Below, piece after piece: positions 1 to 64,000 of a DNA stretch of 64,000 nt; the stretch's first letter is position 1; every line of letters starts with the position of its first letter. The stretch covers positions 1 through 64,000 of the forward strand of contig CANNGA010000019.1 in assembly GCA_947504035.1 (NCBI GenBank), in the 5' to 3' direction. The notes below the pieces were generated by a model. That model saw only the letters and a program-made list of their open reading frames with translations. It ran no database searches and was not told the DNA's origin. Source of the DNA: an uncultured Flavobacteriaceae bacterium. GTDB lineage: Bacteria; Bacteroidota; Bacteroidia; Flavobacteriales; Flavobacteriaceae. A program made the translations under genes and the position numbers.

Positions 1-3000
1 GGTGTTACCATTCCTGTTAATGGATCGGTTATAGCCGTTACCATAAGGTTCGCATTGTCACCATCTGGATCGTCGTCACCCTCTAATACACTAATGTTTA
101 CTGGTGTATTGATCGCTTGATTGGCAATCGTCTCATCGTCGGCAATTGGTGCTAATGCAGGTACTGTCCCTATATTATCTGGTTCTGTATCGGCATCTTC
201 ATTGTTTGTCGTATCTGGATCAGGCTGATCTGCACTCACAGTTACACCGTTAGTGAATTGTCCTGAGTCATCTACTGTTGCTGTTACTGTAATCACAACA
301 TCATTGGCTGGTGCCCCTGAGGCGATACTTGGTATAACACATGGGAAACTTGTACATCCTCCTCCTGATACACTGGTTATCGTTAGGTTTGTTGGGATAT
401 CTTCAACAACTACATTTGTAGCTTCACTTGGGCCTGTGTTACTTACAGTGATTTCATAAGTTACCGTACTTCCTATTAAGAATGGTCCTGCTGTAGTTAA
501 TACTTTATCTACTGCTACATCTGATGATGCTTCAACAGTTAATGTCCCACAATGTGTCTCTGTGAAACATACATTGTCTGGATGTGTAATGACGACACAA
601 TATTGATTGCCATTATCGGCTAAAGTGGCATTAAATGTTAATGTACTATTCGTTTCTCCTGTTAATAATGTTCCTCCTGCAGCTGGATCGCCTAAAAACC
701 ATTGGTATACTGTAGTGCCCGAAACATTTGCAGCAGAACCGCCTGAGTAATCTGGTGTGGTACTTGGTGCAAATCCTGAAAAATCTGTGGTATTTGTTGC
801 TGTTACTACAGCTTCAAAGGTTACTGCATCTCCTTCTGTAACTGTCTGGTCTGCTGGTGGTGTATCTACACTAACTTGAGTGGCTAAAACTTCATTACCA
901 TCTAAGCCATCGTAACCACCTGTAGTGTTACCACTACCTAAAGTTACTTGTCCATTGGCATCTACTTCTGTTGCTGTATCCCCTAAAATACCATCGTTGT
1001 CGTTATCGGTTCCTCCTGATTCTACAACATCAAAACAACCATCATTATCGCTATCTAAGTCTAAATAATCGGGAATGCCATCTGTATCAAAATCCGGACA
1101 TACCTCATTTGCTAAATAATCTGAAAAGAATAATCTTTGTCTTTGTGTTAGATTGTCTCCTGAAATACCTAGTACAATAGAGGATACATTATCAAATTCA
1201 AAGGTAGAGACATCATCTGGCCCAGGTGTATTACTATCGTGAAATACTTGCGGACTAGTGCCTGAAAGTACACCTTGAGTTCCTAAAGTAAATCTATCAA
1301 AAGGTGTGATAAACGTAACGTCTTCTTGACCTGGTTGGTTATTGAATAAAATAAGCCTAACGTCTACAGGTTCTGAAAATGTATACGTTAGTTGAGAAGT
1401 ACCACTTAGTCCGCCAGAATACCGAATAGCAAGCTCGCTATCCACAATTCCAAATCTATTGTCTGCTCTTAAGGCAGGAATGTCTCCTCCAGTTGAAACA
1501 AAACTAAAATCGGCTGTAAACCTCGTATCACAACTTTCTATGGTAACCAAATTACCACTTACGATACCTGGCGTGCCATTTAAATCGGCGTTATAAATTG
1601 CTTGCGTAGGCGTTGCTACTAACGAAGGTGGTATGTACCCCTCGTTAGCATCCAGTATACCGTCGTTATCGTCATCATCATCACAGCCATTTGGTACGCC
1701 ATCGCTGTCGTTATCTACAGCGTCATCAAAGCCAGGGCATATATCTGACCCATCTGGTACGCCATCGCCATCTGCATCTGGTATTACCGTTAATAGTGCA
1801 GCATCTGAAGTTAAATCTGTATCACAGATATAAGAAGGTGTCGTTAACACTAATCTGTATACATTACCATTTAAGGAGGACGTTACTCCTGTTAGTGTTA
1901 GAGTACTTGTAGTAGTACCACTATAAATGCCTCCTTCTACTAAATCGACAAAACCTGAGCCTGAACTTTCTTGCCATTGTTGTATTACTGGCGTTCCTGA
2001 TCCTGATATATCTAAAATTGCTGAGAAAGTTTGCGTAGATCCTTCTGATACTGACAAATTATTAGAAGGTTGAATTACTATATCTAAAAGCGCTACACTA
2101 TTTTGAAGGTAATCGTCTGTACCATCACCATCTTGATCACTTGGCAATGTATTGTAAGTTGTTAATGTACCACCTGCTGCCGAGACTAATCCATTACCGT
2201 TTGTAGCTGGTATCCCAGAACCAAATTGCCCGTTACCGTCTGCATCTGTGCCTGGACCGTAAACTTCATCTGCATCTGGGCATCCATCATTATCAGAATC
2301 TGGGTCTAGGTGGTTAGGTATGCTATCATTATCAGAACTTGCTTCGTACACATCTGGCACGCCATCACTATCTGCATCTGTATAATCGGTAACCGAACCA
2401 TCAGCATTTGCTGTATAAGTCGGGTTTTGTCCTGTATTGTCTTCTGTATCTAAAAAGTTAGGTAAACCATCACCATCGTTATCACCATTAGGATCGTTAC
2501 CTCCTGCTTCTACAGAATCTAGTATCCCATCATTATCATCATCTAAATCTATATCATCTGTTATGGTGTCTCCATCAGAATCTTCTAAACACACTGCAAA
2601 CAAAGGTTGCCCTATCGGGAAATCACTGTCGTTCATATCAAACTGCTTCACAAATCCAGCATTTGCAAAATTATCAAATTCAACACTTGCTATATCGTTA
2701 AACTCATACATCACCCTACTTTCAGGACCTCCAAACTCGCCTTCCGTTCCTATTGCCGATAAGTCTGGTGGCGTATCGTCTACATCTAAATTAGAAGGTA
2801 TCGCCACCCCTGTAAACCTTACGTTCGAGCTACAATCTGTTGCTAATCCTTCATTAGTTGCTGTAGACCCTGTTATTCCATCAATGTCATTAATGACAAA
2901 ACGAAAATCGTTGATTGGTACTGGTGTAACACCATCTGCCTGTAGAAATGTAAATCGTATTCTACTTAAGTTCGCCGGAATTCCATTTGCTGTAGACTGG

Positions 3001-3266
3001 CTATTGAACTGGATATTATCACCACTTATTACAAAGACACCTGTTTGAGGTCCTCCTACAACCTGTCCCCTAACAAAGGCCAATTCAGGCAATGCTGGTG
3101 AAGTTGCATTAAAAAGCGCATCCGAGGTATTATCACCAGATGACACACCTGTAACTGCTACTGGAATAAAATTTTGAGAAAAAACACAATTCTGTATGGC
3201 TACAAAAAGCAATAGAAATAAAACATGCTTAAAGTTTTTACATGTGTCTAATGTAAAGTTCTTCAT
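1..3266 (-). CDS. Large secreted surface protein with TSP3, Ig-like and DUF11 domains (5' part, runs off the window)
   Basis: The frame is open from an ATG at 3266 to the left edge, about 1088 codons without a stop, so this is the N-terminal part of a giant protein. It begins with a signal peptide (MKNFTL..., hydrophobic LFLLLFVA, likely cleavage after FSQ). Calcium-binding thrombospondin type 3-like motifs of the form DxDxDGxxD occur at about residues 225-390, 490-545 and 720-760. An Ig-like segment follows at 795-910, a DUF11-type repeat ([11 protein letters not shown]) at 915-1025, then the start of a cadherin-like repeat. Such proteins in flavobacteria are usually exported by T9SS through a C-terminal domain, which would lie outside this window. 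Function is probably adhesion or surface scaffolding; no enzyme motif is visible. Family assignment is good, exact role unknown. Confidence 0.85.
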
Positions 3267-3631
3267 ATTCTTAGGGTTAGTTAGATAATTTTTACATACG
3301 ACAAAACGTATTATTATGTCGACGAAATGATAAATATAAACTATAAATATCAATATTTATAATAATTTTAACAAAAATCATAATATAATGTTATGGTCAA
3401 ATTTTCATCTATTAGTGTTAGACACCTCACTTTTTAATTGTCACTAAATTAATTTTAAAAAGATACTTTCTTCTAAAATGGTATTAATTCTACTTTAATA
3501 TAAAATTGAAAATATTTTAATTTACCTCCTAGATACCTGTTGCATCCTATAATGTTGAACTTATGATTTAACGCTCTAAAAACTAGTAACTCTCGTAGTT
3601 ATTTATATTTTTGCATATCCAAAAATTTAAG
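3267..3631. other. Intergenic region between divergent surface-protein gene and prfC
   Basis: This 365-bp stretch is very AT-rich and holds no credible gene. It must contain the promoters of both divergent genes. I recognise only the prfC -7 element at its right end; on the minus side there is no clean TAnnTTTG match in front of the surface-protein start. Confidence 0.6.
3606..3613 (+). promoter_or_regulatory. Putative -7 promoter element of prfC
   Basis: TATTTTTG matches the Bacteroidetes -7 consensus TAnnTTTG. The prfC ATG lies 18 bp downstream at 3632. A -33 TTTG is not obvious. The in-frame TTG at 3611 falls inside this element, which argues that the ATG and not the TTG is the start codon. 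Confidence 0.5.
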
Positions 3632-5218
3632 ATGCAGTTTTTAAAAGAAATAGAAAGAAGACGTACGTTTGGTATCATATCACATCCAGATGCCGGAAAG
3701 ACAACACTCACAGAGAAACTCCTCCTTTTTGGAGGAGCCATACAAGAAGCAGGTGCTGTAAAAAGTAATAAAATAAAAAAGGGAGCCACTAGTGATTTCA
3801 TGGAAATTGAACGTCAACGTGGTATTTCTGTAGCGACTTCTGTTTTAGCGTTTGAATATAACACTATAAAAATCAATATCCTGGATACGCCTGGACATAA
3901 AGATTTTGCAGAAGATACTTTTAGAACCTTAACCGCTGTAGACAGTGTGATTGTTGTTATTGATGTAGCAAAGGGCGTTGAGGAACAAACCGAAAAGTTA
4001 GTAGAAGTTTGTCGCATGCGTAACATCCCTATGATTGTGTTCATTAATAAGTTAGATAGAGAAGGTAAAGATGCCTTTGATTTATTAGATGAAGTGGAAC
4101 AAAAATTAGGTTTAAAAGTAACGCCTTTAAGTTTTCCTATTGGTATGGGCTACGACTTTAAAGGTATTTATAATATTTGGGAAAAGAATGTTAATTTATT
4201 TAGTGGTGACAGTCGAAAAGATATTGAAGAAACTGTAGAAATTTCGGATTTAGCTTCGGATACATTAAATACATTAGTTGGTGAAGATGCTGCAGATACA
4301 CTTCGAGAAGAGATAGAATTGGTTGAGGGCATTTATCCTAAATTTGATAAAGCAGCCTATTTAGAAGGCAATTTACAGCCTGTATTTTTTGGATCTGCTT
4401 TAAATAATTTTGGGGTACGTGAATTGTTAGATTGTTTTGTAGACATCGCACCTAAGCCAAGACCAAAACACAGTGAAGAACGTTTAGTACGTCCTGATGA
4501 GCAAAAGTTTAGTGGGTTTGTTTTTAAAATTCATGCCAATATGGATCCTAACCATAGAAACAGATTGGCCTTTATAAAAATTGTATCTGGAGAATTTAAA
4601 CGCAACACACCTTACTTACACGTAAGGCATAATAAAAAGGTTAAATTTTCTAGTCCTAATGCTTTTTTTGCTGAAAAGAAAGAGATTGTAGACATATCCT
4701 ACCCTGGAGATATTGTAGGTTTACAAGATACTGGAACGTTTAAGATTGGAGATACCTTAACCGAAGGAGAACTCTTAAATTACAAAGGTATTCCTAGCTT
4801 TTCTCCAGAACATTTTAGGTACATTAATAATGCAGATCCTTTAAAATCTAAACAACTTTTTAAGGGTATAGACCAATTGATGGATGAAGGTGTTGCGCAA
4901 CTATTTACTTTAGAATTAAATGGGCGTAAAGTTATAGGTACTGTAGGAGCTTTACAATATGAAGTTATTCAATACCGCCTTGAGCATGAGTATGGTGCAA
5001 AGTGTACTTACGAAAATTTAAATGTTTACAAAGCATGTTGGATAGAACCTGAAGATCCTAAAAATGATGAGTTTAAAGAATTCTCTCGTGTCAAACAACG
5101 CTTTTTAGCCAAGGACAAACAAGACCAATTGGTATTTTTAGCAGATTCTGCCTTTTCGTTACAAATGACAGAACAAAAATATCCAAGTATCAAGTTTCAT
5201 TATGTTTCAGAATTCTAA
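3632..5218 (+). CDS. prfC: Peptide chain release factor 3 (RF3), translational GTPase
   Basis: The 528-residue product is the length of RF3 from other bacteria (529 in E. coli). RF3 is a class II release factor that recycles RF1/RF2 from the ribosome after termination, using GTP. The G domain shows the P-loop SHPDAGKTT at about 17-25, the RGISV switch region, DTPGHKDFAEDT and the NKLD specificity motif. The DPNHRNRLAF segment and the C-terminal domain 3 ending in SIKFHYVSEF are typical of RF3 rather than EF-G. The start MQFLKEIERRRTFGIISHP aligns with family starts; an upstream TTG would add seven residues and sits in the promoter. The gene stands alone. Confidence 0.96.
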   Translation: MQFLKEIERRRTFGIISHPDAGKTTLTEKLLLFGGAIQEAGAVKSNKIKKGATSDFMEIERQRGISVATSVLAFEYNTIKINILDTPGHKDFAEDTFRTLTAVDSVIVVIDVAKGVEEQTEKLVEVCRMRNIPMIVFINKLDREGKDAFDLLDEVEQKLGLKVTPLSFPIGMGYDFKGIYNIWEKNVNLFSGDSRKDIEETVEISDLASDTLNTLVGEDAADTLREEIELVEGIYPKFDKAAYLEGNLQPVFFGSALNNFGVRELLDCFVDIAPKPRPKHSEERLVRPDEQKFSGFVFKIHANMDPNHRNRLAFIKIVSGEFKRNTPYLHVRHNKKVKFSSPNAFFAEKKEIVDISYPGDIVGLQDTGTFKIGDTLTEGELLNYKGIPSFSPEHFRYINNADPLKSKQLFKGIDQLMDEGVAQLFTLELNGRKVIGTVGALQYEVIQYRLEHEYGAKCTYENLNVYKACWIEPEDPKNDEFKEFSRVKQRFLAKDKQDQLVFLADSAFSLQMTEQKYPSIKFHYVSEF

Positions 5219-5646
5219 AACTTAAATTAAAGCCGTTTAAGAAACTTTAAAACTAAAAACATAGTAGTTGTTTGATTTTTATTAAAAACAGATTAAAACC
5301 TCTTATTTGAAACCGATTTTAGAAGCGTTATAATTTTTAATTATGCTAAAAACCATATAAATTATTCAAAGTTATAGTTTGTACGATTTTATCTTAACCG
5401 TTTTTAAATTTAAAATAGTAATCTCATTTTATGCTGCGCTATAGGTCTCGCATATTTAAGTGCTATTGGATAGTATCTGTTGCTATAGTCCTAAAAGAAT
5501 TTTACAACTACATACGCTGTAAACTAGAAACGAAAGGGTTTTAAGGCGCTATATATAATGGCTTTTTAGTTTTTACACATTTATAATACGTTATTTATAT
5601 GAATTTCGTAAATTTACAGTGTAAATAACCCCAAATTTATAATATC
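5219..5646. other. AT-rich intergenic region, no gene seen
   Basis: These 428 bp between prfC and the ferredoxin-like gene show no open reading frame with coding character, no RNA gene fold that I recognise and no strong hairpin. The TAAATTTA at about 5612 is only a partial match to a -7 element for the downstream gene. Confidence 0.5.
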
Positions 5647-5880
5647 ATGGCCATTGAATCCAAACAATTCAGTAATGAAGACATTACTGTTACCTACGAT
5701 GCCTGTTTATGCGTCCTCTCTCGCAAGTGTGCAAGAGAACTTTCAGATGTTTTTAGCGATAGTATTATCCCTTGGGTTAATCTCGATGATGGCAGAACAG
5801 AAGACATTATTCGTCAAGTTAAAAAGTGTCCTTCTGGTGCTTTACAATTTGAATGGCATTGTAAAACACAAGCTGTTTAG
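5647..5880 (+). CDS. Small 4Fe-4S mono-cluster protein (YjdI / Fer4_19-like)
   Basis: The 77-residue product resembles the divergent single-cluster ferredoxins of the YjdI family. It has an N-terminal cysteine segment (CLCVLSRKC, residues 20-28), an acidic PWVNLDDG loop and the C-terminal CPSGAL motif typical of the family. Such proteins probably bind one 4Fe-4S cluster, but their electron partner is unknown. In the family the first motif is normally C-x-H-x(3)-C; here leucine takes the histidine position and there is an additional cysteine two residues before the motif. The gene is monocistronic and is followed by a strong hairpin. Family call is fairly sure, function unknown. Confidence 0.8.
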   Translation: MAIESKQFSNEDITVTYDACLCVLSRKCARELSDVFSDSIIPWVNLDDGRTEDIIRQVKKCPSGALQFEWHCKTQAV

Positions 5881-5943
5881 CGCTTAAACGGTATAGTTAA
5901 CGCCTCATCATGCAGACGAACTATATAGGTTTAAATTTAAAAC

Positions 5944-5977
5944 AACAAACGTCCTGTAGAGTTACAGGACGTTTGTT
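5944..5977. terminator. Bidirectional intrinsic terminator
   Basis: A perfect 15-bp inverted repeat (arms 5944-5958 and 5963-5977, AACAAACGTCCTGTA and its complement) encloses a 4-nt loop, with T-rich sequence to the right and A-rich sequence to the left. It would terminate the 4Fe-4S gene on the plus strand and could stop transcription arriving from DUF3467 on the minus strand. Confidence 0.85.
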
Positions 5978-6015
5978 CGTGTTTCTAATTTCTTTTTAAA
6001 ATAAAATAAGCCTTT

Positions 6016-6271
6016 AAGCTTGGCCTATGGGGCCAAAGTTTAACGGAATTAGAGGTTGCTTCTCCAAAATACATTTCGAGCAACAAAAGAACTCCATTGA
6101 ATAGATATACTCCATAAGCTTAAGCTTGGCCTGTGGGGCCAAAGTTTAACGGAATTGGAGGTTGGCTTCTCCAAAATACATTTCGAACAACAAAGGAACT
6201 CCATTGAATGGATATACTCCAGAAATTTAAGCTTGGCCTGTGGGGCCAAAGTTTAACGGAATTGGAGGTTG
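6016..6271. repeat. Tandem 106/107-bp repeat duplicating the 3' end of the DUF3467 gene
   Basis: Copies start at 6016, 6122 and 6229. Each begins with the same ~43 bp (AAGCTTGGCC...GGAGGTTG). In the third copy these 43 bp are the last codons of the DUF3467 gene. The first two copies continue with ~64 bp (CTTCTCCAAAATACATTTCG...) that contain the small palindrome TCCATTnAATGGA. The copies differ by several substitutions and a single-base indel, so the duplication is not recent. Each copy retains the same terminal codons and an in-frame TAA on the minus strand. Confidence 0.9.
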
Positions 6272-6544
6272 CTCGTAATCTTTAATTTCACCATGGGCGT
6301 TCTCAAAACGGATCACGTTTTCGTTCAACGCTTTTAATAACCGCTTTGCATGCTGGGGCGTTAAAATGATACGAGACTTTACCTTATTTTTAGGTACGCC
6401 CGGCATAATATTTACAAAATCTACGACAAATTCTGAAACAGAATGGTTTATAATAGCGAGGTTGGAATACGTTCCCTCTGCTATTTTTTCATCTAATTCT
6501 ATATTGATTTGTCCTTGCTGCAATTTTTCGTTGTCGTCTGCCAT
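6227..6544 (-). CDS. DUF3467 family protein
   Basis: The 105-residue product belongs to the DUF3467 family, small proteins of unknown function that I recall as a frequent downstream neighbour of rpoC in Bacteroidetes. The sequence has a polar start, a core VSEFVVDFVNIMPGVPKNKVKSR-like segment and ILTPQHAKRLLKAL, and a Pro-rich tail ending in GPTGQA. No membrane segment or catalytic motif is seen. It lies 160 bp downstream of rpoC behind two hairpins, so it may have its own promoter or depend on read-through. Its 3' end has been duplicated twice just downstream. Family assignment is firm; role is unknown. Confidence 0.88.
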   Translation of the reverse strand: MADDNEKLQQGQINIELDEKIAEGTYSNLAIINHSVSEFVVDFVNIMPGVPKNKVKSRIILTPQHAKRLLKALNENVIRFENAHGEIKDYEQPPIPLNFGPTGQA

Positions 6545-6565
6545 AATAATTATAGTTTTAAGCTA

Positions 6566-6597
6566 AAAAGCCTTCATGTTAGTTCATGAAGGCTTTT
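6566..6597 (-). terminator. Intrinsic terminator between rpoC and DUF3467
   Basis: A perfect 13-bp stem (AAAAGCCTTCATG at 6566-6578 and its complement at 6585-6597) with a 6-nt loop. On the minus strand it ends in a T-run, as expected of a rho-independent terminator for the rpoBC transcript. Confidence 0.8.
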
Positions 6598-6663
6598 AAT
6601 TCATCTTTTTTTAATCTCAAAACATTTGAGATCTCGAAAACATTCGAGATAAATTCAACCTTT

Positions 6664-6695
6664 AGATTTTACCATGCCTTAGGCTGGTAAAATCT
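6664..6695 (-). terminator. Hairpin directly downstream of rpoC
   Basis: AGATTTTACCA at 6664-6674 pairs with 6685-6695, with a further GCC/GGC pairing inside the loop. It starts 10 bp past the rpoC stop codon. There is no real T-tract on the minus side, so it may be a processing or stabilising hairpin ahead of the true terminator. A third, weaker hairpin (ATCTCGAA/TTCGAGAT) lies near 6631-6650. Confidence 0.55.
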
Positions 6696-6704
6696 GGGTT
6701 TCAT

Positions 6705-9700
6705 TTAGTTAAAATTCATTTCTTGTTTAACCTGCATCATCTCATCAAACTCTTCTTTAGAGCCTACAATGATATCAGAATAATTTCTCATACCTGTACC
6801 TGCTGGAATTCTATGTCCAACAATTACGTTCTCTTTAAGGCCTTCAAGCGCATCTACCTTTCCTGCTACTGCTGCTTCGTTCAATACTTTTGTTGTTTCC
6901 TGGAACGATGCGGCAGAGATGAATGATTTGGTTTGAAGTGATGCTCTGGTAATACCTTGTAATATAGGTGTTGCCGTTGCTGGTTTTACATCTCTCGCTT
7001 CTACCAATTGTTTATCTTCACGTCTTAAGATAGAGTTCTCATCTCTTAATTGACGTGGTGTGATAATTTGACCTGCTTTAAGGTTTGTAGAATCTCCAGC
7101 ATCTTCAATCACTTTCATACCGAAAATATCGTCATTTTCTTTAATGAAATCTGCTTTATGTACCAATTGATCTTCTAAGAAGATGGTATCGCCAGAATCT
7201 ATAATTCTAACTTTACGCATCATTTGTCTTACAACAACCTCAAAGTGCTTATCATTAATCTTCACCCCTTGTAAACGGTATACTTCTTGTACTTCATTTA
7301 CTAAATATTGCTGTACCGCAGAAGGGCCTTTAATATTAAGGATGTCATTAGGTGTTATCGAACCATCTGATAATGGCATACCTGCTTTTACATAATCATT
7401 TTCTTGTACTAGAATTTGATTCGATAGTTTCACCAAGTACTTCTTAACTTCACCTAGTTTTGATTCCACTATAATCTCACGGTTACCGCGCTTAATTTTA
7501 CCAAATGATACCACACCATCAATCTCACTTACTACAGCTGGATTAGACGGGTTACGTGCTTCGAATAATTCTGTTACACGAGGAAGACCACCTGTAATAT
7601 CCCCTGCTTTTGCAGATTTACGTGGTATTTTCACTAAAATCTTACCAACCTTAATATCTTCTCCATCATCAATCATTAAGTGGGCACCTACTGGTAAGTT
7701 ATAAGAACGAATGGTTTCGCCTTTATTACTTTCAATATGTAATGTTGGAATTAACTTCTTATTTCTAGATTCTGAGATTACTTTTTCTTGGAACCCTGTT
7801 TGCTCATCAATCTCTACTTGATAGGTAATACCTTGTTCGATATTTTCATAGCGTACTTTACCAGCAAATTCTGAAATAATTACACCGTTATAAGGATCCC
7901 ACTGACATACAACATCGCCTTTCTTCAACTCTTGACCATTCTCTATAAAGATGGTAGAACCGTAAGGAATGTTATTCGTACTTAGCGTAAGTCCCATTTT
8001 CTTATCAACAAGTTTAATTTCAGATGTACGAGAAATTACAATATCAACGACATTGCCTTCGCTATCTTCTCCTTTAACTGTTTTAAGATCCTCAATTTCT
8101 GCAACACCGTCAAACTTCACGGCAAGCTTGTTATCTTCAGAAATGTTACCTGCAATACCACCTACGTGGAATGTACGTAAGGTTAACTGTGTACCTGGTT
8201 CTCCAATAGACTGCGCTGCTACTACACCTACAGCTTCACCACGTTGTACCATTTTACCTGTCGCTAAGTTACGTCCGTAACATTTTGCACAGATTCCTTT
8301 TACAGCTTCACAGCTTAATGGTGAGCGTACTTCTAAACTTTCGATTGGCGAAGCACCAATAGCCTTCGCTATTTTATCATCGATAAGTTGTCCTGAAGCT
8401 ACTAATAATTCTTCGGTTTGTGGATTGTAAGTGTCATTTAAAGCTACACGTCCAACGATACGTTCTTCTAAAGTTTCAACAACTTCATCATTCTTTTTAA
8501 GTGGTGTCACTTCAACACCTCTCAATGTACCACAGTCTACACTGTTTACAATAACATCTTGAGATACATCTACTAAACGACGTGTTAAGTACCCTGCATC
8601 TGCCGTTTTTAAGGCGGTATCGGCAAGACCTTTACGTGCACCGTGCGTTGAGATAAAGTATTCTAAAATTGAAAGTCCTTCTTTAAAGTTAGATAAAATT
8701 GGATTTTCAATAATCTCTCCACCACCTGCGTTAGATTTTTTAGGTTTCGCCATTAATCCACGCATACCTGTAAGCTGACGAATCTGTTCTTTAGATCCAC
8801 GTGCTCCAGAATCAAGCATCATAAACACCGAGTTAAATCCTTGTTGGTCTTCTCTAATACGCTTCATGGACAATTCTGTCAATTCTGCATTGGTAGACGT
8901 CCAAATATCAATAACCTGATTGTAACGCTCGTTATTGGTGATAAGTCCCATGTTATAGTTTCCAGTAATACCGTCTACTAATCCATTGGCTTTATCGATC
9001 ATAGATTGCTTCTCTGGTGGGATAATGATATCCCCTAAACTAAATGATAGTCCCCCTTGGAATGCAAAATTAAATCCTAATGTTCTAATGGCATCTAAGA
9101 AATCTGCTGTTTCTGGAACAGAAGTTACTTTAAGAATACCGTGTATAATATCTCTTAAAGATTTCTTAGTTAATACCTGATTGATATACCCTGCTGCTTG
9201 TGGTACGTGCTGGTTAAATAACACACGTCCTACAGTAGTAGTTACAATCATTCTATCTAATTTACCATCTTCATTAATGTCGATGGTTCTTACTTTAATT
9301 CCAGCATTTAAGTCTACGCGCTTTTCGTTAAAGGCTATTTCTACTTCCTCTGGAGAGTAGAACGTTAAACCTTCGCCTTTGATAGGCACTTCTGGTGTAG
9401 ACTTACGCTCTTTTGTCATATAGTATAACCCAAGTACCATATCCTGAGATGGTACTGTTACTGGCGAACCATTGGCTGGGTTTAATATGTTATGAGACGC
9501 TAACATTAACAACTGACATTCTAAAATAGCTTCAGGTCCTAATGGTAAGTGTACCGCCATTTGATCTCCATCGAAATCGGCGTTAAATGCTGTACATACT
9601 AATGGGTGTAACTGTATTGCTTTCCCTTCAATTAATTTGGGTTGGAACGCTTGTATACCCAAACGGTGTAAAGTAGGCGCACGGTTTAGTAATACGGGAT

Positions 9701-11006
9701 GGCCTTTCAACACATTCTCCAAAATATCCCAAACCACAGGCTCTCTTTTGTCTATAATTTTCTTTGCAGATTTTACAGTTTTTACAATACCTCTTTCGAT
9801 CAGTTTTCTGATGACAAAAGGCTTGTAAAGTTCTGCTGCCATATTTTTTGGCAATCCACATTCAAATAATTTTAATTCTGGTCCTACAACAATTACAGAA
9901 CGTGCTGAGTAATCCACACGCTTACCAAGTAAGTTTTGACGGAAACGACCTTGCTTTCCTTTAAGTGAATCTGATAATGATTTTAACGGACGGTTAGAAT
10001 CTGTTTTTACTGCAGATGATTTACGTGTGTTATCAAATAATGAATCTACAGATTCTTGTAACATACGTTTTTCATTACGCAAAATTACCTCTGGTGCTTT
10101 AATCTCTACCAAACGCTTTAAACGGTTGTTACGGATAATCACACGACGGTATAAATCATTCAAATCTGACGTTGCAAAACGACCACCATCTAATGGTACT
10201 AATGGACGTAATTCTGGTGGAATGATTGGAATAACTTTCATAATCATCCATTCTGGACGATTTTCACGGTTATTGTTAGATTCTCTTAAAGAACCTACTA
10301 CTTGTAAACGTTTTAAAGCCTCTGTTTTACGTTGCTTAGACGTTTCTGTATTGGCTTTGTGACGCAATTCGTAAGACAGCCCTTCTAAATCGATACGTGC
10401 TAATAAATCTATTAAACACTCTGCCCCCATCTTAGCGATGAATTTGTTAGGGTCTGTATCGTCTAAATATTGATTATCTTGAGGTAAATCCTCTAAAATA
10501 TTTAAATACTCTTCTTCTGTTAAGAAGTCCATTTTTTGCAATGGTTCTCCTTCTTCATTCTTTGCAGAACCTGGCTGGATCACTACGTAACGTTCGTAGT
10601 AAATAATCATATCTAATTTCTTAGATGGTAAGCCTAATAGGTATCCTATTTTGTTCGGTAACGAACGGAAGTACCATATGTGTGCTACAGGTACCACTAA
10701 ATTAATATGCCCTACACGATCGCGACGTACTTTCTTTTCTGTTACTTCAACACCACAACGGTCACATACAATACCTTTGTAGCGAATTCTTTTATATTTA
10801 CCGCAAGCACATTCATAATCCTTTACAGGACCAAAAATACGCTCACAAAACAAACCATCACGTTCTGGTTTGTGTGTTCGATAATTAATAGTTTCTGGTT
10901 TTAAAACTTCACCTCTAGACTCTGCTAAAATAGACTCTGGTGATGCTAAACCAATTGAGATTTTGTTAAATCTCTTTACTGTATTCTTATCTTGTTTTCT
11001 TGCCAT
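6705..11006 (-). CDS. rpoC: DNA-directed RNA polymerase subunit beta'
   Basis: The 1433-residue product is the catalytic beta' subunit of RNA polymerase. The N-terminal zinc-binding region ([20 protein letters not shown]) and the active-site motif NADFDGD, whose aspartates hold the catalytic magnesium, are intact. The trigger-loop region and the second zinc site (CGTLRG... CAKCYG) are present. The C-terminus ends with the conserved [17 protein letters not shown]. It is the last gene of the tuf-secE-nusG-rpl-rpo block, 73 bp after rpoB; that spacer is filled by a heptamer repeat. Length and motifs are normal for Bacteroidetes. Confidence 0.99.
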
Positions 11007-11014
11007 TTCTTTAT

Positions 11015-11073
11015 AGTATTCAGTATTCAGTGTTCAGTGCGCAGTGCCTACTGCTGACTGTTAACTGCTAACT
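11015..11073. repeat. Degenerate heptamer tandem repeat in the rpoB-rpoC spacer
   Basis: The plus strand reads as heptads AGTATTC, AGTATTC, AGTGTTC, AGTGCGC, AGTGCCT, ACTGCTG, ACTGTTA, ACTGCTA, ACT. The first half uses AGTnnnC units and the second half ACTGnnn units, so the array is also an imperfect palindrome that could fold as a long RNA hairpin. It occupies almost the entire spacer between the two polymerase genes. Confidence 0.85.
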
Positions 11074-11079
11074 ATTTTA

Positions 11080-14000
11080 TTATTCTTCTAATCTGATGTC
11101 TAATCCTAAACCTTTCAATTCATGCATTAATACATTGAAAGATTCTGGTAATCCTGGATCTGGCATTGGTTCACCTTTCACAATACTTTCGTATGTTTTG
11201 GCACGTCCAATTACATCATCAGATTTTACAGTTAAGATTTCACGTAACGTACTTGATGCGCCATAAGCTTCAAGTGCCCAAACTTCCATCTCACCAAAAC
11301 GCTGACCACCAAACTGTGCTTTACCACCTAATGGCTGTTGCGTAATTAATGAGTAAGGTCCTATAGAACGTGCGTGCATCTTATCATCTACCATGTGTCC
11401 TAGTTTCAGCATGTAAATCACACCTACTGTTGCAGGTTGATCAAAACGCTGTCCAGTACCACCATCGTATAGGTATGTATGTCCGTATCTTGGTATTCCA
11501 GCTTCATCTGTAAATCCGTTGATTTGATCTATAGTAGCACCATCAAAAATAGGGGTAGCATATTTGCGTCCTAATTTTTGTCCAGCCCATCCTAGTACCG
11601 TTTCGTAAATTTGTCCAATATTCATACGCGATGGTACCCCTAGTGGATTCAATACGATATCTACTGGTGTTCCGTCGTCTAAGAACGGCATGTCTTCTTG
11701 ACGTACAATACGTGCTACGATACCTTTGTTACCGTGACGTCCTGCCATCTTATCACCTACTTTAAGCTTACGTTTTTTAGCAATATAAACTTTTGCTAAC
11801 TTGATAATTCCTGAAGGCAACTCATCTCCTACAGAAATGGTGAACTTCTCGCGACGTAAGGCTCCTTGAAGGTCGTTTTCTTTAATTTTGTAGTTATGAA
11901 TAAGGTCTGCAACCAATTTGTTGGTATGCTCGTCTGTAGTCCACTTTCCAGATACTAAATGCGCATAATCATCTACTGCATTTAACATCTTTAATGTGAA
12001 TTTCTTGCCTTTTGGTAATACCTCTTCCCCTAAATCATTAAAGATCCCTTGAGCTGTTTTACCATTTACAATGGTGAACAACTTATCAATTAAAACATCT
12101 TTTAATTCGTCAAACTTTCTATCGTACTGCGCTTCTAAGGCTAAGATATCATCTTTATCTTGTGCGCGTTTACGCTTATCTTTTACTGCTCTAGCGAATA
12201 ATTTTTTCTCTATAACAACACCGTGTAACGATGGCGATGCTTTTAAAGACGCATCTTTTACATCTCCAGCTTTATCTCCAAAGATGGCACGTAATAATTT
12301 TTCTTCTGGTGTAGGGTCTGATTCTCCTTTTGGTGTGATCTTACCTATAAGGATATCTCCTGGTTTTACTTCGGCACCAATACGAATCATTCCGTTTTCA
12401 TCTAAGTCTTTTGTAGCCTCTTCAGAAACATTAGGAATATCGTTAGTCAACTCTTCATTACCTAATTTTGTATCTCTTACTTCTAGAGAATACTCATCGA
12501 TATGAATTGATGTAAAGATATCTTCACGTACTACTTTTTCAGAAATTACAATCGCATCCTCAAAGTTATACCCTTTCCAAGGCATAAAGGCTACTTTCAT
12601 ATTTCTACCTAAAGCTAATTCTCCCATTTGGGTCGCATAACCTTCTGATAGTACTTGTCCTTTTTTAACTTTATCGCCTTTCTTAACAATAGGCTTTAAG
12701 TTGATAGACGTTCCTTGGTTTGTTTTTCTAAACTTCACCAAGTTATACGTTTTCACATCGCTATCAAAACTTACTTTAGCTTCGTCTTCGCTACGATCGT
12801 ATCTAATCTGTATTTCATTAGCATCTACATACAAGACTTCTCCTGTACCTTCTGCATTAATTAATACTCTAGAGTCTGAAGCGACTTGACGTTCTAAACC
12901 TGTTCCTACAATTGGTGCATCTACTCTTAATAATGGTACGGCTTGACGCATCATGTTAGATCCCATCAAAGCACGGTTGGCATCATCATGTTCCAAAAAT
13001 GGAATTAAAGATGCAGATATTGAAGAAATCTGGTTAGGAGCAACATCTGTATAATGAATCTCTTTAGGATCTATTACAGGGAAATCGCCTTCCATACGTG
13101 CAATTACCTTATCGTGTAAGATCTTACCATCTTCATCTACTTTTACGGTAGCCTGCGCGATTAACTTCTCTTCTTCTTCTTCTGCACTTAAATATGTTGG
13201 TGCATTTTTAATATCTACAACACCTTCTGTTACTTTACGGTATGGTGTTTCAATGAAGCCCATTGAATTCACCTTAGCAAATACTGAAAGTGATGATATT
13301 AAACCAATATTCGGTCCTTCTGGTGTTTCAATAGGACAAAGTCTTCCGTAGTGTGTATAATGTACATCACGTACCTCGAACCCTGCGCGTTCTCTTGAAA
13401 GACCACCTGGTCCTAATGCCGATAAACGACGCTTGTGTGTGATCTCTGCTAATGGATTTGTTTGGTCCATAAACTGAGATAACTGATTCGTTCCAAAGAA
13501 TGAATTAATAACAGACGATAACGTCTTCGCATTAATTAAATCTATTGGTGTAAATACCTCGTTGTCACGCACATTCATACGTTCGCGAATGGTACGCGCC
13601 ATACGTGCTAAACCAACACCAAACTGAGATGATAATTGCTCACCTACGGTACGTACACGACGGTTAGATAAGTGGTCAATATCATCAATCTCTGCTTTAG
13701 AGTTGATTAACTCAATTAAATATTTAATAATAGTAATGATATCTTCTTTGGTAAGCACTTGCTTATCCATTCCAATATCAAGACCTAATTTTTTATTCAT
13801 TCTATAACGCCCTACTTCTCCTAAAGAGTAACGTTGGTCACTAAAGAATAATTTATCTATAATACCACGTGCTGTTTCCTCATCTGGCGGCTCTGCATTA
13901 CGTAGTTGTCTGTATATATGTTCAACAGCCTCTTTTTCTGAGTTTGTTGGATCTTTTTGAAGCGTATTGTGGATAATGGCATAATCCCCTTGTTCGTTCG

Positions 14001-14892
14001 TTTCTTTATGTAAAAGAATCGTCTTAACTTCTGCTTCAAGAATTTCTTCAATATTTTCTTTATCAAGAATTGTATCACGATCTAATACAATCTCATTACG
14101 CTCGATAGATACAACTTCTCCTGTATCCTCATCCACAAAATCTTCATGCCATGTGTTTAATACACGTGCTGCTAATTTTCTCCCTAGATATTTCTTTAAG
14201 CCTGTTTTAGAAACTTTAGCTTCTTCTGCTAAATCGAAAATTTCTAAAATATCTTTATCACGCTCAAAACCGATAGCGCGGAAAAGTGTTGTTACAGGTA
14301 ATTTTTTCTTTCTATCAATATAGGCGTACATCACCTGATTGATATCTGTGGCAAATTCTATCCAAGAGCCCTTGAATGGAATTACCCTTGCTGAATATAA
14401 TTTGGTTCCATTGGCGTGGAAAGATTGTCCAAAAAACACTCCTGGTGAACGGTGTAATTGAGACACAACCACACGCTCTGCACCGTTAATACAAAACGTA
14501 CCAGAAGGTGTCATGTATGGAATAGTCCCTAAATATACATCCTGAACGATGGTCTCGAAATCCTCGTGTTCTGGATCTGTACAATACAACTTTAGTCTAG
14601 CCTTTAGCGGAACGCTATATGTTAACCCTCTTTCAATACACTCTTCGATAGCATATCTTGGCGGATCAACGAAGTAATCTAAAAATTCTAATACGAATTG
14701 ATTACGTGAATCTGTAATAGGAAAGTTTTCCATGAAGGTGTTATATAAACCTTCATCACCTCTTTCTTCAGATTTAGTTTCTAATTGGAAAAAATCTTGG
14801 AAGGATTTAATCTGAATGTCCAAAAAATCTGGATATTCTGTTCTATTTACAATAGAGGAAAAATTTAATCTTTCAGCTTGTGTTGATAACAT
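11080..14892 (-). CDS. rpoB: DNA-directed RNA polymerase subunit beta
   Basis: The 1270-residue product is the beta subunit of RNA polymerase. The rifampicin region reads [32 protein letters not shown], with the residues equivalent to E. coli Asp516, His526 and Ser531 unchanged, so it looks rifampicin-sensitive. The C-terminal region contains [12 protein letters not shown] and [24 protein letters not shown], both conserved. I place the start at the ATG at 14892; a TTG codon directly before it would add one residue. The gene follows rplL after about 190 bp that include a hairpin. Confidence 0.98.
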
Positions 14893-15025
14893 CAATGGAC
14901 GGAATTTTGATTAAAAAAATAATGACAGTGCTTTTAAACACTCGGTAAGAGTTTATGATAGTACATTATATCTCTAACTCTTTTATTGTTTTATTTATGT
15001 ACATGATTATATACACAAAATGGTC

Positions 15026-15059
15026 TAGGTGCTACCACACTTGTTGCGTGGTAGACCTA
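15026..15059 (-). terminator. Hairpin between rplL and rpoB, possible attenuator
   Basis: TAGGT (15026-15030) plus CTACCAC (15032-15038) pair with GTGGTAG (15048-15054) plus ACCTA (15055-15059), with one bulged G. It starts 28 bp past the rplL stop codon on the minus strand. No strong T-run follows, so it is more likely a partial terminator or processing site than a full stop. In E. coli an attenuator and RNase III site occupy the equivalent spacer. Confidence 0.5.
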
Positions 15060-15086
15060 AACCTTTGTATTGTTGTGGTGCTAAGC

Positions 15087-15464
15087 TTATTTAAGCTCAA
15101 CCTCTGCTCCTGCTTCTTCTAATGAAGATTTTAAACCTTCAGCTTCGTCTTTAGAAACACCTTCTTTGATTGCACTTGGTGCATCATCAACTAATCCTTT
15201 AGCTTCTTTTAATCCTAAACCAGTTAATTCTTTAACTAATTTTACAACTGCTAACTTAGATCCACCAGCTGCTTTTAAGATTACATCAAATTCAGTTTTT
15301 TCTTCTGTAGCGTCTCCACCAGCAGCAGCACCTCCAGCAGCAACAGCTACAGCTGCAGCAGCAGGTTCGATACCGTACTCATCTTTTAATATAGTAGCTA
15401 ACTCATTAACTTCTTTTACTGTTAAGTTAACTAATTGTTCTGCGAATTCTTTTAAATCTGCCAT
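15087..15464 (-). CDS. rplL: 50S ribosomal protein bL12 (L7/L12)
   Basis: The 125-residue product is the stalk protein of the large subunit that recruits translational GTPases. It has the N-terminal dimerisation helices ([21 protein letters not shown]), an Ala/Gly-rich flexible hinge and the globular C-terminal domain with [34 protein letters not shown]-type sequence. It follows rplJ by 60 bp, as expected for the stalk operon. Confidence 0.98.
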
Positions 15465-15524
15465 TTTCTATCGTTTTAATAATTTTGTAATAATATAATT
15501 GTAATAAAGTGCGTACTTGCCTAA

Positions 15525-16046
15525 TTATCCTTCTTTCTCAGATAATGTTTTAATGATACCTGCTATTGTCGAACCACCTGATTTAAGTGCCGAAATAACG
15601 TTTTTAGCAGGAGACTGTAATAAGCCAACAATCTCTCCTATCAACTCTTCTTTAGACTTGATATCTACTAACATATCTAACTGGTCATCACCAATGTAAA
15701 CCGCTTCCTCAATAAAAGCACCTTTTAAAAGTGGCTTTTCTGATTTTTTTCTAAACGCTTTAATTACTTTAGCTGGTGCATTTCCAGTTTCAGAATACAT
15801 CACCGATGTATTTCCTTTTAATACTGTAGGAAGGTCTCCAAACTCTCTATCTGAAGCTTCCATTGCTTTTTCAAGCAACGTATTCTTAACCACTGCCAAT
15901 TTAATGTCTGCTTTAAAACAAGCGCGACGTAAATCTGAAGTTGTACCTGCGTTCAATCCAGAGATATCTGCTAAATAGATGTTAGCATTATCGGCTAATT
16001 GTGCAGTTAGGTCTTGAATTACTTGTGACTTTTCTTCTCTTGTCAT
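15525..16046 (-). CDS. rplJ: 50S ribosomal protein uL10
   Basis: The 173-residue product is uL10, the base of the ribosomal stalk, which binds 23S rRNA and carries bL12 dimers on its C-terminal helix. The start MTREEKSQVIQDLTAQL and the LRRACFKADIKLAVVKNTL segment are characteristic. The gene starts only 19 bp after the rplA stop, leaving no room for the long L10 leader found in enterobacteria, so stalk autoregulation, if present, must use another site. Confidence 0.97.
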   Translation of the reverse strand: MTREEKSQVIQDLTAQLADNANIYLADISGLNAGTTSDLRRACFKADIKLAVVKNTLLEKAMEASDREFGDLPTVLKGNTSVMYSETGNAPAKVIKAFRKKSEKPLLKGAFIEEAVYIGDDQLDMLVDIKSKEELIGEIVGLLQSPAKNVISALKSGGSTIAGIIKTLSEKEG

Positions 16047-16065
16047 AATAAAAGTTTTTAACTAA

Positions 16066-16755
16066 TTAACCTATCTTTGGATCTATTGCTATACTAGGGC
16101 TCATTGTAGAAGACATAAAAATACTCTTTACATACACACCTTTAGCAGTAGTTGGTTTTAATTTCATTAATGTTTGTAATAACTCGTTTGCGTTACCTTC
16201 AATCTTATCAGCACTAAATGATGCTTTACCTATTGCTGCGTGAACGATACCAGTTTTATCAACTTTAAAGTCAATTTTACCAGCTTTTACTTCGCTAACG
16301 GCTTTAGCAACATCCATAGTTACTGTTCCTGTCTTAGGGTTAGGCATTAAACCACGTGGGCCTAATACACGTCCTAAAGGTCCTAATTTACCCATAACGC
16401 TAGGCATTGTAACGATAACGTCTACATCTGTCCATCCGCCCTTGATTTTATCAAGATACTCGTCTAAACCAACGTAATCTGCACCAGCCGCTTTAGCTTC
16501 TGCTTCTTTGTCTGGAGTTACTAATGCTAAAACTTTCATATCTTTACCCGTACCGTGTGGAAGAGATACAACACCTCTTACCATTTGGTTTGCTTTTCTA
16601 GGATCTACTCCTAAACGTACTGCTAAATCTACAGACGCATCAAACTTAGTATTGGTAATTTCTTTGATTAATGAAGATGCTTCATTAAGAGAATAAACTT
16701 TCCCTTTTTCTAATTTCGCTACAGCCTCTTTTTGCTTTTTTGTTAATCTTGCCAT
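16066..16755 (-). CDS. rplA: 50S ribosomal protein uL1
   Basis: The 229-residue product is uL1, part of the mobile L1 stalk that guides exit of deacylated tRNA. The signature [21 protein letters not shown] and the C-terminal [22 protein letters not shown] are intact. It follows rplK by 20 bp and the two are surely cotranscribed. Confidence 0.98.
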
Positions 16756-16775
16756 TTTGTAATGTCTTTAATAGA

Positions 16776-17213
16776 TTAAGAAGGGAATTGCCCTGTTACA
16801 GTGATTCCCATTGATCTTGCTGTACCAGCAACCATTTTCATAGCAGATTCGATTGTAAATGCATTTAAATCCTGCATTTTATCTTCTGCAATGGTTTTTA
16901 CTTGGTCCCAAGACACTTTAGCTACTTTTTTTCGGTTTGGTTCTCCTGAACCTTTTTTCACCTTGGCCGCTTCTAATAATTGTACTGCAGCTGGTGGTGT
17001 CTTGATAACGAAATCGAAAGACTTGTCCTTGTAAACAGAAATAACAACTGGTAATACTTTACCAGCTTTATCCTGAGTTCTCGCATTAAATTGCTTACAG
17101 AACTCCATGATGTTTACCCCAGCAGCACCTAAAGCGGGTCCAACCGGTGGCGACGGATTCGCAGCACCTCCCCGAACTTGTAACTTAACTACTTTACCTA
17201 ATTCTTTTGCCAT
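16776..17213 (-). CDS. rplK: 50S ribosomal protein uL11
   Basis: The 145-residue product is uL11, which binds the GTPase-associated centre of 23S rRNA with the stalk. The N-terminal motif [30 protein letters not shown] and the C-terminal RNA-binding part ([10 protein letters not shown]) are conserved. It is separated from nusG by 74 bp on the minus strand. Confidence 0.98.
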
Positions 17214-17287
17214 TTTTAATAATTTAGTTTGATAGTACTTTTAAGTGGAAGCTAAATGGTACTATCATTTATCTAGTGTAACAATTA

Positions 17288-17842
17288 TTATATTTTTTCA
17301 ACCTGCATATAGCTGAGCTCTAATGGTGTTTTTCTTCCAAATATCTTAACCATTACTTCTAGCTTACGCTTTTCTTCGTTTATATTTTCTATAGTACCAT
17401 CGAAACCATTAAATGGCCCGTCGATAACCTTAACAGTTTCTCCCTTAGTAAAAGGTATCGCTACATGTACGTTCTCATCTACAGTTAACTCGTCTACCTT
17501 ACCTAACATTCTGTTTACTTCAGACTGTCGTAATGGCACAGGGTCTCCGCCTTTAGTTTCACCTAAAAATCCAATAACGTTTGTTACCGATCTAATGATA
17601 TGAGGTACTTCTCCAGTTAAGTTAGCTTGAACCATAATATACCCAGGAAAGAATACTTTTTCTTTCTGAGTTTTTTTACCGTTTCGAATTTGAACTACTT
17701 TTTCTGTAGGGACTAATACTTGATCTACATAATCTTGTAAACCTAGTCGCGTAATTTCATTCTCGATATAGGTTTTTATTTTGTTTTCTTGACCACTTAC
17801 AGCCCTTACAACATACCATTTCTTTTCACTTACTTCAGACAT
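17288..17842 (-). CDS. nusG: Transcription termination/antitermination factor NusG
   Basis: The 184-residue product has an N-terminal NGN domain (KKWYVVRAVSGQENKI, VFFPGYIMV) that binds RNA polymerase and a C-terminal KOW domain (FTKGETVKVIDGPFNGFDG). NusG couples transcription to translation and to Rho. It lies 12 bp after secE, the usual pairing. Length is standard. Confidence 0.97.
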   Translation of the reverse strand: MSEVSEKKWYVVRAVSGQENKIKTYIENEITRLGLQDYVDQVLVPTEKVVQIRNGKKTQKEKVFFPGYIMVQANLTGEVPHIIRSVTNVIGFLGETKGGDPVPLRQSEVNRMLGKVDELTVDENVHVAIPFTKGETVKVIDGPFNGFDGTIENINEEKRKLEVMVKIFGRKTPLELSYMQVEKI

Positions 17843-17854
17843 GTTAAATGTGTT

Positions 17855-18049
17855 TTATTTAATTAAATCAAAGTAAGACGTTATAACTTTACTAAAAACA
17901 GTATCTATACCCCAAATAGCAAGAGAGAATAAAACAGAAAACACGGCAACAAGCACTGTTAAGCTTTGTGCTTCTGCCCAGGTTGGCCATGACACATTAT
18001 TTTTAAGCTCTTCGAATGATTCTTTTACGTATGTTACTATTCCAGCCAT
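17855..18049 (-). CDS. secE: Preprotein translocase subunit SecE
   Basis: The 64-residue product is the short one-helix form of SecE. The amphipathic stretch VKESFEELKNNVSWPTWAEAQ precedes a single transmembrane helix (LTVLVAVFSVLFSLAIWGI). SecE stabilises the SecY channel in the inner membrane. The position between tRNA-Trp and nusG is the conserved one. Confidence 0.96.
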   Translation of the reverse strand: MAGIVTYVKESFEELKNNVSWPTWAEAQSLTVLVAVFSVLFSLAIWGIDTVFSKVITSYFDLIK

Positions 18050-18123
18050 CTTTACTATTTTTTAAAAGGACGGTGTCCTTATTTAAATTATTGAGTAAAT
18101 CTGCATTTACTCGATTTAATTTG

Positions 18124-18196
18124 CACGGGTTGAGAGGCTCGAACTCCCGACAACTGGTTTTGGAGACCAGTGCTCTACCAACTGAGCTAAACCCGT
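18124..18196 (-). tRNA. tRNA-Trp (anticodon CCA)
   Basis: A 73-nt cloverleaf on the minus strand. The acceptor stem ACGGGTT pairs with AACCCGT, the D-loop has AGCTCAGTTGGTAGAGC, the anticodon loop CTCCAAA gives CCA, and the T-arm contains GTTCGAG. CCA is not encoded. It lies between tuf and secE and is probably processed from their transcript. Confidence 0.97.
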
Positions 18197-18202
18197 AATT
18201 AT

Positions 18203-18245
18203 AAGTCAAAAGGCATTACGCTAGTAACGCAATACCTTGTGACTT
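18203..18245 (-). other. Imperfect hairpin between tuf and tRNA-Trp
   Basis: AAGTCA, AGG and ATTACG on the left pair with TAACG, AAT, CCT and TGACTT on the right, with small internal loops and a CTAG apex. It lies just downstream of the tuf stop. A weak terminator or a processing site separating tuf from the secE part of the operon is possible; no clear T-tract follows. Confidence 0.45.
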
Positions 18246-18272
18246 TATAAGGTTAAACTAATCTATGATGAA

Positions 18273-19460
18273 TTAGTCTAATATTTCAGTTACCTGACCT
18301 GCACCTACTGTTCTACCACCTTCACGGATAGCGAAACGTAGACCGATATTCATTGCGATAGGCTGAATTAACTCTACAGTAATTGTTAAGTTATCTCCAG
18401 GCATTACCATCTCAACACCATCAGGTAAAGCGATGTTTCCTGTTACGTCAGTTGTACGTACGTAGAACTGTGGACGGTAGTTGTTATGGAATGGTGTGTG
18501 ACGACCACCTTCTTCTTTCTTAAGGATATAAACCTCAGCTTTGAATTTAGCGTGTGGTGTTACAGAACCTGGCTTAGTGATCACCATACCTCTAGAGATT
18601 TGAGATTTCTCAATACCTCTTAATAAGATACCTGCGTTATCACCAGCTTCACCTCTATCTAATATTTGACGGAACATTTCAATTCCTGTAATTGTAGATG
18701 TTAATTTCTCAGCACCCATACCAATGATCTCAACAGGATCTCCTGTGTTAGCTACACCAGTTTCAATACGACCAGTTGCAACAGTACCACGACCTGTAAT
18801 AGAGAATACATCTTCTATAGGCATTAGGAAAGGCTTATCCATATCACGAACTGGCTCTTCAATCCATGCATCACAAGCTGCCATTAATTCCATTACTGTA
18901 TCTACCCACTTTTGCTCACCGTTAAGTGCACCTAAAGCAGAACCTGATACTACAGGACCATTATCACCATCGTATTCGTAGAAGCTTAATAAATCTCTAA
19001 CTTCCATGTCTACTAGCTCTAATAACTCCTCATCATCAACCATATCCACTTTGTTTAAGAAAACAACGATACGTGGAATACCTACTTGACGACCTAATAA
19101 TATGTGCTCACGTGTTTGAGGCATAGGACCATCAGTTGCAGCAACAACTAAGATAGCACCATCCATTTGAGCAGCACCAGTTACCATGTTCTTTACGTAA
19201 TCGGCGTGACCTGGACAATCAACGTGTGCGTAGTGACGGTTTTGCGTTTGATATTCAACGTGAGATGTATTAATTGTAATACCTCTTTCTTTTTCTTCTG
19301 GAGCGTTATCGATTTGATCGAAATCTCTCGCTTCTGATAAACCTGCATCAGCTAATACTTTAGTAATAGCAGCAGTTAAAGTTGTTTTACCGTGATCTAC
19401 GTGTCCAATAGTACCAATATTTAAGTGTGGTTTTGAACGATCGAAAGTTGCCTTTGCCAT
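18273..19460 (-). CDS. tuf: Elongation factor Tu
   Basis: The 395-residue product is EF-Tu, the GTPase that delivers aminoacyl-tRNA to the ribosome. The P-loop GHVDHGKTT (19-27), the switch region [13 protein letters not shown], and NKVD are all intact, followed by domains 2 and 3 ending in [14 protein letters not shown]. Only this copy is seen in the window. Its position after thr-tyr-gly-thr tRNA genes equals that of tufB in E. coli. Confidence 0.99.
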
Positions 19461-19522
19461 GTTTTAATAATTTAATTCTTAGTTATATAATAATACTTAA
19501 TGTATCTCATCTTTATTTTTTG

Positions 19523-19594
19523 AGCCAATGACGGGATTTGAACCCGTGGCCTCTTCCTTACCAAGGAAACGCTCTACCCCTGAGCTACACCGGC
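19523..19594 (-). tRNA. tRNA-Thr (anticodon GGT)
   Basis: A 72-nt cloverleaf on the minus strand with acceptor stem GCCGGTG/CATTGGC including two G-T wobbles, D-loop AGCTCAGGGGTAGAGC, anticodon loop TTGGTAA and T-arm GTTCAAA. It is the last tRNA before tuf. Confidence 0.96.
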
Positions 19595-19660
19595 GTAAAG
19601 TTTTTATTTCCTATTCTATCAAACACCTCTATTTTAAAAGTTTTGTGCTTGAAAGAAGAG

Positions 19661-19680
19661 ATTCCTGCCTTCGCAGGAAT
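19661..19680. repeat. Short perfect palindrome between two tRNA genes (REP-like)
   Basis: ATTCCTGC and its complement GCAGGAAT enclose a CTTC loop, in the 91-bp spacer between tRNA-Thr(GGT) and tRNA-Gly. The sequence type (ATTCCTGC...GCAGGAAT) resembles short palindromic repeats dispersed in many bacterial genomes. Only one copy lies in this window. Confidence 0.6.
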
Positions 19681-19685
19681 TATTG

Positions 19686-19758
19686 AGCGGGAGACCAGGT
19701 TCGAACTGGCGACATTCAGCTTGGAAGGCTGACGCTCTACCAACTGAGCTACTCCCGC
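19686..19758 (-). tRNA. tRNA-Gly (anticodon TCC)
   Basis: A 73-nt cloverleaf on the minus strand with acceptor stem GCGGGAG/CTCCCGC, D-loop AGCTCAGTTGGTAGAGC, anticodon loop CTTCCAA and T-arm GTTCGAA. Confidence 0.97.
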
Positions 19759-19913
19759 ATTTTGCAAATCATTATAATTTACTTGGTATTTCAATATTTC
19801 AATATCAAATCAAACAGTTTGTAAATTACAGCGCTGATTTAACATTACTAATGTAATAACACAAATAATGATTCACGAAAATAAGATTTCGCAAATCATT
19901 ATTGAGTATACTG

Positions 19914-19996
19914 TGGGAAGAGCAGGATTCGAACCTGCGAAGGTAAAAACCAACAGATTTACAGTCTGTCCTCGTTGGCCGCTTGAGTATCTTCCC
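19914..19996 (-). tRNA. tRNA-Tyr (anticodon GTA)
   Basis: An 83-nt class II tRNA on the minus strand. The acceptor stem is GGGAAGA/TCTTCCC, the anticodon loop CTGTAAA gives GTA, the long variable arm and T-arm GTTCGAA are present. Confidence 0.97.
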
Positions 19997-20065
19997 AATT
20001 CCTTTTTTAATACTATTTTAAAGAACCTATTTTTGCTTTTACAAACAAAAAAATTGTTTTTTTAG

Positions 20066-20139
20066 AGCCGATGGAGGGACTCGAACCCACGACCTGCTGA
20101 TTACAAATCAGCTGCTCTAGCCAGCTGAGCTACATCGGC
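20066..20139 (-). tRNA. tRNA-Thr (anticodon TGT)
   Basis: A 74-nt cloverleaf on the minus strand with acceptor stem GCCGATG/CATCGGC, D-loop AGCTCAGCTGGCTAGAGC, anticodon loop TTTGTAA and T-arm GTTCGAG. It is the first gene of the tRNA-tuf operon. Confidence 0.97.
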
Positions 20140-20162
20140 GTTTTTCTATGCCTATGTTAGCA

Positions 20163-20190
20163 TAAAAAAGTCCGCTATTTCTAACGGACT
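20163..20190 (-). terminator. Intrinsic terminator of hpf, just below the tRNA-tuf promoter
   Basis: AGTCCG and inner bases (20169-20190) form an ~8-bp stem with a short loop, followed on the minus strand by a T6 tract at 20163-20168. It would stop transcription coming from hpf. The -7 element of the next promoter ends 1 bp upstream of it. Confidence 0.75.
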
Positions 20191-20191
20191 G

Positions 20192-20221
20192 CAAATGTAA
20201 ATATATTTTTTACTATTCAAA
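20192..20221 (-). promoter_or_regulatory. Promoter of the tRNA-tuf operon
   Basis: On the minus strand TTTG (20221-20218) and TACATTTG (20199-20192) are 18 bp apart, a good match to the Bacteroidetes sigma-A promoter (TTTG, about 19 bp, TAnnTTTG). The first tRNA begins about 53 bp downstream. The predicted start site falls in or near the hpf terminator stem. Confidence 0.7.
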
Positions 20222-20240
20222 ACATTTTTTGAAAAAAATT

Positions 20241-20543
20241 TCAAGAAAATGTTCTTAATTTCTGTTTTCGCTTCTTTAACTGACGTTCTAAAGACGATAC
20301 AGCAGTGTCTGCTCCCTCTTCAAAAGTCTTACATTGTTTTTTTACGATAAAGCTGTCGCCAGGAACACTTACTCGTGCTTCAAAGACTTTATTTTGCTTA
20401 TTACTAGTGTTTTCCACTTTTAAGTATACCTCCGATTTTATAACTTTGTCATAAAACATGTCTAATTTATCCATTCGTTTTTGGATAAAGTGTATTAATT
20501 TCTGGTCTGCATTAAAATTAATAGATTGCGTGTTTACTTTCAT
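20241..20543 (-). CDS. hpf: Ribosome hibernation promoting factor, short form
   Basis: The 100-residue product belongs to the HPF/RaiA family, which binds the 30S decoding centre and inactivates ribosomes in stationary phase. The family core is seen as MKVNTQSINFNADQKLIHFIQKRMDK-type start, KSEVYLKVEN, FEARVSVPG and the C-terminal basic stretch LERQLKKRKQKL. I place the start at 20543; the frame stays open for 22 further codons upstream but those residues do not look like the family. The C-terminal dimerisation domain of long HPF is absent. Confidence 0.92.
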   Translation of the reverse strand: MKVNTQSINFNADQKLIHFIQKRMDKLDMFYDKVIKSEVYLKVENTSNKQNKVFEARVSVPGDSFIVKKQCKTFEEGADTAVSSLERQLKKRKQKLRTFS

Positions 20544-20653
20544 TTGGTTTTTTTGGTTTTTAATAGACATTTTATAAGTACTGCTACTCGTATTGGTGTA
20601 AAACAGCATTTATAACATTTTCTATTTTGGTTAGACAATCCTAGATAAAGACA

Positions 20654-21544
20654 TTATGATTTACTTCTTGGGTGCGCCTTTAAATGGATTTTTTTAAGCT
20701 CGGCAATACTATTATGTGTATATACCTGAGTAGCTGCTAAACTTGTATGTCCTAATAACTCTTTAACAGCATTTAGATCTGCCCCTTGGTTAAGTAAGTG
20801 AGTGGCAAAAGAGTGCCTTAAAATATGAGGACTCTTTTTCACTTTCGAGGATGCCAGACTAAAATAATCATTTATTACTCTGTAAACAAGTGTTTCGTAA
20901 ATTTTAATGCCTTTTTTCGTCAAAAACAAATGTGAGACATCTTTTACATCTTCTAATGCATTACGTTTTTCTAAATATAGACTTAGCGTATCTCGTACCG
21001 ATTGTAATAATGGAATGATACGTTCTTTATTTCTTTTCCCTAATACTTTTACCGTTTTAAGGCTTAAATCTACATCTGTTAATTGCAATGCCACCAATTC
21101 AATACGGCGCATGCCTGTAGAATAAAATAGTTCTATTATTAATTTATTGCGTACGCCCTCGAATGAATCGTCGTGGTGTAACGCATCTATAACCGTTTTC
21201 ACTTCTTCTTCTGAAAAAGGCACCTGAATTTTTTTGCTTGTTTTTAAAGCTTTATGCTTGGATAGCGGATTTTCTTGTAATGTTCCAATCTTTAAAAGAA
21301 ATTTATAATAGGTATTTAATGAAGATATTTTTCTGTTGATGCTACGGTTCGTGATGCCCGATTCTACTAAAAAAACTATCCATGTTCGTATTTGCGCATA
21401 ATTTACTGTTGTGATATGATCTTGATCGTAAGTCGCCTCTACAAAGGCTTGAAATGCTTTTAGATCGGTATGATATGCTTTAACGGTTAGCTTAGAATAC
21501 TTTTTTTCTAAATCTAGATAGTCTATAAATGCGGTAAATGCCAT
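20654..21544 (-). CDS. xerC: Tyrosine recombinase XerC-like
   Basis: The 296-residue product has an N-terminal SAM-like core-binding domain (about 1-90) and a C-terminal catalytic domain. Catalytic residues are visible: Arg146 (STGMRRIEL), Lys170 (LGKRNKER), His240 and Arg243 (PHILRHSF), His266 (LGHTSLA) and the nucleophile Tyr275 (TQVYTH). Length and motif spacing equal those of XerC/XerD, which resolve chromosome dimers at dif. It has a housekeeping context (hpf, tRNA, rpsU), with no integrase cargo or att sites, so it is a chromosomal Xer recombinase rather than a phage integrase. XerC versus XerD cannot be decided here. Confidence 0.92.
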   Translation of the reverse strand: MAFTAFIDYLDLEKKYSKLTVKAYHTDLKAFQAFVEATYDQDHITTVNYAQIRTWIVFLVESGITNRSINRKISSLNTYYKFLLKIGTLQENPLSKHKALKTSKKIQVPFSEEEVKTVIDALHHDDSFEGVRNKLIIELFYSTGMRRIELVALQLTDVDLSLKTVKVLGKRNKERIIPLLQSVRDTLSLYLEKRNALEDVKDVSHLFLTKKGIKIYETLVYRVINDYFSLASSKVKKSPHILRHSFATHLLNQGADLNAVKELLGHTSLAATQVYTHNSIAELKKIHLKAHPRSKS

Positions 21545-21977
21545 GCTTAAAGTTACAAATTTTGATACTAATAGGCTTTATGTTCTTGGTTTTTAAATCT
21601 CAATGATACGATGAAGGTCTATTGTGAGGTACTAGCCTATAACATTACAAAAGCGACAGCAACTCATTATTATTTTAAAAATTCTTTAAGTGGCATCTAA
21701 TTTACACATTAGCCCCCTATCATCTTTGCCTTTTTTGCACACCCCGATCTATCGTTATATCTTTTTATAACCTGAATGCGTATTACCCATCTATCGTGCT
21801 TAAAAACATTTTAAATCTCAAGCTTTGGGTAAATCTCAACTTTAATCAGAGCACAGCTGTACAAAATTCTTAGAAAGCATCGAAATGCATCACATTTTAA
21901 ACTATAATTATGATGCTTTACCCCGTTTTACACATTCAGTTTTAGGAAAAGCGAAATGTTACAGACCTCTATAACAT
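21545..21977. other. Intergenic region between xerC and rpsU, no gene seen
   Basis: About 430 bp separate the xerC start from the rpsU terminator. There are scattered stops in all frames. One 8-bp stem with a long loop (AAAGCATC near 21876 and GATGCTTT near 21911) is visible but unconvincing. The xerC promoter must lie at its left end; AAAATTTG about 15 bp upstream of xerC is a near match to the -7 element. Confidence 0.5.
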
Positions 21978-22005
21978 AAAAAATCCCGCTAGTGCGGGAT
22001 TTTTT
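21978..22005. terminator. Intrinsic terminator of rpsU
   Basis: A perfect 12-bp inverted repeat (AAAAAATCCCGC at 21978-21989 and GCGGGATTTTTT at 21994-22005) with a TAGT loop. The T6 tract on each side makes it functional in both directions. It ends 18 bp before the rpsU stop codon. Confidence 0.9.
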
Positions 22006-22022
22006 AATAATCATATAAGCAA

Positions 22023-22217
22023 TTAAATGCTTTCTGCATCTCTTAGCTTTTGCACATATTGTGCTTTTTGCAATTGTGCTCTTCGCGCAACAGATGGTTT
22101 ATTATAGTGTTTACGAGACTGTAACGCTCTTCGTGCTCCTGTTCTATCAAACTTTCGCTTGTAACGTTTTAACGCTCTTTCGATATTTTCACCATCTTTT
22201 ATTGGTACTATTAACAT
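22023..22217 (-). CDS. rpsU: 30S ribosomal protein bS21
   Basis: The 64-residue product is bS21 (MLIVPIKDGENIERALKRYKRK, then a long basic helix). In Bacteroidetes ribosomes bS21 helps bury the 3' end of 16S rRNA together with bS6 and bS18, which explains why these bacteria rarely use Shine-Dalgarno sequences. The gene is monocistronic, with a clear promoter, a strong Shine-Dalgarno sequence and its own terminator. Confidence 0.97.
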   Translation of the reverse strand: MLIVPIKDGENIERALKRYKRKFDRTGARRALQSRKHYNKPSVARRAQLQKAQYVQKLRDAESI

Positions 22218-22225
22218 CGTGTCTT

Positions 22226-22233
22226 AACCTCCT
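22226..22233 (-). promoter_or_regulatory. Strong Shine-Dalgarno sequence of rpsU
   Basis: AGGAGGTT on the minus strand contains the full GGAGG core (22232-22228), 10 nt before the rpsU ATG. No other start I examined in the window has comparable complementarity to the 16S 3' end. Published work on Bacteroidetes ribosomes proposes that rpsU keeps this signal so that low bS21 exposes the anti-SD and increases bS21 synthesis. Confidence 0.8.
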
Positions 22234-22253
22234 CTCTTTTAGATTTTCGGCTG

Positions 22254-22281
22254 CAAATATAAAATATATTCCGAATTCAAA
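22254..22281 (-). promoter_or_regulatory. Promoter of rpsU
   Basis: TATATTTG (22261-22254) matches the Bacteroidetes -7 consensus, and TTTG at 22281-22278 lies 16 bp upstream, slightly shorter than ideal. It is positioned about 36 bp before the rpsU start codon, leaving a short leader with the Shine-Dalgarno sequence. Confidence 0.65.
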
Positions 22282-22302
22282 AAATGAAAATTTAAAACTA
22301 TT

Positions 22303-23469
22303 TTATGTTGCTGGGCGGTATTCTTTTTTGTCGACTACAATTTTAGCAATGATTTCTCTTAAAATCTCAGAGGTACCACCTCCTATAGGGCCTAATCTAC
22401 TATCTCTAAACAATCGTGCCATAGGATAGTCTTCCATATAACCATAGCCTCCTAAGAATTGTAAACACTCATAAATTACGTCGTCTGCCATCTTGGTAGA
22501 CTTTAGCTTAGATATGGTCGCTTCTTTTACAACATAGGCACCTTTATCTAATGCACTTGCTATGGCGTAATTATACGTTTTACACAATTCTAAATCACCG
22601 TACAATTCTGCTATTTTATGACGTAAAGCTTGAAAGCTGTTAATTTGCTTTCCAAAAGCTTGCCGTTGCGACATGTATTCCAAAGTATAATCTAAAGCAT
22701 ATTCTGCTCTTGCATGCGCATTAATCCCCATAATAAGACGTTCGGAAGCAAAATGTTGCATGATATAGTTAAAGCCTTTATTTTCTTCACCCATTAGGTT
22801 TTCAACAGGAACTACAACATCATCAAAAGCAATTTCTCCAGTGTCTGATGCTCTCCAGCCTAACTTATCTAGTTTGGTGGCAGAGACCCCTGGTACATCT
22901 CTATCAATTACAAATATACTTATGCCTTTATTCCCCAATTCTGGTGTTGTTTTGGCCGCAACAATAAGATAGTCGCTATACACACCGTTTGTAATAAAAG
23001 TTTTAGAACCATTAATAACATAGTTATCTCCTTTTTTTACCGCTGTGGTACGCATTCCTGCAACGTCACTCCCTCCAAAAGGTTCTGTAATACATAAACA
23101 GCCTATTTTTTCTCCAGTAATGCTTTTCGTGAGGTAATGCTCTTTTATAAAAGTCCCGCCTTCTGCATTTAAATGGGTCATAGCCAAATAGACATGTGCC
23201 CATACAGCTGCTGCAAAACCTCCCGAGTTTATCTTCTGTAACTCTTCTAATAAAATTACAGTATAAAATAAATCGAGGTTTGAACCGCCATAGGCTTCAG
23301 GGTAATTAATCCCTAAAAATCCCATTTCTCCAAACTTCAACCAAATGGATTTATCAATCTTCCCTGATTCTTCCCATGCATCGATATGGGGCACTACTTC
23401 TTTTTTAAGAAAATCTTGTAAACTTTTTCTAAAGAGTTGGTGCTCTTCAGTGAAGTACATACTTGTCAT
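22303..23469 (-). CDS. Acyl-CoA dehydrogenase
   Basis: The 388-residue product is a FAD-dependent acyl-CoA dehydrogenase catalysing alpha,beta-oxidation of an acyl-CoA and passing electrons to electron-transfer flavoprotein. The N-terminal helical domain, the middle beta domain (LCITEPFGGSDVAGMRTTA, GSKTFITNG) and the C-terminal helical domain (QAFGKQINSFQALRHKIAE, FLGGYGYMEDYPMARLFRDSR) are complete. At the site of the medium-chain catalytic Glu (YEGT) it has GGGT, whereas Glu243 lies in SERL, the position used by isovaleryl- and long-chain-type enzymes. That points to a branched- or long-chain substrate. A second ATG three codons in is an equally possible start. Substrate is not determined. 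Confidence 0.93.
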   Translation of the reverse strand: MTSMYFTEEHQLFRKSLQDFLKKEVVPHIDAWEESGKIDKSIWLKFGEMGFLGINYPEAYGGSNLDLFYTVILLEELQKINSGGFAAAVWAHVYLAMTHLNAEGGTFIKEHYLTKSITGEKIGCLCITEPFGGSDVAGMRTTAVKKGDNYVINGSKTFITNGVYSDYLIVAAKTTPELGNKGISIFVIDRDVPGVSATKLDKLGWRASDTGEIAFDDVVVPVENLMGEENKGFNYIMQHFASERLIMGINAHARAEYALDYTLEYMSQRQAFGKQINSFQALRHKIAELYGDLELCKTYNYAIASALDKGAYVVKEATISKLKSTKMADDVIYECLQFLGGYGYMEDYPMARLFRDSRLGPIGGGTSEILREIIAKIVVDKKEYRPAT

Positions 23470-23541
23470 ACTTTATATTTTAGATAAACATTATTAATAC
23501 CCTAGCTTGGTTTGTTTGGATAGGAGTTATAATGTGCTCTT

Positions 23542-24408
23542 TTATTTGATCTGCAAAGATAATTTAATTAAATCTATTTTACTTATGGGAATCTCTTTTA
23601 CTTTAGATAATTCCGCCAAAGATTTAAAGCCTTCATGAAGCGTTCTATAACTTACAATGGCATATGCACTATCGTAGTCTATATATTTTATAGTTACCAA
23701 CTCGTCTACGGTTGCGGTGTTTAAGTCGTGTTGTTTTATAGCTCTTGGTGTTTGTATCTCGAACTTGGTTGTGATGCGCTCTATAACCTCAGCAGTTAAA
23801 CCATACACCTCATAAAGTTCTGCACGATGTGCAAAACGTCCACCTACTTTATCTCTGTAACGTATAATACGTTGCGATAATACAGCTCCAATACCATATA
23901 CTTTCTGCAATTCTTCTGCTGTAGCTTTATTTAAATCGTGCTTTACTACAGGAACATCAATTTTTGCTTGGTGTTTTGAAACTGATGTCGTCTTAAAACG
24001 TGGCTTCGGAAATTTAAAATAAGGCTGCAACTGTTGTAATAATGTATCTGAAACACCTGTTACCTTTTGAAAGTCATTAGCGTTTTGAATCCATTGATTC
24101 GCTTTTCGAAAGGCTAACAATCGGTCTATTTGAAGTGGTGTTAGCCCTAACAAACTGCCTTTATAGTCTGTTATATAGTTAGGATTAAACGGATAGGTTT
24201 TAGGTGTTTGACGTTTAAGCGCTACATGTCGTAAACTATCTATTTCCGCTTCATATCGGCGCAGAGCTTCTTGATCTACATGCGCTATTGGAGAAGGCCG
24301 CTCTATATAGTAACATACAACTTGTAACGCCACTATAACAAAGAGCAATATAAAAATCCCACTGCGCTGCGCTTTCGAAAACACAAAGTGGGATTTTATT
24401 GGATTCAT
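23542..24408 (-). CDS. Helix-hairpin-helix (ComEA-like) membrane-anchored protein
   Basis: The 288-residue product has one N-terminal transmembrane segment (GIFILLFVIVALQVVCYYI, about 17-35) followed by a periplasmic part with three helix-hairpin-helix repeats. These are at about 75-130, 157-210 (DLNKATAEELQKVYGIG, the ComEA type) and 226-285 (DLNTATVDELVTIKYI). HhH units bind DNA without sequence specificity; in ComEA they take up DNA across the envelope. No other competence gene is adjacent, so the uptake role is inference. It is 12 bp from the symporter gene upstream and may share its transcript. Confidence 0.85.
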   Translation of the reverse strand: MNPIKSHFVFSKAQRSGIFILLFVIVALQVVCYYIERPSPIAHVDQEALRRYEAEIDSLRHVALKRQTPKTYPFNPNYITDYKGSLLGLTPLQIDRLLAFRKANQWIQNANDFQKVTGVSDTLLQQLQPYFKFPKPRFKTTSVSKHQAKIDVPVVKHDLNKATAEELQKVYGIGAVLSQRIIRYRDKVGGRFAHRAELYEVYGLTAEVIERITTKFEIQTPRAIKQHDLNTATVDELVTIKYIDYDSAYAIVSYRTLHEGFKSLAELSKVKEIPISKIDLIKLSLQIK

Positions 24409-24420
24409 AACGGGTATGTT

Positions 24421-26028
24421 TTATTTTGCTTTATAGCCTACTGCTGTTAGATACCGTTCTAACTCATCTTTAACCTTAGGCATAAGAATAACAAGTCCTA
24501 TAATATTTGGAAATACCATGGCAAATATCATGGCATCTGAAAAATCGATCACAGAATTTAAACTTGAAGACGCACCAACCACTACAAATACTAAAAATAG
24601 AATCTTATAAGCCATATCTGCTGCCTTACCTTTTCCAAATAAATATTTCCAGCCCTGCAAACCATAATACGACCAAGATAGCATTGTAGAAAATGCAAAT
24701 AAAATCACGGCTATCGTTAATAATATAGAGAAATTAGGAATGACCGAATCGAAGGCTACAGACGTTAAATCTACACCTCCTAAGTGTTTCCCTGTCCCAT
24801 TCATAATCACATTTTTACCTGCGTCTAAATTGGCATACTCAAAAAGATTGCTTTTTATATTTGTAATAATAATCACCAAAGCTGTCATTGTACAAATCAC
24901 AACGGTATCTACAAAAGGCCCTATAGAGGCGACTATACCTTCACTTGCGGGGAATCGTGTTTTAACTGCGGCATGTGCAATAGAGGCCGATCCTACGCCT
25001 GCTTCATTTGAAAAAGCAGCGCGCTGAAAGCCTACAATCATTACTCCTATAAAACCACCCAATAACGTATTACTTTCAAAAACACCAGTCCATATTTGCC
25101 CAAGAGCTTCTGGAATTGCAGTTATATTCATGACTATAATGACCAAAGCAGCACCAACATACATAATACCCATAAATGGCACAATTTTCTCTGTAACTTT
25201 ACCAATACGCTGTATGCCGCCTATAATGACCACAGCAACCAAAACCGCCATAATAATACCAAAAACAAATCCAGAATCGAATCCTGTTAATAATTTAAAT
25301 TGCGCCGCAGCTTGGTTGGCTTGAAACATGTTACCACCTCCAAAAGAACCTCCCACTACAAAAACAGCAAATAGTAGTGCTAAAACCTTACCTAAACCGC
25401 CTAAGTTCTTTTCTTCTAGTCCTTTTTTAAGATAATACATAGGCCCTCCATAAATCTTTCCATCAGGGCCAACCTCTCTGTATTTCACACCCAAAGTTGC
25501 CTCTACAAGCTTTGTCGACATCCCTAAAAAGCCTGCTAAAATCATCCAAAATGTTGCGCCTGGCCCTCCTATAGCAATAGCGACGGCCACACCAGCAATA
25601 TTACCAAGCCCTACTGTCGCAGATAACGCTGCAGTTAAAGCTTGAAAATGCGTCACCTCACCTATAACACCTTCGTTTTTGGGCGTTTCTAAAATATCTC
25701 CGCCTGGTGTGCTATCTCCCGCTGCAACATCTACACTATTGTAATCTATAGCATCGTACGTCCCTTTGGTTGCTTTTATGGCAACACCTAGTAGTCTTAC
25801 ATTTGCAAACTTAAAATATAAGGTAAAAAATAAAGCCCCTAACAATAATATGATAAGTACAATTGGAACGTGTTTACCTGCTATGGGAACGGCATAAAAT
25901 ACAAAACCACTTACAGCAGTTGCAAATGGCTTAAACTTCGCTTCTATAGCTTCATCTATAGACTGTTCTTGAGCAAATGTTAGAAAAGGCAGCATGAGTG
26001 CCACGACTGAAAGAAGATATCTCTTCAT
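24421..26028 (-). CDS. Sodium:alanine symporter family (AGCS) transporter
   Basis: The product is a polytopic inner-membrane carrier of the alanine/glycine:cation symporter family. I prefer the start at 26028 (535 residues), which gives an N-terminal signal-like helix MKRYLLSVVALMLPFLTFAQ; an in-frame start 17 codons upstream is also open. Family motifs include GLGNIAGVAVAIAIGGPGATFWM and GFQRAAFSNEAGVGSASIAHA, plus the MLSWSYYGLQGWKYLFG segment. Substrate is likely Ala or Gly with Na+. The leader peptide before the first core helix is common in Bacteroidetes members. Confidence 0.9.
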   Translation of the reverse strand: MKRYLLSVVALMLPFLTFAQEQSIDEAIEAKFKPFATAVSGFVFYAVPIAGKHVPIVLIILLLGALFFTLYFKFANVRLLGVAIKATKGTYDAIDYNSVDVAAGDSTPGGDILETPKNEGVIGEVTHFQALTAALSATVGLGNIAGVAVAIAIGGPGATFWMILAGFLGMSTKLVEATLGVKYREVGPDGKIYGGPMYYLKKGLEEKNLGGLGKVLALLFAVFVVGGSFGGGNMFQANQAAAQFKLLTGFDSGFVFGIIMAVLVAVVIIGGIQRIGKVTEKIVPFMGIMYVGAALVIIVMNITAIPEALGQIWTGVFESNTLLGGFIGVMIVGFQRAAFSNEAGVGSASIAHAAVKTRFPASEGIVASIGPFVDTVVICTMTALVIIITNIKSNLFEYANLDAGKNVIMNGTGKHLGGVDLTSVAFDSVIPNFSILLTIAVILFAFSTMLSWSYYGLQGWKYLFGKGKAADMAYKILFLVFVVVGASSSLNSVIDFSDAMIFAMVFPNIIGLVILMPKVKDELERYLTAVGYKAK

Positions 26029-26175
26029 AGGAAAATATGTTAGTGTTTTAGTGAGCGTCCCAAATTGCTTTACAAGCATTTTCGTTAAAAAACAATCACC
26101 CTTTGTGAAAACAGACTCTAAGACCTTAGCAAGATGCTAAAAAAAAATGGTTTTTTAAAGCCTATTGTATAAATG

Positions 26176-27210
26176 TTAGGCCTCCTCGACCTGTATGTTG
26201 TAGACTGAATTGAGTTCCTCTATCTGTTCTGGGCGCCCTAATACAATAATTTTAGAATGTGGAGCAAGTACCAATTCGGCTTCGGGGTTTACAGTGTATT
26301 CCCCATTCTCATCTTTATAACCTATGACTGTACATCCCGTTTTACGTCTCAAATCTAAATCTTTGATCGTCTGTACTTTTTCAGTAACAAACAACTGCTC
26401 TACAGCTACTTCTTCTATATTGATATTTGATTTGCCAACAATAGATAAATTGTCTATAAACTCCATTAGACCGGGTACTACCACTAAGGATGCCATATGG
26501 TCGCCACCTATCTTATCGGGTAAAATAACATTATTAGCACCTGCTAATTTTAACTTTTGATACGACGATTCTTGAGAAGCTCTACTTATTATATTGATGT
26601 TTTTATTAAGTTGTCGTGCCGATAAAACCACAAATAAATTATCGGCATCACTCGGTAAAGCAGAAATAAAACAAGAAGCACGTTCTACACCTGCCATAAG
26701 TAACGTCTCGTCTTCATTTGCATTTCCTAAAATATACGGGAACCCATCTGCTTTAAGCCGCTCTTCTACTTTTTTACTTTTCTCTATAACTACAAAAGAC
26801 CTATTGTAGGCTAATAGTTTTTGCGCTGCTTGTTTGCCATTTCTTCCGTAGCCACAAATAACAATATGTGCTTCAAAGGTTTCTATTTTCTTTTGCATTC
26901 TTTTGTATTTTAATTCGTCTACATTATTCTTACTCAAAATATATTCTGTGATAACGGAAAGCGCGTAACCTACTATAAAGACACTTGCTACGATAAGAAA
27001 AACCGTAAATATTTTTGACTGCGCATCTAGTGGAGCTACTTCTCCAAATCCTACTGTCGTCATGGTAATGATGGTCATATACAAAGCATCCACCCAACCG
27101 TAACCTGCTAGGGTTTTATAGCCTATAATACCAATACTCAAAACAGTTCCTAGAAGCAGGAAAGCTGTATAAATTCTGGATCTAAAAAGTCTTATGATAG
27201 GGTTTCCCAT
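26176..27210 (-). CDS. Potassium channel with RCK (TrkA-N/TrkA-C) domains
   Basis: The 344-residue product has two membrane helices around a pore loop with the selectivity filter TVGFGE at 52-57, then a cytoplasmic RCK_N domain with the dinucleotide-binding motif GYGRNG (120-125) and a C-terminal RCK_C domain (about 265-340). This is the architecture of ligand-gated bacterial K+ channels such as MthK. The PspC gene ends 3 bp upstream on the same strand, so the two form an operon with DUF2851 possibly further upstream. Confidence 0.93.
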   Translation of the reverse strand: MGNPIIRLFRSRIYTAFLLLGTVLSIGIIGYKTLAGYGWVDALYMTIITMTTVGFGEVAPLDAQSKIFTVFLIVASVFIVGYALSVITEYILSKNNVDELKYKRMQKKIETFEAHIVICGYGRNGKQAAQKLLAYNRSFVVIEKSKKVEERLKADGFPYILGNANEDETLLMAGVERASCFISALPSDADNLFVVLSARQLNKNINIISRASQESSYQKLKLAGANNVILPDKIGGDHMASLVVVPGLMEFIDNLSIVGKSNINIEEVAVEQLFVTEKVQTIKDLDLRRKTGCTVIGYKDENGEYTVNPEAELVLAPHSKIIVLGRPEQIEELNSVYNIQVEEA

Positions 27211-27213
27211 AAA

Positions 27214-27441
27214 TTACAAATCAAAAACAGAAGAGCGTTTTGTATAAATCAAATCTTTAATCCGCATCCAAAACATTAAAAATAGATAAACCGCAAAACC
27301 AAAACCTACGGTTATGAACGTGATATACATAAATGAGGTTCGCACCACCTTAGCTCTAATCCCAAAACGGTCTGCTATACGTTGGCATACATGATACCCG
27401 TGCTTCTGTAAAAACAGTAATATGTTGTGAAAAACATTCAT
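27214..27441 (-). CDS. Small PspC-domain membrane protein
   Basis: The 75-residue product fits the PspC family: a short helix with RIADRFGIRAKVVRTSFMY followed by one transmembrane segment (ITFITVGFGFAVYLFLMFW). PspC domains are linked to envelope stress responses, but this short form has no DNA-binding part. It is immediately upstream of the potassium channel gene (3-bp gap). Role is unknown. Confidence 0.8.
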   Translation of the reverse strand: MNVFHNILLFLQKHGYHVCQRIADRFGIRAKVVRTSFMYITFITVGFGFAVYLFLMFWMRIKDLIYTKRSSVFDL

Positions 27442-27562
27442 AGGCGCAAGTTAACCTTTAGTTTTTTCTTTTAAAAATGATCTTAACTAAAAGTAGACTT
27501 CAATGTGTCATAAAGTTACTGTTGTATTTTTAGTTCCATATACTACACACCTTATCCTACAA

Positions 27563-28846
27563 CTAAAGCGTTTTATTGCGAATTAGTGCATTACCAATAG
27601 CGCACTTTAAACATTTACGTTTATCGCAGTATTCGGTTTTAAGCTGTAATAGGGCTTGGGAGGCTAAGGCGTTTTTAGACACTTTTTCTAGACTATTAAA
27701 AGTATCAACTATCGTATTTTTTTCTGAAGGTATTTTAGCAATAAGCTCTAACAGTGCTGTAACTTCCGTTTGGCCTTTATATTTAGCATAGGCAAACTTA
27801 ATTGGGATGATGGTATTGATAATTAACAACTCTATAAAAGCCTTAGAAAGTGCCTTTTTTAATGTTTTAGAGGTGTTGCTAAAGGTATAATGCGATTCCC
27901 AAAAGGCACTGGTCTGTACCTCAAAAATTGTATAGATCTCGGCTAATGATTGAGCTGCAATAAGTTTCGAAAACACATTTTGATGGTTGTGGTATAGGTT
28001 CGCCAATTGCGAAAGTCGAATGGTTGGAAAATTATGAGGGCGCAATCTAAAAAACAAAGGCTTGATAACGCCTGTAGTTTCTAAACTAAATTTTTGTTTT
28101 AAAAAATCATACTCATACTTTAAACTTTTATAATAGCCTTCTTCTACGACAGGTTCTAACAATTGGGATTGCCCAAATAACAAGGCTTCAATTTGCAAAG
28201 GATTATGCTGCGTCTTTCTTAAGATGGCAAAATCGATAGTTTCTGCCATACTTAAAAATGCATCTCCATTAACTTTTAAACCAAAGTTTTTAGCTAACAT
28301 TTTAAACAACACGGCTTCCCAATCGTTTTTAGACGCTTCTAAAAGTGCAAAAACCTCTAAGGCTTTACGTTCTAAACGTTCAATAAACAAACGTTCGAAC
28401 CAGTTTTGCAATTTAAAAGCATCTAAAAAAGGAAACTTAGGCTCACAATTAATCCATTGGTGTTTGGTATGAAATAAGGTCGAGTAGTTAGCTAAGGCCG
28501 CTTTAGGAATGTACGGTTTAAGTATTAAGGTTGGAATTACAGAATTGTCTTTACGAAACACTTCGGTATCATGCTCCCAAACCACGTGTAAAATAACATT
28601 GTCGTAAGCACTGTCTTGTTCATGGTTGTGCGAATACCAATCAGAAGATTTGATATGAATTTCTAAATTCCCAGCCCATAATTGCGTTCCTATTCTAATA
28701 TGTGCATTAAAAAAATCTGGCCCTGCATTTTCATTATGCGCTCCTGTGGCAATTATGGTTACGGACTCCCCATCAGACGTTTTTAAATCTTCAAGATCTA
28801 TCGTTTTATGATTCCATATGTAATGTAGAAAGTCTTCTTGCACCAC
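27563..28846 (-). CDS. DUF2851 family protein
   Basis: The 427-residue product belongs to DUF2851, conserved in Bacteroidetes with unknown function. Recognisable parts are the start EDFLHYIWNHKTIDLEDLKT, the ENAGPDFFNAHIRI and WAGNLEIHIKSSDW segments, and HVVWEHD, which suggest a nuclease-like beta core, but I cannot assign catalysis. The C-terminus has a Cys cluster CDKRKCLKCAIGNALI that may bind metal. The start codon appears to be GTG at 28846, followed by another GTG; no ATG fits the family start. It precedes PspC by 121 bp. Confidence 0.85.
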   Translation of the reverse strand: MVQEDFLHYIWNHKTIDLEDLKTSDGESVTIIATGAHNENAGPDFFNAHIRIGTQLWAGNLEIHIKSSDWYSHNHEQDSAYDNVILHVVWEHDTEVFRKDNSVIPTLILKPYIPKAALANYSTLFHTKHQWINCEPKFPFLDAFKLQNWFERLFIERLERKALEVFALLEASKNDWEAVLFKMLAKNFGLKVNGDAFLSMAETIDFAILRKTQHNPLQIEALLFGQSQLLEPVVEEGYYKSLKYEYDFLKQKFSLETTGVIKPLFFRLRPHNFPTIRLSQLANLYHNHQNVFSKLIAAQSLAEIYTIFEVQTSAFWESHYTFSNTSKTLKKALSKAFIELLIINTIIPIKFAYAKYKGQTEVTALLELIAKIPSEKNTIVDTFNSLEKVSKNALASQALLQLKTEYCDKRKCLKCAIGNALIRNKTL

Positions 28847-28867
28847 TCTAAAATATAAAAAGTTACC

Positions 28868-28875
28868 TAACTTTG
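28868..28875 (+). promoter_or_regulatory. Putative -7 element of the DUF2721 gene
   Basis: TAACTTTG matches TAnnTTTG 21 bp before the ATG at 28897. The in-frame TTG at 28873 is part of this element, which supports the ATG as start. A suitable -33 TTG is not seen. Confidence 0.5.
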
Positions 28876-28896
28876 ACTATATTTTCAAACAAAAAC

Positions 28897-29292
28897 ATGG
28901 AAGAGCTTACCTTAACAACACCTGCGCTATTATTTTCTGCAATTTCATTAATCATGCTGGCCTACACCAATAGGTTTTTAGCCTATGCGGCCACCATAAG
29001 AGATTTACATGATAAATATGTTAAAAATAAAGATTCGGTATTAATGGCTCAAATTCAAAATATCAAACAGCGCCTTTACCTTACCAGATACATGCAAATT
29101 TTAGGGATTTCTAGTTTACTACTTTGTGTATTCACTATGTTTTTAATCTATATTGGTCAGCATTTTATTGCAGCTTGGATTTTTGGAGCTGCCCTACTCC
29201 TTTTAATGGCCTCCTTAGCATTTTTAGTCCTAGAAATTCAAATTTCGGTAAAAGCATTACAACATCATATTAGTGATATTGAAGGCAAGTAA
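28897..29292 (+). CDS. DUF2721 family membrane protein
   Basis: The 131-residue product starts MEELTLTTPALLFSAISLIMLAYTNRF and has three predicted membrane helices (about 9-27, 70-90 and 95-118) with a charged cytoplasmic loop between the first and second (RDLHDKYVKN... QNIKQRLYLTRY). This fits DUF2721, of unknown function. It is divergent from DUF2851 and stands alone. Confidence 0.82.
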   Translation: MEELTLTTPALLFSAISLIMLAYTNRFLAYAATIRDLHDKYVKNKDSVLMAQIQNIKQRLYLTRYMQILGISSLLLCVFTMFLIYIGQHFIAAWIFGAALLLLMASLAFLVLEIQISVKALQHHISDIEGK

Positions 29293-29675
29293 AATCCATT
29301 TTTACCGTATAAACTTACATACTATACAGAAATACATAAACACTACTACTGTTTTCTAGTTTTTTAAAATATCTAAATCATTCATTTCTAAAATTTACAA
29401 TCTTTTTAATACCTAAATAAAGGCAAGGTAAAGTCATTTTTAAGAAATCTTTAAAAAGTATGATGCTTCTATTTAAATTTTTAAAACAGCTAACACGGCA
29501 GGCAATAAAACTGTAAATTTGTTAAGGACACCTTTTTTATAAGGGAATTCGGCGCACATTATTTTAGTATCAGCCCGTCTTAGGGGACAATAATAACATG
29601 CTAATACTTGTGCTCACCTTTATTTTATAATAAAATGTCCTAAAAAGGTATTAAGCATTAAATTCAATTCATTCT
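29293..29675. other. Leader region of the transglutaminase/ATP-grasp operon
   Basis: This 383-bp interval has no gene. TAAATTTG at 29514-29521 fits the -7 consensus and would give a leader of about 150 nt; no good -33 element accompanies it. The stretch from about 29550 to 29625 is less AT-rich than its surroundings and contains CCCGTCTTAGGGGAC, but I find no stable long stem. Confidence 0.45.
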
Positions 29676-32600
29676 ATGGCTTTAAAAGTAGTGATTTCAC
29701 ATAAAACCGTATATAAATACGATAGAAGCGTAAATTTATCACCCCATATTTTCAGATTAAGACCTGCGCCACACAGCAGAACTCCTATAGAATCTTATGC
29801 TCTAAAAATCACTCCAGAAAATCATTTTTTTAATTGGCAACAAGATCCCTTTGGAAATTATCAAGCAAGGGTTATTTTTCCTGAAAAGACAAAAACACTT
29901 TCTATTGCTGTAGAAATTGTAGCGGACTTAAAAACCATTAATCCTTTTGATTTTTTTATTGAAAAAAGTGCTGAAGAGTATCCTTTTGAGTATACCGACA
30001 TTGTAAAAAAGGAATTGACCCCATATTTAGAAATAAACGATAAAGGGGAACAATTTGATGCTTTTATAGAGACGATAGATTACACGCCGAGAAAAACGAT
30101 TTATTTTTTAATAGACCTTAATCGAAAAATTTACGAATACCTTAGTTATAACATAAGACTACAACCAGGAGTACAAACTTCTGAAGAAACCTTAGCTTGT
30201 AAAACAGGATCTTGTAGAGATTATGCGTGGCTTTTTGTACAGGTGTTAAGACATCTTGGTTTTGCTGCACGGTTTGTATCTGGTTATATTGTGCAATTAA
30301 GTCCAGACGAACCTTCTTTAGATGGACCTTCGGGACCTGCTGAAGATTTTACAGATCTTCACGCTTGGACAGAAGTCTATCTGCCTGGAGCAGGTTGGAT
30401 TGGTCTTGATCCCACCTCAGGATTATTTGTAGGCGAAGGGCATATTCCCTTATCGTGCACCCCACATTATGAAAGTGCCGCTGCCGTAACAGGCATGTCT
30501 GATCCTTGTGAAACAGAATTTGAATTTAGCAACTCTGTAACCCGTATTCTAGAATCGCCAAGGGTTACAAAACCCTATACAGACGACCAATGGAAAGCCA
30601 TCTATAAAGTAGGGACTAAAGTTGAAAGAGATTTACAAAAAGGTGATGTTCGTCTTACTATGGGGGGCGAGCCTACCTTTGTATCTATAGATGATATGGA
30701 AGCTGCAGAATGGAACACCGCTGCCGATGGCCCTCATAAACGCGCACTCGCCAACACACTTACCAAACGCTTACTTCATAAAGTAGCCAAAGGCGGCATG
30801 TTGCATCATGCGCAGGGCAAATGGTACCCTGGAGAGCCTTTACCACGTTGGGAAATTCAATTGTATTGGCGAAAAGATGGTAAAAAAATATGGCATAACG
30901 AACACTTACTCTCTGCATTCTCTCCAAATCCTATGGTAAAAGAAGGGAGCGACTTGCTCTTTTTACAAACACTAAGCACCTATTTAGACGTCTCTTTAGA
31001 TTATATTATACCCGCTTATGAAGATGCCTTTTATATGCTTTGGGAACAGGGTAATCTGCCTGTAGACATCGACATTACTAAAGAAGGTAGTAAAGATTTA
31101 GTCACACAACGACTCGCACAAATATTAGAACAAGGCACGCATAAAGCTGTAGGCCATGTACTGCCTTTAAACAAATCTGGAGACCAATGGTTTTCTAGCA
31201 CGTGGTACTTTAGAAGACAGCACTTGCTTTTAACACCTGGTACATCGCCTTTAGGTTTAAGACTCCCTTTATCGAGCTTAGCTACGAAACCAGAATACGG
31301 TGTTTTTCCAGTGTATGAGCCAGACTTATTTAAGGAACGTAAAGCCTTACCGAGTTTTAAACGCGCCGTAAACCTACGTTACAAATCGGTTTTGGCTAAC
31401 GGGATTAGTACAGACAAACCCAAATACTTCGTTAAAACAGCTATTTCTGCAGAAATAAGAGATCAAAAGCTGTATTTATTCTTACCGCCTTTAGACGGTA
31501 TAGACGCCTTTTTAGATCTTATTGCAGCTATAGAAGCCACAGCCAAACACTTAAACATTCCTGTAATTCTAGAGGGGTATAACCCACCTCACGATAACAG
31601 AATTGAATCGATGAAAATTACGCCAGACCCTGGTGTGATCGAAGTTAATGTACACCCTATCTCTAATTGGGAAGATCTTGTTGCAAATACGTTTACCTTA
31701 TATGACGAAGCTAAAAAATCGCGTTTGGGTACCGAAAAATTCATGTTAGACGGGAAGCATACGGGAACTGGTGGAGGAAATCATGTAACGCTAGGGGGGA
31801 TTACCCCTGCCGACAGCCCTTTACTTAGAAAACCTAGTTTGCTAAGAAGTCTACTCACATTTTGGCAGCACCATCCGGGACTGTCCTATTTATTCTCGGG
31901 AGCTTTTGTGGGAGCTACGAGTCAGGCGCCTCGAATTGACGAAGCCCGAATGGAAAATTTATATGAGTTAGAAATTGCATTTAGCCAAATCCCTAAAGGT
32001 GGAGACGTGCCTTTTTGGCTCACCGACCGGCTATTTAGACACTTGCTTACAGATTTAACAGGAAATACGCACCGTGCCGAATTCTGTATTGATAAATTAT
32101 ACTCCCCAGACTCGTCTTCTGGCCGTTTGGGTATTTTAGAACTTCGGGGGTTCGATATGCCGCCACATGCTAAAATGAGTCTCGTACAAATGCTATTGGT
32201 ACGGGCGTTGGTAGCTTGGTTCTGGAAAAAACCTTACGAACATGATTTGGTACGATGGGGTACAGAACTTCATGACAAATTCCTTATTGAACACTACGTA
32301 CGTCAAGATATCAAAGACGTTGTGAAACAATTAAACAGAGCCGGATATAAATTTGAAGCCGATTGGTTCGATCCGTTTTTCGAATTTAGATTTCCACTAC
32401 ATGGTATGGTCGATATCGAGGATATCCATTTAGAATTAAGAGCAGCCATAGAACCTTGGAATGTTTTAGGAGAAGAAATGACCGGTGGTGGTACCGCCCG
32501 CTATGTGGATTCCTCTTTAGAACGCCTGCAGGTAAAAGTCTTTAATTTCACTCCAGAACGTTATGTGCTCACTTGTAATGGCGTTAAGATCCAATTGCAA

Positions 32601-33011
32601 CCTACAGGCACTAAAGGCGAATACGTTGCTGGTGTGAAATACAAAGCTTGGGATCCTCATTCTGCGCTTCACCCTACAATAGGTGTGGATACACCTTTAT
32701 CCTTTGATATTGTAGACACCTGGAATAGAAAATCTATTGGGGGTTGTAAATATTTCGTTGCACATCCTGGAGGGCGTTCTTACGATACTTTTCCTGTGAA
32801 TAGTTATGAAGCTGAGTCGAGACGTATCAACAGGTTTTGGGATATTGGTGAAGTACAAACTGAAGTCGATATTATTGAAGAAGTTAATGCGAATGATGTA
32901 AATTCGCCACTTAGAACGGTAACGGAAAGTGGGAGCCAACGCAAATATAGATTTAAAACAATTCCTGTTGATCCCGAATTTCCAAATACCTTAGATTTAC
33001 GTAAGAAATAA
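29676..33011 (+). CDS. Transglutaminase-like protein fused to DUF2126
   Basis: The 1111-residue product starts with a bacterial transglutaminase N-terminal beta domain (about 1-90) and a papain-fold transglutaminase core with the triad Cys180 (TGSCRDYAW), His229 (DLHAWTEVY) and Asp245 (GLDPTSG). From about residue 320 it continues as DUF2126, with MGGEPTF at 329-335 and TGTGGGNHVTLGG near 696-708. The Gly-rich histidine motif and LELRGFDMPPH recall ligases of the glutamine-synthetase fold; that link is my inference, helped by recollection of comparative work by Aravind's group on amidoligases. There is no signal peptide, so it is cytoplasmic. It heads a three-gene operon (10-bp and 9-bp gaps). 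In this family the papain fold may act as a peptidase or amidase rather than a crosslinker. Confidence 0.92.
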   Translation: MALKVVISHKTVYKYDRSVNLSPHIFRLRPAPHSRTPIESYALKITPENHFFNWQQDPFGNYQARVIFPEKTKTLSIAVEIVADLKTINPFDFFIEKSAEEYPFEYTDIVKKELTPYLEINDKGEQFDAFIETIDYTPRKTIYFLIDLNRKIYEYLSYNIRLQPGVQTSEETLACKTGSCRDYAWLFVQVLRHLGFAARFVSGYIVQLSPDEPSLDGPSGPAEDFTDLHAWTEVYLPGAGWIGLDPTSGLFVGEGHIPLSCTPHYESAAAVTGMSDPCETEFEFSNSVTRILESPRVTKPYTDDQWKAIYKVGTKVERDLQKGDVRLTMGGEPTFVSIDDMEAAEWNTAADGPHKRALANTLTKRLLHKVAKGGMLHHAQGKWYPGEPLPRWEIQLYWRKDGKKIWHNEHLLSAFSPNPMVKEGSDLLFLQTLSTYLDVSLDYIIPAYEDAFYMLWEQGNLPVDIDITKEGSKDLVTQRLAQILEQGTHKAVGHVLPLNKSGDQWFSSTWYFRRQHLLLTPGTSPLGLRLPLSSLATKPEYGVFPVYEPDLFKERKALPSFKRAVNLRYKSVLANGISTDKPKYFVKTAISAEIRDQKLYLFLPPLDGIDAFLDLIAAIEATAKHLNIPVILEGYNPPHDNRIESMKITPDPGVIEVNVHPISNWEDLVANTFTLYDEAKKSRLGTEKFMLDGKHTGTGGGNHVTLGGITPADSPLLRKPSLLRSLLTFWQHHPGLSYLFSGAFVGATSQAPRIDEARMENLYELEIAFSQIPKGGDVPFWLTDRLFRHLLTDLTGNTHRAEFCIDKLYSPDSSSGRLGILELRGFDMPPHAKMSLVQMLLVRALVAWFWKKPYEHDLVRWGTELHDKFLIEHYVRQDIKDVVKQLNRAGYKFEADWFDPFFEFRFPLHGMVDIEDIHLELRAAIEPWNVLGEEMTGGGTARYVDSSLERLQVKVFNFTPERYVLTCNGVKIQLQPTGTKGEYVAGVKYKAWDPHSALHPTIGVDTPLSFDIVDTWNRKSIGGCKYFVAHPGGRSYDTFPVNSYEAESRRINRFWDIGEVQTEVDIIEEVNANDVNSPLRTVTESGSQRKYRFKTIPVDPEFPNTLDLRKK

Positions 33012-33021
33012 ATACATCCCA

Positions 33022-35574
33022 ATGAACGCTGAAGTTGAATCGCTAACAGACACTTATTTTAATTCTGATGCTTATGATGAAATGTTTGAACCAGACATGA
33101 CGATCAAAGCTCCTTGGAACAATTTTTATCAAAATTTCAAAGATTTAGGTTGTGACGAACTCATATCCCGACAAAAAGAAATCGATTGGAATCTGTCTGA
33201 GAATGGAATTACCTATAACGTTTATAACGACCCTAATGGCTTAAACCGTCCTTGGAATTTAAACATCATTCCCTTTATAATGCACAAAAAGGAATGGGAA
33301 GAGGTAGAACGTGGTTTAAAGCAACGTGTGCATTTGTTAGACTTAGTCGTTAAAGATATTTATGGTGAACGTCAACTTTTAAAAAAAGGGATATTACCTC
33401 ATGAAGTCATCTTTGGGCATCGCGGTTTCTTGAGACAATGCGATGGGATTAGCCTAAACACTGAAAAATACTTATCGGTGTATGCAGCAGATTTATCTCG
33501 AGGGCCCGATGGTAGAATGTGGATGGTTAATGACAGGGTACAAACACCATCTGGCATGGGCTACTCTTTAGAAAATAGAACTGTAATTAGTAGCGTTTTA
33601 CCACAGATATACAAGCAAAATGCGATTACAGATCAGGATGGCTTTTTTAATAATTTCAATCAGCTTTTAGTCGATGCTGCTCCTAACAAGATCCAAAACC
33701 CTAATATTGTAGTTTTAACTCCTGGCCCTCATAACGAGACTTATTTTGAACATGCCTATTTGGCCTCCTATTTTGGCTATCCTCTAGTTAGAGGTAGTGA
33801 TTTATTGGTAAGAGACGGCAAGTTATGGATGAAGTCTTTGAAAGCCTTAAAACAAATTGATGTGGTGTACCGAAGGGTAGATGACATCTTTGTTGATCCT
33901 CTCGAATTACGAGAAGATTCGTATTTAGGTGTAGCGGGCTTACTAGATGTGGTACGCCGCAAAAATGTAAGTATTGTGAATCCTGTTGGCGTTGGTGTTA
34001 TTGAAAACTCGGGACTTATCCCGTTTATGCCAGCTATTGCCAAGTTTTTTTTAGATGAAAAACTTATTTTACCACAAATCGCAACATGGTGGTGCGGCCA
34101 GAAAAAGGAATTAGATCATGTTATCGCTAATATTTCTAAATTGGTGATTAAGCGTATTGACCGTTCTAGTAGAGAAACAATTGTCTTTACCGAATTTTTA
34201 AGTCCTGAAGCTCTAGAGGCTTTAATTCTCAAAATAAAAAACAAACCGCATTTGTACGTTGCTCAAGAAAAAATCACCTTTTCTACAGCGCCTAACTTTA
34301 CTAAAGGGAAGTTAGAACCCCGAAATATGGTTTGCAGAGCCTTTGCCATTGCCAATAAAGACCATTACGACATCATGTCTGGTGGTTTGGTGCGTGTCTC
34401 TTCTACCGAAGATGTGCGCGTAAGCAACCAACGCGGCGGTACCAGTAAAGATTTTTGCATTATAGATGAAACTTATAAAAAAACACGAAAGTCTAACTAC
34501 TTTAATAGTTTTTCTTCAAATGCGACCGAACTTAGTGATTTACCCAGCCTAACTGCCGAAAATCTCTACTGGGCGGGGCGTTATGTTGGTAGGGCCTTAA
34601 TTACTAGCAGACATTTACGTACCGTTTTAAAAGAAGTTGCTAATAGTGATACGGCAATTGATTTGAAAGCAGACAATAAAATCACCACCTTATTACAAAC
34701 CATCACTCAACTTACAAATGCGTATCCAGGCTTTATAGGTTCTAAAGGCGAACCTATGGTAAGTGATGTTAAAAAAGAACTCATTGCTTTAGTTGTTGAT
34801 AAAACAAAATCTGGAAGCTTGGCGCATACCATTTCTATGTTTAGCAATTCGTATTATTCGATTCGTAATTTATGGTCTACAGACATGTGGCGTGTTTTTG
34901 ATAGTATCCACAAATTATGGAATCCTATACTTAAAGAAGCTACAGACAATTTAAGCTACAAACGTATTATCAAAGTACTAGATCAATTAATTACTAGAAT
35001 TATTGCCTTTATGGGCTTAATTGAAGAAAGTATCCTTGTAGAACAAGGCCTTCTACTCTACTTTATTGGTCTTAATTTAGAGCGTGCTATCTTAAATACT
35101 ACCAGTTACCAAAGTATGTTAACCATTGCTACTGAAGAACACGTTGAATATGAAATTTTAGAAGCTATGCTGCACAGCCATGAAAGCTTAAATATTTACA
35201 GGTATAGCTACCGTTCTCATATTAACATAGAATCTGTACTTTCTCTTGTGCTCCTTAATACGAAATACGCGCGCTCGCTTACCTTTTTGGTAGGGCGACT
35301 TAAAAAAGACATCAGCCGTTTGCCACACTCTAAAATAGATGCTGGTCTACAGGATTACGAAAAAGCCATTTTTGAAGCCTATTCTAAACTAAGATTGTCC
35401 TCTACCCAAACATTAGCACTAGTCTCTGAAGAACAAACTCAAGAAAGAGTCGCATTAGAAACACTTTTAACAGAGCTTAAAGCCTTGTTCTATGATACCA
35501 CTAAGGCTATTGCCGATACGTATTTCAATCACAGTAAAGACCAAAACCAATTAACCTTACAAAATTTTAGCTAG
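33022..35574 (+). CDS. Circularly permuted ATP-grasp protein fused to an alpha-E domain
   Basis: The 850-residue product joins a type 2 circularly permuted ATP-grasp domain (about 25-480; landmarks VYAADLSRGPDGR, QTPSGMGYSLENRT, VLTPGPHNETYFEHAYL, VDVVYRRVDD) to an alpha-helical alpha-E/DUF403 domain (about 508-830; landmarks ENLYWAGRYVGRA and GLNLERA). Compared with the other ATP-grasp in this window, the nucleotide loop is changed: LVIKRIDRSSRETIVF at 374-388 lacks the GGYG turn, and NQRGGTSKDF replaces SSQGGGSKDTW. In the alpha-E part, YVGRA replaces YIERS. Reduced or altered catalysis is possible, or this may simply be the norm of the fused subfamily. It lies between two transglutaminase genes. 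Confidence 0.92.
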   Translation: MNAEVESLTDTYFNSDAYDEMFEPDMTIKAPWNNFYQNFKDLGCDELISRQKEIDWNLSENGITYNVYNDPNGLNRPWNLNIIPFIMHKKEWEEVERGLKQRVHLLDLVVKDIYGERQLLKKGILPHEVIFGHRGFLRQCDGISLNTEKYLSVYAADLSRGPDGRMWMVNDRVQTPSGMGYSLENRTVISSVLPQIYKQNAITDQDGFFNNFNQLLVDAAPNKIQNPNIVVLTPGPHNETYFEHAYLASYFGYPLVRGSDLLVRDGKLWMKSLKALKQIDVVYRRVDDIFVDPLELREDSYLGVAGLLDVVRRKNVSIVNPVGVGVIENSGLIPFMPAIAKFFLDEKLILPQIATWWCGQKKELDHVIANISKLVIKRIDRSSRETIVFTEFLSPEALEALILKIKNKPHLYVAQEKITFSTAPNFTKGKLEPRNMVCRAFAIANKDHYDIMSGGLVRVSSTEDVRVSNQRGGTSKDFCIIDETYKKTRKSNYFNSFSSNATELSDLPSLTAENLYWAGRYVGRALITSRHLRTVLKEVANSDTAIDLKADNKITTLLQTITQLTNAYPGFIGSKGEPMVSDVKKELIALVVDKTKSGSLAHTISMFSNSYYSIRNLWSTDMWRVFDSIHKLWNPILKEATDNLSYKRIIKVLDQLITRIIAFMGLIEESILVEQGLLLYFIGLNLERAILNTTSYQSMLTIATEEHVEYEILEAMLHSHESLNIYRYSYRSHINIESVLSLVLLNTKYARSLTFLVGRLKKDISRLPHSKIDAGLQDYEKAIFEAYSKLRLSSTQTLALVSEEQTQERVALETLLTELKALFYDTTKAIADTYFNHSKDQNQLTLQNFS

Positions 35575-35583
35575 CCTAAGACT

Positions 35584-36477
35584 ATGGATTTTTTAATCAC
35601 ACACATTACTGAATATAGTTATAACGAACCCGTTGTCTTTTGTCATAATATAGCCACCATTAAACCCCGTGTTTCTGCTGGTCAAACTATTTTAGAATAC
35701 GCTATTGATATTGCACCTCAACCGACGCAATTTTCTGAACGCTCAGATTTTTTCGGGAATAACATTACCCGTTTTTCAATAGAAAAAGAGCATGAAAAAT
35801 TAACCGTGGTCTCTAAGTGCAAAATTAAGCGCGATTACACGGCTATTAAAGACAGTTTCTTCTCTAAAAAATGCACGGCCATTACTTTAGAAAACGCATT
35901 GGAAACTTTAAATCTTAATGCGCCTAATAACTTTGATTCTAAACAATTTATATTAGATTCTATTTTAATCCGGAACAGTAAACCTAATATTAAAGCTTAT
36001 GCATTGGCATCTTTTAAGCCCAATCGCTCTGTTTTTGAGGCTACCAATGAATTAATGCAGCGCATATACACCGATTTTAAATTTGTATCGGGCTTTACAA
36101 GTGTGTCTACGCCTTTGGATGTTGTTATGGAAGAGAAAAAAGGGGTCTGTCAAGATTTTGCACAAGTTGCTATTGCCTGTTTAAGAAGTGTGGGGCTTCC
36201 TGGGCGTTATATTAGTGGGTATATTGAAACATTACCGCCCCCTGGGAAACCTAAACTGGTAGGTGCAGATGCATCTCATGCTTGGTTTGCTGTGTTTATT
36301 CCTGGGTTTGGTTGGGTAGATTTCGACCCTACTAATAACAAAATTCCAGAGAACCAGCATATTGTAGTGGGTTGGGGTAGAGATTATTACGACGTACCTC
36401 CTCTAAAAGGCGTGGTTTACAGTTCGGGGAGAAGTAGTCTTAAAGTCTCTGTTGATATAAAGGCACTAGGGAACTAA
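35584..36477 (+). CDS. Transglutaminase-like protein (second copy, short)
   Basis: The 297-residue product has the N-terminal beta domain (FLITHITEYSYNEPVVFCHN) and a transglutaminase core with Cys189 (KGVCQDFAQ), His232 (ASHAWFAVFIPG) and Asp248 (VDFDPTNN). It ends with the family tail RDYYDVPPLKGVVY. No signal peptide is present. It is the last gene of the plus-strand operon and converges on the 26-codon frame of the minus-strand set. Confidence 0.93.
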   Translation: MDFLITHITEYSYNEPVVFCHNIATIKPRVSAGQTILEYAIDIAPQPTQFSERSDFFGNNITRFSIEKEHEKLTVVSKCKIKRDYTAIKDSFFSKKCTAITLENALETLNLNAPNNFDSKQFILDSILIRNSKPNIKAYALASFKPNRSVFEATNELMQRIYTDFKFVSGFTSVSTPLDVVMEEKKGVCQDFAQVAIACLRSVGLPGRYISGYIETLPPPGKPKLVGADASHAWFAVFIPGFGWVDFDPTNNKIPENQHIVVGWGRDYYDVPPLKGVVYSSGRSSLKVSVDIKALGN

Positions 36478-36549
36478 AAACTCATGTGCATAGACTATTT
36501 CGATAGAACAAACCGCATGGCTAAGCTATAAAAAAAGAAAACAGACCTA

Positions 36550-36630
36550 CTACTGCTGTTGCTGCTGTTGAATAATTGCTATTTGGGCGGCTTCTGTTAC
36601 CGTTTTAGGTTGTTGTGGTGCTTCTTCCAT
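36550..36630 (-). CDS. Candidate 26-residue Gln-rich peptide, translationally coupled to alpha-E
   Basis: The ATG at 36630-36628 shares one base with the alpha-E stop codon (TAATG), a classic coupling arrangement. The frame runs 26 codons to a double stop TAGTAG. The predicted product begins MEEAPQQPK, continues TVTEAAQIAII and ends in six glutamines; nine of 26 residues are Gln and there is one Lys (position 9). The six terminal codons are two copies of CAACAGCAG. A T-rich stretch follows at 36531-36541. I do not recognise the peptide. Its coupling to ATP-grasp and alpha-E genes and its Gln content suggest a substrate or leader for amide-forming or transglutaminase enzymes next door; this is inference. 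It could also be a chance frame, since TAATG is frequent in AT-rich DNA. Confidence 0.5.
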   Translation of the reverse strand: MEEAPQQPKTVTEAAQIAIIQQQQQQ

Positions 36631-37586
36631 TAGGATTCAATATAAAAAAATTCCTTTTGCATTTTTTTACTTATCTTAAATAAGTTTTCTAGTATTTTCT
36701 CGATAAAGGTTCTAAAATCTACTTCTATTTCTTCGGTATATTTATATTGGTATTCTGTATATACCTTGTTTACTAAAAATGCTGTAGAATCTTTAGAGGG
36801 TTTCTTTTCATTAGAGAGAAACTCGATATGTCTTGATATTTCAGAAAGGCTGTTTATTACAGATCGAGGACATTTTGGGTTTAAAATTAAAAACTCTAAG
36901 GTGTTATAACTTTTAGGGCTTTCCTTTTCATAACGCATCATCATATCGTACGATTCTACACAGCGTAATAAAGTCGACCATTCTAGCACTGGCGACACTA
37001 AAAAACCTTTTTCTTTTTTTAATTCTATAGCTTGAATGTCTATATATTTAGAATGAATGATACGGATTACCTGCGTGGCGCGTTCCATATTCACCCCTAA
37101 TTTTATCACAGAAAACACTTCGTCATAAAGTAAAGTGCTTCTAATTTTGGCCTTAGTGATTGCTGTGAATTCCATAACATTACTGGTAAATTCATACAGG
37201 CCTCGCTTCACCAAATGATCTACAGAATAGTTCAGTACAAAATGGTAAAATTTATTTATAGCTTCATACAATTCTGTAGAAATTAAATCTCTTGCACTAT
37301 GGGCATTTTCACGTGCAAGCTTAACAGCATTAATTATAGAATACCTTTTATCTGGGTTTAATGTAATGTTATACAACACATCGGCCTCAATCACAAGTTC
37401 TCCTTCTTTACAAGGATCTCCTACCATAAACATTAAAGACTTAAGTACAAAGTCTCGAGACTGAGACAACTCATCGGGTGCATCTAATGATGAAAAATAA
37501 TTCACCCTTAAATATCTTGCAACATGTTCTGAACGTTCAATATATCTGCCCATCCAAAATAAATTATTAGCGACTCTTGCTAGCAT
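36630..37586 (-). CDS. Alpha-E domain protein (DUF403), stand-alone
   Basis: The 318-residue all-helical product has the family start MLARVANNLFWMGRYIERSEHVARYL and the repeated signature LGVNMERATQVIRII. Alpha-E proteins accompany type 2 circularly permuted ATP-grasp proteins in many bacteria and are thought to support an uncharacterised peptide or amide ligation; no enzymatic activity is established. The start is 6 bp after the ATP-grasp stop. The stop overlaps the start of the Gln-rich reading frame. The conserved Glu of YIER, lost in the fused paralogue, is present here. Confidence 0.93.
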   Translation of the reverse strand: MLARVANNLFWMGRYIERSEHVARYLRVNYFSSLDAPDELSQSRDFVLKSLMFMVGDPCKEGELVIEADVLYNITLNPDKRYSIINAVKLARENAHSARDLISTELYEAINKFYHFVLNYSVDHLVKRGLYEFTSNVMEFTAITKAKIRSTLLYDEVFSVIKLGVNMERATQVIRIIHSKYIDIQAIELKKEKGFLVSPVLEWSTLLRCVESYDMMMRYEKESPKSYNTLEFLILNPKCPRSVINSLSEISRHIEFLSNEKKPSKDSTAFLVNKVYTEYQYKYTEEIEVDFRTFIEKILENLFKISKKMQKEFFYIES

Positions 37587-37592
37587 ATACCT

Positions 37593-39062
37593 CTACTTTT
37601 TTAAAACCCAAGTATCTTTGGATCCTCCTCCTTGTGAAGAATTTACAATTAAATTTCCTTTTTTTAAAGCAACTCTGGTCAAACCACTTTTTAGCACATA
37701 ACTCTTATTTTCACCTAATAATGTAAATGTGCGAAGGTCGACATGCCTTGGCTCAAAAGACTTTTCATCTTCAATATAAGTGGCATGTACAGACAGCGCC
37801 ATTATAGGTTGCGCGATATATTTTCTAGGGTGTTCTAAAATGGTAGCCTTTACGGCTTCTATTTCTGTATCCGTTAATTTATTTCCTATAGAAATTCCAT
37901 ATCCTCCTGCTTCATCCACAGGCTTTATAACTAGGCTTTTAATATTATCTAACACATACTCCAAATCCTTAGGATCACTACAGTGATAGGTATGCACATT
38001 CTTTAATATGGGGGTTTCTTTTAAATAATAGTCTATAATTTGCGGCATATAGGTATAGATGGCCTTATCGTCTGCCACGCCAGTCCCTGGTGCATTTACC
38101 AAACAAACATTTCCTTTTTTATAGGCAGAAAACAACCCTGGTACACCCAATACCGAATCGGGATTAAAGACTTCGGGGTCTAAAAAACTATCGTCTATAC
38201 GTCTATAGATCACATCAACCTTTTCGGGACCATTTATTGTACGCATGTAAACAAAATGGTTCTCTACAAAAAGATCTCTTCCTTCTACAAGTTCTACCCC
38301 CATCCCTTTGGCCAAATACGAATGCTCGTAATAGGCAGAATTAAAAACGCCTGGCGTAAGCACGACACATATGGGTTTATCTACGCCTTTAGGCTTTACA
38401 GTTTCTAAAATGCTTAGTAAATTCTCAGAATAATCTGTTACCGTGTGTATCTTATATTTATCGAAGACACCAAATAATGCTCTTTTAAGCGTGGTACGGT
38501 TGCATATCACATAGCTCACTCCCGAAGGACATCTAATATTATCTTCTAGTACATAATAAGCCCCATCTGAATGTTTGATTAAGTCTGTTCCAGAAATATG
38601 ATTATAAATCCCCCCTGGAGGATCGAATCCCTTCATTTCTTTAAGGTAATTTGAGGAAGAGTCTATAAGCGCTTTAGGCACGATGCCGTCTTTTATGATA
38701 TTTTGATCGTGGTATAAATCCTTTAAAAAAAGGTTCAATGCTTTGCTACGCTGCAACACCCCCTTTTCGATATGTTCCCACTCTTCGTGATCTATAATTC
38801 TAGGAAATAAATCGAATGGAAATATCTTTTCTTTAGTCTCGTTATTGCCGTAAACTTGAAACGTAATCCCTTGATTAAAAAAAGAGGTCTTAGCATATTC
38901 GTTTAAAGCCTCGAAATCCATAACGCTATGACTTCCGTAAAGATCAAATAACGTTTTGTAAATAGCTTTTACATCATTGTTTTCATCAAACACTTCATCC
39001 AAAATATCTTTATCGAAAGTATAAGAAGAAAAAATAGGCAAGTCTTTATGCATAAGGTACAT
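37593..39062 (-). CDS. Type 2 circularly permuted ATP-grasp protein, canonical
   Basis: The 489-residue product contains all family landmarks: EDNIRCPSGVSYVICNRT (173-190), LTPGVFNSAYYEHSYLA, VDVIYRRIDDSFLDP, the ATP-binding segment SLVIKPVDEAGGYG with Lys380 and the Gly turn at 386-389, EPRHVDLRTF (437-446) and SSQGGGSKDTW (475-485). ATP-grasp enzymes activate a carboxylate as acyl phosphate and join it to an amine; the substrates of this family are unknown. It is first in the minus-strand set and cotranscribed with alpha-E. An ATG at codon 4 is an alternative start. Confidence 0.94.
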   Translation of the reverse strand: MYLMHKDLPIFSSYTFDKDILDEVFDENNDVKAIYKTLFDLYGSHSVMDFEALNEYAKTSFFNQGITFQVYGNNETKEKIFPFDLFPRIIDHEEWEHIEKGVLQRSKALNLFLKDLYHDQNIIKDGIVPKALIDSSSNYLKEMKGFDPPGGIYNHISGTDLIKHSDGAYYVLEDNIRCPSGVSYVICNRTTLKRALFGVFDKYKIHTVTDYSENLLSILETVKPKGVDKPICVVLTPGVFNSAYYEHSYLAKGMGVELVEGRDLFVENHFVYMRTINGPEKVDVIYRRIDDSFLDPEVFNPDSVLGVPGLFSAYKKGNVCLVNAPGTGVADDKAIYTYMPQIIDYYLKETPILKNVHTYHCSDPKDLEYVLDNIKSLVIKPVDEAGGYGISIGNKLTDTEIEAVKATILEHPRKYIAQPIMALSVHATYIEDEKSFEPRHVDLRTFTLLGENKSYVLKSGLTRVALKKGNLIVNSSQGGGSKDTWVLKK

Positions 39063-39287
39063 CTTAAATTCTTATCCAATATATGAATTTCATAAGTGAC
39101 CCTATACGACAATTCAATAAAAATTCTGTACTATTATGATGATATTAACAAAAAAATGTATCTAATAAATTATCTTTTTATCAGCGCCTAATAAAGAAAG
39201 TAAAAGCGTCTTTGTGTAATCATATTTCCTACACAGAAATGCTACTATAAATAGGGAACTGAAGCCCCACAAATACTTTATGTCGTT

Positions 39288-40532
39288 TTACTCAAAACGA
39301 ATGGCCTTTACAGGAGAAATTCTTGTAATTATAAAAGAAGGAATGAGTAACATTATTAAACACAAGAGCAGAGTTCCCACGTTAAGTAATATAATATAAC
39401 TTAAACTAATATACACAGGAGCTTCTGTTACATAATACACACTTGGGTCTAAAGGAAATATTTTAAAATATTTCTGAGCAAATAAAATACCTAACCCGAG
39501 TATGTTGCCCCAAAACAATCCTAATAGTATAAGATGTGACGCATTGAATAGAAATAACTTTCTTATGCTCCAATTGGTGCTGCCTAAAGCTTTTAAAATA
39601 CCTATCATTTGTGTGCGTTCTAAGATAAGTACCAATAATGCTGTGATCATATTAATACCCGCTACTAGAATCATGATGGCTATAATGCCATAGATATTTT
39701 TATCAAAAATTTTAACCCATTCAATAATAGAATAAAATTTATCATTTATTGTAATTGTATTTAGTGTTGGCGGTGTATTTTGGAACACTTCTACGCCCAA
39801 ACGGTCAATGTCGTCGTAATCTTCTATAAAGACTTCGAAATTCCCTATTTGATTCTCTTTCCAACTATTAATACGCTGCACATGCCTTAGGTTGCCTATC
39901 AAGTAAGTGGCGTCAAAATCTTGAAATCCTGAATTGTAAATTCCAACCACTTCCAAGCCCACACTGCGTATCGGCTTTTTAGTATCTTCATTTAAAAAGT
40001 GCATTTGAAATCGATCTCCTACTTTAAATTCCAATCGGTCTGCTAGGTATTTAGAGATTAAAATTTCCTCACTCCATTTGGTATCAAAACGAGGCACGCG
40101 ACCTTCAATTAAAAATTCATTAAAATATTTCCATTCGTAATCTTTGCCAACACCTTTTAAAACGGCACCTTCAAAAATACTATCCGTCATGATGACCCCA
40201 AAAACTGTAGCGACAGCTTGTATATGAGAGATCCCTTCTACGGTTGTGAATTTAGGGTAAAAACGCTCGGTTTTTTCATCTAGAGTTATTGGAAATATAC
40301 TTTCTTGGGATGCATTGCTATCATAGTTCGTCACCGATATGTGCCCATTAAAAGCCACAACTTTATCGCGTATTTTCTCTTGTAAACCAATACCTGTAGC
40401 TATAGCAATCATCATGACAACCATACCAATAGCAATAGCAGCGATACCAATTTTTATTATTGGTGCCGATATACTACTTTTATACGCTTTACTGCCAATA
40501 ATGCGTTTTGCTATAAAATACTCGTAATTCAA
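39288..40532 (-). CDS. ABC transporter permease of the LolC/LolE (FtsX-MacB) family
   Basis: The 414-residue product has an N-terminal transmembrane helix (about 26-49), a large periplasmic MacB-like core (50-270) and three C-terminal helices with the FtsX domain (MITALLVLILERTQMIGILKALG). This is the layout of LolC/LolE permeases that extract lipoproteins from the inner membrane. The ATP-binding partner (LolD) is not adjacent. Divergent from the NamZ-like gene with only 8 bp between start codons, so the promoters overlap the coding ends. Confidence 0.88.
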   Translation of the reverse strand: MNYEYFIAKRIIGSKAYKSSISAPIIKIGIAAIAIGMVVMMIAIATGIGLQEKIRDKVVAFNGHISVTNYDSNASQESIFPITLDEKTERFYPKFTTVEGISHIQAVATVFGVIMTDSIFEGAVLKGVGKDYEWKYFNEFLIEGRVPRFDTKWSEEILISKYLADRLEFKVGDRFQMHFLNEDTKKPIRSVGLEVVGIYNSGFQDFDATYLIGNLRHVQRINSWKENQIGNFEVFIEDYDDIDRLGVEVFQNTPPTLNTITINDKFYSIIEWVKIFDKNIYGIIAIMILVAGINMITALLVLILERTQMIGILKALGSTNWSIRKLFLFNASHLILLGLFWGNILGLGILFAQKYFKIFPLDPSVYYVTEAPVYISLSYIILLNVGTLLLCLIMLLIPSFIITRISPVKAIRFE

Positions 40533-40540
40533 ACTACACT

Positions 40541-41818
40541 ATGCGTTTAATTGTTTCCAAAAATACAGTTTTCCCGATAATAATAGGAATGATTTTCACT
40601 TTGATTTCTTGCCGTTCGAAAACTACAGACAAATCTCAAATCGCTTTAAAGGGAATTGACACTGCTATTCCTGCTAAAGATAAGAAAGCTATTAAAGTTG
40701 GCGCTAACAGAACCGACATTTATTTGCCTTTTTTAAAAGGCAAGCGTATAGGCGTTGTTGCAAATCAAACTTCTGTCATTTTTAAACACGACGACACTAC
40801 AACGAAAATGCCTCATAAAGAACACCATACACATATTATAGATTCTCTTTTGGCATTAAATGTTTCCATAAAAAAAGTGTTCGCACCAGAGCATGGGTTT
40901 AGAGGTAAAGCAGATGCGGGGGAACTTGTTAAAGACGGTATAGACACAAAAACGCAATTACCACTTGTATCTCTATATGGAGCAAACAAAAAACCTAGTG
41001 CTGCGCAACTTAAAGATTTAGACCTCATCGTTTTTGATATTCAAGATGTCGGTGTACGCTTTTATACCTACATTTCTACCTTACATTATATCATGGAAGC
41101 CTGTGCAGAGCAGCACATCCCTTTACTTGTATTAGACCGTCCTAACCCCAATGGGCATTACATCGATGGTCCTATTCTTGAAGATACTTACAAAAGTTTT
41201 GTTGGTCTTCACCCTATCCCTATTGTTCATGGCATGACTATAGGCGAATATGCTAAAATGATTAACGGTGAACACTGGTTAAAAAACGGTGTAACTTGTG
41301 ATTTAAAAGTGATTTCTGTAGAAAATTACACTCATGATCTTCCGTATTGGCTTCCTATAAAACCTAGCCCTAACCTTCCTAATGCGACTGCTATTCATCT
41401 TTATCCTAGTTTAGGTTTTTTTGAAGGCACAACCGTAAGTGCAGGTCGAGGTACAGAAACGCAATTCCAAATTTTTGGAAGCCCTCATTTAGACCCTACA
41501 CAGTATCCTTTTACATTTACACCTCAGCCTAACTTTGGTGCGAAACATCCCAAACACGAAAACATTTTATGTTATGGTAAAGACCTATCGGCTACACCGC
41601 CTTTAACACGTTTAAACTTAAACTGGCTGATCTCCGCGTATCAGCATAGCGCTAAGCAAAAGACCTTTTTCACCCCTTATTTCTTAAATTTAGCAGGAAC
41701 TAAAACACTACAAACCCAAATAATCGCTGGACAGTCAGCCCAAGACATTAAGGCCTCATGGCAAGACGATTTACAGGATTTTAAAACAACACGTAGTAAG
41801 TATTTGATTTACGACTGA
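40541..41818 (+). CDS. NamZ-like exo-beta-N-acetylmuramidase lipoprotein (DUF1343, GH171)
   Basis: The 425-residue product begins with a lipoprotein signal ending in TLISC, so it is probably anchored to the membrane. The body is DUF1343: GKRIGVVANQTSV, FAPEHGFRGKADAGE, DLIVFDIQDVGVRFYTYISTL and the C-terminal STXGRGTE-type segment VSAGRGTETQFQIFG. Characterised members (Bacillus NamZ) remove MurNAc from the non-reducing end of peptidoglycan fragments, so a role in wall recycling is likely. Its 3' end overlaps the hydroxylase gene by 10 bp in convergent orientation. Confidence 0.92.
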   Translation: MRLIVSKNTVFPIIIGMIFTLISCRSKTTDKSQIALKGIDTAIPAKDKKAIKVGANRTDIYLPFLKGKRIGVVANQTSVIFKHDDTTTKMPHKEHHTHIIDSLLALNVSIKKVFAPEHGFRGKADAGELVKDGIDTKTQLPLVSLYGANKKPSAAQLKDLDLIVFDIQDVGVRFYTYISTLHYIMEACAEQHIPLLVLDRPNPNGHYIDGPILEDTYKSFVGLHPIPIVHGMTIGEYAKMINGEHWLKNGVTCDLKVISVENYTHDLPYWLPIKPSPNLPNATAIHLYPSLGFFEGTTVSAGRGTETQFQIFGSPHLDPTQYPFTFTPQPNFGAKHPKHENILCYGKDLSATPPLTRLNLNWLISAYQHSAKQKTFFTPYFLNLAGTKTLQTQIIAGQSAQDIKASWQDDLQDFKTTRSKYLIYD

Positions 41819-42645
41819 GCCTCTTCTGTTGGTTTTTCATAGGCTTGAAACGGTTGTTTTAACAACTCCCCTATTTTACCATTCTTAGTTTCATCTGGAA
41901 AAACATCTACACCATAGGTAATTTTATCGGGATCTAAGGTCATGAATGTGCCACACAATCTGTCCCAAACAGAAAAAATATTACCATAATTAGAATCGGT
42001 ATAAGGCAAACGGTAATGGTGATGTACTTTATGCATGTTTGGTGACACGATAACATAACTTAAAAGTGTATCTATGCGGGTTGGTAATTTAATATTAGCA
42101 TGATTAAATTGAGACGCTATTATAGATAACGACTGGTATAGCATAATTATAGCGATTGGTGTTCCTACAACAAATACGCCTAGCAGCGTAAATAGATAAC
42201 GCACTACACTTTCTAAGGGGTGGTGCCTGTTCGCGGTTGTAGCGTCTACATGATGATCGCTATGGTGTACGATATGCACTCGCCACAATGGTTTTGTTTT
42301 ATGCTCTACCCAATGCGGTAAATAAGCGCCTACAAAATCTAAAAGAAGCACTCCCAAAAAGACATAACTCCACAAAGGTAAGGCGGGTAACCAATTTAAA
42401 ATTCCAAACTGATGTAATGCCACCCAATCTGATACTTTTAATAAGACATAAGCTAGCGGCAAATTCACTAAAACCGTAGTCAGGGTTAAAAATACATTAG
42501 GGATAGCATGTCGCCACTTTTTATAAGGTTTCCCAAAAAGTGGCATAATGCCTTCTATGAACCAAAACAACATTAAGCCTCCTACTAAAACTGCAGCGCG
42601 ATGTTCTGAAGGAATGGTTTCGAAATACGTTAACATGGTTTCCAT
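41809..42645 (-). CDS. Fatty acid hydroxylase / sterol desaturase family protein
   Basis: The 278-residue product is an integral-membrane di-iron enzyme. At least four hydrophobic segments and the histidine clusters HWVEH, HIVHHSDHHVD and HHHYRLPYTD are visible, the typical ligand set of the family. Reaction is probably C-H hydroxylation of a lipid or carotenoid; the substrate cannot be read from the sequence. The last 10 bp overlap the NamZ-like gene. The downstream convergent layout suggests no shared operon. Confidence 0.88.
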   Translation of the reverse strand: METMLTYFETIPSEHRAAVLVGGLMLFWFIEGIMPLFGKPYKKWRHAIPNVFLTLTTVLVNLPLAYVLLKVSDWVALHQFGILNWLPALPLWSYVFLGVLLLDFVGAYLPHWVEHKTKPLWRVHIVHHSDHHVDATTANRHHPLESVVRYLFTLLGVFVVGTPIAIIMLYQSLSIIASQFNHANIKLPTRIDTLLSYVIVSPNMHKVHHHYRLPYTDSNYGNIFSVWDRLCGTFMTLDPDKITYGVDVFPDETKNGKIGELLKQPFQAYEKPTEEAQS

Positions 42646-42898
42646 AATAGCATTTTTTTAAATATACAAATAACAGCTCTAAATCCCTAATTTACATTTT
42701 AATAACACTTCTAAAACAACTCAGTTTCTATTTGTTTTTAGAACAAACTAAAATTTACATTTCAAAAACACAAAACATTTATAGATCCGTATAGATTTAA
42801 AACATTGAAAGATAACAGCAATGGGAAGTGCGACAACTAAAAATAATATTGAAGCATTAAGTCTAACCCAACAAGCGTTTTTCTATTAAAGTGTATGG
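42646..42898. other. Intergenic region with one tiny plus-strand open frame
   Basis: These 253 bp separate the hydroxylase start from the YkgJ-like stop. A 22-codon frame (42821-42889, MGSATTKNNIEALS...) begins with ATG. I see no promoter match and no coupling to a neighbour, so I do not call it a gene. Confidence 0.4.
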
Positions 42899-43390
42899 CT
42901 ATGGTATACGTTTTTTCATCGCTTCGACAATAGCGTAGGCCGCAGGACAAATGGCTACATTTTTAAGTGTGAGGTTAGAAATTTGCTGAAACTTTTTTCT
43001 ATCGGTATGCGGAAACTCTCTACAGGCTTTTGGGCGTACTTCGTATATCGAACAATAATTGTCTGCGCCTAAAAATGTACAAGGTACACTTTGTAAAACA
43101 TAGTCATTATCTTCATCTACTCTTAAATACTGCGCAATAAACTGCTGTGTTTTCATTCTAAAATGTTTCGCAATACGCGCTACATCTTTATCTGTAAACA
43201 AAGGTCCTGTGGTTTTGCAACAATTGGCACATTGCAAACAATCGGTACGTTCAAATTCTGCATCATGCAGCTCTTGCATGATATAGTCTAGCGTTTTAGG
43301 CGGTTTCTTTTTAAGCTTAGCAAAGAATTTTTTGTTTTCGTTATGCTTATCTTTGGCCTGCTTTGGAAGATTGTTTATGAGGTCTTGCAT
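42899..43390 (-). CDS. YkgJ family cysteine cluster protein
   Basis: The 163-residue product has the CxxCxxCC motif (Cys51, 54, 57, 58 in CLQCANCCK) and the second half VPCTFLGADNYCSIYEVRPKACREFP. The cysteines probably bind zinc or an iron-sulfur cluster. Function is unknown; no partner gene is apparent. It is divergent from the methyltransferase gene, 64 bp apart. Confidence 0.87.
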   Translation of the reverse strand: MQDLINNLPKQAKDKHNENKKFFAKLKKKPPKTLDYIMQELHDAEFERTDCLQCANCCKTTGPLFTDKDVARIAKHFRMKTQQFIAQYLRVDEDNDYVLQSVPCTFLGADNYCSIYEVRPKACREFPHTDRKKFQQISNLTLKNVAICPAAYAIVEAMKKRIP

Positions 43391-43454
43391 ACTGCAAAAA
43401 TACTATTTTAACACATCATTCTGAAGCCCTCTTCAGAATAGCTTTTTAAATTCT

Positions 43455-44159
43455 ATGAAAGATCTTTTTGGAACCGCTCTACTAGACTACCACAACGCTA
43501 ATTATACCGAAGACCTCACCACTGCTACGAGTATTTCAGACGAAGATATTTTACCGCTCCCTTATTTATTTCGCAGCTTTAAAGCCATGCCTAAATTAGA
43601 GCAAAAAGCATTGCAACTCGCCAAAGGCAAAGTCTTAGACGTAGGCTGCGGTGCTGGAAGTCATAGTTTACACCTACAACAGCAAAAAGCCCTAGACGTT
43701 AAGGCTATAGACATCTCTCAAGGTGCTATTGCTGTAGCAAAAGCACGCGGTATTACAAATGTAGAAGTAAAAGCTCTGTTAGACGAAACCGACACTTTCG
43801 ATACTATTTTGTTACTCATGAACGGCACTGGTATTTTTCAAGAATTACACCAAGTGTCTAAATATTTAACGCATTTAAAGTCTTTATTACAACCTAAGGG
43901 TCAAATATTGATAGATTCATCAGATATAAAATACATGTATGAAGATGAAGATGGTGGATTTTGGATAGATACCAATGCAGCGTATTATGGCGAACTAGAT
44001 TATTTCCTGAGTTATAAAGGTGAAAAAGAAATCCCTATGAAATGGTTATATCTCGATTTCGAGACTTTAAAATTAGCTAGTGAAACTGTTGGTTTAAAAT
44101 GCGAGTTCATTTTAGAAGGCGCACATTTTGATTATTTAGCGCGGTTAAGTGTGCTGTAA
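43455..44159 (+). CDS. Class I SAM-dependent methyltransferase
   Basis: The 234-residue product shows motif I VLDVGCGAGSH (60-70), the acidic strand 2 end VKAIDIS and the post-motif region DTILLLMNGTGIFQEL. It is a Rossmann-fold small-molecule or protein methyltransferase; the substrate is unknown. Its last 28 bp overlap the convergent DUF1287 gene. Confidence 0.88.
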   Translation: MKDLFGTALLDYHNANYTEDLTTATSISDEDILPLPYLFRSFKAMPKLEQKALQLAKGKVLDVGCGAGSHSLHLQQQKALDVKAIDISQGAIAVAKARGITNVEVKALLDETDTFDTILLLMNGTGIFQELHQVSKYLTHLKSLLQPKGQILIDSSDIKYMYEDEDGGFWIDTNAAYYGELDYFLSYKGEKEIPMKWLYLDFETLKLASETVGLKCEFILEGAHFDYLARLSVL

Positions 44160-44725
44160 TGTCCAATAATCTTAAACGTAAACAAGCAATCTTCGAGTAC
44201 TTGTCCGCTGCCTATATTATGCACGATCAAATTCCGTTTTCCATCTGCAGATTTTTTATCCACAACGACACCTATATGGGTTGTGGCTCCTCCTAAATTC
44301 CAGCATACCACATCTCCAGGTTTATAATGGGACGCCACCTTAGTTATAGGCTTTTCCAAGCCTTTTCGTTTAAAAAATGTCATTAAATTAGGGACACGTC
44401 TATGGTCTATGTTTTTATCGGTTCGTTTTAAACCCCATAACTTAGGATAAGACTTAAAATTAGCTTGCATGTCTTCATGTACAGCTTTTTGTAAATCTAT
44501 ATCTAGTGCTCTGTAAGCTCTAATCACCACATCTGTACACACCCCTTTATCTGCTGGCACATCACCATTAGGATAAGGAATTGCAAAATAGCTGGGGTCG
44601 TAAGTAACGTGCTGCTTGGTTAATACTAAAGCAGCGTTAGACAGCATTATACTTTGTGTTTCAGATTGAGAAAAAGACGTATTTAGCCCTACTAAAAACA
44701 CTATGATACAACTATATATTTTCAT
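44132..44725 (-). CDS. DUF1287 secreted protein (NlpC/P60-like fold)
   Basis: The 197-residue product has a signal peptide (MKIYSCIIVFLVGLNTSFS) and the DUF1287 body: ADKGVCTDVVIRAYRALDIDLQ with a candidate nucleophile Cys, the ID HRRVPNLMTFF segment, YKPGDVVCWNLGGATTHIGVVVD with a candidate catalytic His. The family is proposed to be papain-fold envelope hydrolases, perhaps acting on peptidoglycan; that is not proven. It overlaps the methyltransferase gene by 28 bp in convergent orientation. Confidence 0.88.
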   Translation of the reverse strand: MKIYSCIIVFLVGLNTSFSQSETQSIMLSNAALVLTKQHVTYDPSYFAIPYPNGDVPADKGVCTDVVIRAYRALDIDLQKAVHEDMQANFKSYPKLWGLKRTDKNIDHRRVPNLMTFFKRKGLEKPITKVASHYKPGDVVCWNLGGATTHIGVVVDKKSADGKRNLIVHNIGSGQVLEDCLFTFKIIGHYSTLNRAK

Positions 44726-44767
44726 AAACCCTATTTTAGTTTAAACGAGAACTTTTGGCGTTTAGAT

Positions 44768-46504
44768 CTAGAAATCAAATTTAAAAGTTGCACCTGCTAA
44801 AAACTGAATGGGTTGTACTTGAAAATTTTGCCAACGTTGGTAACTATTATTCGTAATATTATTCACTTTGGCAAACACCGCTACTTTATCATTAATATGA
44901 TACCCTACATGCGCATTGGCATCGAAATAACTGTCTAACGTTACAGAACTAGTAAGAACTCCTTCTGTAGTTCCAATGCGACTTAATAGATCTTTACGTT
45001 CGCCAACAAAAAACAGATTAGCTCCTGTAAACCAGTGGGTATCGATTTGATAATCTAAAAACAAACTGCCTTTTAACGTTGGTAAATTCCAAGCTTCTGC
45101 TTGTACATCTGTATTGTAACTAAAGAACGCGCCTTTTAAAGCTAACGTTAAATTTCGATTTACATCTATATTAAATTTTCCTGCAACGCTAAACGTTTTA
45201 ATGTTGTCGTAGGTAATCCCAAAAGAATTGCCAAATTGGTAATCTTCTACAGCTGTATCAAGCAATGCCGTATTATTAACAAAGAGGGCTTTACTGTTAT
45301 CTGATATGTAACGCCCGCTAAGCGCATAACTCATCGTACTAGACACTTTCCCTTTTAAACCAAGGTGTACATTGTAATTTTGATTGGTAGGCGCTATGAG
45401 TAACGTTGGGGACACGAAAGGGTTCTCTAGCGCAAAATCGTGATACGAATTTTGAATTACATCTCCTGTAACACCGCCATAGGCAATTAAAATAGCGTCT
45501 ACAATCTTATAGGATCCCGTAATATTTGGATAAAACAACAGTTTGCTCTCTGCGCCTTCAAGACCATTTAAATAATACAAAGCAACCCCTACATCTAGAG
45601 TTAATTCGTCTTTTTGTATCCTGTAAGAAGACGCCCCTCCAATTATAAAATTACCATAATCTAATGCATTTGGTGTAAAGTAACCTCTATCAAAAGCCCC
45701 GCCCAGATAGTCTATTCTAAATGTTGTTTTAAGCTCTTCTCTACGGATAGGAATATCGAGTTTTCCTTCTAAAAGCACTCTATTTTCGGCAGAGCCTTGG
45801 TCGTCTCCAAAACGTCTTATTAAAATATTTCCTGAATTGATATAGGTGTCTTCAAACTTGAGCTCGCCTCCCAAATGTGCATTGTAAAACGCGTGTCCCA
45901 CATCTAGAGTACTTGCAAAATCAGAATCTGCCGCTAAATCATCAGGTAATCCATACCAATTAGACGTTAGCAATTGAAACCCTGCCTCTGCTTTCCATGA
46001 CAAATCGCGTAGTTGGGATTCGTAATTGGCATTGAGTTTCGTATCTGAAAATCCATTATCTAATAACACACCATCTATATCTCCTGCTGAAGAGTGATGG
46101 CTAAAATACCCACCAACGCGATCGGTTCTGCTAATAGCATGATTGAGGTAGACGTCTCCAACTATGGTTGTAAATGAGCCCACACCTAATGTTGCATAGT
46201 TGTCAAATAGTTTTGGCGGTTTCACTTTTTCTATACCTGCCGCTTTGCCTTTTGCTGGTGTAAACGTTGATGCTACTGGAAAGGAGAAAATATTATAGGT
46301 AACAGGTTTCTTAACCACACCTTCCGTATCGTCTATCACTGGGGTTTCTTTTACTTTAAAAGCATCGGATATAGACGGTGTATAAGGCTTCACTACATCA
46401 ATAATTCCAGTTTTAATGGTATCGTTTTTTTTATTTTGGGCAACAACTAATGTTATATTAAACATTAACATTACAAGACTAATATATTGAATCTGCTTTC
46501 GCAT
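44768..46504 (-). CDS. Outer-membrane beta-barrel protein, TonB-receptor-like without plug
   Basis: The 578-residue product begins with a signal peptide ending in VVAQ and a short periplasmic segment (VVKPYTPSISDAFKVKE). The rest consists of alternating polar/hydrophobic strands typical of a large outer-membrane barrel, ending in a Phe (ATFKFDF) as barrels do. The TonB box and plug domain of real TonB receptors are not seen, so transport function is doubtful. It follows the giant TPR gene by 55 bp, and I expect a joint role in the outer membrane. Confidence 0.78.
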   Translation of the reverse strand: MRKQIQYISLVMLMFNITLVVAQNKKNDTIKTGIIDVVKPYTPSISDAFKVKETPVIDDTEGVVKKPVTYNIFSFPVASTFTPAKGKAAGIEKVKPPKLFDNYATLGVGSFTTIVGDVYLNHAISRTDRVGGYFSHHSSAGDIDGVLLDNGFSDTKLNANYESQLRDLSWKAEAGFQLLTSNWYGLPDDLAADSDFASTLDVGHAFYNAHLGGELKFEDTYINSGNILIRRFGDDQGSAENRVLLEGKLDIPIRREELKTTFRIDYLGGAFDRGYFTPNALDYGNFIIGGASSYRIQKDELTLDVGVALYYLNGLEGAESKLLFYPNITGSYKIVDAILIAYGGVTGDVIQNSYHDFALENPFVSPTLLIAPTNQNYNVHLGLKGKVSSTMSYALSGRYISDNSKALFVNNTALLDTAVEDYQFGNSFGITYDNIKTFSVAGKFNIDVNRNLTLALKGAFFSYNTDVQAEAWNLPTLKGSLFLDYQIDTHWFTGANLFFVGERKDLLSRIGTTEGVLTSSVTLDSYFDANAHVGYHINDKVAVFAKVNNITNNSYQRWQNFQVQPIQFLAGATFKFDF

Positions 46505-46559
46505 ATGTGTTTTAATTTATAGTTTTTTGATAGATGATTTTAGGACTATTAAAACGCTA

Positions 46560-49500
46560 TTATTCTGTGCTTACAGAGGCATTCGTTTTCGCTTCATTAC
46601 GTTTCATACGTGTTAATTCTTCTGAAGCCTCGGTTGTAACCTCTGGATACTGCTTAAAATTCTCAATCACACTTTCTAATATATAAGTGGCTTGATAGGC
46701 TTCCTTTAAGGCATAAAAGTTTTTTGCCATGACCACTAAACCTTTGGCGCTGTAATATTTATAACTCGAGTATTCTTTGGCTAAGCGCTGCGCTGCAGTA
46801 TTAGACGCTTCAAAAGCGCCGTCTTCGTGTTTAAAATAGGCATTATAATACAAAGCCTCTGCTGCAACCGCTCCAGTAGCAATCGCTTCTACGCGTTTGT
46901 AAGCGGCTTTCGCTTTAGCCGTATCTCCTGTTTGAATCGCAGAACGTGCAATGATAATTTGAGCATCACTTTTAATTTTAGTATCGATTTCTGCACTTTC
47001 CAATACGGTATTGGCATAACGTTCTGCTGTAGCATAAGCCTTTAATTGGTAATTTGCTTTCATTAAATTAGACTGCGCAAATATGGTATGCTGTGGAAAA
47101 TTAGCTTCACGCTCTAAACGCTCTAATACAGGAATGGCGGTCTCCCAACGTTTCCCCTCTAAGTGGTATTGTGCCAAACGCAACAGGGCTTCTTCTGTAA
47201 ATTCACTTTGAGGCGCCTCTACAACACTTTTATAATGTGGTGCTGCGTTGGTTAACACCCCTTTTTTATAATACAATTGTGCCAAATAAAAATGTGATGA
47301 TAGACTATGGATTCCGCTAGGAAAATTATTAAGGTACCCATTAAATTGTGTTATAGCAACATCTGGATCTCCTTCTAAATATTGTTTTTCTGCAGCTTCG
47401 TATGTTGTTTGGTCTAACTCGGCATCTGTTACCTCTACATAATCTAGGGTTTTAACCCAAGCCGCATAATCGGCCACTTGTCCCAAATCGATATAAATTA
47501 ATCGCGCAGTAGCTACAGCTTGCACGGCTTCTGGTGTTCCTGGATAATGGGCTGCAATGTCTTTAAATTTCACTAAAGCGGCTTCATTCTCTCCAGAATT
47601 GTAACGCATCAATCCTTGTCGCAATAGTGCTTTTGGCACAAATGAACTCATTTTATAAGCTGCTTTTAAGGTATCGTATGCCGCCATTGCTTCTTCTGGC
47701 TTATTCACTTTTACATATGAATTGCCCAATTCGTAATAGGCATCATCTCGCAATTTAGACGTTGGGTAGCGTTCTATAAATGCTTCTAATGCGTCTATTT
47801 TTTGAGCCGTATTTCCAGTATATCCTGTACTTATTGCTTTTTGAAACGATGGATAATCAGACGGTCCTGCTTTAAGCTGGATGGCATTATTGTAGGCCGT
47901 AACGGCTTTACTGTATTGACTTGATACAAAATAAACATCTCCCAAACGCAGGTAGGCATCGTTTAAGCGGGTTTGATCTTCTGGGGCTTTCGCTATATAG
48001 GCTTGAAACGCCTCTGAGGCCTGCTCGTATTTTTTAAGCTTAAAATAGGTATACCCTAAATGGTAAGCATTGGTGTTAGACTCTGGTGTGCTAAAGGCTG
48101 TGGTTTGTTCTTCAAATTGTTTAAACCCAATTAACGCCTCTTCATAGTTGGTCAAATTATAATCGGTTTCTGCTTTCCAAAACGTGGCTCTTGCCGTAAA
48201 CACGTCGTCTCTAGACACTTTTAGAGAAGCATCAAAAAGGGCTTCTGCCTCTTGGTACTTTGCCTCGTTGTAAATTTCTAATCCTCTAAAAAAAGCAACT
48301 TTCTGATATGCTATTTTGGCTTCTAAACTGTTTTTGCGTTCTAATAAGCCTAATGCTTCTTGGTAGTTTTTAGAACTGATATAGGAGTCTATTAAAAGCG
48401 CTTCTATCTCTTCTTTGTATGCCGATTTTGGGTATGTTTCTAAATATGTAGATAAAACTTGAGGTACAGATTGGTAGGGGTTGCCTATTTCATAGCTAAT
48501 CTTCGCATAGTTTAACCATGCGTCTTCTTGCAATTTGGCATTAAACGCCATTTCTGAAGCGTTTTTAAAAGCATTCAAGGCTTCTTGTTTTTTCTCTAAT
48601 TTGATATAACTTTCGCCCAAATGGTAATATGCATTTTGCGCTATACTGTCTCGTCCTCCAATTATTTTATTAAACTCAGCAATGGCATTCTCATAGTCTC
48701 CCGTTTTGTAATAGGCATAGCCTAACTGGTAGTAATCGGTATTATTCCATTTGCCCCGTTTCCCTTTATAGGCTTCTAGAAAAGGAATCGCTTCTTCGTA
48801 GTTTTCTAAATTAAAATAGCTTTCGCCTATAATTTTTGATAATTCGGAAACTTCCACTCCATTGCTAGTACTTAACCTTGCTTTGGCTAAGGTGATGGCT
48901 TTTTCGAATTTCCCTAATTTAAAATTTAAATCGGCTTGGTAATAGGATAGCTTTTCTTTGTAACGTTCATTGTCGTTCACTTGATCAAAATACGTGTTTG
49001 CCTGGTCATAATCATCACCTTCATAAGCCATAAACCCAATATAATACTTTGCCTGGGCGCCATAAGTTTTAGAATTTTCTACCTTTTTTAAATACGTTTT
49101 CGCTTGTTTGTTCTGTTTGGTAACAAAAGCCGTATAGCCATTATTAAAATAAAACTGTTCTTTGTCTTTTAAAGACAAGGCACTTTCGTCCACTCTGCTG
49201 TACCATTTCTGGGAGTAAGCATATTTGCCATTTACAAAATAATAGTCTGCTACATCTACAAAAGCGGTATTACGCTTGGTACTGGTTGGATAATCTTCTA
49301 CAAAATCGCTTATAAGCTGGTCTGCATTTTGCTGATTTAAACGCACCGCACAATTGGCAATATAATAGGCACACTCGCCTTGTAGTTGTTCTTCTTTGGC
49401 GGCTTTTTTCACCTTAGAAAACAACGCTGTCGCGGCTTGGTATTGTTGGTTATTGTATAAATGTAGTGCGTTTTGATAGGTTACCAAATCGTTGGTATAT

Positions 49501-49577
49501 ATTGCAGACTGCTGCGCCATCACCTGAAGTCCAAAGCTTAAGGCGAGAATACATAAAATAGGATGCTTTAAGTGCAT
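46560..49577 (-). CDS. Large periplasmic TPR-repeat protein
   Basis: The 1005-residue product has a signal peptide (MHLKHPILCILALSFGLQVMAQ) and consists of about twenty tetratricopeptide repeats, visible as recurring AxYxLGxxYxKxGxYxxAxxxF patterns (for example YYQLGYAYYKTGDYENAIAEF). TPR solenoids scaffold protein complexes. With the barrel gene directly downstream it may form an outer-membrane assembly or export complex. The FtsE gene is divergent on the other side. Function is otherwise unknown. Confidence 0.88.
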   Translation of the reverse strand: MHLKHPILCILALSFGLQVMAQQSAIYTNDLVTYQNALHLYNNQQYQAATALFSKVKKAAKEEQLQGECAYYIANCAVRLNQQNADQLISDFVEDYPTSTKRNTAFVDVADYYFVNGKYAYSQKWYSRVDESALSLKDKEQFYFNNGYTAFVTKQNKQAKTYLKKVENSKTYGAQAKYYIGFMAYEGDDYDQANTYFDQVNDNERYKEKLSYYQADLNFKLGKFEKAITLAKARLSTSNGVEVSELSKIIGESYFNLENYEEAIPFLEAYKGKRGKWNNTDYYQLGYAYYKTGDYENAIAEFNKIIGGRDSIAQNAYYHLGESYIKLEKKQEALNAFKNASEMAFNAKLQEDAWLNYAKISYEIGNPYQSVPQVLSTYLETYPKSAYKEEIEALLIDSYISSKNYQEALGLLERKNSLEAKIAYQKVAFFRGLEIYNEAKYQEAEALFDASLKVSRDDVFTARATFWKAETDYNLTNYEEALIGFKQFEEQTTAFSTPESNTNAYHLGYTYFKLKKYEQASEAFQAYIAKAPEDQTRLNDAYLRLGDVYFVSSQYSKAVTAYNNAIQLKAGPSDYPSFQKAISTGYTGNTAQKIDALEAFIERYPTSKLRDDAYYELGNSYVKVNKPEEAMAAYDTLKAAYKMSSFVPKALLRQGLMRYNSGENEAALVKFKDIAAHYPGTPEAVQAVATARLIYIDLGQVADYAAWVKTLDYVEVTDAELDQTTYEAAEKQYLEGDPDVAITQFNGYLNNFPSGIHSLSSHFYLAQLYYKKGVLTNAAPHYKSVVEAPQSEFTEEALLRLAQYHLEGKRWETAIPVLERLEREANFPQHTIFAQSNLMKANYQLKAYATAERYANTVLESAEIDTKIKSDAQIIIARSAIQTGDTAKAKAAYKRVEAIATGAVAAEALYYNAYFKHEDGAFEASNTAAQRLAKEYSSYKYYSAKGLVVMAKNFYALKEAYQATYILESVIENFKQYPEVTTEASEELTRMKRNEAKTNASVSTE

Positions 49578-49921
49578 TTAGTGTTTCGTTTGTTTGATGA
49601 AATTCAAATATAAATATAAGGTTTTAGATTCCTACATATCTCTATCCATAATTGAAAATGCAGGGTGATTTCTATAATCTTATTTACCTTTAAACGTATT
49701 TATGCGGTTAGAATTATAGTTGTGTTCAAAAAAAACACGAAAACAACAACTCGTTTTACGCTTAGCGCATAAAAGTGGATTTATAAGCATCGTATTCTTT
49801 TATTGCAAGGCTGCGAGGTATTTTATTCGCCTTATTGTTCTAATAAAAACTGATAAAATTACGTTATTGTTTTGTGCCATTAAACTTTTAACTTTAAACT
49901 TGTAATCTTAAAGCTATTTAT
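49578..49921. other. Divergent intergenic region TPR gene / ftsE
   Basis: The 344-bp interval has no credible gene; short frames in it have no coding character. The ftsE promoter lies at its right end. Confidence 0.5.
49871..49902 (+). promoter_or_regulatory. Putative promoter of ftsE
   Basis: TTTG at 49871-49874 and TAAACTTG at 49895-49902, 20 bp apart, match the Bacteroidetes promoter with one mismatch in the -7 element. The ATG follows 20 bp after the -7 element. Confidence 0.5.
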
Positions 49922-50605
49922 ATGTCTGAAACTATTTTACAACTCAAAGACGCTTCTATTTACCAAGGAGAAAGTTTAGTATTATCTAAAATTAATATTG
50001 AAATTACAAAAGGGGAATTTGTGTACTTAATTGGTAAAACGGGAACAGGAAAAAGTAGTTTTATGAAAACGCTTTACGGAGACTTACCTCTTAAAGAAGG
50101 AAGTGGTTCTATAGTTGATTACGACCTTAAAACGCTAAAAGAAAATGACATCCCGTTTTTGAGACGCAAATTAGGGGTTGTATTTCAAGATTTCAAATTA
50201 CTGATAGACCGCACTATTAATGACAATCTTCTTTTTGTTTTAAAAGCTACGGGTTGGAAAGAAAAGGATAAAATGAATGCTCGCGTTGAAGAGGTGCTTA
50301 CTAAAGTAGGCATGAAAACTAAAGGTTTTAAATTTCCACATGAGCTGTCTGGTGGTGAGCAGCAACGTGTTGCTATTGCAAGAGCTTTATTAAACAATCC
50401 AGAACTCATTCTTGCCGATGAACCTACAGGTAATTTAGACCCTCAAACCAGTATTGAGGTCATGCAGGTTCTACAAGACATTAATAGTAATGGGAATACC
50501 ATCCTTATGGCCACTCACGATTATGCCTTACTTTTAAAGTACCCTAGTAAGACTTTAAAATGTGACGACAGCCAAATTTATGAAGTGGTGCAACGGAAGG
50601 GATAG
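49922..50605 (+). CDS. ftsE: Cell division ATP-binding protein FtsE
   Basis: The 227-residue product is an ABC ATPase with Walker [10 protein letters not shown] (38-46), the Q-loop FQDFKLL, signature LSGGEQQRV (142-150), Walker B LILADEPT and the H-loop ATHDY. The short, single-domain form and the 'FQDFKLL' Q-loop are typical of FtsE, partner of FtsX at the division site, where it controls peptidoglycan hydrolases. FtsX is not adjacent here. Lol-type ATPase is the alternative. Confidence 0.85.
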
Positions 50606-50608
50606 ATA

Positions 50609-50666
50609 AACGAATTACACGTTGTATGTTAGCTGTTGTTAACACGTCTACAACGTGTAATTCGTT
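50609..50666. terminator. Bidirectional terminator between ftsE and the subtilase gene
   Basis: A perfect 18-bp inverted repeat (AACGAATTACACGTTGTA at 50609-50626, complement at 50649-50666) with a 22-nt loop sits in the short space between two convergent genes, 4 bp after the ftsE stop codon. Confidence 0.8.
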
Positions 50667-50674
50667 AAAATTAT

Positions 50675-52597
50675 TTACTCTTTAATGACTTTAAGGCCTT
50701 TAACGGCTCCTGAGGTTTCTGTAATTTCAATAAAATAAATACCCGATTTTACTTTAGAAATATCAACAGATATGTTTTTGTCATTAAGTCCTTCTTTATA
50801 ATAAATACGTTTCCCTGTAATATCAGATATCACGATCTTGCCTATACTCTCATTATGACTTAAACTAAAACGACCTGAAGTAGGGTTAGGGAATAAGGTT
50901 AAACCAGATGCACTATTGCTTAGACTCGTGCTAGATTTGGCACTCGAACTGTTTTTAGCACTGGCTGTATTCGTTGGTGGAGGCGCACAGTCTGCTTTAA
51001 TAGATGTATCTATAGCCAAATCGATATACCCTCCTGGTCCAGGAGCATAGTAACCACTGGTAAGTTCAATAGTATTTCGTGCTCTAAATTTAAGTTTAGC
51101 GCCTTCGGTGACGGTATTGTTAGTCATTTTAATTTCGTAGGGCGCTGTGACTAATTTATAAAACCAAGGTCGGTATAATATTCTATTTTTAACCTCTACA
51201 GTCCCAAAGGGGTCATGCATATCTTTAGCCATTTTAACGGCCTCGTATGCATCGAGTTTCCCTGCTCCTAATTTCCCATGATAAGGCAAGTTTTGAGGTA
51301 AAGTATCAATTTTTACCGCTGTGAGTTTTAATATGGTTTCTACTTCTTTAGAAGATAAACAGTAATTTACATCGAACATTAAGGCTACTGTACCAGCTAC
51401 CATTGGAGCACTAAAAGAGGTTCCAAAACGGGTAGATGAATAACTGTTTTTTGCCCATTCATTTGTTTCTCTTGGATGGGCAGTTATTACGCCGTAACCT
51501 GGAGCAACTATATCTACTGAATCATTATGCTGATGGCTTCGTATTTGCCCTTTATATAAGAATTCATGGCCATCTAAGAACGTTTCAAAATCTCCAAAAC
51601 GCTTATTCATATGCCCTACTGTTGATACAGAAATTACATTTTTATAAGAAGCTGGAAACACAAATGCTTTTGGGTCTCCTGGTCGTGCTTGTCCATTACC
51701 TGCTGCAACAACTAGAACCTTATTTTGATCGGTAATCTCTGCAGTCGGTTTTGCATAAAATCTAGCTAAAGAATTCATTTCTCCTTCAGAGTTCATTGTC
51801 CCATTTACCAAATACCAACTAGCATTAATAACCTTAACACCATCCATAAATGCTAGGTCATGTACGACCGACATATTATTTTTCTGATGCAACCCCGCAT
51901 ACACATATGAATCACGACCGATTGCAGACATTCCTAATCCATTATTGGTATTTGCTGCCGCAACTGAGGAGACTTCAGTACCATGAAAACTATCTTCCCT
52001 TTCACCCTCTTCACGTTCTTCACTTGTTCTTCCTACTGTCAAGTTATCCTTTGCATTAATTACAACATCTATTGTTCCTTTTAAATCTTCATGATCATAC
52101 TTAAAATGAGTATCTGCAATACCAATTATTATATTTTTAGACCCCTTAGAAAGATCCCAAGCTTCTGGCCCTCTGATATGATCCAACTCCACTTGATCAA
52201 CAAGATAACCGCCACTACTACCATAATCATTAGGAATATCTAATGTTTCCCATTCTGACCTAACTATTTGAGGGTATATACTTTCAAATTTTTCTTCTAA
52301 TATACCCCCTAAAAGAGAATCATTTGTTTCTAATAAAAAGAAATCAATTAATTCACTGCGCTTTGTGTTTTTAAACGCTTTCTCACAACTATAAACTTTA
52401 CAAGCATTAAAAACAGTATTCAACGCCGTATTATCCGTATCTGCGTATGCGATTCTGTTTCCGTTTTTACTATGTGTTACTTTTGGAAGATACTTAATAT
52501 CTGGCACTTCAACGTAAAAAGCATGGGTTTTTTGAGCTATAGATAAAGAACAAACACATGAAAAAAGTAATAATGTTAATAGTGTTTTAGTCTTCAT
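50675..52597 (-). CDS. Secreted S8 family serine peptidase with T9SS sorting domain
   Basis: The 640-residue product has a signal peptide (MKTKTLLTLLLFSCVCSLSIAQ), a propeptide-like region and a subtilisin domain with Asp162 (IGIADTHF), His205 (SFHGTEV), oxyanion Asn301 (VVAAGNG) and Ser395 (RFGTSFSAP). The DTG motif is changed to DTH. After a Ser-rich linker (about 540-565) a type A T9SS C-terminal domain begins at LTLFPNPTSGRFSLS and ends KGLKVIKE. It should be exported across the outer membrane and cleaved or attached at the surface. The upstream gene ends 1 bp before its start, so the two are coupled. Confidence 0.95.
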   Translation of the reverse strand: MKTKTLLTLLLFSCVCSLSIAQKTHAFYVEVPDIKYLPKVTHSKNGNRIAYADTDNTALNTVFNACKVYSCEKAFKNTKRSELIDFFLLETNDSLLGGILEEKFESIYPQIVRSEWETLDIPNDYGSSGGYLVDQVELDHIRGPEAWDLSKGSKNIIIGIADTHFKYDHEDLKGTIDVVINAKDNLTVGRTSEEREEGEREDSFHGTEVSSVAAANTNNGLGMSAIGRDSYVYAGLHQKNNMSVVHDLAFMDGVKVINASWYLVNGTMNSEGEMNSLARFYAKPTAEITDQNKVLVVAAGNGQARPGDPKAFVFPASYKNVISVSTVGHMNKRFGDFETFLDGHEFLYKGQIRSHQHNDSVDIVAPGYGVITAHPRETNEWAKNSYSSTRFGTSFSAPMVAGTVALMFDVNYCLSSKEVETILKLTAVKIDTLPQNLPYHGKLGAGKLDAYEAVKMAKDMHDPFGTVEVKNRILYRPWFYKLVTAPYEIKMTNNTVTEGAKLKFRARNTIELTSGYYAPGPGGYIDLAIDTSIKADCAPPPTNTASAKNSSSAKSSTSLSNSASGLTLFPNPTSGRFSLSHNESIGKIVISDITGKRIYYKEGLNDKNISVDISKVKSGIYFIEITETSGAVKGLKVIKE

Positions 52598-52598
52598 C

Positions 52599-53546
52599 TT
52601 AATTGCGATTTTTCTTTAATGTATCTACCTCCTTTTGCAATTTAATGACATACAGTGTCAACTCTTCTATTTTCTGTAAAAGCAATTTATTCATCTCGCC
52701 TACTTCAATTCCATTTTCTTCAACTTCTTTTGCACTTGGAATGTCTTTTAAATGTCCATTTGTTTTTATAAAATTTTCAACCTCATTTAAAGAGGGTAAG
52801 TTATAGCTAGGTTCAAATACAAAATCAGCCCAATCGGTATACACTTTAACCGCATGCGCCCTTACTCGTCCTTCTACAGAAAGTTTATACGTATCTGAGC
52901 CATCTACAAAAGAATTTGTACCTATGCCTACGCTACCACTAGACAAATACAAATCGTTTTCTAATTTAGTTTTAAATCTATTAATTAACCCATATCCTTT
53001 ATTTTTTTCATAGCTTATATCATTTCCTATCACTACCACTCCATTAGTTGTATTGATTTGCATTCCTGTTAATGCTTCAGAATCCCCAGAACCTAAATGA
53101 CTAATCAAATATGCTCCGTGAGCAAAAGAGCCATCTATAGTGAATTTGTCTACTCCAGACATAAATGTATTTGTATTAGCCCACATAAAAGCGCCTCTTT
53201 GAACTTTATTAGACCTATAAACTCCAACAAAACCGCCTCCTTTGAAGTTACCATCTAGGTCAATTGTCTTTATATTTGTTGGCGCATAAATTTTATGATT
53301 CGTACTTATGTTAATTTCTGTTCTCTCACCACTAGGATTACCAATAATTAAATTATCAGTAACCAATGACTTGCCTTTCACTTGCAATTTATAAGGAGAT
53401 TTGGAAGAAGGTGTTAGTCCTATTCCTATATTACCTGATAGCGTTTCATTCACAGCATTAACTGCGGCTTTGCCATTTTGATCCCTGACTTGAGCATAAG
53501 CGAAGCTAAGGGAGAACATACTTAAAATGAGAATTTTTTTCATCAT
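52599..53546 (-). CDS. Secreted protein with tail-fibre-like C-terminus
   Basis: The 315-residue product has a signal peptide (MMKKILILSMFSLSFAYAQ), a beta-rich body with NIGIGLTP and VGIGTNSF repeats, and a C-terminus NLPSLNEVENFIKTNGHLKDIPSAKEVEENG followed by a coiled coil (KLLLQKIEELTLYVIKLQKEVDTLKK). This architecture resembles the S74/tail-fibre-type proteins widespread on flavobacterial surfaces. No catalytic Ser-Lys dyad of S74 chaperones is clear. It is translated just upstream of the subtilase. Confidence 0.8.
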   Translation of the reverse strand: MMKKILILSMFSLSFAYAQVRDQNGKAAVNAVNETLSGNIGIGLTPSSKSPYKLQVKGKSLVTDNLIIGNPSGERTEINISTNHKIYAPTNIKTIDLDGNFKGGGFVGVYRSNKVQRGAFMWANTNTFMSGVDKFTIDGSFAHGAYLISHLGSGDSEALTGMQINTTNGVVVIGNDISYEKNKGYGLINRFKTKLENDLYLSSGSVGIGTNSFVDGSDTYKLSVEGRVRAHAVKVYTDWADFVFEPSYNLPSLNEVENFIKTNGHLKDIPSAKEVEENGIEVGEMNKLLLQKIEELTLYVIKLQKEVDTLKKNRN

Positions 53547-53694
53547 GATTTTAGTTTTAGATTAATTACATTTATTTGTAAGACTAAGAATCATGTAAAA
53601 TGTTACATATCTATAAAAAAACAAAACACCTGTAACTAAATACGATTAAAAAACAATAAACACCTATTTTACAATCATATACAAATGTTTTTAA

Positions 53695-54804
53695 CTACAA
53701 CCCCATAACCTCTACAATCTTTTGGGCGTTCGCTTTAGAATTATAGCGCAATAAAGCGTTTTGTCTAGACTGCGCGTGCTTAAATTCCTTTGTAAACAAG
53801 TGTTTTACTGCTGTTTGATACTCTAGGGTCGTAGTTACAACGACACATTCGTTTAAAATTTCTGGATCGTCTACCATATTGTCGTTTAAGATGCAATGTC
53901 TGCCTTTGTAAAGGGCATTGAATACTTTTAATTTTGTACCCGATTTTTGAAATGAAAATAATGTATTTATATGTGCATTTTCGATTAACGTATTCAATTC
54001 TGCATTACTATTCACTTGGTGAAACTTGATGTTTTTACACGTATCTATAGCCTCTAAAAGCACTTTAACCTTAATAGAGCTAGCTATAACCAAAGGCTTT
54101 TTTAAGGTTTTAAAAACATCTATAATAAATAATGCCGATTTAATATTATCGGCAACAGAAAGGTCGCCATGATACAATGCGTAAGCGCCAAAACCTTCTT
54201 TACCTAAAACGGTCTCATGCTCATGAAACACAGGAATATAGACCGCTTTATTAGTAAAACGGGTGTCAAAATAATTAAATTCGTTATGCGATAATAAAAA
54301 CAAATAATCTGCTTTTTCTAAATACTTCTCATACCATTTCAACTTATAGGCTTCTAGAGCAAATGCCCATTTTTTAAAACGATTCGTTTCACTCTTGTAC
54401 AAACCCCAACTGTATTCGTGCTCTATGTTATGACATCTTACTGCTACTTTATGTTTAAAGTGGTGATCTTTTAATATGCCTGTCGTTCTTATGGATTCGA
54501 AAAGAATAGGACAATTCAATCTTTTTACATTTCTCAATAGTACCTTAGATTGTCGAGACTTGACACAAAAAGGAAGCTTAGATAAATGGAACCATAAGGC
54601 ATTATCTTTCTCATACTTGTAGATCGTTTCGCAATAGACGTCAAGGCCCGAAGTATCATTACGGTCTTCCGTGAAAAAATGCAAATGGATCTTAACTCCT
54701 AATTCAGATAATGCCTTAATTTTATAAAATATATCAATAACGCCACCATAATTAGCTGGGTAGGGATTATTGAATGCTATAATCTGCAATTCTTTTCTTG
54801 ACAT
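53695..54804 (-). CDS. Glycosyltransferase (GT-B fold, GT4-like)
   Basis: The 369-residue product has a GT-B N-terminal part (IIAFNNPYPANYGGVIDIFYKIKAL) and a C-terminal part with YHGDLSVADNIKSALFI and GTKLKVFNALYKGRHCILND. The family fit is GT4-like but divergent; the usual EGFG motif is not clear. It likely transfers a sugar in surface polysaccharide synthesis. Divergent from the GT2 gene with 65 bp between starts. Confidence 0.78.
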   Translation of the reverse strand: MSRKELQIIAFNNPYPANYGGVIDIFYKIKALSELGVKIHLHFFTEDRNDTSGLDVYCETIYKYEKDNALWFHLSKLPFCVKSRQSKVLLRNVKRLNCPILFESIRTTGILKDHHFKHKVAVRCHNIEHEYSWGLYKSETNRFKKWAFALEAYKLKWYEKYLEKADYLFLLSHNEFNYFDTRFTNKAVYIPVFHEHETVLGKEGFGAYALYHGDLSVADNIKSALFIIDVFKTLKKPLVIASSIKVKVLLEAIDTCKNIKFHQVNSNAELNTLIENAHINTLFSFQKSGTKLKVFNALYKGRHCILNDNMVDDPEILNECVVVTTTLEYQTAVKHLFTKEFKHAQSRQNALLRYNSKANAQKIVEVMGL

Positions 54805-54869
54805 TAAAAATTAAAAGTTTAGATTGGAAGTCAAAAATAGTATTTTTACGCAAACCAACGTTGTTTTTA

Positions 54870-55796
54870 ATGAAGCCTTACTTTTCTGTTGTGATTCCTT
54901 TATACAATAAAGAACGTTATATCGAAACCACACTTCGCAGTGTTTTAAAGCAATCGTATGTAAATTTTGAAGTTATTATTGTTAATGATGGCAGTACAGA
55001 CAGGAGTTTAGATATTGTAAAGCCTTATAAAAGTGATACGCTGCGAATTATCAATCAAGACAATTCAGGTTTGTCTGCTGCTCGAAACACGGGAATTAAT
55101 GCTTCTAAATATAACTACATAGCCTTTTTAGATGCAGACGATTTATGGTGTGAAGACTATTTATACACTATAAGCCAACTTATTAGTAGGTATACTAATT
55201 TTCATGTTTTCGCGACACCAAGCGCTCTTATCTACTCCCATGAGGCAAGCAACTTAAATAAAAGTGATTTTACCACTAATAAAGTTTCTAAAATCGCTAA
55301 TTACTTTTCTATAAAATATAGCCTTTTCAGTTACAGTTCTATCGTTATAAGCAAAACGGTATTTGAAAAAGTGGGACTGTTTGATACGTCTATAAATTAT
55401 GGAGAAGAAGAAGATTTTAATATTAGATGTTTTAGTGATTTTTCACTCATCCATTATGCTCTTCCTAAAGCATATTATCTTACAGGGACTGATGGACAAC
55501 TAACCACGCCAAACCAAAACAGTAACAGGTCACTTCCAGATTACTCGAAATACTTAACTAATGGTAATTTTGCGACTTTAAAGCCCTACATTGATTTCAT
55601 CTATTTTAAGCTTGTTGTTTTGTATAAAATGGAACGTAATCTTAAACAGGTTAAGCTTTATAAAGCTAAAATAAATCCCAGTAATTTAACCTTAACTCGA
55701 AAGTTAAAGTATTATTTACCTACAGCATTCTTTAGTCCTGTAAAATATATCTATCTGAAGTTTAAAAAAAACTATCCTAAAATGCCATCGATATAA
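54870..55796 (+). CDS. Family 2 glycosyltransferase
   Basis: The 308-residue product starts MKPYFSVVIPLYNKERYIE, the standard GT2 opening, and contains VNDGSTDRSLDIV, NQDNSGLSAARNTGI and the DXD-type motif FLDADDLW. An in-frame TTG at 54798 would add 24 residues without family similarity. It is the only plus-strand gene in the polysaccharide cluster. The 3' end overlaps the neighbouring GT4 gene by 25 bp in convergent orientation. Confidence 0.92.
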   Translation: MKPYFSVVIPLYNKERYIETTLRSVLKQSYVNFEVIIVNDGSTDRSLDIVKPYKSDTLRIINQDNSGLSAARNTGINASKYNYIAFLDADDLWCEDYLYTISQLISRYTNFHVFATPSALIYSHEASNLNKSDFTTNKVSKIANYFSIKYSLFSYSSIVISKTVFEKVGLFDTSINYGEEEDFNIRCFSDFSLIHYALPKAYYLTGTDGQLTTPNQNSNRSLPDYSKYLTNGNFATLKPYIDFIYFKLVVLYKMERNLKQVKLYKAKINPSNLTLTRKLKYYLPTAFFSPVKYIYLKFKKNYPKMPSI

Positions 55797-56869
55797 TGTT
55801 TCCATTGTTTACCAATAGTATCTGTCGAAAATTTATCTAGGGTAAAATCACAATGTTGTTTACATTGCTCGTAAAGCACTTTATCTGTATACAGTCTATT
55901 TAGAGCTTTAGTCAAAGCTACGAAGTTTTGATTCTCTACAAGGAGTCCATTTTTTTCGTGAGATATAATCTCGCTAGGGCCAGAATCGCAATTAAATGCG
56001 ATTACGGGGGTACCACATGCTAAAGCCTCTATTAACACACGAGGTAAGCCTTCATTTTTACTTGATAAAATTAAAAACAAAGCATGCTTCATGTAGAGAA
56101 ATGGATTTTTAGCGAATGGCAGTACCTGGACTTTATCTTCTAAATTATACGCTTTAATTTTCTCTAATAACAATACTTTTATAGAGTCGCATTGAGGATC
56201 ATTTCCTAAAATATAGAGTTTAATACCATCTTTATGTAACACCGAGTTATTATATGCATCTAAAAGTTTATCAAATTGCTTATTGGCATCAAGACGTCCT
56301 AATGCTATTACATACCTATCTAAAAACACCGCATCTTCTGCTGCTTGTTTCTTAATTTCATTAAGATGAACTGGGCTGTATATCGTTTTTACATTCTTAA
56401 AACCATACCTATGTTCTATATGTTCTTGAATTTTTACTGATACCGTATTTATTCCTACATAATTTCTATATAAGTACTTTGAAAAAAATGCAGGTCCAGA
56501 CAGGTACCATTTAACATGATAACTTCTTATCATATTTATTGCTTTAGTTTTTAACACCAAATAATTTAACAGGGCTTCCCTGTAAGGGTTTTCTTTTAAT
56601 CTGAAATCTAATATCAATTGGTAATTCCCCTTACTAATCGCACGCTGTAAACTTATGTATTTTTGAAATTTGATCCCTAATCGAGATACTTTAGTAGTGT
56701 TTTTTCCAAGATTAATTAAATCTCCCGAAAAAGGATACGCAATATCATCTAATAATGTAATAAGAGTTACGTTGTATCCTAGCGCATCTAGAATCATCGA
56801 TAATTCTCCCGCAGATCTTTCAGCACCTCCTCCATTTAATTTTTCTATAAGTATTACTATACTGCGCAT
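55772..56869 (-). CDS. Family 4 glycosyltransferase
   Basis: The 365-residue product has the GT4 opening LIEKLNGGGAERSAGELSMIL, YVIALGRLDANKQFDKLLDAY and SSKNEGLPRVLIEALACGTPVIAFNCDSGPSEII, with the conserved EG...E motif. It is a retaining GT-B enzyme of LPS or capsule synthesis. It starts 6 bp after the phosphoethanolamine-transferase-like gene, so the two are cotranscribed. Confidence 0.94.
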   Translation of the reverse strand: MRSIVILIEKLNGGGAERSAGELSMILDALGYNVTLITLLDDIAYPFSGDLINLGKNTTKVSRLGIKFQKYISLQRAISKGNYQLILDFRLKENPYREALLNYLVLKTKAINMIRSYHVKWYLSGPAFFSKYLYRNYVGINTVSVKIQEHIEHRYGFKNVKTIYSPVHLNEIKKQAAEDAVFLDRYVIALGRLDANKQFDKLLDAYNNSVLHKDGIKLYILGNDPQCDSIKVLLLEKIKAYNLEDKVQVLPFAKNPFLYMKHALFLILSSKNEGLPRVLIEALACGTPVIAFNCDSGPSEIISHEKNGLLVENQNFVALTKALNRLYTDKVLYEQCKQHCDFTLDKFSTDTIGKQWKHYIDGILG

Positions 56870-56875
56870 TATATT

Positions 56876-58441
56876 TTATTTAGACTTAAAGTCATCAAAT
56901 TCTAATCCCTTATTAATCATTCGTTTTCGATCTTCAAATTTCGCACTAAATATACTTCTTGAATCCTTAAGCAATTCACTTTTAATTCCCATTAAATGCA
57001 TTAAACTGTGGGGCATGTCATCTAACATATATTTTCTAGAAACATCAATGACAAAATCTTTAGGGCTTTCAAAATCTTTAGATAAATACACCAAAAAAGG
57101 AATTTCATACATAGCTACTGTAGGTTTATTTTGAAAGTGACCAAAATAATTCGCTTTATCAAAAACTTCTTCTCCATGGTCTGAAAAATACAGTACCGCG
57201 CTTTTCTCCTTATATTTTGTCTTATTTATAACTTCAGAAACTATAAAATCATTATATAAAATAGCATTATCATATGTTGCTACAATACGCGCTTTAGGGG
57301 TATCGTGTTCTGTGTCAAATATTGAAAACGTATCAGGATAACGTTTTGAATAATCGTAATGCGTTCCTATGAGATGAAGAAATATAATTTTTTTTTCTTC
57401 TACCTTTAATTTCTCTTCAAGTTTATCTAATAAAACAGCATCATATAATGTTTTATTTCTAAAATCATTATGACTTAAAAACACGCTTTCATCTGCTAAC
57501 GCAGCTAGTCTTGATATCATATTATCATTAAACCCTACTGCTCTTTGGTTTGACAACCAAAACACTTTATAATTTGCCGCTTTCAAATAACTAAAAAGCG
57601 GTATACTTTGTTCTGGATCTTCGTAATTAGATAAAGTTAAGATATCATACATAGATCCTGTTGTGTACACGTTAGAGCTTATAACATCATTGTAAACAAG
57701 CAACGAATCACTTAATGCCTCTAATTTAGGAGTCGTTTTGTTTTTATAACCATATAAACTCATGTGCTGTCGCCCCGTAGACTCTCCAACAATAACAACA
57801 ACAGTTTTATTAGCGCTTAATGTTTCTACTTCTAGATTTATGGTTTTATTTTTAAATTCATTTATGGCTTTAATTTGTGCGCGATACTCAAAATAAGACT
57901 TCGTAGAAATAAAGGGCAAATTCCACTTTCCCAAATGAAAAAATCTAAATGCGCCTGCAATTAAAAGACAAATAATTAAGGCTTTTAATGTGCGCTTTAT
58001 ATCAAATCGTATTGACAACTTTTGTTGCTTTGAAAAAAAAAGACCTATTGGTACTACAAAAAGAACAAGCCAAAACAGTCTACTTTGAAAATAAACATTT
58101 GTAAACTCGCTTGCTTCCTCCAAATTTGTGTTTAACACAACATGAACATAAGCTGCATTCATTCTAATTTGAAAAAGCAAATACAATCCCACTTCAACAA
58201 TTAGAGCTACATAATGAGACAGTATTAAAATGTGAATCAAGAAATTATATTTATAGAACGTTATAAACTGTTGTGCACAAAGAAATATAACGACTGTAAA
58301 TAGTACGTTCTCAAAAAAGTTAGGTAAGATACCATAGCTCATTATACCTTCTGCAGATGCTTCAAGAAAAAAAGCTAAAAAAACAGGTGCGAAAAACACT
58401 ACAAATAACGACAGAGAATTAGACTTAAAAATAGAGTTCAT
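56876..58441 (-). CDS. Phosphoethanolamine transferase-like protein (EptA/CptA family)
   Basis: The 521-residue product has five N-terminal membrane helices (up to about 170) and a periplasmic sulfatase-fold domain. The nucleophile motif VVIVGESTGRQHMSLYGY places Glu220 and Thr222, and metal ligands appear in FLHLIGTHYDY, YFSDHGEEVFD and YFGHFQNKPTVAMYEIPF. The family transfers phosphoethanolamine from phosphatidylethanolamine to lipid A or core sugars, changing surface charge. Its start overlaps the flippase stop by 1 bp (TAATG), so translation is coupled. Other phospho-donors cannot be excluded. Confidence 0.9.
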   Translation of the reverse strand: MNSIFKSNSLSLFVVFFAPVFLAFFLEASAEGIMSYGILPNFFENVLFTVVIFLCAQQFITFYKYNFLIHILILSHYVALIVEVGLYLLFQIRMNAAYVHVVLNTNLEEASEFTNVYFQSRLFWLVLFVVPIGLFFSKQQKLSIRFDIKRTLKALIICLLIAGAFRFFHLGKWNLPFISTKSYFEYRAQIKAINEFKNKTINLEVETLSANKTVVVIVGESTGRQHMSLYGYKNKTTPKLEALSDSLLVYNDVISSNVYTTGSMYDILTLSNYEDPEQSIPLFSYLKAANYKVFWLSNQRAVGFNDNMISRLAALADESVFLSHNDFRNKTLYDAVLLDKLEEKLKVEEKKIIFLHLIGTHYDYSKRYPDTFSIFDTEHDTPKARIVATYDNAILYNDFIVSEVINKTKYKEKSAVLYFSDHGEEVFDKANYFGHFQNKPTVAMYEIPFLVYLSKDFESPKDFVIDVSRKYMLDDMPHSLMHLMGIKSELLKDSRSIFSAKFEDRKRMINKGLEFDDFKSK

Positions 58442-59727
58442 TACTTGTAGTTTCGCTTAAAATAGGTCAAAATAAATATTAATACTAAAATAAAGTAAAG
58501 TAAATAACTTAAAGCATAAGCTTTCATAACTCCATTAAGTCCATAACGATCTATAAAACAATAACTCAAACAAAAGTACAATACATTTAAAGCTCCATTA
58601 CAAATAATATAGGCTTTAATCATCAACTTAGCATGAAACTGTTTGACCAAAGCAATAGATAAAACACTTATAAAATCTCCAATGAGTCTGTATAAAAATA
58701 AAGAAGATGTAGGCAAGAAATCTTTACTTAAAAAAACTTCCAACAAAACAAACCTCATAAAGTAAACACCTGTAAAAGAAACTAATAATAAAGGAATACA
58801 GAGTTTATAAAAGTTCGTTATTTTAATTTTAAAAGCATCTACAGAATTAATTTTAGAAAATTGAGGCAACAAATAAAACGAAGTTAAGCTCAAAAAAAAC
58901 ATCACATAAAAAGAAGATATCTTATTCATGGCTTCCCAATATCCAGCTTCATCAATACTTAATTTCTCAATTATTAGGTTACGTACAAGGATTAAATTAA
59001 CAGAAACTATAATTGCAGAATAAACAGCCATGGTAAAATAAGCACTCATTTTTTTTAAAACTGATATTGAAAAATATCTAAATTCAAAAATATACTTAAA
59101 GATATATCTCTGCTCTCTCAAACAGATGTAATTAAACCCAAAAACAACTATTGGAATTAAGCCAACACTTATCATCACAGTATACAAATCATATTTAAAC
59201 ATGACTATAACCGCTATAAGCATAGATACTAAACTTAGTATTCCATTAACGACCACTAATTTCTTATAGTTTTCTTCTCCATTTAATATAAATATAACGA
59301 TAAGATTTATAGACAAAAAAGGCAAGCCTATACCTAAACAGATAACAGCCAAAGCATATTCATAGGTATCAAATAAATAAAGACTTATTGTTTTAGAAAA
59401 CCCCCAAAAAAACAAGGCAAGCACTAGCGATACCCCTAGACTTAACTGAAAAACAGTTGCTAATAATACTTTTTTCGTTTTTGGCTTTGTATGAAACTCA
59501 GACACATATCTAACCGTTCCGTTTTGATAGCCTTCTGCAGTAACTCCAGACGCCATTCTAGAAAGATTATTTAAATTACCAAGTAGAGCAAGACCTGAAG
59601 GCCCCAGAAACAATGCCGTTGCTTTAGATAAGACAAGACCACATATCACCTTAATTCCCATTATAATAAAATTATAAAAAGAGGCTTTAAATAATAAATT
59701 AAATTTAAATGGTTTTAGCTTAGTCAT
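58441..59727 (-). CDS. Polysaccharide flippase (Wzx/MATE-like), copy 1
   Basis: The 428-residue product is a polytopic membrane protein with about twelve helices and the N-terminal signature ATALFLGPSGLALLGNLNNL seen in O-antigen translocases. It would flip lipid-linked oligosaccharides to the periplasm. It is followed with overlap by the EptA-like gene and preceded, 39 bp away, by a paralogous flippase. Confidence 0.88.
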   Translation of the reverse strand: MTKLKPFKFNLLFKASFYNFIIMGIKVICGLVLSKATALFLGPSGLALLGNLNNLSRMASGVTAEGYQNGTVRYVSEFHTKPKTKKVLLATVFQLSLGVSLVLALFFWGFSKTISLYLFDTYEYALAVICLGIGLPFLSINLIVIFILNGEENYKKLVVVNGILSLVSMLIAVIVMFKYDLYTVMISVGLIPIVVFGFNYICLREQRYIFKYIFEFRYFSISVLKKMSAYFTMAVYSAIIVSVNLILVRNLIIEKLSIDEAGYWEAMNKISSFYVMFFLSLTSFYLLPQFSKINSVDAFKIKITNFYKLCIPLLLVSFTGVYFMRFVLLEVFLSKDFLPTSSLFLYRLIGDFISVLSIALVKQFHAKLMIKAYIICNGALNVLYFCLSYCFIDRYGLNGVMKAYALSYLLYFILVLIFILTYFKRNYK

Positions 59728-59766
59728 TATAGTTTACAAACAAAGACATGTGTTTATTTAGTAGCA

Positions 59767-61068
59767 TCATTTTGAGTTCGTGCTATCTACCCCAAATAAA
59801 GAACTTCCAAAGATAAGTAAGATCACTCCATAATACATAAGGTAACTCACAAAATGACCAATTACAGCGCCTTTTACGCCACATGTTTTTATAAAATAAA
59901 TGCTGGTTGTATACAAAATTACGACTAAAAAAGCTTCTGTTATGGCGTAATGCCAAAACATCTTTTTTGCTAGAAATTGGTACGAAATAATCATAGACAA
60001 CACTTTAACAAAATCGCCTAATAATTGCCAAAAAAACAGGTCTTCCACAGGAGCAAATTCTTCTGTAAATACGACTCTTACAATCACCGATTTCAATACA
60101 TAAATAATTAATAAACCCAATGCAAAAATAGGAACGATGGTTTTATACAACCCAAACACCTCTTTTTTAAAGACTTTGATGTCATGTATTTGAGAAAAAC
60201 GCGGTATAATATAGAGCCCTAGTAAAGAACTCACTAACATAAGATAGTACTTCGATATACGAAGCATAGCTTCCCAGAAGCCCGCTTCTTTGTACCCTAT
60301 ATTATCAATAACATGAGAACGTATCGCCAAAATAACTAAAGGTAAAATAATTGTTGAAAACAAGGCCATCCCTGTGTAAGAACTCAATTTTTTCAAATAT
60401 GTAAAACTTACATTTTCAACGCTTATTAAAGGGATAAAACTTTTTCTATTAATAATCCCTACTAAAGTAATTAGGAAAATAAGAGATTCTGAAATGGCTA
60501 CAGAAATCAAAGCGCCATCTAATTTATTCTGAACAATTAATAAAAGTGTAATCGATAAGCCTAGAATTTGACCTATAATATTGATAATAATTAAGATTTT
60601 ATACTTTGAAAATCCATTCATTATCGAAAAAGAGAACATATTTAAAGCATAAAAAGGTAGTGCTATAGCAAAAACTTTAATGGCATAAATATAGTTATTA
60701 TAGGTAGGAAATATCAAGTCGTTGATATAGTCTGCTTGAAAATAACAAAAAAAAGCAACTAGAATGGTTGTAAAAAACCCAAAGTAATATACGGTCGATA
60801 ATGTTTTACTCAAGCGTACCAGGTCATCCTTAAATGCATTCACCTGCTTTACGATACCCTTATAAAAGCCTAAGGTAGCTACAGTTTGTGCAGACGTCAC
60901 AAAGTCTCTAAGATTCCCTACTAGCGCCATACCATTAGGTCCTATAAAAATGGCTATCGCTTTAGATGTTAATAAGCCTGCTATAATTCTCGTTAAAACA
61001 GCAGCCGTTTTTAAAGACATGATTTTAACTAAAACCTGAGTATTTATATAATGTATTAATTTCTTCAA
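59767..61068 (-). CDS. Polysaccharide flippase (Wzx/MATE-like), copy 2
   Basis: The 433-residue product shares the N-terminal signature with copy 1 (AIAIFIGPNGMALVGNLRDF) and the ending of twelve helices, but the two are clearly divergent. It is the first gene of the minus-strand polysaccharide transcript, following the typA terminator. A Wzy-type polymerase is not seen in the window. Confidence 0.88.
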   Translation of the reverse strand: MKKLIHYINTQVLVKIMSLKTAAVLTRIIAGLLTSKAIAIFIGPNGMALVGNLRDFVTSAQTVATLGFYKGIVKQVNAFKDDLVRLSKTLSTVYYFGFFTTILVAFFCYFQADYINDLIFPTYNNYIYAIKVFAIALPFYALNMFSFSIMNGFSKYKILIIINIIGQILGLSITLLLIVQNKLDGALISVAISESLIFLITLVGIINRKSFIPLISVENVSFTYLKKLSSYTGMALFSTIILPLVILAIRSHVIDNIGYKEAGFWEAMLRISKYYLMLVSSLLGLYIIPRFSQIHDIKVFKKEVFGLYKTIVPIFALGLLIIYVLKSVIVRVVFTEEFAPVEDLFFWQLLGDFVKVLSMIISYQFLAKKMFWHYAITEAFLVVILYTTSIYFIKTCGVKGAVIGHFVSYLMYYGVILLIFGSSLFGVDSTNSK

Positions 61069-61208
61069 AAAAGCAGTGCTTTATAATTATAAAACTAAAA
61101 AACAAAAAAGTTAGTATAATTTTAACGCATCAAATATACGAAACAAGAGATACTACACAACAACTTAAGCTAATACCATGCTATAAACTGTTGATTTTAA
61201 ACTAAAAA

Positions 61209-61252
61209 ACAAGCTAGTATTTATTTACTAAAGTAAACAAACACTAGCTTGT
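61209..61252 (-). terminator. Intrinsic terminator of typA
   Basis: ACAAGCTAGT at 61209-61218 pairs with 61243-61252, and the stem extends inward through TTT/AAA and TTTACT/AGTAAA with two G-U pairs in the minus-strand RNA, about 21 bp in all. The minus strand continues with a T6 run. It lies about 30 bp past the typA stop. Confidence 0.85.
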
Positions 61253-61283
61253 AAGTTTCATTTGCATGACTATTAAACTAATC

Positions 61284-63083
61284 TTACAAAGATTTGTTTC
61301 TTTTACGTTCTACTTCTGTCAAGTATATTTTTCGTAATCTTAAATGATTAGGAGTTACCTCAACATATTCATCTTTTTGAATGTATTCTAAAGCTTCTTC
61401 TAAAGAGAATTTGATAGCTGGTACAATCTTAGCCTTATCATCTGCTCCAGAAGAACGTACGTTACTTAACTTTTTAGTTTTAGTCACGTTAACAGTCATG
61501 TCATCGCCACGAGAGTTTTCTCCAATAACCTGACCTTCATAGATGTCCTCACCTGGATCTACGAAAAATTTACCTCTGTCTTGTAATTTATCTATAGAAT
61601 AAGGAATCGCTTGTCCATTTTCCATGGACACTAAACTTCCATTTTGACGCTCTGGAATACCACCTTTTAATGGTTGATATTCTTTAAAACGGTGCGCCAT
61701 AATAGCCTCACCAGCAGTAGCAGTTAACAATTGGTTACGCAAACCAATAATACCTCTAGAAGGCACAATAAATTCACATACCATACGCTCGCCTTTAGCT
61801 TCCATACTTAACATTTCACCTTTACGCATGGTCACCATTTCTATAGCCTTACCAGATACAGTTTCAGGTAAATCTATAGTCATTTCTTCTACAGGCTCAC
61901 ATTTCACACCATCTACTTCTTTTATGATAACTTGTGGTTGTCCTATTTGCAATTCATAGCCCTCACGTCTCATTGTTTCAATTAAAACAGATAAGTGTAG
62001 TACTCCACGACCAAATACCATAAATTTATCGGCACTATCAGTCTCTTCTACGCGCAATGCTAAGTTTTTTTCTAACTCTTTAGTTAAGCGGTCTTTAATA
62101 TGACGTGACGTTACAAATTTTCCATCTTTCCCAAAGAAAGGTGAATCGTTAATTGTAAACAACATGCTCATTGTAGGCTCATCTATCGCTATCGTTTTTA
62201 GCCCTTCAGGGTTTTCCCAATCGGCAACGGTATCTCCAATCTCAAAACCTTCTAAACCAACAATAGCACAAATATCTCCCGTTTGAACTTCATCTACTTT
62301 TAGACGTCCTAAACCTTCGAATACATGTAATTCTTTAATTTTAGATTTCACAATGCTGCCATCGCGTTTTACTAAAGAAATGTTTTGACCTACCTTTAAT
62401 GCACCACGGGTTAAACGCCCAATAGCAATTCGTCCTGTAAAAGAGGAGAAATCTAAAGACGTAATTAACATTTGCGTTGTACCTTCAACTATTTTTGGTT
62501 CTGGAATGTGCTCTATTACCATATCTAATAAAGGCTCGATATTTTCCGTTTGGTTTTGCCAATCGTCACTCATCCAGTTGTTCTTTGCCGAACCGTAAAC
62601 TGTTGGAAAATCAAGTTGCCATTCTTCTGCACCTAACTCAAACATTAAATCAAATACCTTTTCATGTACTTCATCTGGCGTACAATTCTCTTTATCAACC
62701 TTATTAACCACCACACAAGGTTTTAAACCTAAATCAATTGCTTTTTGCAATACAAATCGTGTTTGTGGCATAGGCCCTTCAAAAGCATCTACTAACAATA
62801 ATACACCATCAGCCATGTTTAAAACACGTTCTACTTCTCCACCAAAATCGGCGTGACCAGGTGTGTCAATAATGTTAATTTTAGTGTCCTTATAAATAAC
62901 AGATACGTTCTTAGATGTAATTGTAATACCTCTCTCGCGTTCAAGATCATTATTATCAAGAATTAAATCACCAGTGTTTTCATTTTCACGAAATAATTGA
63001 CAATGGTACATGATTTTATCAACCAAAGTCGTTTTACCGTGATCTACGTGTGCAATAATTGCAATATTTTTTGTCTTTTTCAT
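61284..63083 (-). CDS. typA: Translational GTPase TypA/BipA
   Basis: The 599-residue product is TypA/BipA, an EF-G-like GTPase that acts in 50S assembly and stress adaptation. G motifs: [10 protein letters not shown] (about 10-19), RERGITI, DTPGHADFGGEVERVL, NKVDK. Domain II and the BipA-specific C-terminal region (GIIGLRNQLLTATAGEAI, KGGIPERQNGSLVSMENGQ) are present. It is monocistronic, with its own promoter element and terminator. Confidence 0.97.
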   Translation of the reverse strand: MKKTKNIAIIAHVDHGKTTLVDKIMYHCQLFRENENTGDLILDNNDLERERGITITSKNVSVIYKDTKINIIDTPGHADFGGEVERVLNMADGVLLLVDAFEGPMPQTRFVLQKAIDLGLKPCVVVNKVDKENCTPDEVHEKVFDLMFELGAEEWQLDFPTVYGSAKNNWMSDDWQNQTENIEPLLDMVIEHIPEPKIVEGTTQMLITSLDFSSFTGRIAIGRLTRGALKVGQNISLVKRDGSIVKSKIKELHVFEGLGRLKVDEVQTGDICAIVGLEGFEIGDTVADWENPEGLKTIAIDEPTMSMLFTINDSPFFGKDGKFVTSRHIKDRLTKELEKNLALRVEETDSADKFMVFGRGVLHLSVLIETMRREGYELQIGQPQVIIKEVDGVKCEPVEEMTIDLPETVSGKAIEMVTMRKGEMLSMEAKGERMVCEFIVPSRGIIGLRNQLLTATAGEAIMAHRFKEYQPLKGGIPERQNGSLVSMENGQAIPYSIDKLQDRGKFFVDPGEDIYEGQVIGENSRGDDMTVNVTKTKKLSNVRSSGADDKAKIVPAIKFSLEEALEYIQKDEYVEVTPNHLRLRKIYLTEVERKRNKSL

Positions 63084-63106
63084 ACTGAAAGGCTTGTTTG
63101 AGCGTG

Positions 63107-63114
63107 CAAATGTA
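63107..63114 (-). promoter_or_regulatory. Putative -7 element of typA
   Basis: On the minus strand TACATTTG matches TAnnTTTG 23 bp before the typA ATG. No clear -33 element. Confidence 0.5.
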
Positions 63115-63201
63115 CTGCTTATTTTGGTATTTCATTAAAATTTTGGTATATATTACAGATCTATTGTAATCATGACGGTACGTTTTCGACGAATTGGGAA
63201 G

Positions 63202-63209
63202 TAATTTTG
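63202..63209 (+). promoter_or_regulatory. Putative -7 element of the small membrane protein gene
   Basis: TAATTTTG matches TAnnTTTG 24 bp before the ATG at 63234. No clean -33 element. Confidence 0.45.
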
Positions 63210-63233
63210 TAAAACCCTCAAACAAAACACCTC

Positions 63234-63590
63234 ATGTCCTCCCTTAGACTAAAAAAGCACTCGGCACGTATCCCTTATTTATACTTTATAATAGCGGCGG
63301 TAATTTTATTTACGATATTCAATAAAAATTTAGGATGGGCTGCATCCCCTATCCTCCTTTTTGCGATTCCATTTATTTGGCAAGTCTTAAAACCCAACAA
63401 AGCCCTTAATATCACGTTAGGCATTACATTTAGTTGTTTGTCTTCTTACGCTGTAATTGCCTACCTGCTCAGTCTAGGCTACAACACAAGTTTAACACCT
63501 AACATTGTGTTGTATTCTGGTATTTTTGTAATCCTTAGCTTTTTAATGGCACTTTGGATTATTAAAAACAGCTTAAATAAAAGCTTTTGA
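63234..63590 (+). CDS. Small membrane protein of unknown function
   Basis: The 118-residue product has four hydrophobic helices (about 15-30, 36-52, 58-80 and 90-112) with few charges, and a basic N-terminus (SLRLKKHSAR). I do not recognise the family. It lies between typA (divergent) and kdsA, whose start is 34 bp downstream on the same strand; the kdsA -7 element lies just past its stop. Confidence 0.6.
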   Translation: MSSLRLKKHSARIPYLYFIIAAVILFTIFNKNLGWAASPILLFAIPFIWQVLKPNKALNITLGITFSCLSSYAVIAYLLSLGYNTSLTPNIVLYSGIFVILSFLMALWIIKNSLNKSF

Positions 63591-63597
63591 TTTTAAC

Positions 63598-63605
63598 TAC
63601 CTTTG
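63598..63605 (+). promoter_or_regulatory. Putative -7 element of kdsA
   Basis: TACCTTTG matches TAnnTTTG 19 bp before the kdsA ATG. The -33 region would fall inside the end of the upstream gene and shows no clear TTTG. Confidence 0.5.
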
Positions 63606-63624
63606 TAGCTACAATTAAAAGCAC

Positions 63625-64000
63625 ATGATACTGAACGATATTCCTAAATTAAAACACGCTAATTCCAATAATTTCTTCTTACTCTGTGGGCCTTGTGCCA
63701 TTGAAGGGGAAGACATGGCGTTACGCATCGCAGAAAAAGTAATTTCTATTACGGATAAACTACGCATCCCTTATATATTTAAAGGCAGTTTTAAAAAAGC
63801 CAATAGAAGTCGGATTGACAGTTTTACGGGAATTGGAGATGAAAAGGCTTTAAAAATTCTAAAAAAGGTATCTGATACTTTTGATGTGCCTACGGTAACA
63901 GACATTCATGAAGTTGCAGATGCTAAGAAAGCAGCAGCTTACGTTGATGTGTTGCAAATTCCTGCTTTTTTAGTACGACAAACAGATTTGGTCGTTGCTG
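63625..64000 (+). CDS. kdsA: 3-deoxy-8-phosphooctulonate synthase (5' part, runs off the window)
   Basis: The visible 125 codons translate to a KdsA N-terminus: MILNDIPKLKHANSNNFF, then LLCGPCAIEGEDMALRIAE, PYIFKGSFKKANRSR, FDVPTVTDIHE and YVDVLQIPAFLVRQTDL. KdsA condenses arabinose-5-phosphate with phosphoenolpyruvate to Kdo-8-phosphate, needed for the LPS inner core. The gene continues past 64000. All visible active-site segments (KGSFKKANRS, QIPAFLVRQTD) are intact. Confidence 0.95.
   Translation, partial: MILNDIPKLKHANSNNFFLLCGPCAIEGEDMALRIAEKVISITDKLRIPYIFKGSFKKANRSRIDSFTGIGDEKALKILKKVSDTFDVPTVTDIHEVADAKKAAAYVDVLQIPAFLVRQTDLVVA

Follow-up and report, generated by a model that had tools for sequence, protein, structure and literature searches.

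Which role might a glutamine-rich peptide of 26 residues play immediately downstream of an alpha-E gene? The question is raised by a short open reading frame of the window, i.e., the whole stretch of 64,000 nucleotides from an uncultured Flavobacteriaceae bacterium analysed in this work. An earlier note on this DNA had pointed to the frame, considering it to be translationally coupled to the alpha-E gene and its product to be a possible substrate of the enzymes encoded nearby. The frame exists as it was claimed: located on the minus strand at positions 36550..36630 (26 codons plus stop), it encodes MEEAPQQPKTVTEAAQIAIIQQQQQQ, whose 26 residues comprise nine Gln and one Lys, and it is closed by a double stop (TAG TAG). 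Six glutamine codons (CAA CAG CAG CAA CAG CAG; 36553..36570, minus strand) form a terminal run flush with the TAG stop, and at the other end of the frame the last base of the alpha-E stop codon TAA (36630..36632, minus strand) is also the first base of the peptide ATG (TAATG).

The enzymatic context attributed to the frame was borne out by Pfam, which recognised an alpha-E protein, a circularly permuted ATP-grasp and two facing proteins of the transglutaminase (TGase) fold. The alpha-E protein (318 aa; 36630..37586, minus strand; PF04168) adjoins the circularly permuted ATP-grasp (489 aa; 37593..39062, minus strand; PF14403/PF04174), as in the Anbu-type operon. The convergent operon, on the plus strand, embeds a TGase-DUF2126 putative amidoligase of 1111 aa (29676..33011), an ATP-grasp/alpha-E fusion of 850 aa (33022..35574) and, as its last gene, a TGase-fold protein of 297 aa (35584..36477), the C-terminus of which has no Gln run of its own. 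A solved relative of the circularly permuted ATP-grasp is available (3n6x, E 1.1e-148). The model of the alpha-E protein is all-helical, with a mean pLDDT of 89.4; a Foldseek search of this fold against the PDB returned no match at E 0.001 or better, and the best VIA-align score (Z 9.1, rmsd 6.1 over 225 residues) falls in the range expected of (chance) helical bundles. Of the eight proteins compared with NCBIfam none received a name, the single match lying far below the cut-off.

According to the available text of PMC5666114, descriptions of the ATP-grasp/alpha-E/TGase operon, in which Anbu, a relative of the proteasome, is often included, date from 2008-2009, and a role in tagging or peptide synthesis was proposed for the four-gene Anbu operon (Iyer et al. 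2009, as cited in the portions of PMC5666114 and PMC6376114 considered here). A paper of 2017 stated, in the portion considered, that the published hypotheses on the role of the operon were unconfirmed (PMC6376114), and the two papers together point to a lack of known substrates (PMC5666114, PMC6376114). The window set and the Anbu-type operons share the ATP-grasp and alpha-E families and the TGase fold. However, in the window the peptide replaces the TGase directly 3' of alpha-E, the TGase genes being placed in the convergent operon, and neither a Gln tail nor a dedicated peptide is mentioned for Anbu-type operons in those portions of the two papers (PMC5666114, PMC6376114). Anbu itself was retrieved in 0/8 of the peptide-bearing genomes, in a search run without a positive control. 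Among the openly licensed papers listed by our searches there was no description of such a peptide or tail. The stronger finding of this work goes beyond the positions indicated in the note: a C-terminal Gln tail is recurrent and mostly conserved in this system, in the lineages sampled, and it has become a separate peptide in one clade.

The distribution of the frame among relatives was analysed through an alpha-E scan of genome contigs, in which 80 loci from 208 relatives were kept. A short frame that closes with a Gln run and starts at most 73 nt after alpha-E was found in 6/80 loci; these are exactly the loci in which alpha-E is about 75% or more identical, and among the 74 others (identity of 66% or less) none has such a frame after alpha-E. 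A family search in 397 genomes, from the parsed rows of which L102 was left out, added one further species (L098/L128), its three other matches repeating known loci. The peptide is therefore counted in eight genomes (the window and seven others), and all those found with an alpha-E about 75% or more identical carry a frame of 26-29 codons. The seven additional peptides are MALEQQQTQNRTTTDTDMEALQQAQQQQQ (L018), LEEARHQKDKFTLSEVNKVKQQQAQQQQ (L019, with a TTG start only), MKEALQQHQKVSEENSESIRQQQAQQQQQ (L020), MKKALMQSNNITEADESLIQQQQQQQQ (L021), MNESRMQSICVTDANEELINQQQQQQQ (L022), MQEAIQQIQKVTDEEQNLINQQQQQLQQ (L023) and MDKARMQSTLITNADAELINQQQQQQQ (L128). Carriers of the peptide that bear a species name include Aquimarina agarivorans HQM9, Tamlana fucoidanivorans CW2-9, Algibacter mikhailovii KCTC 12710 and Maribacter vaceletii DSM 25230. 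All eight peptides have at least four Gln in their last six residues, in a run flush with the stop. The distance from the alpha-E stop to the peptide start is -1, +1, +8, +10, +33, +65, +70 or +73 nt; since it varies to this extent, only some of the members can be regarded as coupled. Thus, the overlap on which the idea of translational coupling was based is real in the window, but it is not general.

When the whole genome (4.23 Mb) was scanned for five CAR codons with TRR directly behind them, the peptide gene was the single place to match. When frames of 12-120 codons were considered in the window and in the loci then collected, with known duplicates set aside, at least six Gln in the final eight residues were found only in the window frame and in its relatives 3' of alpha-E in the seven other genomes. 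L174, a locus added later, contains one more Gln-ended short frame, different in kind, in which the end of the TGase gene of that locus is copied. This copy (5050-5121, plus strand) is a recent DNA duplication with a GTG start and 22 codons, ending in six Gln; we regard it as an accident which shows how a loose tail can arise, and do not count it as support.

In sister operons the gene following alpha-E is a TGase whose C-terminus carries a Gln run flush with the stop. Among 88 distinct TGases of this operonic class, 84 end in Gln, 74 in at least two and 34 in at least three; the corresponding values for background frames of at least 250 codons in the same loci are 12/503, 2/503 and 0/503. For the assignment to this class, each TGase was compared by BLAST with references lacking their last 25 residues and its best match was taken, duplicates being removed; the count predates, and hence excludes, loci L258-L269, and adjacency to alpha-E was checked singly only for L207-L236, ten of the plasmid loci and L258-L269. 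In a class that we called broad, which includes the tail-less L008 as well as L203, whose annotated record names no transglutaminase, at least three Gln close the protein in 34/39 cases. A wider search of 395 Bacteroidota genomes gave 42 matches in 38 genomes: the best 30 of the 42, retrieved by a query that itself had the tail, all end in at least three Gln and all have an alpha-E match just upstream, and over the whole search at least three terminal Gln were found in 30 out of the 38 TGases adjoining alpha-E. The tail extends to proteobacteria, where seven of nine distinct TGases from plasmid records end in Gln, as QQAQQQ in Klebsiella, as QQQ in Aeromonas and Limimaricola and as a single Gln in Burkholderia, Caballeronia and two Paracoccus; the other two, from Acinetobacter and Methylobacterium (L202), have no terminal Gln. 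The length of the tail ranges from one to more than ten Gln. According to the model of L040, a TGase with a tail, the final strand extends as far as residue 281 and takes in the first Gln residues, and residues 283-285 have a pLDDT below 50, as would be expected of a protruding end.

Two further scans are in agreement with this distribution. Twenty-two whole genomes were searched for five Gln codons with a stop directly behind them, and the pattern turned up 21 times. The six distinct matches that close a frame of at least 100 codons all belong to TGases; a further five correspond to the peptides, one follows immediately on a TGase tail, and the remaining nine are short frames due to chance, of which one has no true stop. 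The peptides of L019 and L023 miss this strict pattern because their runs are interrupted. In 270 records (2.50 Mb, duplicates included), frames of at most 110 codons closed by four Gln codons plus stop proved to be either peptides or the L174 duplicate, or else chance frames not exceeding 57 codons, the L023 peptide being absent, again because of its interrupted run.

The idea of a universal tail had to be rejected, since the 12 remaining matches of the wider search are all devoid of it. In L261 and L263-L269 (families f31 and f51 of the same phylum) the TGases adjoin an alpha-E match, a partial one in L269, but have no Gln tail, and they represent a natural contrast group for tail function. 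The TGases of L258, L259, L260 and L262 are also without a tail, and no separate alpha-E partner lies within the stretch; three of these four loci are without any alpha-E match, and in L259 alpha-E is embedded in a frame of more than 600 codons, like the fusion of the facing trio of genes. The plasmid TGases L186 and L187 have neither a tail nor an alpha-E within about 4 kb on either side. The four TGases out of 88 that do not end in Gln are of the Leeuwenhoekiella type (L073, L089, L090 and L124); in these the Gln run is followed by a short non-Gln extension, which may reflect processing or side-chain chemistry, and in L014, too, a few other residues come after the run. In modules without a TGase after alpha-E, a Gln-rich end was found on five linked TGases (L160, L161, L164, L166 and L167), and no tail was found within the stretch examined in L162, L163 and L165. 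In the convergent module of L164 the alpha-E protein itself (8762-9799, minus strand) is extended by a Lys-rich stretch that terminates in KKKTQSQTQ, and a QS repeat closes the facing TGase.

The TGases of the facing, trio type end in at least two Gln in only 2/42 cases (L166 and L167). The Cys, His and Asp columns are invariant in an alignment of 27 operonic and trio TGases; because the trio enzymes have the same three residues and mostly lack the tail, the tail tracks the TGase beside a separate ATP-grasp/alpha-E pair and not TGase activity as such. The comparison of these loci shows a peptide gene that is conserved, constrained at the protein level and placed in the position of the Gln-tailed TGase of sister operons, and a tail that, with exceptions, accompanies the separate ATP-grasp and alpha-E pair, either attached to the TGase or free. 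Such a piece behaves as a substrate or a docking piece rather than as a structural element of the TGase fold, which points to a working part of the system and perhaps to its substrate.

On this basis, we propose that the peptide is a free-standing version of the C-terminal oligoglutamine tail of the sister-operon TGases, serving as a handle for the ATP-grasp/alpha-E ligase, a reading to which we assign a probability of about one in two. ATP-grasp enzymes are carboxylate activators. The ligase would act on the tail as on a handle: ATP would activate the C-terminal carboxylate of the tail, or a deamidated Gln side chain, which would then be joined to an amine, and the TGase-fold enzymes might subsequently trim, transfer or deamidate the product. 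The handle would be borne by the TGase itself in most species and by a diffusible peptide in this clade. For the peptide, a role as covalent substrate or carrier is, we infer, likely, transglutaminase chemistry with the tail as donor being one of the two ways in which it might be realised. The tentative and broader suggestion, somewhat less probable than an even chance, is that the oligoglutamine tail might be the missing substrate of ATP-grasp/alpha-E/transglutaminase (and Anbu) systems as a whole: a ribosomally made handle that, among the bacteria sampled, would be borne in cis by the TGase of most Bacteroidota and of several proteobacteria, and be released as a dedicated peptide of 26-29 residues in one Flavobacteriaceae clade, forming a further prokaryotic carrier- or tag-peptide system distinct from the Pup, LysW and PEARL scaffolds.

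Some analogies with known systems might be drawn. Pup is a small peptide tag with a Gly-Gly-Gln/Glu C-terminus; the peptides described here are also small and end in Gln, but 8/8 do so without a preceding Gly-Gly, and they are far shorter than Pup. Precedents for the proposed ligase step would be RimK acting on RpsF and the loading of carrier peptides elsewhere. RimK is not known to belong to the circularly permuted type or to have an alpha-E. It is an ATP-grasp enzyme that adds Glu at the C-terminus of the ribosomal protein RpsF (available text of PMC12239564); the likeness lies in an ATP-grasp enzyme acting on a protein C-terminus, and the difference in the ribosomal nature of its substrate. 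In PEARL carrier peptides and LysW-type amino-group carriers the C-terminal residue is activated by ATP and loaded via an amide bond (portions of PMC9303977 and PMC11962472 considered here). The resemblance to the role proposed for the peptide would be that of a small peptide or protein carrier, but the ligase belongs here to another family by Pfam and the Gln-run tail is mostly attached to the TGase.

Several findings have to be counted against the proposal. The Yersinia bercovieri ATP-grasp was reported to release phosphate from ATP with no stimulation by free glutamine or glutamate (available text of PMC6376114). To this must be added the 8/38 tail-less TGases, the loci L162, L163 and L165, and the proteobacterial ends with a single Gln or none. 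The non-terminal runs (Leeuwenhoekiella type and L014) fit poorly with a chemistry of the last carboxylate and argue against a strict need for it.

Those same internal runs are retained although they are not terminal, which would suit a different chemistry, in which the tail is the acyl donor of the transglutaminases: a thioester would form with its Gln side chains, which would be passed to lysines or small amines in a cross-linking or tagging reaction. This was the role envisaged by the earlier note, and both the invariant Cys, His and Asp of the 27 aligned operonic and trio TGases and the mostly multi-Gln nature of the runs are in agreement with it. Yet at least two terminal Gln occur in just two of the 42 trio TGases, the plasmid TGases L186 and L187 (no alpha-E within about 4 kb on each side) have no tail, and side-chain chemistry does not need a run flush with the stop, which the run nearly always is. 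We consider the acyl-donor role possible, but rather unlikely. As the trio TGases are mostly tail-less, a role with the ATP-grasp/alpha-E pair is therefore at least as likely as the one proposed in the note.

The constancy of the end after a variable linker might also be read in a non-covalent sense, the tail being a docking motif, i.e., a short Gln-ended helix that binds alpha-E or ATP-grasp and assembles or regulates the complex. By eye, many tails and peptides show hydrophobic residues ahead of the Gln run, as in short linear motifs, and a docking tail is easily detached by evolution. On the other hand, the tail is of variable length (one to more than ten Gln) and, as a run of low complexity, would make an unusual docking surface, and co-purification in Y. 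bercovieri with Anbu as bait gave no specific interaction according to the available text of PMC6376114, the alpha-E/TGase pair standing outside that test. Docking is, in our opinion, likewise possible, but rather unlikely.

The pattern of substitution bears on whether the peptide is a true gene product. Of the 48 codons that make up the last six positions of the eight peptides, 44 encode Gln, through both CAA and CAG. When every pair of sequences is compared, the differences add up to 26/26/87 at codon positions 1/2/3; in the heads of the three members that align without gaps dN is 0.29-0.33 versus a dS of 1.2-1.8, and in their tails the changes are mostly synonymous, the ratio being rough because the codons are few and dS is saturated over the tail. 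These data indicate, at the level of sequence, that the peptide is under protein-level constraint and that the Gln run is its most strongly kept part. The frame is unbroken in 8/8 close relatives, the window included, and so withstood the comparative part of the refutation set out in the note. It starts with ATG in 7/8; an in-frame stop lies at most three codons 5' of the start in 7/8, L020 alone being open, for 13 codons upstream. This last finding led us to reject, as a general explanation, a frameshift fusion of the tail onto alpha-E.

The same data make it very improbable that an operonic TGase gene was lost here and that the frame is the decaying, functionless relic of its 3' end, even if the frame holds the position of the sister-operon TGase, the alpha-E tree (midpoint root only) nests the peptide clade among TGase-bearing operons, and loose tail copies do arise, as in the 22-codon duplicate of L174: a remnant would hardly be constrained as a protein, unbroken in all eight genomes, and provided with an ATG in seven and with a nearby upstream stop in seven. 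Explanations by chance, by a DNA repeat or by an RNA element, which the capacity of CAR repeats to expand and the shortness of the interval might have suggested, were rejected as scarcely credible, given the turnover between CAA and CAG with Gln kept and always flush with the stop, and the presence of the frame in 6/80 loci, exactly the nearest by alpha-E. The window frame is confirmed, as far as comparison of genomes goes, as a real gene and not a product of chance. Of the peptide reading of the note, the part that stood is that of a conserved micro-gene of the set in which the Gln run is the best kept portion; the idea that the run is special to the peptide did not stand, the same run being also a TGase tail.

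A tail that also stands alone is a concrete, assayable part of the enzyme system. The peptide is small enough to be synthesised and offered to purified enzymes, and the TGase tail could be removed by one early stop codon; if the tail were the substrate, an enzyme system that occurs here in both Bacteroidota and Pseudomonadota would become accessible to biochemistry.

As regards the history of the set, the alpha-E proteins of the eight peptide genomes form one clade (support 100/100), and the convergent enzyme set is common to all eight loci, that of L019 being cut by the contig end. The FtsX and NamZ proteins flanking the window set have no match beside the other seven sets. Maribacter vaceletii (L023) falls inside the peptide clade, whereas the other Maribacter of the alpha-E tree fall outside it, with a TGase-type operon; therefore, the set was probably transferred between species. 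In L019 two small frames (10457-11112, plus strand) lie between the peptide and the TGase and resemble, by eye, an inserted pair of antitoxin and PIN-type toxin. Lastly, one alpha-E match (G396:C25:14874-15818) contains one internal TAG; the gene may be broken, or the match may extend beyond the stop.
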